NCBI GenBank assembly: GCA_014843695.1
Contig: CM026387.1
Span: 73,195,749-73,259,748, forward strand
From: Archivesica marissinica
Lineage: Eukaryota > Mollusca > Bivalvia > Venerida > Vesicomyidae
Reading direction: 5' to 3'
DNA: 64,000 nucleotides
The translations under genes were made by a program, and so were the position numbers. Of the stretch, positions 1-64,000 are shown one piece after another; the stretch's first letter is position 1; every line of letters begins with the position of its first letter. The notes under the pieces were generated by a model. That model was not told the origin of the DNA. It did not search any database and saw nothing but the letters and a program-made list of their open reading frames with translations.

Positions 1-578
1 TGTATTAAGAGACCATTTGCATTAAGAGACCACTTGTATTAAGAGACCACTTGTATTAAGAGACCACTTGCATTAGGAGACCACTTGCATTAAGAGGCCA
101 CTTGTATTAAGAGGCCACTTGTATTAAGAGACCACTTGCATTAAGAGACCACTTGCATTAAGAGACCACTTGTATTAAGAGACCACTTGCATTAAGAGAG
201 CACTTGCATTAAGAGACCACTTGTATTAGGAGACCACTTGCATTAAGAGGCCACTTGTATTAAGAGACCATTTGCATTAAGAGACCACTTGTATTAAGAG
301 ACCACTTGTATTAAGAGACCACTTGCATTAGGAGACCACTTGCATTAAGAGGCCACTTGTATTAAGAGGCCACTTGTATTAAGAGACCACTTGCATTAAG
401 AGACCACTTGCATTAAGAGACCACTTGCATTAAGAGGCCACTTGTATTAAGAGACCACTTGCATTAAGAGGCCACTTGTATTAAGAGACCACTTGCATTA
501 GGAGACCACTTGCATTAAGAGGCCACTTGTATTAAGAGACCACTTGCATTAAGAGACCACTTGCATTAAGAGACCACT
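1..578. repeat. 17-bp minisatellite, about 34 copies
   Basis: Tandem units of about 17 bp with core ATTAAGAGACCACTTG, varying mainly at C/T before ATTA and A/G in AGAGACC or AGAGGCC. The array runs off the left edge. About 80 bp after it (near 660-690) a single inverted, diverged copy (GTCTCTTAATACAAG) is followed by TTTGACTGTA, the same end sequence as the CAGTC-type MITEs elsewhere in the window. This suggests the array is an expanded interior of such an element. Confidence 0.95.
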
Positions 579-690
579 TTTCTGTTCCTGTTTGTGCTGT
601 TAAAAAACAAATTAGCCTGTATTAACTATTAAAGAGACCGTTCCTGCTTGCCCTTCCCGTTGGTTGTCTCTTAATACAAGTTTGACTGTA
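579..690. mobile_element. right end of a CAGTC-type TIR element carrying the 17-bp array
   Basis: Unique sequence follows the 17-bp array and ends in CTTAATACAAGTTTGACTGTA, an inverted copy of one array unit joined to a TTTGACTG terminus flanked by TA. The left end would lie outside the window. A relic of the same type is seen at 20763-20815 (AAGTGGTCTCTTG and CAAGTTTGACTATA). Assignment is by resemblance only. Confidence 0.5.
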
Positions 691-890
691 TCTCACATTC
701 CACTAGAGCTGACGAGACAATTACTTATGGAAAACGTGTTTTGAACAAAACCGGAGGTAATCCAGGACAGCTGATATTGAGTGGGTTTTACAAAATATCA
801 ACATAATTCATGTTACAGTGACTTAAAGATAATGTACCAGTTAACACCACACGTAAACAATCTACAGACGTGCTTAGATAAAACATACTT

Positions 891-1067
891 CAGGCCCGTA
901 GCCACACTGAGGAAAATGAGGCATTCGCCTCGGTTTGAATTTGGCAAGTAACGACACGTATAGGAAAACTGTGATAAAACTGCCTTCAGAATGCACAGAC
1001 AAGCACCCACAAAATAATTTGGGGGGGGGGGGGGCTCGGTTATTTTCAGATTCTGGCTACGGCACTG
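891..1067. mobile_element. MITE with CAGTGCCGTAGCCA-type ends
   Basis: A 177-bp element bounded by imperfect inverted repeats (CAGGCCCGTAGCCA on the left; TGGCTACGGCACTG on the right). It is flanked by a perfect 5-bp direct repeat TACTT (886-890 and 1068-1072). A run of 14 G lies at 1021-1034. CAGG/CAGT termini recall hAT elements, but hAT duplications are usually 8 bp, so the superfamily is uncertain. Confidence 0.75.
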
Positions 1068-1625
1068 TACTTCCATGCAATTAAGCTAAATGTTTAAGCC
1101 GAGAACTATTTACATGTGTGCAGCATCGCTCTGTTGGGAAGTGCGTGCAACTTCCTTTTTTATGCCTGTGTATCTCGTACAGAATTTGTATATACTATAT
1201 AGTAATTTTCCTTTAGCAATCAAATCAATTATTTTGGCATGTATATATGTATATATATATCTATCAAGATGGTTTTCTGCTAAACAGCTTCCAGTAACTG
1301 AAAAGGCCAATAAATATCCAGCAATCGCTCGTTTCTTTGCCACTATCGTTACTACTTACTACCCATAAGATTTGCAATAACAATTATTTCTTTACTTGCA
1401 TTTCAACTGCTACCTCAAAATTCTGGAATTTTCAATCAATTCTTCACTGGAATTTGTTCGTCCAAATGCAACATTCTTGGAATTTTCTATCAACAATTAT
1501 AAATTTTATTTGAATTTCCACTGTTAGTACACAATTCCTGGAATATCCAGTCACATGATTTTTGCGCTTAAGATAATTTTCTGTCGTTAATTCTCAGTTC
1601 CAATATTATTCTATCTACTATCCCA
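1068..1625. other. 3' flank and 3' UTR of SRP19
   Basis: AT-rich sequence downstream of the SRP19 stop codon on the minus strand. TTTATT at 1505-1510 reads AATAAA on the minus strand, about 115 nt past the stop, and is the best polyadenylation signal candidate. Short open frames at 1090-1368 and 1110-1343 show no protein family features. Confidence 0.5.
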
Positions 1626-1768
1626 TCATTTTCCACCTTTTCTTCCCTTCTTCTTCTGTGATTTGCCGCCTTGTTGTTGCTGCGTATTCTGCTGGGATCC
1701 GGCACCACCGTGAAGTCGAGATTTCAACTTGGGTATCGTTTCACCAAGGTATAGTAGTATAGACTGTC
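1626..1768 (-). CDS. SRP19: SRP19 exon 5 (3' terminal)
   Basis: Acceptor TTTTTTACAG|GACAG completes an Arg codon, then QSILLYLGETIPKLKSR and a Gly/Gln/Lys-rich tail ending KKKGRKGGK and TGA. The basic tail is typical of animal SRP19. Confidence 0.92.
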
Positions 1769-4700
1769 CTGTAAAAAACAAATGAAATTTCAGTTTAATA
1801 CCTAGTTAGTGGTCAACCGGTCACCTGTACAGTCAAACCTGTGTTAGTGGTCAACCGGTCACCTCTACAGTCAAACCTGTGCTAGTGGTCAACTGGTCAC
1901 CTCTACAGTCAAACCTGTGTTAGTGGTCAACCGGTCACCTCTACGGTCAAACCTGTGTTAGTGGTCAACCGGTCACCTCTACAGTCAAACCTGTGTCAGT
2001 GGTCAACCGGTCACCTCTACAGTCAAACCTGTGCTAGTGGTCAACTGGTCACCTCTACATTCAAACCTGTGTTAGTGGTCAAATGGTCACCTCTATGGTC
2101 AAACCTGTGTTAGTGGTCAACCGGTCACCTCTACAGTCAAACCTGTGTTAGTGGTCAACCGGTCACCTCTACAGTCAAACCTGTATTAGTGGTCAACCAG
2201 TCACCTCTACAGTCAAACCTGTGTTAGTGGTCAACTGGTCACCTCTACCGTCAACCCTGTGTTAGTGGTCAACCGGTCACCTCTACAATCAAACCTGTGT
2301 TAGTGGTCACCTCTACAGTTAAACCTGTGTCAGTGGTCAACTGTTCACTTCTAGTCAAACCTGTGTTAGTGGTCAACTGGTCACCTCTACAGTCAAACCT
2401 GTCTCAATGGTCAACCGGTCACCTCTACAGTCAAACATGTGTTAGTGGTCAACCGGTCACCTCTACAGTCAAACCTGTCTCAATGGTCAAATGGTCACCT
2501 CTACCGTCAACCCTGTGTTAGTGGTCAACCGGTCACCTCTACAATCAAACCTGTGTTAGTGGTCACCTCTACAGTTAAACTTGTGTCAGTGGTCAACTGT
2601 TCACTTCTAGTCAAACCTGTGTTAGTGGTCAACTGGTCACCTCTACAGTAAAACCTGTCTCAATGGTCAACCGGTCACCTCTACAGTCAAACCTGTCTCA
2701 ATGGTCAACCGGTCACCTCTACAGTCAAACCTGTCTCAATGGTCAACCGGTCACCTCTACAGTCAAACCTGTCTCAATGGTCAACCGGTCACCTCTACTG
2801 TCAAACCTGTGTTAGTGGTCAACCGGTCACCTCTACAGTCAAACCTGTCTCAATGGTCAACCGGTCACCTCTACAGTCAAACCTGTCTCAATGGTCAACC
2901 GGTCACCTCTACAGTCAAACCTGTCTCAATGGTCAACCGGTCACCTCTACAGTCAAACCTGTCTCAATGGTCAACCGGTCACCTCTACAGTCAAACCTGT
3001 CTCAATGGTCAACCGGTCACCTCTACAGTCAAACCTGTCTCAATGGTCAACCGGTCACCTCTACAGTCAAACCTGTCTCAATGGTCAACCGGTCACCTCT
3101 ACAGTCAAACCTGTCTCAATGGTCAACCGGTCACCTCTACAGTCAAACCTGTCTCAATGGTCAACCGGTCACCTCTACAGTCAAACCTGTCTCAATGGTC
3201 AACCGGTCACCTCTACAGTCAAACCTGTCTCAATGGTCAACCGGTCACCTCTACAGTCAAACCTGTCTCAATGGTCAACCGGTCACCTCTACAGTCAAAC
3301 CTGTCTCAATGGTCAACCGGTCACCTCTACAGTCAAACCTGTCTCAATGGTCAACCGGTCACCTCTACAGTCAAACCTGTCTCAATGGTCAACCGTCACC
3401 TCTACAGTCAAACCTGTTATGGTCACGGTCACCTCTACAGTCAAACCTGTCTCAATGGTCAACTCACCTCTACAGTCAAACCTGTCTCAATGGTCAACCG
3501 GTCACCTCTACAGTCAAACCTGTGTTAGTGGTCAACCGATCACCTCTACAGTAAAACCTGTCTCAATGGTCAACCGGTCACCTATACTGTCAAACCTGTG
3601 TTAGTGGTCAACCGGTCACCTCTACTGTCAAACCTGTGTTAGTGGTCAACCGGTCACCTCTACAGTCAAACCTGTGTTAGTGGTCAATCGATCACCTCTA
3701 CAGTCAAACCTGTGTTAGTGGTCAACCGGTCACCTCTACAGTCAAACCTGTCTCAATGGTCAACCGGTCACCTCTACAGTCAAACCTGTCTCAATGGTCA
3801 ACTGGTCACCTCTACAGTCAAACCTGTCCCAATGGTCAACCGGTCACCTCTACAGTCAAACCTGTCTCAATGGTCAACCGGTCACCTATACTGTCAAACC
3901 TGTCTCAATGGTCAACCGGTCACCTATACTGTCAAACCTGTGTTAGTGGTCAAGCGGTCACCTCTACAGTCAAACCTGTCTCAATGGTCAACCGGTCACC
4001 TATACTGTCAAACCTGTGTTAGTGGTCAAGCGGTCACCTCTACAGTCAAACCTGTCTCAATGGTCAACCGGTCACCTCTACAGTCAAACCTGTCCCAATG
4101 GTCAACCGGTCACCTCTACAGTCAAACCTGTCTCAATGGTCAACCGGTCACCTCTACAATCAAACCTGTCTCAATGGTCAACCGGTCATCTCTACAGTCA
4201 AACCTGTCTCAATGGTCAACCGGTCACCTCTACAGTCAAACCTGTCTCAATGGTCAACCGGTCACCTCTACAGTCAAACCTGTGTTAGTGGTCAACCGTC
4301 ACCTCTACAGTCAAACCTGTCTCAATGGTCAACCGGTCACCTCTACAGTCAAACCTGTCTCAATGGTCAACCGGTCACCTATACTGTCAAACCTGTCTCA
4401 ATGGTCAACCGGTCACCTATACTGTCAAACCTGTGTTAGTGGTCAAGCGGTCACCTCTACAGTCAAACCTGTCTCAATGGTCAACCGGTCACCTATACTG
4501 TCAAACCTGTTAGTGGTCAAGCGGTCACCTATACTGTCAAACCTGTCTCAATGGTCAACCGGTCACCTCTACAGTCAAACCTGTCTCAATGGTCAACCGG
4601 TCACCTCTACAGTCAAACCTGTCTCAATGGTCAACCGGTCACCTCTACAGTCAAACCTGTGCTAGTGGTCAACTGGTCACCTCTACAGTCAAACCTGTGT

Positions 4701-7700
4701 TAGTGGTCAAATGGTCACCTCTATGGTCAAACCTGTGTTAGTGGTCAACCGGTCACCTCTACAGTCAAACCTGTGTTAGTGGTCAACCGGTCACCTCTAC
4801 AGTCAAACCTGTGTTAGTGGTCAACCGGTCACCTCTACAGTCAAACCTGTCTCAATGGTCAACCGTCACCTCTACAGTCAAACCTGTGTCAATGGTCAAC
4901 CGGTCACCTCTACAGTCAAACCTGTCTCAATGGTCAACCGGTCACCTCTACAGTCAAACCTGTCTCAATGGTCAACCGGTCACCTCTACAGTCAAACCTG
5001 TCTCAATGGTCAACGGTCACCTCTACAGTCAAACCTGTCTCAATGGTCAACCGGTCACCTCTACAGTCAAACCTGTCTCAATGGTCAACCGGTCACCTCT
5101 ACAGTCAACCTGTTATGGTCAACCGGTCACCTCTAAGTCAAACCTGTCTCAATGGTCACCGGTCACCTCTACAGTCAACCTGTGTTAGTGGTCAACCGGT
5201 CACCTCTACAGTCAAACCTGTCTCAATGGTCAACCGGTCACCTCTACAGTCAAACCTGTCTCAATGGTCACCTCTACAGTCAAACCTGTCTCAATGGTCA
5301 ACCGGTCACCTCTACAGTCAAACCTGTCTCAATGGTCAACCGGTCACCTCTACAGTCAAACCTGTCTCAATGGTCAACCGGTCACCTCTACAGTCAAACC
5401 TGTCTCAATGGTCAACCGGTCACCTCTACAGTCAAACCTGTCTCAATGGTCAACCGGTCACCTCTACAGTCAAACCTGTCTCAATGGTCAACCGGTCACC
5501 TCTACAGTCAAACCTGTCTCAATGGTCAACCGGTCACCTCTACAGTCAAACCTGTCTCAATGGTCAACCGGTCACCTCTACAGTCAAACCTGTCTCAATG
5601 GTCAACCGGTCACCTCTACAGTCAAACCTGTCTCAATGGTCAACCGGTCACCTCTACAGTCAAACCTGTCTCAATGGTCAACCGGTCACCTCTACAGTCA
5701 AACCTGTCTCAATGGTCAACCGGTCACCTCTACAGTCAAACCTGTCTCAATGGTCAACCGGTCACCTCTACAGTCAAACCTGTCTCAATGGTCAACCGGT
5801 CACCTCTACAGTCAAACCTGTCTCAATGGTCAACCGGTCACCTCTACAGTCAAACCTGTCTCAATGGTCAACCGGTCACCTCTACAGTCAAACCTGTGTT
5901 AGTGGTCAAGCGGTCACCTATACTGTCAAACCTGTCTCAATGGTCAACCGGTCACCTCTACAGTCAAACCTGTCTCAATGGTCAACCGGTCACCTCTACA
6001 GTCAAACCTGTCTCAATGGTCAACCGGTCACCTCTACAGTCAAACCTGTCTCAATGGTCAACTGGTCACCTCTACAGTCAAACCTGTGTTAGTGGTCAAG
6101 CGGTCACCTCTACAGTCAAACCTGTGTTAGTGGTCAACCGGTCACCTCTACAGTCAAACCTGTCTCAATGGTCAACCGGTCACCTCTACAGTCAAACCTG
6201 TGTTAGTGGTCAACCGGTCACCTCTACAGTCAAACCTGTCTCAATGGTCAACCGGTCACCTCTACAGTCAAACCTGTGTTAGTGGTCAAGCGGTCACCTC
6301 TACAGTCAAACCTGTCTCAATGGTCAACCGGTCACCTATACTGTCAAACCTGTGTTAGTGGTCAAGCGGTCACCTCTACAGTCAAACCTGTCTCAATGGT
6401 CAACCGGTCACCTCTACAGTCAAACCTGTCTCAATGGTCAACCGGTCACCTCTACAGTCAAACCTGTCTCAATGGTCAACCGGTCACCTCTACAGTCAAA
6501 CTGTGTTAGTGGTCAACGGTCACCTCTACAGTCAAACCTGTCTCAATGGTCAACCGGTCACCTCTACAGTCAAACCTGTCTCAATGGTCAACCGGTCACC
6601 TCTACAGTCAAACCTGTCTCAATGGTCAACCGGTCACCTCTACAGTCAAACCTGTCTCAATGGTCAACCGGTCACCTCTACAGTCAAACCTGTCTCAATG
6701 GTCAACCGGTCACCTCTACAGTCAAACCTGTCTCAATGGTCAACCGGTCACCTCTACAGTCAAACCTGTCTCAATGGTCAACCGGTCACCTCTACAGTCA
6801 AACCTGTCTCAATGGTCAACCGGTCACCTCTACAGTCAAACCTGTCTCAATGGTCAACCGGTCACCTCTACAGTCAAACCTGTCTCAATGGTCAACCGGT
6901 CACCTCTACAGTCAAACCTGTCTCAATGGTCAACCGGTCACCTCTACAGTCAAACCTGTCTCAACGGTCACTTACGTCAAACCTGTCTAATGGTCAACCG
7001 GTCACCTCTACAGTCAAACCTGTCTCAATGGTCAACCGGTCACCTCTACAGTCAAACCTGTCTCAATGGTCACCTCTACAGTCAAACCTGTCCAATGGTC
7101 AACCGGTCACCTCTACAGTCAAACCTGTCTCAATGGTCAACCGGTCACCTCTACAGTCAAACCTGTCTCAATGGTCAACCGGTCACCTCTACAGTCAAAC
7201 CTGTCTCAATGGTCAACCGGTCACCTCTACAGTCAAACCTGTCTCAATGGTCAACCGGTCACCTCTACAGTCAAACCTGTGTTAGTGGTCAACCGATCAC
7301 CTCTACAGTAAAACCTGTCTCAATGGTCAACCGGTCACCTATACTGTCAAACCTGTGTTAGTGGTCAACCGGTCACCTCTACTGTCAAACCTGTGTTAGT
7401 GGTCAACCGGTCACCTCTACAGTCAAACCTGTGTTAGTGGTCAATCGATCACCTCTACAGTCAAACCTGTGTTAGTGGTCAACCGGTCACCTCTACAGTC
7501 AAACCTGTCTCAATGGTCAACCGGTCACCTCTACAGTCAAACCTGTCTCAATGGTCAACTGGTCACCTCTACAGTCAAACCTGTCCCAATGGTCAACCGG
7601 TCACCTCTACAGTCAAACCTGTCTCAATGGTCAACCGGTCACCTATACTGTCAAACCTGTCTCAATGGTCAACCGGTCACCTATACTGTCAAACCTGTGT

Positions 7701-10700
7701 TAGTGGTCAAGCGGTCACCTCTACAGTCAAACCTGTCTCAATGGTCAACCGGTCACCTATACTGTCAAACCTGTGTTAGTGGTCAAGCGGTCACCTCTAC
7801 AGTCAAACCTGTCTCAATGGTCAACCGGTCACCTCTACAGTCAAACCTGTCCCAATGGTCAACCGGTCACCTCTACAGTCAAACCTGTCTCAATGGTCAA
7901 CCGGTCACCTCTACAATCAAACCTGTCTCAATGGTCAACCGGTCACCTCTACAGTCAAACCTGTCTCAATGGTCAACCGGTCACCTCTACAGTCAAACCT
8001 GTCTCAATGGTCAACCGGTCACCTCTACAGTCAAACCTGTGTTAGTGGTCAACTCTACAGTCAAACCTGTCTCAATGGTCAACCGGTCACCTCTACAGTC
8101 AAACCTGTCTCAATGGTCAACCGGTCACCTATACTGTCAAACCTGTCTCAATGGTCAACCGGTCACCTATACTGTCAAACCTGTGTTAGTGGTCAAGCGG
8201 TCACCTCTACAGTCAAACCTGTCTCAATGGTCAACCGGTCACCTATACTGTCAAACCTGTGTTAGTGGTCAAGCGGTCACCTATACTGTCAAACCTGTCT
8301 CAATGGTCAACCGGTCACCTCTACAGTCAAACCTGTCTCAATGGTCAACCGGTCACCTCTACAGTCAAACCTGTCTCAATGGTCAACCGGTCACCTCTAC
8401 AGTCAAACCTGTCTCAATGGTCAACCGGTCACCTCTACAGTCAAACCTGTCTCAATGGTCAACCGGTCACCTCTACAGTCAAACCTGTCTCAATGGTCAA
8501 CCGGTCACCTCTACAGTCAAACCTGTCTCAATGGTCAACCGGTCACCTCTACAGTCAAACCTGTCTCAATGGTCAACCGGTCACCTCTACAGTCAAACCT
8601 GTCTCAACGGTCACCTCTACAGTCAAACCTGTCTCAATGGTCAACCGGTCACCTCTACAGTCAAACCTGTCTCAATGGTCAACCGGTCACCTCTACAGTC
8701 AAACCTGTCTCAATGGTCAACCGGTCACCCAAACCTGTGTTAGTTGTCAAGCGGTCAACTATTATAACATTACTTAAGATAATGATTTGTAGAAAATGTT
8801 TCGTTCAGCTGCCACATCTCCATATTTTGAGCTCAGGAAGATGGAACACAGTACACAGAACAAGTAAAACACTGGTCTTGTCTTTAGCAATGTCCATCTA
8901 CAATAACATGAGAACAAAATACTACTCAGATAGGAAAAGCACACAAAAACCAGTCAACCGGTCACCTCTACAGTCAAACCTGTCTCAATGGTCAACCGGT
9001 CACCTATACTGTCAAACCTGTCTCAATGGTCAACCGGTCACCTATACTGTCAAACCTGTGTTAGTGGTCAAGCGGTCACCTCTACAGTCAAACCTGTCTC
9101 AATGGTCAACCGGTCACCTATACTGTCAAACCTGTGTTAGTGGTCAAGCGGTCACCTCTACAGTCAAACCTGTCTCAATGGTCAACCGGTCACCTCTACA
9201 GTCAAACCTGTCCAATGGTCAACCGGTCACCTCTACAGTCAAACCTGTCTCAATGGTCAACCGGTCACCTCTACAGTCAAACCTGTCTCAATGGTCAACC
9301 GGTCACCTCTACAGTCAAACCTGTCTCAATGGTCAACCGGTCACCTCTACAGTCAAACCTGTCTCAATGGTCAACCGGTCACCTCTACAGTCAAACCTGT
9401 CTCAATGGTCAACCGGTCACCTCTACAGTCAAACCTGTCTCAATGGTCAACCGGTCACCTCTACAGTCAAACCTGTCTCAATGGTCAACCGGTCACCTCT
9501 ACAGTCAAACCTGTCTCAATGGTCAACCGGTCACCCAAACCTGTGTTAGTTGTCAAGCGGTCAACTATTATAACATTACTTAAGATAATGATTTGGTAGA
9601 AAATGTTTCGTTCAGCTGCCACAAATCTCCATATTTTGAGCTCAGGAAGATGGAACACAGTACACAGAACAAGTAAAACACTGGTCTTGTCTTTAGCAAT
9701 GTCCATCTTGACAATAACATGAGAACAAAATACTACTCAGATAGGAAAAGCACACAAAAACCATCAGGTATATACGAGTAATAGAGGAACACGGGTACAA
9801 TGTTTTTACCCATTGGCTAATAGAGGAACACGGGTACAATGTTTTTACCCATTGGCTAATAGAGGAACTCTGGTACAATGTTTTTACCCATTGATTATAG
9901 AGGAACACGGGTACAATGTTTTTACCCATTGGCTAATAGAGGAACTCTGGTACAATGTTTTTACCCATTGGCTAATAGAGGAACTCTGGTACAATGTTTT
10001 TACCCATTGGCTAATAGAGGAACTCGGGTACAAAGTTTTTACCCATTGACTAATAGAGGAACTCGGGTACAAAGTTTTTACGGGTAACCCATTGGCTAAT
10101 AGAGGAACACGGGTACAAAGTTTTTACGGGTAACCCATTGGCTAATAGAGGAACACGGGTACAAAGTTTTTACGGGTAACCCATTGGCTAATAGAGGAAC
10201 ACGGGTACAATGTTTTTACCCATTGGCTAATAGAGGAACACGGGTACAATGTCTTTACGGGTAACCCATTGGCTAATAGAGGAACACGGGTACAATGTTT
10301 TTACAGGTAACCCATTGGCTAATAGAGGAACACGGGTACAATGTTTTTACGGGTAACCCATTGGCTAATAGAGGAACACGGGTACAATGTTTTTACCCAT
10401 TGGCTAATAGAGGAACACGGGTACAAAGTTTTTACCTATTGGCTAATAGAGGAACACGGGTACAATGTTTTTACCCATTGGCTAATAGAGGAACACGGGT
10501 ACAATGTTTTTACCCATTGGCTAATAGAGGAACACGGGTACAAAGTTTTTACGGGTAACCCATTGGCTAATAGAGGAACACGGGTACAAAGTTTTTACCC
10601 ATTGGCTAATAGAGGAACTCGGGTACAATGTTTTTACCCATTGGCTAATAGAGGAACACGGGTACAATGTTTTTACCCATTGGCTAATAGAGGAACACGG

Positions 10701-13700
10701 GTACAATGTTTTTACCCATTGGCTAATAGAGGAACACGGGTACAAAGTTTTTACCCATTGGCTAATAGAGGAACACGGATACAATGTTTTTACCCATTGG
10801 CTAATAGAGGAACACGGGTACAAAGTTTTTACCCATTGGCTAATAGAGGAACTCTGGTACAATGTTTTTACCCATTGATTATAGAGGAACATGGGTACAA
10901 TGTTTTTACCCATTGGCTAATAGAGGAACACGGGTACAAAGTTTTTACGGGTAACCCATTGGCTAATAGAGGAACATGGGTACAACGTTTTTACCCATTG
11001 GCTAATAGAGGAACTCTGGTACAATGTTTTTACGGGTAACCCATTGGCTAATAGAGGAACACGGGTACAAAGTTTTTACGGGTAACCCATTGGCTAATAG
11101 AGGAACACAGGTACAATGTTTTTACGGGTAACCCATTGGCTAATAGAGGAACACGGGTACAATGTTTTTACAGGTAACCCATTGGCTAATAGAGGAACAC
11201 GGGTACAATGTTTTTACGGGTAACCCATTGGCTAATAGAGGAACACGGGTACAATGTTTTTACCCATTGGCTAATAGAGGAACACGGGTACAAAGTTTTT
11301 ACCTATTGGCTAATAGAGGAACACGGGTACAATGTTTTTACCCATTGGCTAATAGAGGAACACGGGTACAATGTTTTTACCCATTGGCTAATAGAGGAAC
11401 ACGGGTACAAAGTTTTTACGGGTAACCCATGGCTAATAGAGGAACACGGGTACAAAGTTTTTACCCATTGGCTAATAGAGGAACTCGGGTACAATGTTTT
11501 TACCCATTGGCTAATAGAGGAACACGGGTACAATGTTTTTACCCATTGGCTAATAGAGGAACACGGGTACAATGTTTTTACCCACTGGCTAATAGAGGAA
11601 CACGGGTACAAAGTTTTTACGGGTAACCCATTGGCTAATAGAGGAACACGGGTACAATGGTTTTACCCATTGGGTAATAGAGGAACACGGTTACAATGTT
11701 TTTATTCCTTCCAGTTTTAAAAAATTACTTACTAGTAGGGAATTTTTCATATTTTCCAGATCCGTCCTCATTTCTGAGCTGCACTCTAATTCTGCCCCTG
11801 TACTTCAAGTCTTTATGCTCCAGTTCCCGACAGTACGTCTTGTTCTGAAATATACGTTTCTCCTCGTGTGTGTTTTTGTGTTTTACGTTTATTTATCGTC
11901 GCTACCGGTTGCCCATATGAGCGACGCCTCCAGAAGAGATTAGTATTTTTGGAGGATAGTGCAATGATACAGACAGAGACCCATTCCGGAGTCTCCTCTG
12001 GTTCTTTTACGTGCACGGTGTACAGCACCGACACGAGACCTCGGTTTAATGTCCCATCTGAAAGACTGTTAATTTTATTATGGTCAGACGGGGGGTCGAA
12101 CCTGCGATCCCTGGATTACCAGTCCAGCGTTTTACCACTGGACTACAGATCCGTCTGTACGTTTCTCCTCATAATTTGCACATTAGTTTATACAAATTTA
12201 TTTTAGCTCGATTGCGAAACAAGTTCTTTCAACTTATATTTATCACTCTCGAGACCTCATTCCTGATGGAATCCATCGCCATGAAGGAGAGAGAAGAGGC
12301 AATGTGGAATTTAAATGCCTTGCCTACGGGCACAATCGTAACGGCTCCAGCACATTAGCCCGAGGAACAGTTGTTTGTATATTATATATAATCGTATATA
12401 TATGTACAGTCTAACCTGCGCTAAGCAGCCAGCCAAGGGAATCACAGAAAGTGGCTTCTTAGCACAGGTGGCTGCTCAATAGAGGTCAAATGTATAATAA
12501 AACAATATATTAGGAATCTGAAACTGGCTGTTTAATACAGGTTGGCTGCTTAATGGAGGTGACCACTAACACAGGTTTGACTGTATATTATTTGTTAAGT
12601 CTCATACACTGCACATTTATTGTCACAGGCACTCGACGTGGAGCTAGGACACAATAAAGGAGAACATAGCCGCCACCTCACCCCCCACCCGGACCAGATC
12701 TCCCCCATATATATACAAAAATGGAAATTTGCCATCAACATGGTCTCGTACAAACATGAATGTGCACAATATATAGAAATACACATATTTATGATAATAC
12801 CGGTACCCCCATGTACTATAGTTATCATAGATACTGTGTCCTTGCTCCATGCCTGTGTTTATTGTAAACTGCACAAAGCTTCAGACCATACCATCGACAG
12901 GCCAGAAATAGATAGTACAAACTGTAACCCAGGCTACAGACAGTTTACATCAGACATACAGTGTGGCATCCGTGTCCAAGTAGTTACAGTGGTTGACTTC
13001 AAATTACTAGCCCTTAAGGTTCGAATCCCAATGACTCGGGGTGTCAAATTCTTTCATGTGAGGAAGTTATCCAGCTGGCTTACGGAAGGTTGGTGGTTCT
13101 ACCCAGGTGCCCGTCCGTGCCTGAAATACTGCTGGGAGGGCCACCCGGGGTATTCCTCCACCTCGTCCGTACCTGAAATACTGCTGGGAGGGGCACCCGG
13201 GATATTCCTCCACCTCGCCCGTGCCTGAAATACTGCTGGGAGGGGCACCCGGGATATTCCTCCACCTCGCCCGTGCCTGAAATACTACTGGGAGGGGCAC
13301 CCGGGATATTCCTCCACCTCGCCCGTGCCTGAAATACTGCTGGGAGGGCACCCGGGATATTCCTCCACCTCGCCCGTGCCTGAAATACTGCTGGGAGGGC
13401 CACCCGGGATATTCCTCCACCTCGCCCGTGCCTGAAATACTGATGGGAGGGCCACCGGGGTATTCCTCCACCTCGCCCGTGCCTGAAATACTGCTGGGAG
13501 GGGCACCCGGGATATTCCTCCACCTCGCCCGTGCCTGAAATACTGCTGGGAGGGCCACCCGGGATATTCCTCCACCTCGCCCGTGCCTGAAATACTGATG
13601 GGAGGGCCACCCGGGGTATTCCTCCACCTCGTCCGTGCCTGAAATACTGATGGGAGGGCCACCCGGGATATTCCTCCACCTCGTCCGTACCTGAAATACT

Positions 13701-15435
13701 GCTGGGAGGGCCACCCGGGATATTCCTCCACCTCGTCCGTACCTGAAATACTGCTGGGAGGGGCACCCGGGATCTTCCTCCACCAATAGTAGTTGGAATG
13801 TCGCCATATGACTTAAGCTGTATGTGCGACTTTAAACTCTTGAGTTTCATTCAGGTTATTTCAAACAAGTTCTTACAATTTATATTAATCACTCTCATTC
13901 CTGATGGAATCCATCGTTACGAGGGAGAGAGAATAGGCAACATGGAACTTAAATGCCTTGCCTAAGGGCACAATCATAAATGCTCCAGTGGGACTCAAAG
14001 CGAACGCTCTACCACTGCGCTTTCACGACTTCCGCATTTTGTTATTACAGGTAAACAAACTGGAAATAATAACTGCCTTTATTTACCTCTACGCCAATCA
14101 CAAGTCCAGCACTCAAACATACGTCTCTAATTTCTATGTAGGACGGATTTTCCACACCCTGAAAAATATTTAATAATCAGATCCTTCAAGATGCTCAAAT
14201 AGACCCCCACCTGTATCTAAATTGAATGTCACAACCTTCGCTTGTCCACCGGTTCAATCAACATGAATGTTACATGGGCGTAACGTATTCATGACTAGTC
14301 CGATCATTGATGCCCAACTATAACATATTGGGGCGTCTGGAGTATCTTGGGACTTGTCAAGTCATTGTTTTTGCCTGCACAAACCTAGGGCATCGGACAA
14401 AAGACCACTCAAATTACATTTTTTGACTATGCTAGTAGAAAAGTATTAACAGGCCCTTTAAGAAAGCCAAGAAAAATTTAATTAAATGCTATACCACTTA
14501 TATGTTAGTTTGATTACAAACAACCACATTGCGATCAACATTGCGAGTATACTCTATGCAGGGTTCCCTCTGTCGGTCGCCAATTGTGACAAAAAACAAA
14601 TTTTGTGAAGTGGCGAAAATATTTGGCGCTATATTTTTTTTTGGCACTTGTTTTGTTAAATACATGGCTTCAAATATTTTATTTGTGAACTATATGGTTA
14701 TTAGTTGGCTCCAAGTTTTTTTAATTGGCTCCAGTATTTATCAATTAGCGACAGAAGTGGCGCAGACAAACATTCAGACAGAGGGAACCCTGCTATGCAG
14801 AGTGACGCAATCACTATAGATGATGATGAATCACAGAGCCAGTGCATTAGATATGGTATTCATTTGATCTACCTTTTCTTTTGGTATTCTTCTCCCTTCT
14901 TTGACTGTCTTCTTACTATTTATGTATGCAGGATAAACACACACCCACCTGAAAATGTAAATACATGTAATGTTAGTTACCGTATCACAATCATGACAAT
15001 GTCATAACATGAATAACTGTGGACATTGTGATACCGCAGTAGATGAGAGTTCACTTCAGATGCGAAAGATCCGGAGTTTGAGCCCAGCTGGAGCCATTAC
15101 GATTGTGCCCTAAGGCAAGGCATTCCACATGCCTCTTCTCCTTCATGGCGATGGATTCCATCAGGAATGAGGTCTCGAGAGTGATTAATATAAGTTGATA
15201 GAACTTGTTTCTCAATCGAGCTAAAACAAATCAATTTGTATAAACTAACATGAATAGCTGAGTGAGGGCCTTTTTGTAGCAAAAAAATTACAGGAAATAT
15301 TTCGGGAATCATTTGTGGACGATCAAGCAGTATCTCAGATGAGAAGTACGTGGGGGAAGAATACCGTTCTCTATCCTCATGGGTGAAGCTAGGGTCCCAT
15401 GTCCTTGCCTGCTGGTTAACTGGTGGACTTGCCAT
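1626..15435 (-). CDS. SRP19: signal recognition particle 19 kDa protein, five exons
   Basis: SRP19 binds the SRP RNA S domain and prepares it for SRP54, so ribosomes can be targeted to the ER. Coding exons in transcript order are 15435-15365, 14948-14873, 14158-14087, 11844-11733 and 1768-1626. They total 474 nt (157 aa plus stop); human SRP19 is 144 aa. All introns are GT-AG and every junction keeps frame. Recognisable family blocks are VYPAYINSKKTVKEGRRIP (exon 2), VENPSYIEIRDVC (exon 3), KYRGRIRVQL (exon 4) and TIPKLKSR followed by a lysine-rich tail ending GRKGGK (exon 5). The start ATG sits in a good context (A at -3, G at +4). The N-terminus resembles the insect form more than the human one. 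Introns are 416, 714, 2242 and 9964 bp; the last holds the 38-bp and 39-bp minisatellites. The protein looks intact, so I take the gene as functional. Confidence 0.93.
1805..8755. repeat. 38-bp minisatellite in SRP19 intron 4, about 180 copies
   Basis: Units read ACCTCTACAGTCAAACCTGT then a variable GTGTTAGTGG or CTCAATGG and TCAACCGGTC. Because three units make 114 bp, all three plus-strand frames stay open over long stretches and give meaningless proteins of up to 424 codons. Variants are arranged in larger blocks: the variant order at about 3508-4270 recurs at about 7265-8040, offset by 3757 bp. The unit is the reverse complement of the end of the CAGTC-type MITE (TGACCACTAACACAGGTTTG). 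Confidence 0.97.
8756..8952. other. first copy of the array's right flank
   Basis: Non-repeat sequence of about 197 bp interrupts the 38-bp array. It is repeated almost exactly at 9563-9763, offset by about 807 bp. The copies differ mainly by 1-2 base indels, which points to a recent duplication or to an assembly error with uncorrected reads. Confidence 0.85.
8953..9562. repeat. 38-bp minisatellite, second block, about 16 copies
   Basis: Same unit as the main array, resumed after the duplicated flank and followed by a second copy of that flank. Confidence 0.95.
9772..11705. repeat. 39/46-bp minisatellite in SRP19 intron 4, about 46 copies
   Basis: Unit core TTGGCTAATAGAGGAACACG then GGTACAATGTTTTTACCCA (39 bp); a longer form adds a 7-bp insert giving TTACGGGTAACCCA (46 bp). 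A block at about 10290-10560 recurs at 11157-11430, offset 867 bp, with identical variant order. The 39-bp unit being a multiple of three explains the open frames on both strands. Confidence 0.96.
11733..11844 (-). CDS. SRP19: SRP19 exon 4
   Basis: Acceptor TATATTTCAG|AAC and donor CTA|GTAAGT. Encodes NKTYCRELEHKDLKYRGRIR and on to the FPT before the phase-1 junction. A SINE lies only about 40 bp upstream of its acceptor. Confidence 0.93.
11886..12160 (-). mobile_element. tRNA-derived SINE, family C, copy 1 (full length)
   Basis: On the minus strand it starts with a tRNA-like head having A-box-like TGTAGTCCAGTGG and B-box-like GGTTCGACCCC. A conserved 3' region follows, with GTGCACGTAAAAGAACCAGA and, near the end, ATATGGGCAACCGGTAGCGA. 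It lies in SRP19 intron 3, about 40 bp upstream of the exon 4 acceptor. Other copies: 22606-22885, 39289-39515, 55322-55560, 62932-63210. Confidence 0.9.
12178..12365 (-). mobile_element. SINE family H, copy 1
   Basis: Matches the full copy at 29748-29980: ATTCCTGATGGAATCCATCG, then GGGCACAATCGTAACGGC. The tRNA-like head is missing. Lies in SRP19 intron 3. Confidence 0.85.
12407..12583. mobile_element. CAGTC-type MITE (family P), copy 1
   Basis: A 177-bp element from CAGTCTAACCTG to CAGGTTTGACTG, flanked by TA on both sides. The interior has TTAATACAGGTTGGCTGC and TTAATGGAGGTGACCACT. TA duplication and CAGT ends suggest a Tc1/mariner-pogo type non-autonomous element. Its right end contains the parent sequence of the 38-bp minisatellite. 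Confidence 0.85.
12584..12959. other. unassigned intron sequence
   Basis: SRP19 intron 3 sequence between a MITE and a SINE. I see no motif, no splice-bounded exon and no tandem structure. Confidence 0.4.
12960..13850 (+). mobile_element. SINE family F, copy 1, with internal array
   Basis: tRNA-like head (TCCGTGTCCAAGTAGTTACA; B box GGTTCGAATCC at about 13018) followed by the family body (TTCTTTCATGTGAGGAAG, then CCTCCACCAATAGTAG and TATGACTTAAGC). The middle of the body has been expanded into the 52-bp array at 13105-13785. Confidence 0.85.
13105..13785. repeat. 52-bp minisatellite inside a SINE, about 13 copies
   Basis: Unit core TGAAATACTGCTGGGAGGG then CACCCGGGATATTCCTCCAC and CTCGCCCGTGCC. 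It matches a single-copy segment of the same SINE family at about 28655-28705. GC-rich compared with its surroundings. Long minus-strand frames here are repeat artefacts. Confidence 0.95.
13855..14035 (-). mobile_element. SINE family H, copy 2
   Basis: TTCCTGATGGAATCCATCG and TTGCCTAAGGGCACAATC. A degraded tRNA-like head lies near 13985-14035. It ends about 50 bp from SRP19 exon 3. Confidence 0.8.
14087..14158 (-). CDS. SRP19: SRP19 exon 3
   Basis: Exactly 24 codons between acceptor TTTTTCAG and donor GAG|GTAAAT. Encodes GVENPSYIEIRDVCLSAGL and on to VE, matching the family block AVENPT-EI-DV. Confidence 0.92.
14159..14558. other. SRP19 intron 2, unassigned part
   Basis: Intron sequence before the MITE at 14559. 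No recognised exon or repeat family. Confidence 0.4.
14559..14792 (+). mobile_element. CAGGGTTCCC MITE (family B), copy 1
   Basis: A 234-bp element from CAGGGTTCCCTCTG to AGAGGGAACCCTG, with perfect 5-bp flanking repeats CTATG (14554-14558 and 14793-14797). The interior has TCGCCAATTGTGAC and GCGACAGAAGTGGCG. Other copies: 19660-20574, 20940-21162, 42262-42506. Inserted in SRP19 intron 2. Confidence 0.9.
14873..14948 (-). CDS. SRP19: SRP19 exon 2
   Basis: Acceptor ATTTTCAG|GTGG and donor AAG|GTAGAT. Encodes the most conserved SRP19 block, VYPAYINSKKTVKEGRRIP, which lies in the RNA-binding fold. Confidence 0.93.
15040..15245 (+). mobile_element. SINE family H, copy 3
   Basis: Near full length: a degraded tRNA-like head (CTTCAGATGCGAAAGATCCG, GAGTTTGAGCCCAG), then ATTGTGCCCTAAGGCAAGG and GAATGAGGTCTCGAGAGTG. 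Lies in SRP19 intron 1. Confidence 0.85.
15365..15435 (-). CDS. SRP19: SRP19 exon 1 (23 codons plus 2 nt)
   Basis: Begins with ATG in context CAACATGG and encodes a hydrophilic N-terminus ending WDPSFTHEDRE plus two bases of Arg. The donor is CG|GTATTC, a weaker site than the others. Splicing to exon 2 gives ERW before VCVYPAY, which fits the family. Confidence 0.85.
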
Positions 15436-15944
15436 GTTGTCAATTTTTTTATATTATTTCTTCCGCGTATGCAGACGCTCTCAAAAAACGAACAAATGCA
15501 AGCCACTAATTGATCACGAATAAATTACGAATTATCTACACTTGGAGAGGTACTCTTCATCAACGAGGTAGGCAACTAAGGAATTTTGTACCCAAACAGT
15601 GTAATAAAGTCTATATATTGTGTGCTGTTATTGATTTCGCTTATTCCCCAGAAGAAACAACTGTGCCCTCTACCTATGTACTAATGTAATTGTTATTTAC
15701 CGTAATGCAACATGACAGTATCACAATGTCATAACATGAATAGCTTTCGGACAAAGGTTTCACACAAAATATCTTATTTTAGTGTCCTCAATTCTCAACT
15801 AGCAATGACCCATTATATAATTAATCCATTTTAGAAAGTGTTTCAGCTTGATTTATGAAATATTTTACATGCACTTTACGACAGTAAATACTATTTCCCA
15901 AACCAATATAATGTATGTATGTTCCATTAATGTCAAGTTCAAAC
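15436..15944. other. upstream flank of SRP19
   Basis: Region upstream of the SRP19 start codon. No ATG is seen on the minus strand in the first 70 bases above the start. No TATA box or other core element can be assigned with confidence. Confidence 0.4.
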
Positions 15945-16130
15945 CCCTTGCGGGGACCTAGACATGTTTTCCTGGCCATGCTTAGCCAACCATAGCGGTT
16001 AACCAGTACTAAGCAATGTATGTGAGGTGTCTTGCTCAATGACACGACATCCATGGCCTGACTGAGTTTCGAACCCGGACCGTTCGATTCCAAATCCGAC
16101 GCTCTACCATTGGACCACGGACGCCACACG
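15945..16130 (-). mobile_element. SINE family N with tRNA-Gln-like head
   Basis: Minus-strand head GTCCGTGGTCCAATGGTAGA with B-box-like GGGTTCGAAACTC. The tail reads CCCCGCAAGGGGTTTGAAC. An open frame at 15821-16129 merely reads through this element. Confidence 0.75.
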
Positions 16131-16342
16131 CATTTTGCAAGTAAGATAAGATAAATTTATTTTGAGTCGGCCAGATAGCAACAGTACAACACAAGCTTTT
16201 GAACGACTATATAACATAAAATAATGGTAACAGCTATAAAATTAGAATCGCTGATAATAGTAAAGTGGTGGAACCTATTCTCGGCGTATTCCTATGCTCG
16301 GCATATTTGTCCATTTACACCCGTATTAAAAAGATTTATATA

Positions 16343-17532
16343 TACTGAAGGAAATAAGTTTAGCAAGTTGGTATAAAATGCTAAAATTAGTTAAATTTAT
16401 ACTAAATTGAACAAAATCTCAAGTTCTTAAATCTTCAATCATTTAATTCTAATTTAAATTCAACAATTTCATTGAAAAAATACTTTATTTCCTCTAATCC
16501 GTCACGCTGAAAATGGTAGGGTTCAAAGAGATAAGTCACAAATGTGTCAATATCGAGTATGTCCTCCGTTAACAGCAAGTACAGACGCACATCGTCGTCT
16601 CATACTGTTGATAAGCTTCCTTACAACTTGTAGAGGGATTCGGCGCCATTCTTCATGCAACGCTCGCTCAAGGTCACGTACGTATATGACGTCATTACGT
16701 TCTCTTATCTTACGTCCTAGGTGGTCCCACATGTGTTCAATGGGCGAAAAGTCTGGCGATTTGGATGGCCAGGGAAGAACGGCGATATTGTTACGCCTGA
16801 GAACATCCTGGGTGTGCCTGGCAGTGTGTGGGCGGGCGTTATCCTGTTGATCCTGTCGATGACGTTGCGTTAACGGTATCCCAACGTGAGGCTGGCGTGC
16901 ATGAAGTCTGGCAGCGCGAAGTCTATTGCGGAGGGTCCTGTTACAAACTCTTGTGCCGGTTGCATTCCTGACATGATCAGCTAACCTGCGACTAGACATA
17001 AACCTATTTCGTCTTGACGTCACAACAATATAACGGTCTTCCGCCAACGTCGTTTTTCTTGGTCGGCCCGAACGTGGCATATCTTTTACATCCCCTGTTC
17101 GTTGATATCTAGTGTTTAGACAACTAATAGTCGATTCATGAACGTTAAATTGTCGTGCAACTTCCCTTGCCGTCACACCAGCATTTAACATGCCAATAGC
17201 CATTTGACGTCGACCTAACGTCATTTCTGGAGCACGCCCCATTGAATAATTTCCAAATTTTAAAGCGGTTAATTTGGTTATGGTATACAAATGACAAGAT
17301 TGTGTTTGTTTTAAGATTCCACACAGGTAAGATTTCGTGCTGCACGTGCTCTCCATGATTTAACAATAATTAGCTGTTTTGACGTAGCAAAACCACTGAT
17401 GCGGAAACTTGTACTGGGGATCTATTGTGTAGGGCCATACGGTCATAATTAACACATTACATGTATATATACCACTGTACATATAAACCTATCGATACCC
17501 TGAAAAACTTGCTAAACTTATTTCTCTGAGTA
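16343..17532 (-). mobile_element. Tc1-like DNA transposon, internally deleted
   Basis: A 1,190-bp element with inverted ends (GAAATAAGTTTAGCAAGTT on the left, its complement on the right at about 17505-17523) and TA on both sides. It carries the transposase remnant at 16547-17356. Confidence 0.85.
16547..17356 (-). pseudogene. Tc1/mariner transposase, catalytic core deleted
   Basis: A 269-codon open frame. The N-terminal helix-turn-helix region (GRRQMAIGMLNAGVTAREVA, RSGRPRKTT) and the C-terminal DDE part (QDNARPHTARHTQDVL with the second Asp; SPDFSPIEHMWD with the Glu) are clear. They are joined directly at HRQDQQDNARPH. The stretch that normally holds the first catalytic Asp (about 110 residues) is absent, yet the frame stays open. 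An enzyme lacking one of three metal-binding residues should be inactive, so this copy is non-autonomous. The true start is probably the Met of MGRAPEMTLGRRQ rather than the first ATG. Confidence 0.9.
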
Positions 17533-17967
17533 TAGTTCTATGATAATTTCGCTGACAGAGCTGAAGCGTGGTTCAATAGCATTCCGTTGCGTGTATCGGT
17601 AGCCTGATGCAACTGTCATGTCACTGGTCCAGCAGATGAATATAAACAAACAAATCATTGGGAGAATATTTCCACCGAAACTGATAGTGTATGAGCAATT
17701 CAGGTAGCTATCCGAATTTAAAATATCTACCACTAACACTAAAAATAGTTTCTATACCATTTCTGATTAAGACCAATAAGTGTTTTTTATTCAATGATGT
17801 ACTATATCAAAATAAGATATTCAACAAGTTATGGTGGATAAATAAAAAATAACAAGTACGCCGTGCATAGGTGCCCTGAAGTCTTGAATTTCCCATATAA
17901 ACGGGTGTCGACCGACACCGTTGCGATAACTGAATTGAGCGGCAAGGTCACGTGATGAAGCTATAAC
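17533..17967. other. unassigned interior of the larger TIR element
   Basis: AT-rich. A minus-strand frame at 17518-17739 overlaps the Tc1 end and shows no known domain. Confidence 0.4.
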
Positions 17968-18279
17968 CAGGGTTCATTCTAGGTCAGAATTATTGGGAGA
18001 AGTGAGAAAGCGTGTGATCGCATCATTAAATGGTGTTATTTAATATACTTCTGCAAAATAGGGTTAAAATGCACAGTACAACCATTAAATACAACATTTG
18101 AATAGAAGTAGTGCTTTATAATGGGCCAGTGTATCTTACTAGACACAATTTTGTTTGAAAATCGTAAAAACCAAAATATAATTATTTTTTTTATTAGGGA
18201 GAAGTGGGGCCCCCAGAGGGCGAAGTCAGGGTCCCTAGGGCGACTATTTCACCCACATCGCCCTCTAGAATAATCCCTG
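17968..18279 (-). mobile_element. CAGGG MITE (family A), copy 1
   Basis: A 312-bp element from CAGGGTTCATTCTAGG to CTAGAATAATCCCTG, flanked by TATAAC on both sides (17962-17967, 18280-18285). The interior has CAGAGGGCGAAGTCAGGGTC. Other copies: 21396-21668, 24916-25197, 28226-28530, 34152-34394; a worn relic lies near 38370-38490. Confidence 0.88.
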
Positions 18280-18611
18280 TATAACTGTCAACAGGGGTTT
18301 TTGAAAGTTGTTTTCACGACTTAAGAAAATAACAATATACGGCATGTGTAATTAACATTTTATACTGGTCATTATATGTGGGATTTACGCCGAGCATAGG
18401 TTCCACCACTCTGCATATTTATTATTAATTTGTTTCTAAGATAAATGCTGCAAAATGTTAAGTCATAACTAAGTTATGTAGGTAAGACAAATGTGCTTGT
18501 TAGCCATAAAGAATATTAACCTAGTAAATCAATGACTTAATTGTTAAGACTAATATACCTTATAAGTGTATATGGATTAAACAAACATCTTTTACAGGAA
18601 CATCAATTTTA

Positions 18612-18805
18612 TAATATTCCTCGCCCTGAGCTGGGGGTTATGTTATGTTATATTTCGGGTTTTACGCCTGCATCAGCACCATTTTGGGCTATATCGCCGG
18701 CGGGCAGTTTACCTTTCCTGGGCAGGCTCCAGCGGTTAACCAGTACTTGGGTGCACCAACCTCCGTAAGAAACTGCCAACTTTTTCATAGCTGGAGGTAT
18801 CATTA
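18612..18805 (-). mobile_element. SINE family E, copy 4 (3' part)
   Basis: Reverse complement of the tail seen at 23105-23270: TACGCCTGCATCAGCACCAT and CCAGCGGTTAACCAGTACTT. The tRNA-like head is absent. Confidence 0.85.
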
Positions 18806-18833
18806 CTAAAATGGACAATACAAAGATATAAAT

Positions 18834-19372
18834 TGAACTTTGTGGCACTAGCAAAATTTTGCGAGTTCAATTTAAAACCTGTGAAATATATAATTTACGT
18901 TCCTGTTTGTCTACTTTCGTTTTCTGATTGCAAACACACATAAAACTATGACGTTGAACACAACTGTTTGACTGGTTTTTCGTTTTGCTCCTTGTGGGCC
19001 AATTGCATGAGTATTTTGAAAATCTGAGTCAATAATAAAATCCAGTCTACGAAATGTCCAAAATAACCAATTTTTTAATGTGGTAACAGTGGTGAGAGGA
19101 GGCAACAATCGCAGTCTAGACCCGAGTCTAGTTGGGCGATTCTGTCATTAAAAAGATAATTTGTCCATCTCCAAAAACAATAAATAGTGAACGTCGAGAC
19201 GAAGCATGATGAAACAGCCCGCACTCGATTCCGACAGACGGACCCAGTAGATGTAATTGAAAAATAAAATGATATTTTATAAAAATTGCGAGAAGAATTC
19301 AACTACTGCGAGTTGACAATTTAGGTACTTGCAAAAATTTGCCAGTGCACAAAAAAGTTAAATTCTAGCCCT
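18834..19372. mobile_element. TIR element with GCACTGGCAAATTTTTGC-type ends (family Q)
   Basis: Left GGCACTAGCAAAATTTTGCG and right TTGCAAAAATTTGCCAGTGC are imperfect inverted repeats. The right end continues to CTAGCCCTG, which fits CAGGG-type termini; the matching left terminus is not intact. No coding remnant. Confidence 0.55.
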
Positions 19373-19770
19373 GCCAACATGTATGTGCATTTGTTCATAT
19401 CTGAAATAGTTGTGTACGGGCCGTCGCTGATCCGAATCGCCAACATGCTAGGTAGGAAAAATGTGTACAGGCGATAATATTTGTGCTATACGGCTGTTGA
19501 AGTAAAACCAGTTTGGACTAAATGAAATTGACAAACCAGAATAAAATAAATACTCGTTAAGTTGATGTGTCTTTATTTATATTTCGTCTAATTAATACTC
19601 ATCTCTTAACCCTTTACTCCACATAGACGCCTTAACACACCTTTGTTACTTCCCACATACAGGGTTCCCGCTGTCGGTCGCCAATTGCGACAAAAAAGAA
19701 ATATTGGCGCTAAATTTTGTGATTTGGCGCAACATGTTTTGTGAAATTCATGGCTTCAAATATTTATTTG

Positions 19771-20454
19771 ATTTAAACATATTTATTCGATAATAATGTA
19801 CATTATATACATTGTATACAAAACGAAAATGGATTAAATCGGAAGCTTAAAGCTTATTGAGATTTTCTCCATTGCATATATAATGTTGTGCACAAATGGC
19901 GATTAAGAGATAAACATATAATGTAGTAATACCAAAATATATAATAAGTATTTGAAAATATAGCTTGTTATCAGGTGAAAAGCTAACAGTAAAAGGGAGG
20001 TTGGGGAGGGTGGGTAGAAAGCGATGAACCATACGTAAGCACACTGTTTGAAGTGAATCACTCTGCTAGTGCGTCAGTCCCTGTTCACAGAATACTAAAC
20101 ACTAAAACTATTATTTCATTATGTTCAGATGGCAAAGAAATATCACCAAATAGGATCACATTTAGGGTTATATGACAGAGATGAGAAATAGTGTTAACTA
20201 GTTCAAGGCGTATATTGTAGTACTTGTGACATTCAAAGAAATAATGGTAAGTTGACTCGATTTGACCGCATGTGCATAGTGGTGAATCAATTATGTTTTT
20301 GGAGAAGAGATCATGTTTTAAATAACTACAATTTGTTCTCAATCGAGCAAGTAATATCTGGTTCTTACGTATACCAGAAAAGTAGAATTCGGGAATAGGA
20401 CAAGAGTCGCTTTTAGGTTGCATCTTGAACGATGAAAGAGATGGTGCATGCTTG
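19771..20454 (-). mobile_element. 5'-truncated LINE inserted in the MITE
   Basis: A 684-bp insert bounded by a perfect 13-bp duplication AAATATTTATTTG (19758-19770 and 20455-20467), typical of target-primed reverse transcription. No poly-A tail is seen at its left (3') end. Confidence 0.85.
20085..20423 (-). pseudogene. C-terminal end of a non-LTR retrotransposon polyprotein
   Basis: A 112-codon frame reading LLARLRTNCSYLKHDLF, then CTCGQIESTYHYFFEC. This Cys/His motif and its leucine-rich lead-in are typical of the region after the reverse transcriptase of animal LINEs. The reverse transcriptase itself is lost, so the copy is dead. The clade is not assigned. Confidence 0.8.
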
Positions 20455-20762
20455 AAATATTTATTTGTGAACTATATGGCTCTTAGTTGGCTCCAAGATT
20501 TTTAAATTGGCTCCAGTGTTTTTCAATTAGCGACAGAAGTGGCGCAGACAAACATTCAGACAAGGGGAACCCTGACATATACATATAGCCATCTTTCCAC
20601 GCCGTTATCTTAGCTTATCTGTTTCCTACACATAAGCATATAACTATGTTGTATGCTATACATGTATTGTTGTTGTTGATTACAAAGTCTGCCGATTGCT
20701 TATCAGCAAGATGGCGACAAAACAAGCATATGGCTCCTTCTGTTGTGGAGTAAAGAGTTAAT

Positions 20763-20939
20763 CCAAGTGGTCTCTTGCTAGACGTGATCTTTCGAGCAAG
20801 TTTGACTATATATTCCTGTTTTCAGATTGAGTCTCTCGCCAAATCCTGCCTATTGTATATCAATCAATTGATAGAGAGAAGAACTATATAAGTTTTCTTT
20901 CATTCTAATCCATTTCAGTCTACGACTGTTAAATGATTC
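20763..20939. other. MITE relic and duplicate of the zinc-finger 5' exon edge
   Basis: Holds AAGTGGTCTCTTG and CAAGTTTGACTATA (relic of the 17-bp element type). Next comes CCTGTTTTCAGATTGAGTC then TCTCGCCAAAT, a near copy of the acceptor and first bases of the zinc-finger 5' exon at 21280-21310. Confidence 0.55.
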
Positions 20940-21162
20940 CAGGGTTCCCGCTGTCGGGTCGCCAATTGCGACAAAAAACAAATATTGGCGCTAAATTTTG
21001 TGATTTGGCGCAACTTTTTTTTTATTTTTTTTTATGCACATGTTTTGTCAAATACATGGCTTCAAATATTTATTTGTGAACTATATGGCTCTTAGTTGGC
21101 TCCAAGTTTTTTAATTGGCGACAGAAGTGGCGCAGACAAACATTCAGACAGTAGGAACCCTG
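20940..21162 (+). mobile_element. CAGGGTTCCC MITE (family B), copy 3
   Basis: CAGGGTTCCCGCTGTCGG to GTAGGAACCCTG. Flanking repeats are not clear. Holds an A/T-rich poly-T patch near 21017. Confidence 0.85.
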
Positions 21163-21291
21163 AAAGTGTTCATTTCTTGATTACATGTACAAATACTGAA
21201 ATAAATAGTGTTTAAACTAAATATACCATGGGTGGGTTGTATTATCAGCATGATACCTTGGTACCTGACTGTTATATATTTCTATTTTCAG

Positions 21292-21315
21292 TTTGAGCCT
21301 CTCGCCAAATGAACA
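21292..21315 (+). other. 5' UTR part of the zinc-finger gene's first coding exon
   Basis: TTTCTATTTTCAG at 21279-21291 is a good splice acceptor, so this exon probably follows an unseen non-coding exon. An upstream ATG at 21309 opens an 18-codon frame (21309-21362) overlapping the main start out of frame. Confidence 0.5.
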
Positions 21316-21375
21316 ATGGAACCGGGGTTAACTCAGGCTGTGAGGATAGTGCTGAAGTATGAGATACAATCTCTG
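21316..21375 (+). CDS. zinc-finger gene coding exon 1
   Basis: Exactly 20 codons from ATG to donor CTG|GTAAGT, phase 0. Confidence 0.8.
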
Positions 21376-24300
21376 GTAAGTTATCATTGTACAATCAGGG
21401 ATCATTCTAGAGGGCAATGTGGGACCTAGGGACCCTGACTTCGCCCTCTGAGGCCCCACTTGTCCCTTAAAAATATTAGTTTTTACAATTTTCATACAAA
21501 ATTTTGTCCAGTAAGATAACTGGCCCATTAAAAAGCACTGCTTCTATTCATATAACCTATTTAATGGTCATACTGTGTATTTTAACCTCATTTTATTAAA
21601 TAACAACATTCAAAGGCACAATCGTGCGCTTTCTCACTTCTCCCCAAACTTCTGACCTATAATGAGCTGTGATGAATATTTATGTTCAGCCTATACGAAT
21701 GTTTGTTCTCATTTTGTAGCTGAGTCGTCTTGCAGAGACTTTTATGTTCAGCATATACGAATGTTTGTTCTCATATTTAGCTGAGTCGTCTTGCAGAGAC
21801 TTTTATGTTCAGCCTATACGAATGTTTGTTCTCATTTTTAGCTGAGTCGTCTTGCAGAGACTTATGTTCAGCGTATACGAATGTTTGTTCTCATTTTTAG
21901 CTGAGTTGTCTTGCAGAGACTTTTATGTTCAGCCTATACGAATGTTTGTTCTCATTTTTAGCTGAGTCGTCTTGCAGAGACTTTTATGTTCAGCGTATAT
22001 GAATGTTTGTTCTCATTTGTAGCTGAGTTGTCTTGCAGAGACTTTTATGTTCAGCCTATACGAATGTTTGTTCTCATTTTTAGCTGAGTCGTCTTGCAGA
22101 GACTTTTATGTTCAGCGTATACGAATGTTTGTTCTCATTTTTAGCTGAGTCGTCTTGCAGAGACTTATGTTCAGCGTATACGAATGTTTGTTCTCATTTT
22201 TAGCTGAGTCGTCTTGCAGAGACTTTTATGTTCAGCATATACGAATGTTTGTTCTCATTTTGTAGCTGAGTCGTCTTGCAGAGACTTATGTTCAGCGTAT
22301 ACGAATGTTTGTTCTCATTTTGTAGCCGAGTCGTCTTGCAGAGACTTTTATGTTCAGCATATATAAATGTTTGTTCTCATTTTTAGCTGAGTCGTCTTGC
22401 AGAGACGGGTGAAGAGTACATTGTGTTCACTGCTAGTACCGATGAAGGGACGTGTGGACATATGGGATCTGTTAAAGGAGAGGGCTTCGTGAAATCCTCT
22501 AGTCTTCAAAATGTCAAACAACAGTTCCTTAACTTCTGTACAGGTTTGTTTTTAATATTTGTTGCACAAAGCGTTTTATTTGAATAAAATCAGTGAATTC
22601 ATGTTCATATTTATCGTCGCTACCGGTTGCCCATATGAGCGACGCCTCCTGAAGAGATTAGTTATTTTGGATTTATGGAGGATAGTGCAATGATACAGAC
22701 AGAGACCCATTACAGCGTCTCCTCTGGTTCTTTTACATGCACAGTGTAAAGCACCGACATGAGACCTCTTTAAAGTCCCATCTGAAAGACTGTTAATTTT
22801 ATTAGGGTCAGACAGGGGATCGAACCTGCGATCCCTGGATTACCAGTCCAACATTTAGCCACTGGACTACAGAACAGTGCGATGGTGCGTGTCCATGTTT
22901 CATGCAGATTGACCCAGTAACACTGGAGTAATAAATGTCCTTTCACCTGTTGCACGCTACCTGATAACTATTGTAGCCCTTCTGTGTATATGAAAGCTAT
23001 TCTTCTTAAAAAGTCAGCCTCCGTGGTCGAGTGGTTGTCGCTGACTTGTGTACCACTGTAACTTATCATCACCGATGGTCACGGGTTCGAGTCCCGCTCA
23101 GGCCGTGTCTCATTTATATGAAAAAGTTGGCAATTTCTTACAGAGGTTTGTGCACCCAAGTACTGGTTAACCGCTGGAGCCTGTCCAGGAAAGGTGTTGT
23201 TAGGTAAACTGCCCGCCGGCGATACAGCCCAAAATGGTGCTGATGCAGGCGTAAAACCCGAACTAACAAACAAAACAAACAAATTCTTCTTAATAGTAAT
23301 AATTTTTCATCATTGACATTTGAATATTTGCAGGTAAAGAAAAATTCCCACCACCTCTTTCGAATGTCACGTCAACTCCGAAGCCAAACAGGCGCAAATC
23401 CACCCCACGACACAAATTTCAACAGGGTGCTGTCGGTGTACCCGCCAATGATCTTAGATTAGAAGTTCCCAACATGTGTCAGTCTACAAAGGAAGACGTA
23501 GCTTCTTCTGGTGACTTGAATGTTTCAGCATGTGCCTTAGACCTTAGTGATAAAAGTGGCGGATATGCATACACGTTGGAAGGTAAGGACGACATACCGA
23601 GATACAACGGTAATGTGTCTCAGGGCAGCTTTGGTTTTCAGTATGAAGATGTTGGGAGTAAGTTGGAAATCCCTGATGTGAAGCTGCCGCAATTTAAGTG
23701 GCAAGATGAGAAATTGCATCCGGTTATCCAAGATCAACCTGAGAGTGGAATTGAAAATGTTACTGCTGAAAAGCCGAAAGAGATGCGTGTAGATGACATG
23801 TACGAGAACAAAAACTTGGCACTCGACTGTATGACATTTGGAGATTTGAGTCTGTTTGGTGGGGTTAGTAATGTGGCAAGGGGTAGACAGCAGCAGGGTT
23901 TTCAAAATAAGAGGAAAGCGAGAAAAGGGCTGGTAATGAAACAAAGGAATGAACTGAAGCAAGAAGTAGTTGAGCCGTCCATCAATTCTCTCGTACCAAA
24001 TGGAAATGAAAATATTTTGAAGTCAGATAGCGACAATCATATGACAAGCTCGCTTGCAGTTATTAAAGCGAATGAAATAGACTCGGCTGACACAGTTCAC
24101 AATCACGCAACTAAAACTGAAAGCTCAACCAGTCTTAGCGACATCACGGACATGAAAAGTGCTTTCGAAGAAATTGGAAATATGGCAAAGTGTTTGATCT
24201 GTAACAAGATTCTAGCCAATAAAAACAATCGTACATTCCATTGGCGCTCTCATGTAGGCGATAAAAGGTACACATGCGATATATGCCTGAAAGCTTTCAC

Positions 24301-24703
24301 ACACCCATCTAACATGCGATCACATCGAAAAATACACACCGACGAAAAACCATTTCCGTGCGATCTCTGCGAGCGGCGGTTCCGACGTCGCGATTATTTG
24401 CTCCAGCATTTGGAACGCTTCCACTACAATCCTAAGCAAGCATCGGACAAAAGTCTGAATGAAAGTGAGAGCTTTATGGATCTCTCGGAAAACCAGTCTA
24501 TCTATAAGCTGGATTCATCTGAAAACCAGTCTTTCTGTAGACTGGATCCCCCTGAAAACCAATCTGCCTGTAGACTGGATCCCCCTGAAAACCAATCTGC
24601 CTGTAGACTGGATCCCCCTGAAAACGAAACTGCAAGTAAACTGGATCCCCCTGAAAACCAATCCTCAAGTATAGTGGAACCCTCTGACGATCAGTCCCTC
24701 TGA
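21316..24703 (+). CDS. C2H2 zinc-finger protein, three coding exons
   Basis: Exons 21316-21375, 22387-22543 and 23334-24703 join in frame to 528 codons. The start MEPGLTQAVRIVLKYEIQSL has good context (A at -3, G at +4). Residues 1-73 form a conserved-looking N-terminal segment (LAETGEEYIVFTAS, NVKQQFLNFCTGK). A long acidic middle follows, with a basic patch (QNKRKARKG). Three C2H2 fingers begin near residues 359, 387 and 415 (CLICNKI, CDICLKAF, CDLCERRF; the last ends HLERFH). The first linker is HVGDKRYTC, the second HTDEKPFPC, close to the classic TGEKPY linker. A C-terminal array of 11-residue repeats (PPENQSACRLD) follows. A nuclear DNA-binding role is likely; no ortholog is recognised. 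Introns hold a splice-site array (intron 1) and two SINEs (intron 2). Confidence 0.88.
21396..21668 (+). mobile_element. CAGGG MITE (family A), copy 2
   Basis: Starts CAGGGATCATTCTAGAGGGC. The right end is degraded (expected CTAGAATGAACCCTG). Sits in zinc-finger intron 1, 20 bp after the donor. Confidence 0.82.
21690..22386 (+). repeat. about 61-bp array repeating the 3' splice site, 11 copies before the real one
   Basis: Each unit holds TTTGTTCTCATTTTTAG then CTGAGTCGTCTTGCAGAGAC, that is, the polypyrimidine tract, the AG acceptor and the first 20 nt of coding exon 2. A spacer TTTTATGTTCAGCCTATACG follows. The last copy continues into the true exon at 22387. The units are 59-62 bp, mostly not multiples of three, so use of a single upstream acceptor would usually break the frame. 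Confidence 0.93.
22387..22543 (+). CDS. zinc-finger gene coding exon 2
   Basis: Acceptor CTCATTTTTAG|CTGAG, donor ACAG|GTTTGT, phase 1 at its end. Encodes LSRLAETGEEYIVFTAS through LNFCT. An alternative acceptor 16 nt inside the exon (TTGCAG|AGAC) would shift the frame. The 5' edge of this exon is the unit amplified in the upstream array. Confidence 0.82.
22606..22885 (-). mobile_element. SINE family C, copy 2
   Basis: Full-length reverse copy: ATATGAGCGACGCCTCCTGA at the tail end, GGGATCGAACCTGCGATCC in the head. Lies in zinc-finger intron 2. Confidence 0.88.
23018..23285 (+). mobile_element. SINE family E, copy 1 (full length)
   Basis: Head GCCTCCGTGGTCGAGTGGTT with B box GGGTTCGAGTCCC (Ser/Leu-tRNA-like); body GGCAATTTCTTACAGAGG, GTACTGGTTAACCGCTGGAG, AAAATGGTGCTGATGCAGGC; A-rich tail of AAACAAAC units. 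Lies in intron 2, about 50 bp before exon 3. Confidence 0.88.
23334..24703 (+). CDS. zinc-finger gene coding exon 3 (terminal)
   Basis: Acceptor ATATTTGCAG|GTAAAG. Encodes the middle region, all three fingers and the 11-residue repeats, ending TGA at 24701. Confidence 0.88.
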
Positions 24704-24850
24704 GAACCAGAATGTCTGTAAACTGGTTAATTCTGGAAACCAGTCTATCTGCAATCTGGGTCCATTTCAAAACCAGACTGTCTGTAAACTGGTTATTTTC
24801 GGAAACCTGTCTTATCTGCAAACTGGTTCCACATGAAAACCTGTCTGTAA
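24470..24850 (+). repeat. 33-bp coding minisatellite extending into the 3' UTR
   Basis: Units such as GGATCCCCCTGAAAACCAAT then CTGCCTGTAGACT encode the 11-residue repeat. The repeat pattern goes on for about 140 bp past the stop at 24701, in a different reading frame. Confidence 0.85.
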
Positions 24851-24915
24851 CCACACCCTCTATAAACTGATCCCTCTCACCCTCTGTATATCAATGGTTG
24901 TGGTTGGTGACTTCA

Positions 24916-25197
24916 CAGGGATCATTCTAGAGGTCGATGTGGGCGGAATTAGTCGTCCTAGGGACCCTGACTTCGCCCTCTGGGCCCCCCACTTCTCCCT
25001 AAATAACTTTTTTTTTACAATTTTCGTACAAGATTTTGTCCAGTAAGATACACTGGCCCATTATAAAGCACTCCTTTTATTAAAATGTTGTATTTAATGG
25101 TCATACTGTGCATTTTAACCATATTTTGTTGAAATTTATTAAATGACACCATCTAGGGACGTGATCTCCCAAAAATTCTATCCTAGAATGAACCCTG
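24916..25197 (+). mobile_element. CAGGG MITE (family A), copy 3
   Basis: CAGGGATCATTCTAGAGGTC to TAGAATGAACCCTG; 282 bp. Flanking repeats are not evident. Lies just downstream of the zinc-finger gene. Confidence 0.88.
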
Positions 25198-25735
25198 CTT
25201 TAAACCACTTGTCCCTCGCCACCGTTGTGTCAAATCCACTTTGTGATGGAGAATTCATTCATGTGGTGACTGGTTCAACGCAGGTGCCCGTCCATGCCGG
25301 AGGCACTGCTCGGAGAGCCATTCATAGAGTGTTACAAAATTCGTACAACGTTAGACTAAACGCTCTGGTGGCATCATTCCTGATGTAATCAACGAGGGAG
25401 AGAGGAGAGACGATGTGAATTTATGTGCACATGAACACCTTCGTGATTCTAGTGAACCTCAAACATGCAGCCCCTCGGTCACGAATAGAAAAGCACCGCA
25501 TCCATTTCACCATGGAAGCTTCACAAGTTCCGACGCGGTATGGTTTAGTGGGGTTACGCTGTTGTTACTTTACGTTTGGAAGATTTGTTTATAACAATTA
25601 ACATATCAACAGAATATATTCTGTGTATTGCTCAAAATGATGTCCCAGTTTACATATCTCTGTAAACCAGTGTAATTTGGAATTGTATTTTTGTAGTATT
25701 TTTTTTCTAACAGTATTTACTGCTTGTGACAATCG
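25198..25735. other. SINE-derived fragments and unassigned sequence
   Basis: Contains worn pieces of SINE F (GGTGCCCGTCCATGCCGGA) and SINE H (ATTCCTGATGTAATCAACGA, near 25374). No gene is seen. Confidence 0.5.
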
Positions 25736-26466
25736 TGTACTATTTCTGTATTCGTAGACAATGATCATATTTGCATATAATGATTTAACTTCCGTAGTAC
25801 TTAGTGTTGTGGTCCGCCTCCGTGGTCGAGTGGTTACGGTCGCTGACTTGTATACCACTGTAACCTATCATCACTGATGGTCACGGGTTCGATTATTTGC
25901 GTGTAATGGTTTACTTCCGTAGTACTTAGTGTTGTAGCTGGAGCGTCATGTACTATTTCTGTATTCGTAGACAATGATCATATTTGCGTGTAATGGTTTA
26001 CTTCCATAGTACTTAGTGTTGTAGCTGGAGCGTCATGTACTATTTCTGTATTCGTAGACAATGATCATATTTGCGTGTAATGGTTTACTTCCATAGTACT
26101 TAGTGTTGTAGCTGGAGCGTCATGTACTATTTCTGTATTCGTAGACAATGATCATATTTGCGTGTAATGGTTTACTTCCATAGTACTTAGTGTTGTAGCT
26201 GGAGCGTCATGTACTATTTCTGTATTCGTAGACAATGATCATATTTGCGTGTAATGGTTTACTTCCATAGTACTTAGTGTTGTAGCTGGAGCGTCATGTA
26301 CTATTTCTGTATTCGTAGACAATGATCATATTTGCGTGTAATGGTTTACTTCCATAGTACTTAGTGTTGTAGCTGGAGCGTCATGTACTATTTCTGTATT
26401 CGTAGACAATGATCATATTTGCGTGTAATGGTTTACTTCCATAGTACTTAGTGTTGTAGCTGGAGC
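25736..26466. repeat. 87-bp minisatellite, about 8 copies, first copy split by a SINE piece
   Basis: Unit TGTACTATTTCTGTATTCG then TAGACAATGATCATATTTGC, TTTACTTCCATAGTACTTAG and TGTTGTAGCTGGAGC. Near 25812-25890 a fragment of SINE E (CCTCCGTGGTCGAGTGGTTA to CACGGGTTCGA) interrupts the first repeat. Later units are nearly identical, implying recent expansion. Confidence 0.93.
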
Positions 26467-26665
26467 ATTAGTTTATACAAATTTATTTTAGCTCGATTGC
26501 GAAACAAGTTCTTATAACTTATATTAATCTCTCGAGAGACCTCATTCCTGATGAAATCCATCGCCACGAGGGAGAGAGAAGAGGCATGTGGAATTTAAAT
26601 GCTTTGTCTATGGGCACACTCGTAACGGCTCCAGCGCGGCTCGAACTCCGGGAACATTAGAGTAA
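26467..26665 (-). mobile_element. SINE family H, copy 5
   Basis: TTTAGCTCGATTGCGAAAC, then ATTCCTGATGAAATCCATCG and GTAACGGCTCCAGCGCGGCT (part of the head). Confidence 0.85.
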
Positions 26666-26689
26666 TAGTCCTGTTCAAAATGACCTCCA

Positions 26690-28225
26690 GGGGGGACCTT
26701 CATGGCCGAGCGGTTACAGTCGTTGACTTCAAATCACTTGCCCCTCGCTACTGTAGGTTTGCCCCTCGCCACTGTAGGTTTGCCCCTCGCCACTGTAGGT
26801 TTGCCCCTCGCCACTGTAGGTTTGCCCCTCGCCACTGTAGGTTTGCCCCTCGCCACTGTAGTGCCCCTCGCCACTGTAGGTTTGCCCCTCGCCACTGTAG
26901 GTTTGCCCCTCGCCACTGTAGGTTTGCCCCTCGCCACTGTAGGTTTGCCCCTCGCCACTGTAGGTTTGCCCCTCGCCACTGTAGGTTTGCCCCTCGCCAC
27001 TGTAGGTTTGCCCCTCGCCACTGTAGGTTTGCCCCTCGCCACTGTAGGTTTGCCCCTCGCCACTGTAGGTTTGCCCCTCGCCACTGTAGGTTTGCCCCTC
27101 GCCACTGTAGGTTTGCCCCTCGCCACTGTAGGTTTGCCCCTCGCCACTGTAGGTTTGCCCCTCGCCACTGTAGGTTTGCCCCTCGCTGCACTGTAGGTTT
27201 GCCCCTCGCCACTGTAGGTTTGCCCCTCGCCACTGTAGGTTTGCCCCTCGCCACTGTAGGTTTGCCCCTCGCCACTGTAGGTTTGCCCCTCGCCACTGTA
27301 GGTTTGCCCCTCGCCACTGTAGGTTTGCCCCTCGCCACTGTAGGTTTGCCCCTCGCCTGTAGGTTTGCCCCTCGCTACTGTAGGTTTGCCCCTCGCCACT
27401 GTAGGTTTGCCCCTCGCTACTGTAGGTTTGCCCCTCGCCACTGTAGGTTTGCCCTCGCTACTGTAGGTTTGCCCCTCGCTACTGTAGGTTTGCCCCTCGC
27501 CACGTAGGTTTGCCCCTCGCCACTGTAGGTTTGCCCCTCGCTACTGTAGGTTTGCCCCTCGCTACTGTAGGTTTGCCCCTCGCCACTGTAGGTTTGCCCC
27601 TCGCCACTGTAGGTTTGCCCCTCGCCACTGTAGGTTTGCCCCTCGCCACTGTAGGTTTGCCCCTCGCCACTGTAGGTTTGCCCCTCGCTACTGTAGGTTT
27701 GCCCTCGCTACTGTAGTTTGCCCCTCGACTGTAGGTTCCTCGCACTGTGTTTGCCCCTCGCCACTGTAGGTTTGCCCCCGCTACTAGTTTGCCCCTCGCC
27801 ACTGTAGGTTTGCCCCTCGCCACTGTAGGTTTGCCCCTCGCCACTGTAGGTTTGCCCCTCGCCACTGTAGGTTTGCCCCTCGCCACTGTAGGTTTGCCCT
27901 CGCTACTGTAGTTTGCCCCTCGCCACTGTAGGTTTGCCCCTCGCACTGTAGTTTGCCCTCGCCACTGTAGGTTTGCCCCCGCCACTGTAGGTTTGCCCCT
28001 CGCTACTGTAGGTTTGCCCCTCGCTACTGTAGGTTTGCCCCTCGCTACTGTAGGTTTGCCCCTCGCTACTGTAGGTTTGCCCCTCGCCACTGTAGGTTTG
28101 CCCCTCGCCACTGTAGGTTTGCCCCTCGCCACTGTAGGTTTGCCCCTCGCTACTGTAGGTTTGAATCCCACCTGGGGTGTCGATTTCTTTCAAGTGAGGA
28201 AGATGACTTGCGGAAGGTTCTACCC
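26690..28225 (+). mobile_element. SINE family F, copy 2, with expanded tRNA-like head
   Basis: Head CTTCATGGCCGAGCGGTTAC, then the 21-bp array, then GGTTTGAATCCCACCTGGGG and the body TTTCTTTCAAGTGAGGAAG. The body is cut at CTACCC by a CAGGG MITE (28226-28530) and resumes after it. Confidence 0.88.
26735..28165. repeat. 21-bp minisatellite within a SINE head, about 68 copies
   Basis: Unit TGTAGGTTTGCCCCTCGCCA plus C, derived from the head segment TTGCCCCTCGCTACTGTAGG that leads into the B box. The unit is seven codons long, which accounts for open frames on both strands. A cluster of short indels at 27690-27800 and 27895-27990 suggests read errors. Confidence 0.96.
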
Positions 28226-28530
28226 CAGGGATCATTTTAGAGGGCGATGTGGGCGAAATAGTCGCCCTAGGGACCCTGACTTCGCCCTCTGGGGGCCCCA
28301 CTTCTCCCAAAAAAAAGAAGTTTTTTTTGGTTTTTACGATTTTCAAACACAATTTTGTCTAGTAAGATACACTGGCCCATTATAAAGCACTCCTATTCAA
28401 ATGTTGTATTTAATGGTTGTACTGTGCATTTTAACCCTATTTTGGAGAAGTATATTAAAGAACACCATTTAAGGAAGCGATCAGGCACTTTCTCACTTCT
28501 CCCAAAAATTCTGACCTAGAATGAACCCTG
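28226..28530 (+). mobile_element. CAGGG MITE (family A), copy 4, inserted in SINE F
   Basis: CAGGGATCATTTTAGAGGGC to TAGAATGAACCCTG with 5-bp flanking repeats TACCC (28221-28225, 28531-28535). The insertion point inside SINE F is visible on both sides. Confidence 0.9.
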
Positions 28531-28785
28531 TACCCAGGTGCACATCTGTGCGGAAATACTGCTTGGCTGGGGCGGAATCCCACTGAGGTTGTCGGATTTC
28601 TTTCAAGTGAGGAAGCTACTCAGCTGGTTAGTGAAAGGTCAGTGGATCTACCCATCTGTGCGGAAATACTGCTCAGAGGGGCACCTTGGGGTCTTCCTCC
28701 ACCAATAATAGCTGGAGAGTCACCATATGACCTAAGAGTTTGGTACGACTTTAAACTAAAACAAAACAAACAAACATTATGCTGT
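28531..28785 (+). mobile_element. SINE family F, copy 2 remainder plus partial duplicate body
   Basis: Resumes with GGTGCACATCTGTGCGGAAA. A second body segment follows (TTTCTTTCAAGTGAGGAAGC, GGGGTCTTCCTCCACCAATA, GTCACCATATGACC) with an A-rich tail. Confidence 0.8.
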
Positions 28786-28894
28786 TCCACGCATCTTACT
28801 CTAATTTACTTGTGTAGTTGGAGGGTTAAAGTCCCATTCTTCGTAGCTCTGTTTCTCCATAGCAAATCGTAATAGCAGACCTGAATGTGCTTAA

Positions 28895-29496
28895 AGCAGC
28901 TTTACATCGTAATAAAGGATGTTTTGGGTAAAATATAAATACTAATGTGTGTGTGTTTACAAAAATCGAAATAGTCGCTCAGAAACGATAACATTCCAAT
29001 AAATTTAAACCGTCGTATACGCGAATTTGCTTATCAACACACGAAATGTAAACACGCACAGCGCGCATGCGTGAAACAACAGAGGATGTAGAAAACAACG
29101 TATATATTTTGAACATGAAAGACTATCTATCTATCTTCCTCTAATGTCGAACCCCTCGCGGGGATGTAGAAATGTCCCTATAAGACTTAGCTAACAGAGG
29201 TATGAATCAACATATCAAGTAATTTAATTTAAAAAGACAACGTGGGACAAATGGGGACGATGCATTCCGAATGTAAACAAGTGCGGACGATGCATTTCGG
29301 TTGTAAACAAGTGCGTGACCAATCGACTCGGGAAGTCCTACTTTCGGTTTCGCGTTTGTTTTATCGCAAAAACCACTGTTTACCAAATGAACATAAGCAT
29401 ACAAAGTATAATGTTAGAATGTGTAGCAGCATTGCTACCCATACGTAAAAATTGAATTTTTCAAATATCTTTTATTTCATACGATGTAATGCTGCT
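28895..29496. mobile_element. TTAA-flanked MITE (family I), copy 1
   Basis: A 602-bp element with inverted ends (left AGCAGCTTTACATCGTA, right TACGATGTAATGCTGCT) and TTAA on both sides (28891-28894, 29497-29500). The interior contains a SINE-N-like stretch CTAATGTCGAACCCCTCGCG. Frames at 29207-29448 fall inside it and have no coding features. Confidence 0.92.
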
Positions 29497-29591
29497 TTAA
29501 AGCCTGTTAAACATGTTTTGAACTTGCTGTCATAAACAATGGGACACTCGTGTACACTGCAAGTTTGTTGTTCTGATCAGGAATAAGAATA

Positions 29592-30207
29592 CAGTCAAAC
29601 CTGACTTAAGCAGCCAGCCAAGGGAATCACAGAAAGTGGCTTAGCACAGGTGGCTGCTTAATAGAGGTTAAATGTATAATAAAGCAACATATTGGGAATC
29701 TGACAACTGGCTGCTTAATGCAGGTTGGCTGCTTAATAGAGGTTAAAGTCGGAAGTCGTGATAGCGCCGTGGATGCGCGTTCGCTTCAGGTGCGAAAGGT
29801 CCGGAGTTCGAGCCCCGCTGGAGCCGTTACGATTGTGCCCTTAGGCAAGGCATTTAAATTCCACGTTGCCTCTTCTCTCTCCCTCATGGCAATGGATTCC
29901 ATCAGGAATGAGGTCTCGAGAGTGATTAAATATAAGTTGAAAGAAATTGTTTCGCAATCGAGCTAAAATAAATTTGTATAAATAGAGGTTAAATGTATAA
30001 TATTGGGAATCTGAAAACTGGCTGCTTAATGCAGGTTGGCTGGTTAATAGAGGTTAAATGTATAATATTGGGAATCTGAAAACTGGCTGCTTAATGCAGG
30101 TTGGCTGCTTAATAGAGGTTAAATGTATAATATTGGGAATCTGAAAACTGGCTGCTTAATGCAGGTTGGCTGCTTAATAGAGGTGACCACTAACACAGGT
30201 TTGACTG
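29592..30207. mobile_element. CAGTC-type MITE (family P), copy 2
   Basis: CAGTCAAACCTGACTTAAGC to AACACAGGTTTGACTG with TA at both ends. It contains a SINE H insertion (29748-29980) and three tandem copies of a 64-65 bp internal segment (GGGAATCTGAAAACTGGC). Without these it would match the 177-bp copy at 12407. Confidence 0.88.
29748..29980 (+). mobile_element. SINE family H, copy 6 (full length)
   Basis: A 233-bp SINE with a perfect 13-bp target duplication AATAGAGGTTAAA (29735-29747, 29981-29993). tRNA-like head GATAGCGCCGTGGATGCGCG with B box GGAGTTCGAGCCCCG; tail CAATCGAGCTAAAATAAATT. This is the reference copy for the family. Confidence 0.93.
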
Positions 30208-30429
30208 TAATTTAGTACATGTTTGTTGTTTTCACCAGGAATATGACTAATTTAGTACATTGGATATGTGTTGGGGGATTTAGTTGATGCTATACTGATT
30301 GTGTATAATTTTGTTTCTTTAAATTGCAAGTGTGGCTTACATATAATATTGTTCTAGGGTTGTTGAGTAGTTTTATACGTGTCTATTCCCCATTTATACT
30401 GATTGATCAAGATAATCTGACATATGGCT

Positions 30430-30860
30430 ACAGATACTTCATCTAGCTGGTCACGAATACTTCCTGACTGGTCCCGAATACTTCCCAACTGGTAGTGAAT
30501 ACTTCCTAACTGGTCACGAATACTTCCTGACTGATCACGAATACTTCCCAACCGGTAGTGAATACTTCCTGGCTGGTCACGAATACTTCTGGCTGGTCAC
30601 GAATACTTCCCAACCAGTAGTGATTACTTCCTGACTGATCACGAATACTTCCCAACCGGTAGTGAATACTAACTGACTGATCACGAATACTTCCCAACCA
30701 GTAGTGAATACTTCCTGACTGATCACGAATACTTCCCAACCGGTAGTGAATACTTCCTGACTGATCAAAGATGTATTCTAGCTGGTTATGGAATTTTCCC
30801 TAGTTGATCACAAATACTTCCCAACTGGAAATGAATACTTCCTGGCTGATCAAAGATGCG
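30430..30860. repeat. 21/42-bp minisatellite, about 20 half-units
   Basis: Alternating half-units GATCACGAATACTTCCCAAC and CGGTAGTGAATACTTCCTGA, becoming degenerate toward 30950. Open frames on the minus strand here are repeat artefacts. Confidence 0.92.
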
Positions 30861-31255
30861 TTCTAGCTGGTTATGGAATTTTCCCTAGTTGATCACAAAA
30901 ACTTCCCAACCGGTTATGGGTACTTCCTAGCTTATGGCAGATATGTCACTTGTTCCATCGATACTTCCTATCTGATCAGTAATGCATCCTTTAGCATCAC
31001 TGATGCCGCCGATCTTTTCCTTACTGTATCGTCGATACTTGGTGACGGTCATAACAAATACTAGTTGTTAATGATATCATTACATTGTACATCATATCTT
31101 GTCACGGATATTAATTGTTAATGATACCGGTACCGGAGTGTATCCATGGGAACCATTATTATGTAAATCGTGATATATTATTATCTAGTTAATGTCACAT
31201 TATCTAGATCACTGGTGAGGTTGTGTTTTGTTGAAGAACTTGTAAGTGGAGGCTA

Positions 31256-31452
31256 CAGTCTACATCCTTTATGTCGAATTCCGTCGGACCGAACAAAATA
31301 CTTCGACATAACCGAAGTTTGACTTAATGAAATTCGATATAAACGGAGCCCGTTATATGTAAAATGATAGTGTCTGAAACGGGACTTTTGTCCGACATTT
31401 AGATAACCGGAGAATTTGACATAACCGACTTTGACATAATGGGTGTAGACTG
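31256..31452. mobile_element. CAGTCTACA MITE (family M)
   Basis: CAGTCTACATCC to GGGTGTAGACTG, TA at both ends, 197 bp. The interior has TATGTCGAATTCCG and CGACATAACCGAAG. CAGT ends plus TA target suggest a pogo-like non-autonomous element. Confidence 0.8.
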
Positions 31453-31729
31453 TATTTACCTTTCTCCAATCTTAAATTCAGTTTCGAGCTCTCTGATTGG
31501 TTGAGACTCGACCAATCATATCATGTTTGAGATTTGAGCAAATGTTTATATCCACGGACACTGGTTGTGCTTGGTCTTTTGTGTTAGTGCGGTACATTAA
31601 TTTGTTTCTAGCTTAGATTGTTAATGAAACATCGTAGTCTACAATGTATCATAGTGTTTAGCAACATTGGCTACAATTGTCGTTACTTTAGAAATATTAA
31701 ATTGTGTACAAATAGTGCCTTACACTTAA

Positions 31730-31958
31730 CCCATTTCATTCTGGAGACATTTAAAGGCTTTTGCAAACAACATAGATCCAGATCAGCCGCAGCGTGACGC
31801 TGTGTGCTGATCAGGATCTATGTTGTTTGCTACATAGCCATGTGTCTTAGCAAGATCATCTGAATAGCAAACAGCATAGAGCCTGATCAGACGGCACGTT
31901 CCGTGGCGGCTGATCTGGCTCTATGTTCTTTGCAAAACAGTATCCAGAATGAAATGGG
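31730..31958. mobile_element. TTAA-flanked MITE (family K), copy 1
   Basis: Perfect inverted ends CCCATTTCATTCTGG and CCAGAATGAAATGGG between TTAA sites (31726-31729, 31959-31962). Internal palindromes around CAAACAACATAGATCC and GGATCTATGTTGTTTG can form strong hairpins. TTAACCC ends fit piggyBac-type elements. Confidence 0.88.
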
Positions 31959-31962
31959 TTAA

Positions 31963-32397
31963 CAATGTTGTGCCTTAACATTCATATCATGAATATCAAT
32001 ATTTATAGTATTGATGTATATTTATATCTCGCCCCTTTCTATACGTGGGGCCCCTCGATTCTAAATCCGACGGTCTACCCACGAGTGAATGAAAAACGTT
32101 TTTAGCTGATTTCATTTACACAATGTACTACCAACATATGCCTTATTTTTGTAAAATACGCAATATCATTAATATGTATCTTCAGTTTGAACATAAATCT
32201 ATGTCATTGGCACCTAAAGAATTAATTATGCAAATTATTCTATGCTTTCCAAGAATTGTAGAAATTTATCAGTGAAATAACATGTGTTATTCCACTGAAA
32301 CAAACAAAATATTCTCCCTAACCCTTTCCTTCATAGAGATTCAGGTTAATATACTATTATATCAGGATCTTGAATATTACTTAATGGCACTATCAGT
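31963..32397. other. unassigned AT-rich sequence
   Basis: No gene. A fragment CCCCTCGATTCTAAATCCGA near 32050 resembles the head of SINE N. Confidence 0.4.
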
Positions 32398-32625
32398 AGT
32401 CGCACACCGATTAGCGCAGTGGTTAGCGTGCTCGCTTCTCACCAAAGTAACCTGGGTTTGATCCTCAGACTGAGATGTATGGTGGTCGCCAGATTGGACA
32501 TGTGGATTTTCTCCGGGTACTCCGGTTTCCTCCCACACGAATGACCACATTTACGCTTTCATCCGCGCCAACAAGAGTGATTAATATAAATTGTTAAAAC
32601 TTGTAAAATCAATAAAGTTTAAAGT
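32398..32625 (+). mobile_element. SINE family D, copy 1 (full length)
   Basis: Head CCGATTAGCGCAGTGGTTAG, B box GGGTTTGATCCTC, body TCTCCGGGTACTCCGGTTTC and CGAATGACCACATTTACGC, ending in CAATAAAGTTT. Other copies: 49255-49430, 49570-49800, 54080-54275. Confidence 0.88.
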
Positions 32626-33089
32626 AGTCGCATACCGAATTGCTCCCAATAAATGCATTACCCACCACTCTCCATATATATTTTAAAAATATATATAATC
32701 AAATCTAATTTTACCTTGTAATTGCACAGAGGGAAAGGGTTACTATTGATATATCGGTGAAATTCATGCAACCGCTTGATATACTGTAAATTTCCTTTGC
32801 TTTGTTAAGCGTATTATATTCAAACATTCCATTTATTTGTTTACATAATTGTGCTTGTATTCAGTGTAGTACAATCATCTCATAATTTCTTATATGTACA
32901 CACGTGTAATAACACTTGGTAGGATTCTGATTGGTTGAGAGAATAATCCTTATAATTTGTAAATTTAACTTTACGGTATGCATATTTGAATTGGTACATA
33001 ACGTTAATGGTAAGACAAACTACGATTTAAAAGAAATCTTGATGCAATTTTAACGCTGTTTAAAACATAAATATAACGTTGCTTTGTGT
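32626..33089. other. unassigned sequence before the CRE-like array
   Basis: AT-rich with no recognised element. GATTCTGATTGGTTGAGAG near 32924 resembles TCTGATTGGTTGAG near 31490, so both may be relics of one repeat. Confidence 0.4.
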
Positions 33090-33672
33090 AGTGATGTCAT
33101 GGCAATTTAGTGACTGTCATGACAATTTAGTGACGTCATGACAATTTAGTGATGTCATGGCAATTTAGTGATGTCATGGCAATTTAGTGACGTCATGGCA
33201 ATTTAGTGACGTCATGGCAATTTAGTGACGTCATGACAATTTAGTGACGTCATGGCAATTTAGTGACGTCATGGCAATTTAGTGACGTCATGACAATTTA
33301 GTGATGTCATGACAATTTAGTGACGTCATGACAATTTAGTGATGTCATGACAATTTAGTGATGTCATGACAATTTAGTGACGTCATGACAATTTAGTGAC
33401 GTCATGACAATTTAGTGACGTCATGACAATTTAGTGATGTCATGACAATTTAGTGATGTCATGACAATTTAGTGACGTCATGGCAATTTAGTGATGTCAC
33501 GACAATTTAGTGACGTCATGACAATTTAGTGACATCATGGCAATTTAGTGATGTCATGACAATTTAGTGATGTCATGACAATTTAGTGATGTCATGGCAA
33601 TTTAGTGACGTCATGGCAATTTAGTGATGTCATGACAATTTAGTGACGTCATGACAATTTAGTGACGTCGTG
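33090..33672. repeat. 19-bp minisatellite with TGACGTCA in each unit, about 30 copies
   Basis: Unit TGACGTCATGACAATTTAG, with G/A alternating in CATGGC or CATGAC. More than half the units hold the full CRE palindrome TGACGTCA; most others read TGATGTCA, the change expected from CpG decay. Confidence 0.96.
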
Positions 33673-34151
33673 ACAATTTGCGTTGACAATTGGCTCCAAA
33701 TTGAAAGTAGCAGCGTTATTTTGTGCAAAAATATGATTAAAACCCAAAAGGCAACATTCCCAAATTTGTTTCATAAAATATAGTAGCAACATTCCATAAT
33801 ATATGGTAGCAACATTCCATAAAATATTGTAAGAATTCACCACTCCTGTAAGATCCTATAAACATTCCATTTATATTAGTATGTATTTACTCTGTTATTG
33901 CATGAAATAATGTTTTGTTATTGTTTTTGTCTGTGTGTGGAAATTCATGACCTTGTGATTGACCTTTCAACATCAAATTTAGGTCCTGTGAAATCAATCA
34001 TTTATTCTTGTATCAAAGACCTGTGTAGGGGTTTGCATTTCTTCAAGTGCTATCCTCTAGTTCTCGTAATATTTTAGTGAGACTATTTGACTACACAGTA
34101 TGTAGGTATATAGTCATGTTCTGTTATATTTAACTCCCCGTGTTTATGGTT
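33673..34151. other. unassigned sequence
   Basis: AT-rich. Holds two copies of GTAGCAACATTCCATAA (33783-33825). TGACCTTGTGATTGACCTTT near 33950 has two nuclear-receptor-like half sites. No exon recognised. Confidence 0.4.
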
Positions 34152-34394
34152 CAGGGATCATTCTTGAGGGTGATGTGGTCGAAATAGTCGCCTTAGGACC
34201 CCCTGACTTCGCCCTCTGGGGTGCCCCACTTCTCCCTAAACAAATTTTTTTTTACAATTGTCATGCATTTTGTTGTATTTAATGGTCACATACTGTGCAT
34301 TTTAACCATATTTTGTTGACATTTATTAAATAACACCATTTAAGGACTCGATCGCGCGCTTTCTCACTTTCATTCTGACCTGGAATGAACCCTG
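34152..34394 (+). mobile_element. CAGGG MITE (family A), copy 5
   Basis: CAGGGATCATTCTTGAGGGT to TGGAATGAACCCTG, with 5-bp flanking repeats TGGTT (34147-34151, 34395-34399). Confidence 0.88.
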
Positions 34395-34600
34395 TGGTTA
34401 CGGTTCAAATCCCACCCGGGGTGTTGAAGTCTTTAATGTCGGGAAGCTATCAAGCTGGTTTGCAGCGGAGTCAGTGGTTCTACCCGGGTTCACTGCTTTT
34501 GGGGGGCCAAGGAGCATCTTAAAGTTGGGACTGCACTCATTTAGTTTAATTGCTTGTGATGTAGTTATCTTGAAAAAATCCATTTTACATTTTTATGTGC
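34395..34600 (+). mobile_element. SINE family F, copy 4 (fragment)
   Basis: GGTTACGGTTCAAATCCCAC with body TGTCGGGAAGCTATCAAGC and GGTTCTACCCGGGTTCACTG; the tail is lost. Confidence 0.7.
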
Positions 34601-34655
34601 TAAGAAAAGCATTATATTTTTTTGTATTATGATTATACATGTCACTTACTGTTAA

Positions 34656-34889
34656 CCCATTCAACACCAAGTAACTGACATGGACTGGTCCATGATATTC
34701 TTAGACCAATAAATTAATAAGAAAATTACATTTGGACCAGTTCATTTATCAAAATGGGTAATTTTATCTTAAAAATAGTAATATTACTTGCAAAAAGTGC
34801 AAATCCTGATGAGACAGCTCATCACGAGCCGGCTCATCTGGATCTACACTTTTTGTAGGCCTATTTAGAGGTATGTGGTGTTGAAAGGG
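34656..34889. mobile_element. TTAA-flanked MITE (family J), copy 1
   Basis: CCCATTCAACACCAAGTAAC to TGGTGTTGAAAGGG between TTAA sites (34652-34655, 34890-34893). Internal hairpin from GATGAGACAGCTCATC and flanking arms. Other copies 36748-36980 and 60220-60457. Confidence 0.88.
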
Positions 34890-35132
34890 TTAATGCACAA
34901 ATCAAACATTCCTTCAGCATCTGTGATGTTATAAAACTATTGTAGTACATTGTAGAATTGTAGAGTCAAGGGAGGTAAGAATGTTACAACCTTGTTATAT
35001 TTCATTTATTCAAATTATTGTTACATGTAAATGGCTCAATATGCATTTTTTATCCTCAAATGGAAAACTACAAATGTAACTCAAATGTAATGTACTATCC
35101 TGCTGTTACCATTTCCAGACATATAAGTGGTA

Positions 35133-35216
35133 TATAAATATATCGATAAAGGGAGATAATATAAATATATCCATAAAGGGAGATAATATAAATATATCCA
35201 TAAAGGGAGATAATTT
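35133..35216. repeat. 27-bp tandem repeat, three copies
   Basis: AAATATATCCATAAAGGGAG then ATAATAT, three times. Confidence 0.9.
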
Positions 35217-35271
35217 ACAAATAGTAACCACGCAGGCGGATGGCCTAAGTTGTGAATTCCAGTGCTCAGAA

Positions 35272-35495
35272 CGTCAAACCATGTTTTATTTGACTATAAA
35301 TAACACAAATACACATATTATTTTTACATATTATTACATGACAAAAATATCTAACAATCTCAAAAATAGTTTGTGTTATCTTTCTGAAAGAGGAAATGAT
35401 GTCACAAAACAATAATTATGCATGTTAAATGACGTCATGTTTTGATATCACACGTTAGACCATGTTTTATTGCAGATTTAAACATGGTAAATTCC
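35272..35495. mobile_element. interspersed repeat family G, copy 1
   Basis: AAACCATGTTTTATTTGAC near the start; CCATGTTTTATTGCAGATTT and AAACATGGTAAATTCCTTCC near the end. A second copy lies at 54985-55210 and pieces at 54355-54560. Class unknown. Confidence 0.6.
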
Positions 35496-35811
35496 TTCCT
35501 TGCGTATACAACAAAATGTCAAGCCATGTTGGAATACATATATATATATATAATTATGTATGCTCATTAAACTATGCATTTCAAAATGATTATAGAGCAA
35601 TATGCACATCAATGAACTAACTCCTTGAGTCCTGAAGTCATCTTACAGAAACTATAGCATCATTTTCATTGTTGCCCACTGATGTGGCCACAGGCAAAAT
35701 TATGATTTTGTGCCCTGAAAAATAGGTGTCATATGCACATTTTGTTTAAAATTTGCATTTTTATGAATTATTTTTGATAAAATTGAACAAATACTTTGTA
35801 TTTTCAACAGT

Positions 35812-36176
35812 TTCTCAAAGGTATGGAAATAAACCAGTCTGGTAACAATTCCTCAAGGTATGAAAGTAAACCAGTCTGGTGACAATTCCTCAAGGTATGA
35901 AAGTAAACCAGTCTGGTAACAATTCCTCAAGGTATGAAAGTAAACCAGTCTGGTAACAATTCCTCAAGGTATGAAAGTAAACCAGTCTGGTAACAATTCC
36001 TCAAAGTATGAAAGTAAACCATTCTCGTAACAATTCCTCAAGGTATGGAAGTAAACCAGTCTGGTAACAATTCCTCAAGGTATGAAAGTAAACCAGTCTG
36101 GTAACAATTCCTCAAAGTATGAAAGTAAACCATTCTCGTAACAATTCCTCAAGGTATGGAAGTAAACCAGTCTGGT
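35812..36176. repeat. 37-bp minisatellite, about 10 copies
   Basis: Unit GTATGAAAGTAAACCAGTCT then GGTAACAATTCCTCAAG. The frame at 36119-36304 is an artefact. Confidence 0.93.
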
Positions 36177-36304
36177 TTAAGAGATTGCACATATGTTACC
36201 CTGTTACCACATACAATAATACAATTTGTGCTGCTTGTACGTGGAAATGGGTTAAACTTGTTACAAGGAAATTATGCATATATTTGAGGGAAGCAGGCCA
36301 TTGA

Positions 36305-36743
36305 CGCCCACACATAATTTATGCTAAGAAGTAGCTGCTGAAGTGCGTGAAAAAATGCTAATGAATCTTTTGTACGAGACAATGAAAAATATAATTACAG
36401 TAAACAATACCTTTCCCCCCTCCCCAAAAGGGGACCCCCATTTTATTTGCTCCGTTCAGTGAGTAGGGTTCGGAGCACATCCCCTAGTAACCTTACATGT
36501 TTGATATATACGTATCAACAATTTATGGAATCGATCTGATTTATAATTGTGCATACATTTTATATATTAAATGGAGTTCGATGGGACTATGAACACATAT
36601 AGGAAAAAGACAAATAACGAAATAAGAAATACACATGAATACGCAGCTGTCTGTCTTATCTACTTCTGAGAGTATCTCTTTTGTAATGCAAAAATGCTTC
36701 CTTATGCATCACTCATGAAAGCTCATACCAATTCTTTTTTTAT
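36305..36743. other. unassigned sequence
   Basis: A short C-rich patch (CCTTTCCCCCCTCCCC at about 36411) in otherwise AT-rich sequence. No gene seen. Confidence 0.4.
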
Positions 36744-36747
36744 TTAA

Positions 36748-36980
36748 CCCATTCTACACAAAGTAACTGACATGGACTGGTCCATGATATTTTTAGACCA
36801 ATAAATTAATAAGAAAATTACATTTGGACCAGTTCATTTATCAAAATGGGTAATTTTGTCTAAAATTAGTAATATTACTGGCAAAAAGTGCAGATCCTAA
36901 TGATACAGCTCGTCACAAGTCGGCTCATCTGGATCTACACTTTTTGCAAGCCTATTTAGAGGTCTGTAGTGTTGAAAGGG
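36748..36980. mobile_element. TTAA-flanked MITE (family J), copy 2
   Basis: CCCATTCTACACAAAGTAAC to TAGTGTTGAAAGGG between TTAA sites (36744-36747, 36981-36984). Confidence 0.88.
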
Positions 36981-37078
36981 TTAATATAATTTTGATGTGG
37001 TATATAAAACTAAATAGTTTATCATTCTTAGGGGATATATAAAACATCATTAAGAGGGGGGTAATCTATTACAGGTAT

Positions 37079-37321
37079 ACAAGTCTAAGAAGCCAGCCAA
37101 GGGAATCACGGAAAGTGGCTGCTTAGCACAGGTGGCTACTTAATAGAGGTCAGATGTATAATAAAACAACATATTGGGAATCTGGAAACTGGCTGCTTAA
37201 TACAGGTTGGCTGCTTAATGGAGGTGACCACTATAAAGTTATATCAGAGGGGAGAATGGAACTGCAGAAAGTAGCACAGTGGGGCACTCTATTGAGGTGA
37301 CCACTAGCACAGGTTTGACTG
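37079..37321. mobile_element. CAGTC-type MITE (family P), copy 3
   Basis: Degraded left end (ACAAGTCTAAGAAGCCAGCC) and intact right end AGCACAGGTTTGACTG with TA. It carries about 60 extra bases (37230-37290) between two GAGGTGACCACT copies. Confidence 0.8.
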
Positions 37322-37439
37322 TATTAACATTTGTAACTTAATAAGTCAGGATTTAGTTTGTGTTTGGTAACAATTTCTGTTAATTAATCCATATTGTATA
37401 AATTTATAGAAAAATAGTTTTTCTATTTTTTGCCTCCAT

Positions 37440-37970
37440 GTGTTTCCGTTACATGTTTGTAGCAATGGCCCCTTTGCATTTTTGTAGCAATGGCCCCTTT
37501 GCATTTTTGTATCAATGTTCCCGTTACATTTGTGTAGCAATGGTTCCGTTACATTTTTTGTAGCAATGTTCCCATTATATTTTTGTAGCAATGGTCCCGT
37601 TACATTTTTGTAACAATTTTCCCATTACAGTTTTTGTAGCAATGGTCCCATTACATATTTGTAGCAATGGTCCTGCTACATAGTTGTAACAATGTTCCCG
37701 TTTTGTAGCAATGGTCCTGTTACATTTTTGTAGCAATGGTCCCGTTACAGTTTTTGTAGCAATTGTCCCGTTACATTTTTGTAGCAATTGTCCTGTTACA
37801 TTTTTGTAGCAATGTTCACGTTACAGTTTTTGTAGCAATTGTCCCATTACAGTTTTAATAGCAATTGTCCCATTACATTTTTGTAGCAATGTTCACGTTA
37901 CAGTTTTTGTAGCAATTGTCCCATTACAGTTTTAATAGCAATTGTCCCATTACATTTTTGTAGCAGTGTA
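37440..37970. repeat. about 25-bp minisatellite, degenerate, about 21 copies
   Basis: Unit TTTTTGTAGCAATGGTCCCG then TTACA. A 78-bp segment containing ACGTTACAGTTTTTGTAGC is itself duplicated near 37810 and 37890. Confidence 0.92.
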
Positions 37971-38249
37971 TAGAGAGGTTTTTGTAATTAATGATGCCAT
38001 GGATTCCTATCTGATATATGCCAATATTTCTCTGAAAGTTGATCCTGTAATATATTAAATTATGTACATAGTTAATGAATTTGTCCCGAGTTTATAGTTT
38101 GTGATACAAAAATGAATTTTTGTTATTTATACATGTTTATGGATTTTGATTATTTTTTGATACTAATATAGAATATAATAGTTAGTGTTTTGAGGATTAA
38201 AACTTTTATAAATGGTAGATATGTACTTGTTGTCGTTTTCTTACCATTC

Positions 38250-38335
38250 ATACTCGCCTATAAGGCGTTCTCGCCTATAAGACGACTCATCTACGTTGGT
38301 CATGAATTTTGTGGGTTTTGGCATGTACTCGCATT
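38250..38335. repeat. single inverted relatives of the 67-bp repeat
   Basis: TCGCCTATAAGACGAC and GTGGGTTTTGGCATGTACTC are the reverse complement of motifs in the 67-bp array at 42775-42998. CGCCTATAAGGCG nearby is palindromic. Confidence 0.6.
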
Positions 38336-38490
38336 ATAAAAGACTGGTCGATAAAATGGACATAAATTTAATTTTTAGGGAGAAATTTGGTTTTGAAATT
38401 ATTTCTTTTTACAATTTTCCGGCAAACTATGGTCATATTGTGTATTTTAGCCATATTATGTTGGAATTTATTAAATAATGCCATACAATT
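38336..38490. mobile_element. worn relic of CAGGG MITE (family A)
   Basis: Shares TTTTTAGGGAGAA, TTTTTACAATTTTC and GGTCATATTGTGTATTTTAG with family A interiors. Both ends are lost. Confidence 0.6.
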
Positions 38491-38542
38491 TGGGTCTAGC
38501 TTGAGCCCTTAAATTGTGTTCTATAGAACTACATCTGCTTAA

Positions 38543-38743
38543 CCCTTTGAATGCTAGTTGAAGATAAAATCACTATTGCAAACAGCATAGAGCCAGATCA
38601 GAACGTGCCATCTGATCAGGCTCTATGCTGTGTGCTATTCGGATAGTGGAGCTAAAACACTTGGCTGAATAGCAAACAACATAGATCCTGATCAGATGCG
38701 GCATAATGGAAATGTGATTTTATTTACTCAGCAGACAAAGGGT
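38543..38743. mobile_element. TTAA MITE (family K), copy 2, right end degraded
   Basis: Starts TTAACCCTTTGAATGC. The interior has AGCATAGAGCCAGATCAG and its complementary arm, as in 31730-31958. The right end CAAAGGGTGTTG has lost the TTAA. Confidence 0.75.
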
Positions 38744-38964
38744 GTTGTTCTTTAGGAGAATATGGTGATTAAGTGAATGTATGTCTACATTTTGTTCTAA
38801 GCCGTGTATGTAGAATCTGGGATCTTCTGTTCCCATAGGAATTTGTTTTTCAATATTTGAACTTTGTTAGTGTCCAACATGAATGCAATCAATGCGCAGT
38901 ATTCATACAGAGAGAGGCGGCGGGGGAGGTATCAAATACATGTACCTGTGAATTTAAATAAGAA

Positions 38965-39215
38965 TATATGAAATCCGCCTCCATGATCAAGTGGTTACGG
39001 TCACCGACTTTAATACCACTGTAACCCATCATCACTAATGGGCACAGGTATATGAAAAAGTTAGCAGTTTCTTACGGAGGTTGGTGCACCAAGTACTGGG
39101 TAACCGCTGGAGCCTGCCCAGGAAAGGTGTTGTTAGGTAATCTGCCCACCGGCGATATAGCCCAAAATGGTGCTGATACAGGCGTAAAATCCGAGAGAAA
39201 AAACAAACGAACAAA
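38965..39215 (+). mobile_element. SINE family E, copy 3
   Basis: Head CCGCCTCCATGATCAAGTGG; body GGAGCCTGCCCAGGAAAGGT; tail of AAACAAACG units. Confidence 0.85.
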
Positions 39216-39288
39216 ACATGAAATCTGTGTTTTCAATGCCATATAGACGGAATTATATTGGTATGCCGCAAGATAAAACTTGACAAGG

Positions 39289-39520
39289 TTCGATCGTCCG
39301 TCTGACCTTAATAAAATTAACAGTCTTTCAGACTGGATGTTAAGCCGAGGTATCGTGTCGGTGCTTTACACCGTGCACGTATAAGAACCAGGGGAGACTC
39401 TGGAATGGGTCTCTGTCTGTATCATTGCACTATCCTCCAACAATCTAAAACAACTAATCTCTTCAGGAGGCGTCGCTCATATGGGCAACCGGTAGCAACG
39501 ATAAATAAACGTAAAACACA
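39289..39520 (+). mobile_element. SINE family C, copy 3 (head truncated)
   Basis: Starts at TTCGATCGTCCGTCTGACC, then TGTCGGTGCTTTACACCG, and near the end CATATGGGCAACCGGTAGC. An ACACAC run follows. Confidence 0.85.
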
Positions 39521-39616
39521 CACACACTTCACAACAACTCTTGGCAGTTATAATTTTATTTGAAGAGTAATAAACAATCATTATCATCTAAACAATATAA
39601 TGATGTATGATATTAA

Positions 39617-41350
39617 AGCAGCATTACATCGTAATAAAGCAGCATTACATCGTAATAAAGCAGCATTACATCGTAATAAAGCAGCATTACATCGTAATAA
39701 AGGATGTTTATTTAAAGCAGCATTACATCGTAATAAAGGATGTTTATTTAAAGCAGCATTACATCGTAATAAAGGATGTTTATTTAAAGCAGCATTACAT
39801 CGTAATAAAGATGTTTATTAAAGCAGCATTACATCGTAATAAAGGATGTTTATTTAAAGCAGCATTACATCGTAATAAAGGATGTTTATTTAAAGCAGCA
39901 TTACATCGTAATAAAGGATGTTTATTTAAAGCAGCATTACATCGTAATAAAGGATGTTTATTTAAAGCAGCATTACATCGTAATAAAGGATGTTTATTTA
40001 AAGCAGCATTACATCGTAATAAAGGATGTTTATTTAAAGCAGCATTACATCGTAATAAAGGATGTTTATTTAAAGCAGCATTACATCGTAATAAAGGATG
40101 TTTATTTAAAAGCGCATTACATCGTAATAAAGGATGTTTATTTAAAGCAGCATTACATCGTAATAAAGGATGTTTTTAAGCGATTACATCGTAATAAAGG
40201 ATGTTTATTTAAAGCAGCATTACATCGTAATAAGGATGTTTATTTAAAGCAGCATTACATCGTAATAAAGGATGTTTATTTAAAGCAGCATTACATCGTA
40301 ATAAAGGATGTTTATTTAAAGCGGCACTATATCGTAATAAAGGATGTTTATTTAAAGCAGCATTACATCGTAATAAAGGATGTTTATTTAAAGCAGCATT
40401 ACATCGTAATAAAGGATGTTTATTTAAAGCAGCATTACATCGTAATAAAGGATGTTTATTTAAAGCAGCATTACATCGTAATAAAGGATGTTTATTTAAA
40501 GCAGCATTATATCGTAATAAAGGATGTTTATTTAAAGCAGCACTATATCGTAATAAAGGATGTTTATTTAAAGCAGCATTATATCGTAATAAAGGATGTT
40601 TATTTAAAGCAGCATTACATCGTAATAAAGGATGTTTATTTAAAGCAGCATTACATCGTAATAAAGGATGTTTATTTAAAGCAGCATTACATCGAATAAG
40701 GATGTTTATTTAAAGCGCATTACATGTATAAAGGATGTTTATTTAAAGCGATTACATCGTAATAAAGATGTTATTAAAGCAGCTTACATCGTATAAGGAT
40801 GTTTATTAAAGCGATTATATCGTAATAAAGTGTGTTTATTTAAAGCGCATATATCGTAATAAAGGATGTTTATTTAAAGCAGCATTATATCGTAATAAAG
40901 GATGTTTATTTAAAGCAGCACTATATCGTAATAAAGGATGTTTATTTAAAGCAGCATTATATCGTAATAAAGTGTGTTTATTTAAAGCAGCACTATATCG
41001 TAATAAAGGATGTTTATTTAAAGCGATTATATCGTAATAAAGGTGTTTATTTAAAGCGATATATCGTAATAAAGGATGTTTATTTAAAGCGCACTATATC
41101 GTAATAAAGGATGTTTATTTAAAGCAGCATTATATCGTAATAAAGGTGTTTATTTAAAGCGCATATATCGTAATAAAGGATGTTTATTTAAAGCAGCATT
41201 ATATCGTAATAAAGGATGTTTATTTAAAGCAGCATTACATCGTAATAAAGGATGTTTATTTAAAGCAGCATTACATCGTAATAAAGGATGTTTATTTAAA
41301 GCAGCATTACATCGTAATAAAGGATGTTTATTTAAAGCAGCATTACATCG
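39617..41350. repeat. 36-bp minisatellite made of a MITE terminus, about 48 copies
   Basis: Unit AGCAGCATTACATCGTAATA then AAGGATGTTTATTTAA; it includes the full inverted-repeat end of family I and regenerates a TTAA at each junction. The first three units are a shorter 21-bp form. Units near 40690-41170 carry many small indels and a C to T variant (TTATATCG). Frames with a 12-residue period are artefacts. Confidence 0.96.
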
Positions 41351-41893
41351 TAATAAAGGATGTTTGGGGTAAAATATAAATACTAATGTGTGTGTGTTTA
41401 CAAAAATCGAAATAGTCGCTCAGAAACGATAAAATTCCAATAAATTTAAACCGTCGTATACGCGAATTTGTTTATCAACACACGAAATGCAAACACACAC
41501 AGTGCGCATGCGTGAAACAACAGAGGATATAGAAAACAACGTATATATTTTGAACATGAAAGACTATCTATCTTCCTCTAATGTCGAACGGGGATGTAGA
41601 AATGTCCCTAAAGACTTAGCTAACAGAGGTATGAATCAACATATCAAGTAATTTAATTAAAAAAAGATAACGTGGGACGATGCAAACAAGTGCGGACGAT
41701 GCGTTCCGGTTGTAAACAAGTGCGTGACCGATCGACTAGGAAAGTCCTACTTTCGGTTTTTACGATAAAACACTGTTTACCAAATGAACATAAGCATACA
41801 AAGTATAGTGTTAGAATGTGTAGCAGCATTGCTACCCATACGTAACAATTGAATTTTTCAAATATCTTTTATTTCATACGATGTAATGCTGCT
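39617..41893. mobile_element. TTAA-flanked MITE (family I), copy 2, with amplified left end
   Basis: TTAA sites at 39613-39616 and 41894-41897. The right 550 bp match copy 1 (28895-29496). The left terminus has been multiplied into the 36-bp array. Confidence 0.92.
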
Positions 41894-41897
41894 TTAA

Positions 41898-42261
41898 GAA
41901 TGATGTATGAATAATGACGTATGATATTAATAACGACGTAAATGAATTATGACTTACTACTAGAACTTCCGTTTAATGGCTTGATCGCAGGAGTTTGTAG
42001 TGATTTATTTTATTTATTAAAAATAGAAATTTATCAGTGAAGTAAAATGTGTTATTGCACTGGTTGAAAGCAATGGAATAACACAATTTATTTATGACCG
42101 CTCTACCATTATGGTCCCCGATTTGACATAAGTGTCAACGTGAATGTTTTTGGACTCGAGTGATCAATGAGGTCGTATAAGCGCAATGTACTAGTGCCAT
42201 GTAGCGCATGTTAGCATCGTTTTCTATCATAAAACAGACTTAGTATATAACACAAAGAAAG
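41898..42261. other. unassigned sequence
   Basis: AT-rich, no recognised element. ATGATGTATGA occurs on both sides of the neighbouring MITE. Confidence 0.35.
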
Positions 42262-42506
42262 AGTTCCCTGTCTGAATTTTTGACTGCGCCACTTCTGTCG
42301 CCAATTGAAAAAAGCTGGAGCCAATTTGAAAAACTTGGAGCCAACTAAGAGCCATATAGTTCACAGATAAATATTTGAAGCCATGTATTTGACAAAACAT
42401 ATTGTGGCAACAAAAAAATGTTGCGCCAAATATGTTTGCCATTCAACATAATTTAGCGCCAGTATTTGCTTTTTGACGCAATTGGCGATCGACAGATGGA
42501 ACCCTG
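42262..42506 (-). mobile_element. CAGGGTTCCC MITE (family B), copy 4
   Basis: Reverse copy: GTTCCCTGTCTGAATTTTTG on the left, GATGGAACCCTG on the right; the extreme left terminus is altered. Confidence 0.82.
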
Positions 42507-42774
42507 AATATGAATAATCGGATTATATTTCACTTATGAACATAGAAAGCTATTATTATACCAGCCACCACTCCAGATATTACCATACAGACTCGCCATT
42601 AACACCAGATTATGGCCTAGTGGTGGTCTCCGGTCAAAAATAAATATAAAATTACTTTTTTTTATGTATTTATGGTATCCATAATTACGTTTTTAGAACA
42701 GAAAGCGCTCTGACACTGAAAATGTCTTCAACTTGTAGTCATAAACTAGCCAAACATGCAATTTATACATGGTC

Positions 42775-42998
42775 TTATCAGCGAGCTTGTCTTATAGGCG
42801 AGTGCATGCCAAAACCCACATGACCAAAGTAGGGGGTCGTCTTATAAGTGAGCTTGTCTTATAGGCGAGTGCATGCCAAAACCCACATGACCAAAGTAGG
42901 GGGTCGTCTTATAAGCGAGCTTGTCTTATAGGCAAGTGCATGCCAAAACCCACATGACCAAAGTAGGGGGTCGTCTTATAAGCGAGCTTGTCTTATAG
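42775..42998. repeat. 67-bp array cut by the assembly gap
   Basis: Unit AGCGAGCTTGTCTTATAGGC then GAGTGCATGCCAAAACCCAC and ATGACCAAAGTAGGGGGTCG; more than three copies before the run of N. Confidence 0.92.
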
Positions 42999-43998
42999 NN
43001 NNNNNNNNNNNNNNNNNNNNNNNNNNNNNNNNNNNNNNNNNNNNNNNNNNNNNNNNNNNNNNNNNNNNNNNNNNNNNNNNNNNNNNNNNNNNNNNNNNNN
43101 NNNNNNNNNNNNNNNNNNNNNNNNNNNNNNNNNNNNNNNNNNNNNNNNNNNNNNNNNNNNNNNNNNNNNNNNNNNNNNNNNNNNNNNNNNNNNNNNNNNN
43201 NNNNNNNNNNNNNNNNNNNNNNNNNNNNNNNNNNNNNNNNNNNNNNNNNNNNNNNNNNNNNNNNNNNNNNNNNNNNNNNNNNNNNNNNNNNNNNNNNNNN
43301 NNNNNNNNNNNNNNNNNNNNNNNNNNNNNNNNNNNNNNNNNNNNNNNNNNNNNNNNNNNNNNNNNNNNNNNNNNNNNNNNNNNNNNNNNNNNNNNNNNNN
43401 NNNNNNNNNNNNNNNNNNNNNNNNNNNNNNNNNNNNNNNNNNNNNNNNNNNNNNNNNNNNNNNNNNNNNNNNNNNNNNNNNNNNNNNNNNNNNNNNNNNN
43501 NNNNNNNNNNNNNNNNNNNNNNNNNNNNNNNNNNNNNNNNNNNNNNNNNNNNNNNNNNNNNNNNNNNNNNNNNNNNNNNNNNNNNNNNNNNNNNNNNNNN
43601 NNNNNNNNNNNNNNNNNNNNNNNNNNNNNNNNNNNNNNNNNNNNNNNNNNNNNNNNNNNNNNNNNNNNNNNNNNNNNNNNNNNNNNNNNNNNNNNNNNNN
43701 NNNNNNNNNNNNNNNNNNNNNNNNNNNNNNNNNNNNNNNNNNNNNNNNNNNNNNNNNNNNNNNNNNNNNNNNNNNNNNNNNNNNNNNNNNNNNNNNNNNN
43801 NNNNNNNNNNNNNNNNNNNNNNNNNNNNNNNNNNNNNNNNNNNNNNNNNNNNNNNNNNNNNNNNNNNNNNNNNNNNNNNNNNNNNNNNNNNNNNNNNNNN
43901 NNNNNNNNNNNNNNNNNNNNNNNNNNNNNNNNNNNNNNNNNNNNNNNNNNNNNNNNNNNNNNNNNNNNNNNNNNNNNNNNNNNNNNNNNNNNNNNNNN
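42999..43998. other. assembly gap of 1,000 N
   Basis: A run of exactly 1,000 undetermined bases with a different array on each side. The round length suggests a placeholder, so the true distance is unknown. Open frames reported across it are meaningless. Confidence 0.99.
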
Positions 43999-46900
43999 CG
44001 CTGTAGGTTCGACTCTCTTGCCTGCCCCTCACCGCTGTACCCTCACCGCTGTAGGTTCGACTCTCCTGCCGGCCCCTCGCCGCTGTATGTTCCACTCTCC
44101 TGCCTGCCCCTCACCGCTGTAGGTTCTACTCTCCTGCCTGCCCCTCACCGCTGTAGGTTCGACTCTCCTGCCTGCCCCTCACCGCTGTAGGTTCGACTCT
44201 CCTGCCTGCCCCTCACCGCTGTAGGTTCGACTCTCCTGCCGGCCCCTCACCGCTGTAGGTTCGACTCTCCTGTCTGCCCCCTCACCGCTGTAGGTTCGAC
44301 TCTCCTGTCTGCCCCTCACCGCTGTAGGTTCGACTCTCCTGCCTGTCCCTCACCGCTGTAGGTTCGACTCTCCTGCCTGCCTCTCACCGCTGTACCCTCA
44401 CCGCTGTAGGTTCGACTCTCCTGCCGGCCCCTCACCGCTGTAGGTTCGACTCTCCTGCCGGCCCCTCACCGCTGTATGTTCGACTCTCCTGCCGGCCCCT
44501 CACCGCTGTAGGTTCGACTCTCCTGCCAGCCCCTCACCGCTGTAGGTTCCACTCTCCTGCCTGCCCCTCACAGCTGTAGGTTCCACTCTCCTGCCTGCCC
44601 CTCACAGCTGTAGGTTCGACTTTCCTGCCGGCCCCTCACCGCTGTAGATTCGACTCTCCTGCCTGCCCCTCACCGCTGTAGGTTCGAGTCTCCTGCCTGT
44701 CCCTCATTGCTGTAAGGTTCGAGTCACCGCTGTACACCCTCACCGCTGTAGGTTCGACTCTCCTGCCGGCCCCTCACCGCTGTAGGTTCGACTCTCCTGC
44801 CTGCCCCTCACCGCTCGACTCTCCTGCCGGCCCCTCACCGCTGTAGGTTCGACTCTCCTGCCGGCCCCTCACCGCTGTAGGTTCGACTCTCCTGCCTGCC
44901 CCTCACCGCTGTAGCACCCCCCCCCCCCCCCTCACCGCTGTAGTTCGACTCTCCTGCCTGCCCCTCACCGCTGTAGGTTCGACTCTCCTGCCTGCCCTCA
45001 CCGCTGTAGGTTCGACTCTCCTGCCTGCCCCTCACCGCTGTAGGTTCGACTCTCTGCCTGCCCCTCACCGCTGTAGGTTCGACTGCCTGCCCCCTCACCG
45101 CTGTAGGTTCGACTCTCCTGCCGCCCCTCACCGCTGTAGGTTCGACTCTCCTGCCGGCCCCTCACCGCTGTAGGTTCGACTCTCCACTCTCCCCCCTCAC
45201 CGCTGTAGGTTCGCTGCCTGCCCTCACCGCTGTAGGTTCGACTCTCCTCCTGCCCCTCACCGCTGTACACCCCTCACCGCTGTAGGTTCGACCCCCCCCC
45301 CACCCCCCCACCCACACCCCCCCACCCACACCCCCCCACTCTCTGCCTGCCCCCACACCCCCCCCCCCACCCACACCCCACCCCACCCACACCCCCCCCC
45401 CACACCCAACCCCCACCGCTGTAGGTTCGACTCTCCTGCCTGCCCCTCACCGCTGTACCCTCACCGCTGTAGGTTCGACTCTCCTGCCGGCCCCTCGCCG
45501 CTGTATGTTCCACTCTCCTGCCTGCCCCTCACCGCTGTAGGTTCTACTCTCCTGCCTGCCCCTCACCGCTGTAGGTTCGACTCTCCTGCCTGCCCCTCAC
45601 CGCTGTAGGTTCGACTCTCCTGCCTGCCCCTCACCGCTGTAGGTTCGACTCTCCTGCCGCCCCTCACCGCTGTAGGTTCGACTCTCCTGTCTGCCCCCTC
45701 ACCGCTGTAGGTTCGACTCTCCTGTCTGCCCCTCACCGCTGTAGGTTCGACTCTCCTGCCTGCCCTCACCGCTGTAGGTTCGACTCTCCTGCCTGCCTCT
45801 CACCGCTGTACCCTCACCGCTGTAGGTTCGACTCTCCTGCCGGCCCTCACCGCTGTAGGTTCGACTCTCCTGCCGGCCCCTCACCGCTGTATGTTCGACT
45901 CTCCTCTCACCGCTGTAGGTTCGACTCTCCTGCCACCCTCACCGCTGTAGTTCCACTCTCCTGCCTTCTGTAATGCCTGCCCTCAGCTGTAGGTTCGACC
46001 CTGCCGCCCCTCACCGCTGTAGGTTCTACTCTCCTGCCGGCCCCTCACCGCTGTAGGTTCGACTCACCCTCACCGCTGTAGGTTCGACTCTCCTGACCGC
46101 TGTAGGTGCCCCTCCCGCTGTAGGTTCACTGCGCTGTATCAGCCCCTCACCGCTGTAGCTGTCTGCCCCTCACCGCTGTAGGTTCGACTCTCCTGCCTGC
46201 CCCTCCCGCTGTAGGTTCGACCTGCCTGTAGCTGTTCGATCACCTCGACTCTCCTGCCTGCCCGCTGTAGGTTCAGCTGTAGGTTCGACTCCTCGCTGTA
46301 GGTTCGCCTGTGCCCCTCACCGCTGTAGGTGCCCCCCTCACCGCGACTCGCCTGGCCCCTCACCGCTGTAGGTTCGTGCCTGCCCTGTCACCCTCACCGC
46401 TGTAGGTTCGAACCCCTCGACTCTCCTGCCTCTCACCGCTGTAGGTTACTCTCCTGCCTGCCCCTCACCGCTGTAGGTTCGACTCTCCTGCCTGCCTTTC
46501 ACCGCTGTAGGTTCGACTCTCCTGTCTGCCCCCTCACCGCTGTAGGTTCGACTCTCCTGCCTGCCCCTCACCGCTGTAGGTTCGACTCTCCTGCCTGCCC
46601 CTCACCGCTGTAGGATCGACTCTCCTGCCTGTCACCGCTGGATTCGACTCTCCTGCCTGCCCCTCACCGCTGTAGGTTCGAGTCTCCTGCCTGTCCCTCA
46701 CTGTAAGTTCGACTCTCCTGCCTGCTGTAGGTTCGGCATGCCCCTCACTGTAGTTCGACTCTCCTGCATGCCCCTCACCGCTGTAGGTTCGACTCTCCTG
46801 CCTGCCCCTCACCGCTGTAGTTCGACTCTCCTGCCCCTTCACAGCTGTAGGTTCTACTCTCCTGTCTACCCCTCACCGCTGTAGGTTCGACTCTCCTGCC

Positions 46901-48875
46901 TGCCCCTCACCGCTGTAGGTTCGACTCTCCTGCCTGCCCTCACCGCTGTAGGTTCGACTCTCCTGCCTGCCCCTCACCGCTGTAGGTTCGACTCTCCTGC
47001 CTGCCCCTCACCGCTGTACCCTCACCGCTGTAGGTTCGACTCTCCTGCCGCCCCCTCACCGCTGTAGGTTCGACTCTCCTGCCGCCCTCACCGCTGTAGG
47101 TTCGACTCTCCTGCCTGCCCCTCACCGCTGTAGGTTCGACTCTCCTGCCTGCCCCTCACCGCTGTAGGTTCGACTCTCCTGTCTGCCCCCTCACCGCTGT
47201 AGGTTCGACTCTCCTGCCTGCCCCTCACCGCTGTAGGTTCGACTCTCCTGCCTGCCCCTCACCGCTGTAGGTTCGACTCTCCTGCCTGCCCCTCACCGCT
47301 GTAGATTCGACTCTCCTGCCTGCCCCTCACCGCTGTAGGTTCGAGTCTCCTGCCTGTCCCTCATTGCTGTAGGTTCGACTCTCCTGCCTGCCCCTCACCG
47401 CTGTAGGTTCGACTCTCCTGCATGCCCCTCACCGCTGTAGATTCGACTCTCCTGCATGCCCCTCACCGCTGTAGGTTCGACTCTCCTGCCTGCCCATCAC
47501 CGCTGTAGATTCGACTCTCCTGCATGCCCTTCACCGCTGTAGGTTCTACTCTCCTGTCTACCCCTCACCGCTGTAGGTTCGACTCTCCTGCCTGCCCCTC
47601 ACCGCTGTAGGTTCGACTCTCCTGCCTGCCCCTCACCGCTGTAGGTTCGACTCTCCTGCCGGCCCCTCACCGCTGTAGGTTCGACTCTCCTGCCTGCCCC
47701 TCACAGCTGTAGGTTCGACTCTCCTGTCTGCCCCCTCACCGCTGTAGGTTCGACTCTCCTATCTGCCCCCTCACCGCTGTAGGTTCGACTCTCCTGTCTG
47801 CCCCCTCACCGCTGTAGGTTCGACTCTCCTGCCTGTCCTTCACCGCTGTAGGTTCGACTCTCCTGCCTGCCCCTCACCGCTGTAGGTTCGACACTCCTGC
47901 CTGCCCCACACCGCTGTATGTTCGACTCTCCTGCCTGCCCATCACCGCTATAGGTTCTACTCTCCCCGGCCCCTCACCGCTGTAGGTTCGACTCTCCTGT
48001 CGGCCCCTCACCGCTGTATGTTCGACTCTCCTGCCGGCCCCTCACCGCTGTAGGTTCGCTCTCCTGCCGGCCCCTCACCGCTGTAGGTCGACTCTCCTGC
48101 AGGCCCCTCACCGCTGTAGGTTCGACTCCTGCCTGCCCCTCACCGCTGTAGGTTCGACTCTCCTCTCTGCCCCTCACCGCTGTATGTTCGACTCTCCTGC
48201 TGCCCCTCACCGCTGTAGGTTCGACTCTCCTGCCTGCCCCTCACCGCTGTAGGTTCGACTCTCCTGTCTGCCCCCTCACCGCTGTAGGTTCGACTCTCCT
48301 GCCGGCCCCTCACCGCTGTAGGTTCGACACTCCTGCCTGCCCCTCACCGCTCTAGGTTCGACTCTCCTGCCTGCCCCTCACCACTGTAGGTTCGACTCTC
48401 CTCTGCCCCTCACCGCTGTAGGTTCGACTCTCCTGCCGGCCCCTCACCGCTGTAGGTTCGACACTCCTGCCGGCCCCTCACCGCTGTAGGTTCGACTCTC
48501 CTGTCTGCCCCTCACCGCTGTAGGTTCGACTCTCCTGCCGGCCCCTCACCGCTGTAGGTTCGACTCTCCTGTCGGCCCCTCACCGCTGTAGGTTCGACTC
48601 TCCTGTCGGCCCCTCACCGCTGTAGGTTCGACTCTCCTGCCGGCCCCTCACCGCTGTAGGTTCTACTCTCCTGCCGGCCCCTCACCGCTGTAGGTTCGAC
48701 TCTCCTGCCGGCCCCTCACCGCTGTAGGTTCTACTCTCCTGTCTGCCCCCTCACCGCTGTATGTTCGACTCTCCTGCCGGCCCCTCACCGCTGTAGGTTC
48801 GAGTCTCCTGTCTGCCCCTCACCGCTGTAGGTTCGACTCTCCTGCCGGCCCCTCACCGCTGTAGGTTCGACTCTC
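43999..48875. repeat. 34-bp minisatellite, about 140 copies
   Basis: Unit CCGCTGTAGGTTCGACTCTC then CTGCCTGCCCCTCA. The segment GCCCCTCACCGCTGTAGGTT plus CGA is nearly the same as the pre-B-box region of SINE F. Block 43999-44530 recurs at about 45415-45900 (offset about 1417 bp). Indel-rich zones lie at 45290-45420 (poly-C) and 45960-46440. Confidence 0.96.
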
Positions 48876-49254
48876 ACTGAGCGTATCGAATTATTTCACA
48901 TGAATCCAACATTTAGCCTGGGTTCCAGTCTGTCGAGTTTACTACTTGCATAAACAAGAATGGGACACCAAATGCTCTCCCTTAAAATTAGTATGCAAAC
49001 ACCATACCACATCTGGCAATATGGGCAGTTAGCACCCCCCCCCCTTCAAGAATTAATTTGCGAACTATACTGACACCATAACACACTGTGCACTTTTATA
49101 TTGAGCGTTACTTTTTCGTTACAAATTTTAGAATTAAGGATTTTACTATCATGAGTGAAGAAAATAATCATTCACACATTGCATTAATATTTCGTACATG
49201 TTGATACCAAATTTGCCTATATATTTTTCTAAAATGATATACATTTTACTTCCA
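48876..49254. other. unassigned sequence
   Basis: End of the array into ordinary AT-rich sequence; a C run near 49036. No gene seen. Confidence 0.4.
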
Positions 49255-49430
49255 AGGCAAGTGCACAGTACGGTGGTCGCCAAATCGGACAGGTGGGTTT
49301 TCCCCGGGTACTCCGGTTTCCTCTCACATGAATGACCACATATACGCTTTCACCTGCGCCAACAAGCGTGATTAATATAAGTTGTTAGAACTTGCTTCGC
49401 AGTCGTTGTACAATAAATAAAGTTTTTAAA
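49255..49430 (+). mobile_element. SINE family D, copy 2 (head missing)
   Basis: GGTGGTCGCCAAATCGGACA, CCGGGTACTCCGGTTTCCTC, ending CAATAAATAAAGTTT. Confidence 0.85.
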
Positions 49431-49569
49431 AAAGTGCAGTTTCTTTTTGGTGTCAGTATACTTGCTTCCCGATTGAAACATAGCAAAATTATGTTTAATT
49501 TACAATGAAAGAAGCAGTCGTAATATTACCGTTGGCTGCAACTGGTGCGTTGTGTAATGATCCCCCAAT

Positions 49570-49800
49570 CTCTACATTAGCGAGCTCGCTTCTCACCAAT
49601 GCAACCCGGGTTCGATCCTCGGACCGGGAAGTATGTTAGATGGTACGGTGGGTGCCAGATCGGACAGGTGGGTTTTCTCCGGGTACTCCGGTTTCCTCCC
49701 ACACGAATGACCACATAATTATACGCTTTCATCCGCGCCAATGAGAGTGATTAATATAAGTTGTTAGAACTTACTTCGCAATCGTTGTAAAATAAAAGTT
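49570..49800 (+). mobile_element. SINE family D, copy 3
   Basis: GCGAGCTCGCTTCTCACCAA, B box GGGTTCGATCCTC, body TCTCCGGGTACTCCGGTTTC, tail AATAAAAGTTT. Confidence 0.87.
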
Positions 49801-50091
49801 TAAACTGTACATGTTTGAATTCCGTGATGATCATTGAGGCGCTGTCACGTCCTGCCGTCCTCACTTTAACTGGTATCAAGTTCATACTTAGTGGTATCTC
49901 AGAATGTTAGCAACAATTTGGTGTCAAGTTTATCTTTATCTTTCTATCATTAGATGTTCTTGACTTATGTGTTTTTAACTTGTTATCTGCACTGTGTTGG
50001 GTTTGTTCTGGTGCGACTCAATTATATGGCAAGTACATGATCAAGTACGGCAGAAACGTATATTTAAAGCCATTATCAAATTAATGACTTT

Positions 50092-50307
50092 CTGTAGTTT
50101 ATATTTTGTTCAAATCTTAGATTCTGAGAATTGTTGTGTAATTTAGTAGTTTATATTTTGTTCAAATCTTAGATTGTGAGAATTGTTGTGTAATTTAGTA
50201 GTTTATATTTTGTTCAAATCTTAGATTCTGACAATTGTTGTGTAATTTAGTAGTTTATATTTTGTTCAAATCTTAGATTCTGACAATTGTTGTGTAATTT
50301 AGTAGTT
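50092..50307. repeat. 52-bp tandem repeat, four copies
   Basis: AGTAGTTTATATTTTGTTCA then AATCTTAGATTCTGACAATT and GTTGTGTAATTT. Confidence 0.93.
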
Positions 50308-50404
50308 TTATTTCCCAGAATGTGTTATTAATGTTATATCAACGACTAGTAGAGATGAGTACCATTTCTGGCGGTAAAATACATGAGAGTTCTCGATTAC
50401 TTGG

Positions 50405-50525
50405 TATATATTTTAATAGACCTCATTCCTGATATAATCCATCATAACGGGAGCAGGCAGGGAGGAGCTAAGCTGGTTGCTAAAGGACACCTCCACCGTT
50501 GTTCTGGTGGGGCTCGAGTTCACAT
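50405..50525 (-). mobile_element. SINE family H, copy 7 (fragment)
   Basis: CCTCATTCCTGATATAATCC and GGTGGGGCTCGAGTTC, the head end of the family. Confidence 0.6.
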
Positions 50526-50654
50526 TCCCTCGGTTTAATTCTTTCTTTGATATATACGGAAATACACGCATGGTTCTATGGAGTATATATATGATCCTGA
50601 AGCCGCCAAACAATAGAACATATTCTGGTTGAACATCGAAACATGAAGCCTTCA

Positions 50655-51530
50655 TATTGGAGATCGTGTGATGTTAAACATCTCAAAGCAAGCAACCTTC
50701 ATATCGGAGATCTTGTAACGTTAAACATCTCAAAGCAAGCAATCTTCATATCGGGAGATCTTGTAACGTTAAACATCTCAAAGCAAGCAATCTTCATATC
50801 GGAGATCTTGTGATGTTAAACATCTTGAAGCAAGCAACTTTCATATTGGAGATCGTGTGACGTTAAACATCTTGAAGCAAGCAACCTTCAATCGGAGCTC
50901 TTGTGACGTTAAACATCTCAAAGCAAGCAACCTTCATATTAGAGTTCTTGTGACGTTAAACATCTCAAAGCAAGCAACCTTCATATCGGAGATCTTGTGA
51001 TGTTAAACAACTCAAAGCAAGCAACCTTCATATTGGAGATCTTGTGACGTTAAACATCTCAAAGCAAGCAACCTTCATATCGGAGATCTTGTGATGTTAA
51101 ACAACTCAAAGCAAGCAACCTTCATATTGGAGATCTTGTGACGTTAAACATCTCAAAGCAAGCAACCTTCATATTGGAGATCTTGTGACATTAAACATCT
51201 CAAAGCATGCAACCTTCATATCGGAGATCTTGTGACGTTAAACAACTCAAAGCAAGCAACCTTCATATTGGAGTTCTTGTGAAGTTAAACATCTCAAAGC
51301 ATGCAACCTTCATATCGGAGATCTTGTGACGTTAAACATCTCAAAGCAAGCAACCTTCATATCGGAGATCTTGTGACATTAAACATCTCAAAGCAAGCAG
51401 CCTTCATATCGGAGATCTCGTGACGTCAAACATCTTGAAGCATGCAACCTTCATATCAGAGATCTTATGACATTAAACATCTCGAAACATGAAGCCTTCA
51501 TATCGGAGATCTTGCTAAACTTCTCGAAGC
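50655..51530. repeat. 47-bp minisatellite, about 18 copies
   Basis: Unit GCAACCTTCATATCGGAGAT then CTTGTGACGTTAAACATCTC and AAAGCAA. Confidence 0.94.
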
Positions 51531-51944
51531 AAGAAATATTCAAATCACCTAAATACACTCAAAACAGTAAAATAAACCACTATAAAAGTCAGACATTAAG
51601 TCAATAAGGTATATCAATCTTAATAAATAGCTACTTCATTCTTATATTGTTATATATTGTGGTATTTCGGTGCCTTTCGATATTTCTAGTAACACTATTT
51701 AATGAAATACTAAAGTTACAAATGAAACAATAGTATTAAATATCTTTTATTATACATTTCTTCTATACATTAAAATCTAACAAAGCAGTTACAAAATACA
51801 TGTAGGTAAAATAATGCTGTATTACAGAATAAATGACACATATTCCAAACAAAAACGATCCATAGTTTGTTTGGTTCCCATTGAAACATAGTGACCATCA
51901 GCTTAATCTAAGTCTAAATAAATAGTAAATATCAATAACCTTAA
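51531..51944. other. unassigned AT-rich sequence
   Basis: No exon, SINE or TIR element recognised. Confidence 0.35.
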
Positions 51945-52455
51945 CTAATGGTTTTACAATATACGCGGTGTAATGAACACGGTGTCCGCCTTGTGCAAAT
52001 GGTTTTACAATATCCGTGGTGTAATGAACACGGTGTCCTCCTTGTGCAAATGGTTTTACAATATCCGCGGTGTAATGAACACGATGTCCGCCTTGTGCAA
52101 ATGGTTTTACAATATCCGCGGTGTAATGAACACAGTGTCCGCCTTGTGCAAATGGTTTTACAATATCCGCGGTGTAATGAACACGGTGTCCGCCTTGTGC
52201 AAATGGTTTTACAATATCCGCGGTGTAATGAACACGGTGTCCGCCTTGTGCAAATGGTTTTACAATATCCGCGGTGTAATGAACACGGTGTCCGCCTTGT
52301 GCAAATGGTTTTACAATATCCGCGGTGTAATGAACACGGTGTCCGCCTTGTGCAAATGGTTTTACAATATCCGCGGTGTAATGAACACGATGTCCGCCTT
52401 GTGCAAATGGTTTTACAATATCCGTGGTGTAATGAACACGGTGTCCGCCTTGTAA
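51945..52455. repeat. 51-bp minisatellite joined to a SINE head, 10 copies
   Basis: Unit AAATGGTTTTACAATATCCG then CGGTGTAATGAACACGGTGT and CCGCCTTGTGC. 51 bp is 17 codons, so up to four frames are open across it. The last unit runs straight into SINE H copy 8. Confidence 0.95.
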
Positions 52456-52640
52456 CCGTAAGGTTGTGAGTTTGAACCTCGTCATAACCACAGTGGTGAC
52501 GTGTCCATAGGCAAGACACTTATTACCTCTTCTCTCTCTCCGTCATTGCGATGGATTCCTCAGGAATGAGGTCTCGAGAGCGATAAACTAATGTTGTTAA
52601 ACTTGTTTTGCAATTGAGCTAAAAAGTAAATTTGTATTAA
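52456..52640 (+). mobile_element. SINE family H, copy 8
   Basis: Remaining head GTTGTGAGTTTGAACCTCGT (B-box-like), then GCGATGGATTCCTCAGGAAT and GAGGTCTCGAGAGCGATAAA, ending CAATTGAGCTAAAAAG. Confidence 0.8.
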
Positions 52641-52784
52641 CCGAATAATTTAAATACAAACACAGAACCGTCGTTCCAATAGCAGTGTACTAGATCTCTA
52701 CCGTTGTTTTACTACTGTACAATCATTAACATGTGTGTTTATTTAAAATTAATATGTACATAATAGGAAATTATGTAGGAAATG

Positions 52785-53065
52785 TGATCTGTACAAAATG
52801 TGCGCAAGAAGCGTGTAGGAAATGTGTAGGAAATGTGTAGGAAATGGCGAATGTGTGGAACATTTGCAGTGTGTGTAGGAAATATGGAGATTTAATGTGA
52901 ATGAAATAACGAATGTGTCGAAAATTTGCACAAGAAATGTGTAGAAAATATGTAAAAATGTGTAGGAAATGGGGAATGTGTAGAACAATTGCAAGATGTG
53001 TGTTGGAAATGTGTAGAAAATGTGTAGGAAAACTATAAGAAATATGTAGAAAAGACCGAAGAGAT
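52785..53065. repeat. irregular GTGTAGGAAAT-rich repeat
   Basis: Many copies of ATGTGTAGGAAATG with uneven spacing. Two minus-strand frames (52749-53105, 52771-53136) come from it. Confidence 0.8.
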
Positions 53066-53290
53066 AATACAACCTGATAATTTGCATATTTCCTGCATTT
53101 GTCAAATCTCTTGTAGCAAATTGCTAGCATGTTCACTAAGGATTGCTTCTAAGTTTTAAACACTATATATTTATAATCAAGTTAACAGATAAATTACAGC
53201 TACTTAAAAACAGGATTTTGGTAAATATTTGATCGGATGCTCTATGTGACATTGAAAACTGTTCTCTGGATAATCTGTATCCGCAATTAC

Positions 53291-53708
53291 TGTGCTTTCA
53301 AAGTAAAGTAATAATACCGTTGGAATATTACACTACTGTATAGGTAAGGCAATATACGATAGCTTACAGGTACTGTGCTTTCAAAGTAAAGTAATAATAC
53401 CGTTGGAATATTACACTACTGTATAGGTAAGGCAATATACGATAGCTTACAGGTACTGTGCTTTCAAAGTAAAGTAATAATACCGTTGGAATATTACACT
53501 ACTGTATAGGTAAGGCAATATACGATAGCTTACAGGTACTGTGCTTTCAAAGTAAAGTAATAATACCGTTGGAATATTACACTACTGTATAGGTAAGGCA
53601 ATATACGATAGCTTACAGGTACTGTGCTTTCAAAGTAAAGTAATAATACCGTTGGAATATTACACTACTGTATAGGTAAGGCAATATACGATAGCTTACA
53701 GGTACTGT
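53291..53708. repeat. 83-bp tandem repeat, five nearly identical copies
   Basis: TGTGCTTTCAAAGTAAAGTA then ATAATACCGTTGGAATATTA and CACTACTGTATAGGTAAGGC. Near-perfect identity implies recent expansion. Confidence 0.95.
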
Positions 53709-54079
53709 GATTTATTATTTATAGTTTAAAATATCTATAATGTAATGACTGCTAACAACCTGACTTACCTATAATGCAATAGTGTATCGAATGTTTGTTT
53801 ACAACCGTTATTACTTTACTTTGACAGCTCAGTACCAACATATACAAACACACATAAACAAACATAGAAAAATAAACACAATGTACAATATTACAAAAGT
53901 GGAAAAACTGCACAAAGACAATGACAAGACAATCTGTACAAAAGATATGATAAGATAGTAGTACTGTCCTATAGAGTATGCAAACATCTCGGCTAATCAT
54001 CTGAAATGAGAAAGAAACATTTTAAACCTTACTTATTTTACAACAATTGCGAAGCTTTAAAGTTTAACAACTTAAATTA
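53709..54079. other. unassigned sequence
   Basis: A-rich; a minus-strand frame at 53752-54000 has no recognised domain. Confidence 0.35.
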
Positions 54080-54275
54080 ACTATTCTCGTTAGCGCGGAT
54101 GAAAGTGCATACGTGGTATTTCCTGTGGGAGGAAACCAGATAACATGGAAACAACCCACCTGTCTGATCTGGAAACCACAGTACCATCTCACACACCTGC
54201 AGGCCTGAGGATTGCACCCGGGTTGCAATGGTGAGAAGTGAGCGTGCTAACCATAGCACTAATCGGAGAACCAGT
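54080..54275 (-). mobile_element. SINE family D, copy 4
   Basis: Reverse copy: GCGCGGATGAAAGTGCATAC, AATGGTGAGAAGTGAGCGTG, CTAACCATAGCACTAATCGG. Confidence 0.82.
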
Positions 54276-54600
54276 GTAAAATGCTTAAAACAACATTCTC
54301 GGCATTTTATCGGCATACGAACAGAAGGAGTTTAAATCTGTAATAAAACATCATTTAGCGAGCGACGTCAATTTACTAGCATTTTTGCAGTTTTGCAACG
54401 TCATTTACTAATAACACAAACTATTTTTGCACTTTTTAGCTATTTTGGTCATGTTAGATTCGAAATGATATTAGTATTTGCGTTATTTATAGTTGAATAA
54501 AACATGGTTTGTCATTCACAGAGCTGGATTAACTATGCGTCAGAACTCCAAACCATGTTTTATTCGTAAATAAATAACTAAAAGACAAATGCTTAAATAA

Positions 54601-54840
54601 AGACACATTCTCCACTCCTGCTCTCCCATACAAAATCATTGAATATCAAATACACATTCTCCACTCCTGCTCTCCCATACAAAATCATTGAATATCAAAG
54701 ACACATTCTCCACTCCTGCTCTCCCATACAAAATCATTGAATATCAAAGACACATTCTCCACTCCTGCTCTCCCATACAAAATCATTGAATATCAAATAC
54801 ACATTCTCCACTCCTGCTCTCCCATACAAAATCATTGAAT
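54601..54840. repeat. 49-bp tandem repeat, five copies
   Basis: ACACATTCTCCACTCCTGCT then CTCCCATACAAAATCATTGA and ATATCAA; flanked on both sides by family G pieces. Confidence 0.94.
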
Positions 54841-54984
54841 TAGTTCATGCCCAATCATGATTTTTATTAGAATTATTCAGTTATAAGAATTGTATTTGTA
54901 TTTGCGTTATTAATAGTGAAATAAAACAATTAACCGCGTATGTATATACAGCCTGTGCGGTTAACTCCTTCATGTCAGAACTCA

Positions 54985-55210
54985 AAACCATGTTTTATTC
55001 AACTCTAAATAATGCAAATATAACTTTGATCATCACATAACCAAAATATCTAAAACAACTTTAAAATAGTTGGTGTTATAATGTGTAAATGGTGTGTAAA
55101 TAATGTCACAAAACTAACAAAAATGCTAGTAAGATGATGTCAGGTTTAATGCCACTAGCTAAACAATTTAACCTTGTTTTATTGCAAATTGAAACATGGT
55201 AAATATTCCT
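54985..55210. mobile_element. interspersed repeat family G, copy 2
   Basis: CTCAAAACCATGTTTTATTC to AAACATGGTAAATATTCC, as at 35272-35495. Confidence 0.6.
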
Positions 55211-55321
55211 TCTTTGCAAATATAGACTAAATGCTGAGCAATGTTAGAATGCCTATTTCACCCGTGATACAGCAAGAGGACAATGTTGAAATTTTATATA
55301 AAATCAAATTAGGAGAATTGA

Positions 55322-55560
55322 GTGAGATCGCAGGTTCGATCCCCCGTCTGACCCTAATAAAATTAACAGTATTTCAGCTGGGACTTTAAACCAAGGTCTT
55401 GTGTCGGTGCTTTACACTGTGCACGTAAAAGAACCAGAGGAGACTCTGGAATGGGTCTCTGTCTGTATCATTGCACTATCCTCCAAAAATTTAAAATGAC
55501 TCATCTCTTCAGGAGGCGTCGCTCATATGGGCAACCGGTAGCGACGATAAATAAACGTAA
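55322..55560 (+). mobile_element. SINE family C, copy 4 (head truncated)
   Basis: AGATCGCAGGTTCGATCCCC, TCTTGTGTCGGTGCTTTACA, TATGGGCAACCGGTAGCGAC. It lies 33 bp past the MGST3 stop, antisense to that gene, and so in its 3' UTR. Confidence 0.88.
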
Positions 55561-55593
55561 CAACACAGAGTATGTGAGAGTATCTGTTACCTA

Positions 55594-55700
55594 TTACGCA
55601 CTAACAACACCGAGCAGTTTGAGAGCGAAGGTTACATTGATGACAAGCAGGATCAGAAGGCCAATATATCCAAATGCACCGTACTTCCGTCTCTCTGGAT
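55594..55700 (-). CDS. MGST3: MGST3-like terminal exon
   Basis: Acceptor TTATTATTTCAG|ATCC; 34 codons and TAA. A diverged duplicate of its first ~40 nt lies just upstream in the intron. Confidence 0.87.
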
Positions 55701-58700
55701 CTGAAATAATAACACGAGCCATCTCAATATATCCAAATGCACCGTACTTCTGTCTCTCTGGATCTTGTCAACTGCAGACTTACCTCCACTGTAATACCCC
55801 ACTACAAACTTACCAACACTGTAATACCCACTACAGACTTACCTCTGCTGTAATACTGCACTACAGAAATACCTCCACTGTAATACTGCACTACAGACTT
55901 ACCTCCACTGTAATACCCCACTACAAACTTACCTCCACTGTAATACCCACTACAGACTTACCTCCACTGTAATACCCACTACAGACTTACCTCCACTGTA
56001 ATACCCACTACAGACTTACCTCCACTGTAATACCCAACTGCAGACATACCTCCACTGCAATACCCACTACAGACTTACCTCCACTGTAATACCCACTACA
56101 GACTTCCCTCCACTGTAATACCCAACTGCAGACTTACCTCCACTGTAATACCCACTACAGACTTACCTCCACTGTAATACCCACTACAGACTTCCCTCCA
56201 CTGTAATACCCCACTACAAATTTACCTCCACTGTAATACCCACTACAGACTTCCCTCCACTGTAATACCCCACTACAAATTTACCTCCACTGTAATACCC
56301 ACTACAGACTTACCTCCACTGTAATACCCACTACAGACTTACCTCCACTGTAATACCCACTACAGACTTACCTCCACTGTAATACACACTACAGACTTAC
56401 ATCCACTGTAATACCCCACTACAGACTTCCCTCTACTGTAATACCCACTACAGACATACCAACACTGTAATACCCACTACAGACTTACCTCCACTGTAAT
56501 ACTGCACTACAGACTTACCTCTGCTGTAATACTGCACTACAGACTTACCTCTGCTGTAATACCCCACTACAGACATACCTCCACTATAATACCCACTACA
56601 GACTTACCTCCATTGTAATACCCACTACAGACTTACCTCCACTGTAATACCCCACTACAGACTTACCTCCACTGTAATACCTACTACAGACTTACCTCCA
56701 CTATAATACCCACTACAGACTTACCAACACTGTAATACCCACTACAGACTTACCTCTGCTGTAATACTGCACTACAGACTTACCAACACTGTAATACCCC
56801 ACTACAGACTTACCAACACTGTAATACCCACTACAGACTTACCTCCGCCGTAATATTGCACTACAGACTTACCTCCACTGTAATACCCACTACAGACTTA
56901 CCTCCACTGTAATACCCAACTGCAGACTTACCTCCACTGTAATACCCACTACAGACTTACCTCCACTGTAATACCCCACTACAGACTTACCTCCACTGTA
57001 ATACTCAACTGCAGACTTACCTCCACTGTAATACCCACTACAGACTTACCTCCACTGTAATACCCAACTGCATACTTACCTCCACTGTAATACCCACTAC
57101 AGACTTACCTCCACTGTAATACCCCACTACAGACATACCTCCACTGTAATACCCAACTGCAGACTTACCTCCACTGTAATACCAACTACAGACTTACCTC
57201 CACTGTAATACCCCACTACAGACTTACCAACACTGTAATACCCACTACAGAATTACCAACACTGTAATACCCACTACAGACTTACCTATGCTGTAATACT
57301 GCACTACAGACATACTTCGCCTGTAATACCCCACTACAGACATACCTCTGCTGTAATACCCCACTACAGACTTACCTCCACTGTAATACCCACTACAGAC
57401 ATACCGCCACTGTAATACTGCACTACAGACTTACCTCCACTGTAATACCCCACTACAGACTTACCTCCACTGTAATACCCTCTACAGACTTACCACCACT
57501 GTAATATCCCACTACAGACTTACCTCCACTGTAATATCCACTACAGACTTACCTCCACTGTAATACCCACTACAGATTTACCAACAATGTAATACCCCAC
57601 TACAGACTTACCTCCACTGTAATACCCCACTACAGACTTACCTCCACTGTAATACTGCACTACAGACTTACCTCCACTGTAATACCCTCTACAGACTTAC
57701 CACCACTGTAATACCCCACTACAGACTTACCTCCACTGTAATACTGCACTACAGACGTACCTCCACTGTAATACCCAACTACGGACTTACCTCCACTGTA
57801 ATACCCAACTACGGACTTACCTCCACTGTAATATACCACTACAGACATACCTCCACTGAAATATCCCACTACAGACTTACCTCCACTGAAATATCCCACT
57901 ACAGACTTACCACCACTGAAATATCCCACTACAAACTTACCTCTGCTGTAATACTGCACTACAGACTTACCTCCACTGTAATACTGTGCCTACAGACTTA
58001 CATCCACTGTAATACCCACTACAGACTTACCTCCACTGAACTATCCCACCACAGACTTACCTCCACTGTAATATCCCACTACAGACTTACCTCCACTGAA
58101 ATATCCCAATACAGACTTACCTCCACTGAAATATCCCACTACAGACTTACGTCTGCTGTAATACTGCACTACAGACTTACCTCCACTGTAATACTGTGCC
58201 TACAGAGTTACCTCCACTGTAATATCCCACTACAGACATATCTCCACTGAAATATCCCACTACAGACTTATCTCTGCTGTACTACTGCACTACAGACTTA
58301 CCTCCACTGTAATACTGTGCCTACAGACTTACCTCCACTGAAATATCCCACTACAGACTTACCTCCACTGAAATATCCCACTACAGACTTACCTCCACTG
58401 AAAGATATAACTACAGACTTACCTCCACTGTAATATCCCACTACAGACTTACCTCCACTGAAATATCCCACTACAGACTTACCTCTGCTGTAATACTGCA
58501 CTACAGACTTACCTCCACTGTAATATCCCACTACAGACATATCTCCACTGAAATATCTCACTACAGACTTACCTCCACTGAAATATCCCACTACAGACTT
58601 ACCTCCACTGAAATATCCCACTACAGACTTACCTCTGCTGTAATACTGCACTACAAACTTACCTCCACTGTAATACTGTGCCGATAGACTTACATCCACT

Positions 58701-61700
58701 GTAATACCCACTACAGACTTACCTCCACTGAACTATCCCACTACAGACTTACCTCCACTGAAATATCCCACTACAGACTTACCTCCACTGAAATATCCCA
58801 TTACAGACTTACCTCCACTGAAATATCCCACTACAGAATTACCTCCACTGAACTATCCCACTACAGACTTACCTCCACTGATATATCCCACTACAGACTT
58901 ACCTCCACTGTAATATCCCACTACAGACATACCTCCACTGTAATATCCCACTACAGACTTACCTCCACTGTAATATCCCACTACAGACTTACCTCCACTG
59001 AAATATCCCACTACAGACTTACCTCCACTGTAATATCCCACTACAGACTTACCTCCACTGTAATACCCACTACAGACTTACCTCCACTGTAATATCCAAC
59101 TGCAGACTTACCTCCACTGTAATACCCACTACATACTTACCTCCACTGTAATATCCAACTATGGACTTACCTCCACTGAAATATCCCAATATAGACTTAC
59201 CTCCACTGTAATATCTCACTACAGACTTACCTCCACTGTAATACCCACTACAGACTTACCTCCACTGTAATATCCAACTGCAGACTTACCTCCACTGTAA
59301 TACCCACTACAGACTTACCTCCACTGTAATATCCAACTACGGACTTACCTCCACTGAAATATCCCACTACAGACTTACCTCCACTGTAATATCCAACTAC
59401 AGACTTACCTCCACTGAAATATCCCACTACAGACTTACCTCCACTGTAATATCCCACTACAGACTTACCTCCACTGAACTATCCCACTACAGACTTACCT
59501 CCACTGTAATATCCCACTACAGACTTACCTCCACTGAAATATCCCACTACAGACTTACCTCCACTGTAATATCCCACTACAGACTTACCTCCACTGTAAT
59601 ATCCCACTACAGACATACCGCCACTGTAATACCCACTACAGACTTACCTCCACTGTAATACCCACTACAGACATACCGCCACTGTAATACCCACTACAGA
59701 CTTACCTCTGCTGTAATACCCACTAGACATACCTCCACTGTAATACTGCACTACAGACTTACCTCCACTGTAATACCCCACTACAGACTTACCTCCACTG
59801 TAATACCCTCTACAGACTTACCTCCACTGAAATATCCCACTACAGATTTACCTCCACTGTAATATCCCACTACAGACATACCGCCACTGTAATACCCACT
59901 ACAGACTTACCTCCACTGTAATACCCACTACAGACATACCGCCACTGTAATACCCACTACAGACTTACCTCTGCTGTAATACCCACTACAGACATACCTC
60001 CACTGTAATACTGCACTGCAGACTTACCTCCACTGTAATACCCCACTACAGACTTACCTCCACTGTAATATCCCACTACAGACTTACCTCCACTGTAATA
60101 TCCAACTGCATAAACCACTCTGGAAACAATCCAGGTAACACCGCATAATGCGCTCACTATCTGAAATAAAGGAAACAGACAATTACTTACCTTAATGCAA
60201 AATATGATACATGTATTAACCCTTTCAACCCCACAGGCCTCTAAATAGGCTTATGAAAAGTGTAGATCCAGATGAGCCGGCTCGTGACGAGCCGTCTCAT
60301 CAGGATCTGCACTTTTTTGCCAGTAATAATTATTACTATTTTTAGATAAAATTACACATTTTGATAAATGAACTGGTCCAAAGGTAATTTTCTTATTAAT
60401 TTATTGGTCTGAAAATATCACGCACCAGTCCATGTCAGTTACTTGGGGTTGAATGGGTTAAAGCAGCATTACATCGTAATAAGGGATGTTTTGGGTAAAA
60501 TATAAATACTAATGTGTGTGTGTTTACAAAAATCAAAATAGTCGCTCAGAAACGATAAAATTCCAATAAATTTAAACCGTCATAAACGCGAATTTGTTTA
60601 TCAACACACTAAATGTAAACACACACAGCGCGCATGCGTGAAACAACAGAGGATGTAGAAAACAACGTATATATTTTGAACATGAAATACTATCTATCTA
60701 TCTTCCTCTAATGTCGAACCCCTAGCGGGGATGTAGAAATGTCCCTAAAGACAGAGGTATGAATCAACATATCAAGTAATTTAATTAAAAAAGACAACGT
60801 GGGACAAATGGGGACGATGGATTCCAAATGCAAACAAGTGCGGACGATGCGTTCTGGTTGTAAACAAGTGCGTGACCGATCGACTCGGAAAGTCCTACTT
60901 TCGGTTTCGAGTTTGTTTTATCGCAAAAAAAACACTGTTTACCAAATGAACATAAGCATACAAAGTATAATGTTAGAATGTGTAGCAGCATTGCTACCCA
61001 TACGTAAAAATTTTTCAAATATATTTTATTTCATACGATGTAATGCTGCTTTAATATGCATACATTGTAACATATAGGGACATATGAAACATGTATTAAT
61101 ATGCATACATTGTAACATATAGGGACATATGAAACATGTATTAATATGCATACATTGTAACATATAGGGACATATGAAACATGTATTATTATGCATATAT
61201 TGTAACATATAGGGAAATATGAAACATGTATTAATATGCATATATTGTAACATATAGGGACATATGAAACATGTATTAATATGCATACATTGTAACATAT
61301 AGGGACATATGAAACATGTATTAATATGCATACATTGTAACATATAGGGAAATGTGAAACATGTATTAATATGCATATATTGTAACATATAGGGAAATGT
61401 GAAACATGTATTAATATGCATACATTGTAACATATAGGGAAATGTGAAACATGTATTAATATGCATATATTGTAACATATAGGGAAATGTGAAACATGTA
61501 TTAATATGCATATATTGTAACATATAGGGAAATGTGAAACATGTATTAATATGCATATATTGTAACATATAGGGAAATGTGAAACATGTATTAATATGTA
61601 TATATTGTAACATATAGGGGAAAATGAAACATGTATTAATATGCATATATTGTAACATATATGGAAATATGAAACATGTATTAATATGCATATATTGTAA

Positions 61701-63650
61701 CATATAGGGACATATGAAACATGTATTAATATGCATATATTGCAACATATAGGGACATATGAAACTTGTATTAATATGCATATATTGTAACATATAGGAA
61801 AATGTGAAACATGTATTAGTATGCATATATTGTAACATATAGGGAAATGTGAAACATGTATTAATATGCATACATTGTAACATATAGGGACATATGAAAC
61901 ATGTATTAATATGCATACATTGTAACATATAGGGACATATGAAACATGTATTAATATGCATACATTGTAACATATAGGGACATATGAAACATGTATTAAT
62001 ATGCATACATTGTAACATATAGGGACATATGAAACATGTATTAATATGCATACATTGTAACATATAGGGACATATGAAACATGTATTAATATGCATACAT
62101 TGTAACATATAGGGAAATGTGAAACATGTATTAATATGCATACATTACAACATATAGGGAAATGTGAAACATGTATTAATATGCATACATTGTAACATAT
62201 AGGGACATATGAAACATGTATTAATATTAGGGATGGCAATGAATATTCGAATATTTGCTCGAACGTCCGATTATCCGAATACTATTGCAGTATTCGAATA
62301 TTCGGAAAAAAATATATATATGCAAAATTTAAATAAACTGTCATAAAATCAGATACGTCGTTGTTGTTTTCTTTTCAATATATCATAAAACCGTACAAAA
62401 TTACAATACAAAAGAAATCGCCCGAGGAGGTGTGAATAAACCATGTTGTGATCGCAACCACGGCAGGTGTTAATTGACACTTGCCATGAAATTGGATAAT
62501 TACAGTAGGTTCTAAGGTATTGTTTGAATTTTATTGTTTAATTTATAAACATGTTAATCTATATTACTGATTGAACCAATTCAATATTGCAAACTAATTT
62601 GTTTGCAAATTGTTGCTGCTGGGTAAATATCGGGGGTCTTTGATATATGATTTTAAAATTGTTTTGCCGAGAAAATACCTTTGAAATATTACTGAAAGTT
62701 TGCAGCAACATTCACGCCCATTTGTATTTAATATTTTTGATTAACTGCTCAATATTACCCAAAAGTACTATTTAAAGTATGATTTTTTTATGGTGTCCTC
62801 ATTAAATGTTAATGCTTAATTTATGATATTTCGTCAAAAACTATGCATCAAACCAGCATTAGAATTACAAACAGTGACAAAGAACGTAGCCAAGTGCAGG
62901 AAACTAATAGGACATTTCAAACATTACAGACGGATCTGTAGTCCAGTGGTAACACGCTGGACTGATAATCCAGGGATCGCAGGTTCGATCCCCCGTCTGA
63001 CCCTAATAAAATTAACAGTCTTTCAGATGGGATGTTAAACCGAGGTCTCGTGTCGGTGCTTTACACTGTGCACATAAAAGAACCAGAGGAGACTCTGGAA
63101 TGGGTCTCTGTCTGTATCATGCACTATCCTCCAAAATCTAAAATGACTAATCTCTTCAGGAGGCATCGCTCATATGGGCAAACCGGTAGCGACGATAAAT
63201 AAACGTAAAAAAAACAACAACAAAAACACTCTACAACCGTGACAGCTGAGATGAGAAAACGTCAAAAGCTTCTCGAAGAGCCTGAGCATTCACTGATTCA
63301 GGATGTCCCAACTCGTTGGAATTCGACACAACTCATGCTCGAACGACTAGTGGAACAACGTCATGTAATCACGGATATAATGTTGGATACCAGAATCACT
63401 AAGAAATCCGACAGTGTGTTGTTGTTAAAGGATCATGAATGGGAGATTGTCAGTGATTTATGTATTAATATGCATATATTTAACATATAGGGAAATGTGA
63501 AACATGTATTAGTATGCATATATTGTAACATATAGGGACTGACAATTATTATTGGAACGTAATCAAGCTTACGACAACTGTTTTATACTTACCGGATACA
63601 GAACTCCACCCAGCATCAACAGAACCAGAAACAGTGGATAACCTTCTAAT
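55594..63650 (-). CDS. MGST3: microsomal glutathione S-transferase 3-like, 3' three exons
   Basis: MGST3 is a four-helix membrane enzyme of the MAPEG family that conjugates glutathione and reduces lipid peroxides at the ER or outer mitochondrial membrane. Exons 63650-63593, 60160-60088 and 55700-55594 join in frame. The first encodes LEGYPLFLVLLMLGGVLYP (human LEVYPPFLFFLAVGGVYHP), the second TWIVSRVVYAVGYYSG (human AWIVGRVLYAYGYYTG), the third DPERRKYGAFGYIGLL and a last hydrophobic helix ending LLGVVSA and TAA. The 5' exons with the first helix and the glutathione-binding FNCIQRAHQN-type motif lie beyond 64000. The last intron (55701-60087) is almost wholly a 29/30-bp array built from this gene's own donor site; the intron before it (60161-63592) holds MITEs, a 45-bp array and a hAT fragment. 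Identification rests on three matching blocks in order. Confidence 0.88.
55725..55765 (-). pseudogene. duplicate of the start of the MGST3 last exon
   Basis: Repeats the first ~38 nt of the terminal exon (TATATCCAAATGCACCGTAC on the plus strand) with a single base change. The spacing is about 62 bp, so a segment spanning the acceptor was tandemly duplicated. The copy has no good acceptor of its own. Confidence 0.85.
55780..60087 (-). repeat. 29/30-bp array of MGST3 5' splice sites, about 145 copies
   Basis: On the minus strand each unit reads GGATATTACAGTGGAG then GTAAGTCTGTAGTG, that is, the last 16 nt of the penultimate exon, the donor and the first intron bases. Most units keep GTAAGT; common variants give GTATGT; a few (GGAAGT) have lost it. 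30-bp units keep the exon frame and 29-bp units shift it. Minus-strand frames with a ten-residue period (GYYSGGKSVV) follow from this. Confidence 0.95.
60088..60160 (-). CDS. MGST3: MGST3-like penultimate exon
   Basis: Acceptor TTTATTTCAG|ATAG; 24 codons ending AVGYYSG plus one base, donor GGAG|GTAAGT. Its last bases are the repeat unit of the adjoining array, so the exon end is chosen by homology: joining the first donor to the last exon gives GYYSGDPERRK, which matches the family. Confidence 0.85.
60220..60457. mobile_element. TTAA-flanked MITE (family J), copy 3
   Basis: CCCTTTCAACCCCACAGGCC to TTGGGGTTGAATGGG; TTAA at 60216-60219 and 60458-60461. The second TTAA is also the left border of the next MITE. 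Confidence 0.9.
60462..61050. mobile_element. TTAA-flanked MITE (family I), copy 3
   Basis: Inverted ends AGCAGCATTACATCGTA and TACGATGTAATGCTGCT; TTAA at 60458-60461 and 61051-61054; 589 bp. Frames at 60785-61077 are inside it. Confidence 0.92.
61055..62228. repeat. 45-bp minisatellite in an MGST3 intron, about 26 copies
   Basis: Unit TAATATGCATACATTGTAAC then ATATAGGGACATATGAAACA and TGTAT. Two more copies follow at 63458-63537, after the hAT insertion. 45 bp is 15 codons, giving two overlapping minus-strand frames of about 400 codons with no biological meaning. Confidence 0.96.
62932..63210 (+). mobile_element. SINE family C, copy 5 (full length)
   Basis: Head GGATCTGTAGTCCAGTGGTA with anticodon-position GAT (Ile-like), B box GGTTCGATCCC; body TCGTGTCGGTGCTTTACACT; tail ACCGGTAGCGACGATAAAT and an A-rich end. 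The best-preserved head in the window. Confidence 0.92.
63239..63457 (+). pseudogene. hAT/ZBED transposase fragment
   Basis: An open stretch of about 72 codons with VPTRWNSTQLMLERL and RITKKSDSVLLLKDHEWE, the conserved block of hAT transposases related to ZBED proteins. The N-terminal BED finger and the dimerisation domain are missing, and the frame runs into the 45-bp array. Non-functional. Confidence 0.88.
63458..63537. repeat. 45-bp minisatellite, second block
   Basis: TATGTATTAATATGCATAT and GGGAAATGTGAAACATGTAT, the same unit as 61055-62228. Confidence 0.9.
63593..63650 (-). CDS. MGST3: MGST3-like internal exon
   Basis: Acceptor TTTCCTTACAG|A and donor CCG|GTAAGT; 19 whole codons, LEGYPLFLVLLMLGGVLYP, after one base of a split codon. 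Confidence 0.87.
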
Positions 63651-63734
63651 CTGTAAGGAAATATGAGAACATACATTGTACTCCAGGGCTTAAACTGCAC
63701 CGGTGTTCTTAATAGGGGGTTTATGGTACACCGA

Positions 63735-64000
63735 TATGAGAGGTATATATAGATGTACATGTACGAGTCATTGGGACATAGAAATCATAGAACATGAAAA
63801 TAGATGTACATGTACGAGTCCTCGGGACATAGAAATCATAGAACATGAAAATAGATGTACATGTACGAGTCCTCGGGACATAGAAATCATAGAACATGAA
63901 AATAGATGTACATGTACGAGTCCTCGGGACATAGAAATCATAGAACATGAAAATAGATGTACATGTACGAGTCCTCGGGACATAGAAATCATAGAACATG
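63735..64000. repeat. 51-bp minisatellite at the right edge
   Basis: Unit ATAGATGTACATGTACGAGT then CCTCGGGACATAGAAATCAT and AGAACATGAAA; five copies and continuing past the window. It lies in the next MGST3 intron. Confidence 0.95.

Follow-up and report, generated by a model that had tools for sequence, protein, structure and literature searches.

Minisatellites that offer several splice donors are known from two human genes, IFI6 (6-16) and ABCA7. The IFI6 splice-donor minisatellite was reportedly described by Turri in 1995; its unit is 12 nt long and occurs in about 26 copies, compared with 145 copies of a 29/30-bp unit in the mollusc MGST3 gene considered here, and both arrays offer several donors. 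Two downstream units of IFI6 are used as donors and give three mRNAs, according to the available extract of one report (PMC4526556). For intron 18 of human ABCA7, the available excerpts describe a VNTR with a 25-bp unit and alleles of 315 to 9711 bp, at most about 388 units; retention of a single unit, through donor 2, amounts to 2 ± 1% and gives a premature stop and NMD, and long alleles show lower expression and more exon skipping (PMC5954066).

In clam MGST3, as in ABCA7, copies of a short unit run into the intron from the donor of the preceding exon; in ABCA7 the donor forms the first two bases of each unit. According to those excerpts, the ABCA7 unit begins with the donor GT, contains no exon sequence and has a frame-breaking length, whereas in MGST3 the unit includes 23 nt of exon and the reading frame is preserved over the first spacings. 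For ABCA7, splicing was measured; the MGST3 array is described here from the DNA sequence. GYNGYN tandem donors are similar in providing alternative donors with a small protein change, but in the extract available they are two adjoining sites a few bases apart, with no array (PMC1779574). The accessible passages on earthworm metallothionein intron minisatellites describe no donor array (PMC12783039), and we recognized no exon-end donor arrays beyond IFI6 and ABCA7 in literature titles and the starts of abstracts. The MGST3 array is probably of a kind already known from these two human genes, and extends the disease-linked architecture of human ABCA7 to an invertebrate. A preliminary description was aware of no earlier report of so many donors, a statement that does not hold given ABCA7 alleles of up to 9.7 kb in the excerpts cited (PMC5954066).

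MGST3 gene and array structure

The window (the whole 64,000-nucleotide stretch of the Archivesica marissinica assembly that was analysed) holds exons C to E of an intact MGST3 gene on the minus strand, which has five coding exons, canonical splice sites, consistent phases and a 144-amino-acid product. Similarity of its proteins points to a heterodont bivalve. The features are as follows.

72158-72030 (extended window coordinates, beyond the window), minus strand: exon 1, with canonical sites.
67405-67338 (extended window coordinates, beyond the window), minus strand: exon B, with canonical sites.
63593..63650, minus strand: exon C, LEGYPLFLVLLMLGGVLYP, from the MGST3 gene model.
60088..60160, minus strand: penultimate exon D, 73 nt, ending ...VVYAVGYYSG, with acceptor TTTATTTCAG and a phase-1 donor; supported by canonical sites, a phase that fits its neighbours, and homologues.
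60082..60087, minus strand: donor 1, GAG/GTAAGT, which yields the 144-amino-acid, family-typical protein, as judged from the gene model and homologue alignment.
59992..60057, minus strand: donors 2-4, with first bases at 60057, 60027 and 59997, in frame, for 10, 20 and 30 additional residues.
55771..60110, minus strand: 29/30-bp minisatellite with 146 donor positions in 145 full units of the form GGATATTACAGTGGAG followed by GTAAGTCTGTAGTG, from TRF and wrap-around alignment.
55723..55763, minus strand: partial copy of the start of exon E, 41 nt, which lies 63 bp upstream of the genuine start and lacks its pyrimidine tract.
55594..55700, minus strand: last exon E, DPERRKYGAFGYIGLL...VVSA and then a stop, with acceptor GTTATTATTTCAG, from the MGST3 gene model.

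A MAPEG domain (PF01124; Pfam, 3.7e-26) covers most of the protein (residues 16-131), which is similar over its full length to bivalve MGST3 (Ruditapes, 77%; Mactra, 75%). We aligned 12 homologues, chosen among 120 listed of 435 found; relative to all 12, the donor-1 product has no insert at the array junction, where the alignment is gapless, and other bivalve MGST3 proteins have no insert after GYY(S/T)G. A repeat insert would sit just before R114, which is nearly invariant. When the clam's own genome was searched for paralogues sharing the array-bearing intron, with a 58-amino-acid query, matches with E <= 1.7e-5 fell only at the MGST3 locus and the 11 others had E >= 0.79; a MAPEG family search of the same genome found exon D and one weak place. 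The clam gene has two alternative first exons, with counterparts in Ruditapes isoforms X1 and X2.

The last intron (60087-55701, 4,387 bp) consists almost entirely of the array (4,317 bp, 98%), which bears out the earlier estimate of about 145 tandem copies of the exon's own 5′ splice site. TRF places the array at 55771-60107 (period 30, 146.1 copies, score 6300), and by wrap-around alignment the full units measure 30 bp (93 units), 29 bp (46), 31 bp (4) or 28 bp (2). The unit consists of the end of exon D, 23 nt of it, and the start of the intron; the array begins at the exon D donor, with the donor inside the unit, as in splice-donor minisatellites of the ABCA7/IFI6 type. Within 70 kb of the locus, a 50-mer around the exon D donor recurs 143 times, and 141 of these further matches span the exon edge. 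Among the nine splice edges of MGST3, six have no further match, and one match each was seen for the exon B donor and the exon E acceptor, the latter without spanning the edge; repetition of the exon D edge is therefore not a matter of chance. All 25 matches in a DNA search of the 1.54-Gb genome were at the MGST3 locus, with no dispersed unit copies among them; this search skips common words, so that its match counts are lower bounds. Higher-order repeats, sought as runs of >=5 identical units with >=3 types at any lag, were not found in the array.

The array is known from one assembly. An assembly artefact or a dead gene is very unlikely, given 74 distinct unit types among the 145, an intact reading frame with intact splice sites, and similar arrays at independent loci.

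Donor sites and reading frame

The 146 donor positions carry GT (139), GG (4) or AT (3). The hexamer is GTAAGT at 115 and GTATGT at 15, together 130 of 146, which agrees with the earlier impression that almost every copy keeps one of the two. Donor 1 pairs with U1 at a computed -10.7 kcal/mol, and 102 of the 146 pair at least as well. As first described, the leading donors (60087, 60057, 60027 and 59997) are spaced by exactly 30 bp, and a later 29-bp unit, before donor 5, breaks the frame. Donors 1-3 read GAG/GTAAGT and donor 4 GAG/GTATGT; all are in frame and stop-free, with successive added units encoding GKSVVGYYSG, GKSVVGYYSG and GKSAVQYYSG. The gains of 10 and 20 residues proposed for donors 2 and 3 stand, in a list that was one short, as donor 4 (+30) is also intact.

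These four donors could compete as a selected, length-variable device that supplies MGST3 with 0, 10, 20 or 30 extra residues before R114. Their open frame and the U1 pairing of donor 1 are consistent with this, as is the use of two downstream units as donors in IFI6 (PMC4526556, extract). We nevertheless consider such a device unlikely: three initial 30-bp spacings are expected often enough given the unit lengths (P = 0.26), in-frame open units occur in two of the eight donor-edge duplications found in the genome (MGST3 exon D and UBR5), and the insert is present in 0 of 12 aligned homologues.

Selection on the donors was considered and rejected, as column counts show no clear excess conservation of donor windows. 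By fewest changes, the donor window ranks 4 of 30 (6 columns) or 10 of 30 (9 columns); the nine donor columns have a mean of 7.1 changes versus 12.7 in the other 21, and other windows are equally quiet. GT loss affects none of the first 52 donors and 7 of the other 94, a post hoc contrast in which four of the seven are one variant.

Donor-edge arrays across the genome

Tandem repeats cover 49.5% of the window and 48.5% of 18 random 3-kb samples; the available passages on bivalve genomes gave no published figure for the tandem-repeat share. Triple AGGTAAGT sites number 18,724 genome-wide, compared with 16,162 for the reversed pattern, and donor-rich arrays are therefore background in this genome. 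This bears on the U1 sink raised in the preliminary description, in which U1 snRNP would bind to the more than 100 donors of a single intron and alter the processing, retention or output of MGST3. The GT at 139 of 146 positions, the computed pairing strengths and the allele-length effects at ABCA7 (PMC5954066, excerpts) speak for such an effect, but donor-bearing arrays are common and the exon after the array is the last one, so that the exon skipping of ABCA7 has no direct counterpart; we regard the proposal as quite improbable.

Chaperonin genes have the same kind of array at 4 of 32 donor edges and at 0 of 20 acceptor edges (Fisher p 0.15). A UBR5 exon, met in the random sample, is followed by 24 donors at an exact 54-bp spacing, all in one open frame, with donor columns unchanged over 23 units; 11 of 54 nine-column windows are unchanged, the donor window among them. 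In MGST3 itself, the end of exon B is duplicated with its donor (67 bp, two copies), and donor 2 would give an immediate stop. One further exon-like edge has a donor-edge array. The peptide of the exon at C1:8078350 had no match in Pfam or PDB sequence searches, so that its coding status is judged from the open frame and splice signals only. Among the seven donor-edge duplications besides exon D, six lose the reading frame or run straight into a stop, and UBR5 stays in frame.

It is possible, although doubtful, that genes of this clam lineage regularly carry donor-edge minisatellites, at an appreciable share of their exon ends. They would be tolerated because every duplication leaves a donor beside the exon intact, whereas duplicated acceptors would harm; with units that preserve the frame (MGST3 and UBR5), proteins might then vary in length between individuals. 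Viewed on its own, the MGST3 array looks like a striking device of one gene, but sampling of the genome shows it to be partly background. The choice of the spliceosome among identical donors lying side by side is a long-standing question, for which this genome seems to offer many natural experiments, with 2 to 146 near-identical donors after exon ends and varied spacing, strength and frame.

Probable growth of the array

We consider it likely that the array arose mainly by neutral growth of a minisatellite across the end of an exon. Such growth would be tolerated since the donor nearest the exon remains functional, and donors 2-4 would be used to some extent as a leak. Of the readings offered in the preliminary description, neutral expansion tolerated by splicing is the best supported, on account of the repeat-rich sample, donor windows that are not singled out, the unexceptional 30-bp spacings and the six of seven other duplications that are out of frame or stopped. 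A choice among donors is possible as a leak, donors 1-4 being open and in frame.

Counted against the neutral reading were the shared frame of donors 1-4, the quieter average of the donor columns, the confinement of GT losses to donors after the first 52, and the unchanged donor columns of UBR5 with its 24 donors in one frame.

Under neutral growth, the founder would have been a 30-bp tandem duplication that joined the last 23 nt of exon D to the 7 nt at the start of the intron; such an event is supported by 8 of the 145 full units, which end in TGCAGTT, the sequence of exon D just upstream of the unit. Slippage or unequal exchange may then have extended the array until it made up nearly all of the intron. 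Each unit carries a donor from birth, so every duplication leaves a donor adjacent to the exon and donor-1 splicing continues. Donor 1 is presumably dominant and would give the ancestral 144-amino-acid MGST3. By analogy with ABCA7 and IFI6, a minor leak of a few percent to donors 2-4 may add 10-30 residues to the short loop that precedes the final helix. Only donors 1-4 of the 146 lead to an intact C terminus; donors 5-146 would yield no intact end.

MGST3 gene model

The window corresponds to C2:73195749-73259748 in a genome of 1,537 Mb and 2,808 contigs. MGST3 is encoded on its minus strand and extends beyond the window end (extended window coordinates are used past 64,000). Most exons were located in the window and adjoining sequence with a human MGST3 sequence as bait; exon C was found by motif.

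MGST3 exons, all on the minus strand
72436-72311, -, possible second first exon
72158-72030, -, exon 1
67405-67338, -, exon B
63650-63593, -, exon C
60160-60088, -, exon D
55700-55594, -, exon E

The five coding exons have GT and AG at their splice sites and consistent phases, and encode a product of 144 residues with a MAPEG domain (Pfam, 3.7 × 10−26). Among the matches listed, the closest proteins belong to two heterodont clams, Ruditapes philippinarum (77%) and Mactra antiquata (75%), so that the genome is probably that of a heterodont bivalve. Ruditapes isoforms X1 and X2 correspond to the two MGST3 forms with alternative first exons.

A donor array fills the last intron

Intron D-E (60087-55701, 4,387 bp) is occupied over 4,317 bp by a 29/30-bp array. 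By wrap-around alignment the array holds 145 full units (30 bp in 93, 29 bp in 46, 31 bp in 4 and 28 bp in 2), of 74 distinct types, and 146 donor positions, counting the true exon edge as donor 1 (GT at 139, GG at 4, AT at 3). The hexamer is GTAAGT at 115 positions and GTATGT at 15, which bears out the preliminary description of some 145 copies filling the intron and nearly always keeping one of these hexamers. Eight of the 145 full units end in TGCAGTT, the exon D sequence immediately preceding the unit, pointing to a founder that joined 23 nt from exon D to 7 nt from the intron. The far end of the intron carries another exon fragment.

55723-55763, -, 41-nt partial copy of the exon E start, 63 bp upstream of real exon E

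This fragment has no pyrimidine tract. The frame from it into real exon E is open across 21 residues.

Coding consequences of donor choice

Use of donor 1 gives the 144-residue product, which carries no insert when compared with 12 aligned homologues (chosen from 120 listed of 435). Donors 2 and 3 would add 10 and 20 residues in frame, as had been proposed, and donor 4 would likewise add 30; with the other 142 of the 146 donors the intact protein end is predicted to be lost. The inserts would fall between GYYSG and DPERR, a position which we take to precede the last helix; the alignment to a solved MGST2 chain spans this junction, and the LTC4S match stops at position 108, just before it. A length-variable splice-choice device would draw on these in-frame forms. 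The three 30-bp spacings of the first donors are unremarkable for the observed mix of unit lengths (P = 0.26), and none of the 12 aligned homologues has an insert at this place. We consider such a device unlikely.

Conservation of the donor

U1 pairing of donor 1 is −10.7 kcal/mol (−6.2 to −11.2 kcal/mol at the other MGST3 donors), and 102 of the 146 positions have a GT and pair equally well or better. We consider a U1 or output effect of this array quite unlikely. Ranked by fewest non-consensus letters, the donor hexamer comes 4th among 30 windows of six columns; among the 30 windows of nine columns, that of the donor comes 10th. Changes per column average 7.1 in the nine donor columns versus 12.7 in the remaining 21. 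GT is lost at 0 of the first 52 donors and 7 of the last 94, which we counted against a neutral reading; the comparison is post hoc and four of the seven losses are one repeated variant.

The share of tandem repeats is 49.5% in the window, 29.6% in the adjoining 60 kb and 48.5% in a random sample (18 stretches of 3 kb, L030-L047, 54 kb in all, one per contig C1-C18). Judged by this small sample, the genome is exceptionally minisatellite-rich. The D-E unit has the strongest donor among 69 arrays compared (period at least 10, at least 3 copies), as expected for an array that originated in a real donor. Triplets of AGGTAAGT separated by 12-42 bp occur at 18,724 places in the genome versus 16,162 for the reversed pattern, a rough control, with places overlapping inside arrays.

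Donor-edge arrays at other exons

Exon ends are repeated together with their donors elsewhere in this genome, and it is extremely improbable that the MGST3 array is an artefact.

Donor-edge duplications
Extended window 67240-67374 (L009:3240-3374), -, MGST3 exon B end and donor, two copies, 67 bp, 96-97% alike
L040:1-1448 (C11:11000001), UBR5 exon end and donor, 54-bp unit, from the random sample
C1:8078350 on (L048), array with exon-like starting edge, first listed by donor pattern
L083, chaperonin, units 43-44 bp
L099, chaperonin, unit 76 bp
L102, chaperonin, unit 76 bp
L101, chaperonin, unit 31 bp, begins at AG/GT

Use of donor 2 is predicted to lead to an immediate stop both in exon B and in the C1 array. 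The UBR5 exon (matching UBR5 chains of PDB, 6.6 × 10−13) is followed by 24 donors GAG/GTAAGA spaced by exactly 54 bp in one open frame up to L040:1448; this array could alternatively be coding over its full length. The C1 array, selected by its donors, starts at an exon-like edge with an acceptor, a 155-nt open frame and GGAG/GTAAGT; the stretch examined holds 68 AGGTAAGT, mostly 21 and 24 bp apart, and the exon peptide matched no family or PDB chain.

Chaperonin (PF00118) exons served as a test set chosen independently of arrays. We read the donor edges of 32 of 57 matches: 20 in a first batch (rows 1-22, leaving out the long open frame C19:19169516 as well as C11:21761080, which mirrors another row) and 12 hand-picked from later rows with their sequences still unseen. 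Edges were set by homology and best U1 pairing (the chosen donors are weak at L092, L095, L107 and L109); one exon is represented twice, by L085 and L086 from two gene copies, and at L087, L089 and L097 the match contains stops, as if extending into the intron. Chaperonin exons are also doubled in mirror image over a 57-kb span (C11:21756032-21813196), as in an inverted gene duplication.

At 4 of the 32 edges (95% interval 3.5-29%), the 20 bases around the donor recur downstream at 20/20; the best copy at the other 28 reaches at most 15/20, and shuffled sequence, with 200 shuffles for each locus, never exceeds 16/20. The L101 score used the second unit's donor, the true exon edge being 31 bp upstream. 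At L093 and L107, arrays begin no more than 10 bp from the match end without repeating the donor. No such copy was found at the 20 acceptor edges of the first batch (donor versus acceptor, p = 0.15), perhaps because a scanning spliceosome would meet a copy upstream of the real acceptor first, a suggestion drawn from small numbers.

Because half of the genome sample is array, 4 of 32 is, if anything, below the expectation for blind scatter; surviving donor-edge arrays would be those tolerated by splicing. Units are open and in frame in two of eight cases (exon D for donors 1-4 and UBR5, among these two, exon B, the C1 array, L083, L099, L101 and L102), which is roughly the chance level and tells against an explanation of such arrays by protein length. 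Among the three readings first offered (splice-choice device, U1 sink, neutral expansion), it is the last that we favour: a neutral minisatellite probably grew over the end of exon D, with donor 1 as the main donor in use and a minor leak to donors 2-4.

Comparison with known donor repeats

The repeat of human IFI6 comprises about 26 copies of a 12-nt unit. Two downstream units serve as donors, giving three mRNAs (PMC4526556, citing Turri 1995). In human ABCA7, as described in the sections drawn on, the first two bases of a 25-bp VNTR are the exon 18 donor, as the L101 array likewise begins at AG/GT; the reference has 23.7 units and alleles range from 315 to 9711 bp, up to about 388 units (PMC5954066), contrary to the earlier statement that no described case with so many donors was known. 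According to the same sections, one-unit retention is 2 ± 1% (taking the second of the two values listed), leads to a premature stop and NMD and is unaffected by VNTR size. With increasing length, skipping of exon 19 goes up 3.2- to 4.1-fold and expression is reduced (PMC5954066). The MGST3 array therefore belongs to a kind already known, here in a mollusc. In the literature searched, we found no description of such arrays recurring at several exon ends within a single genome.

Other features of the window

An assembly gap of 1,000 N lies beside arrays at about 43000-44000. Two further open frames were seen.

23324-24700, +, C2H2 zinc-finger open frame; a 33-bp repeat inside it (24477-24663) keeps the frame
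16550-17359, -, 270-aa open frame, resembling a Tc1-type transposase by eye
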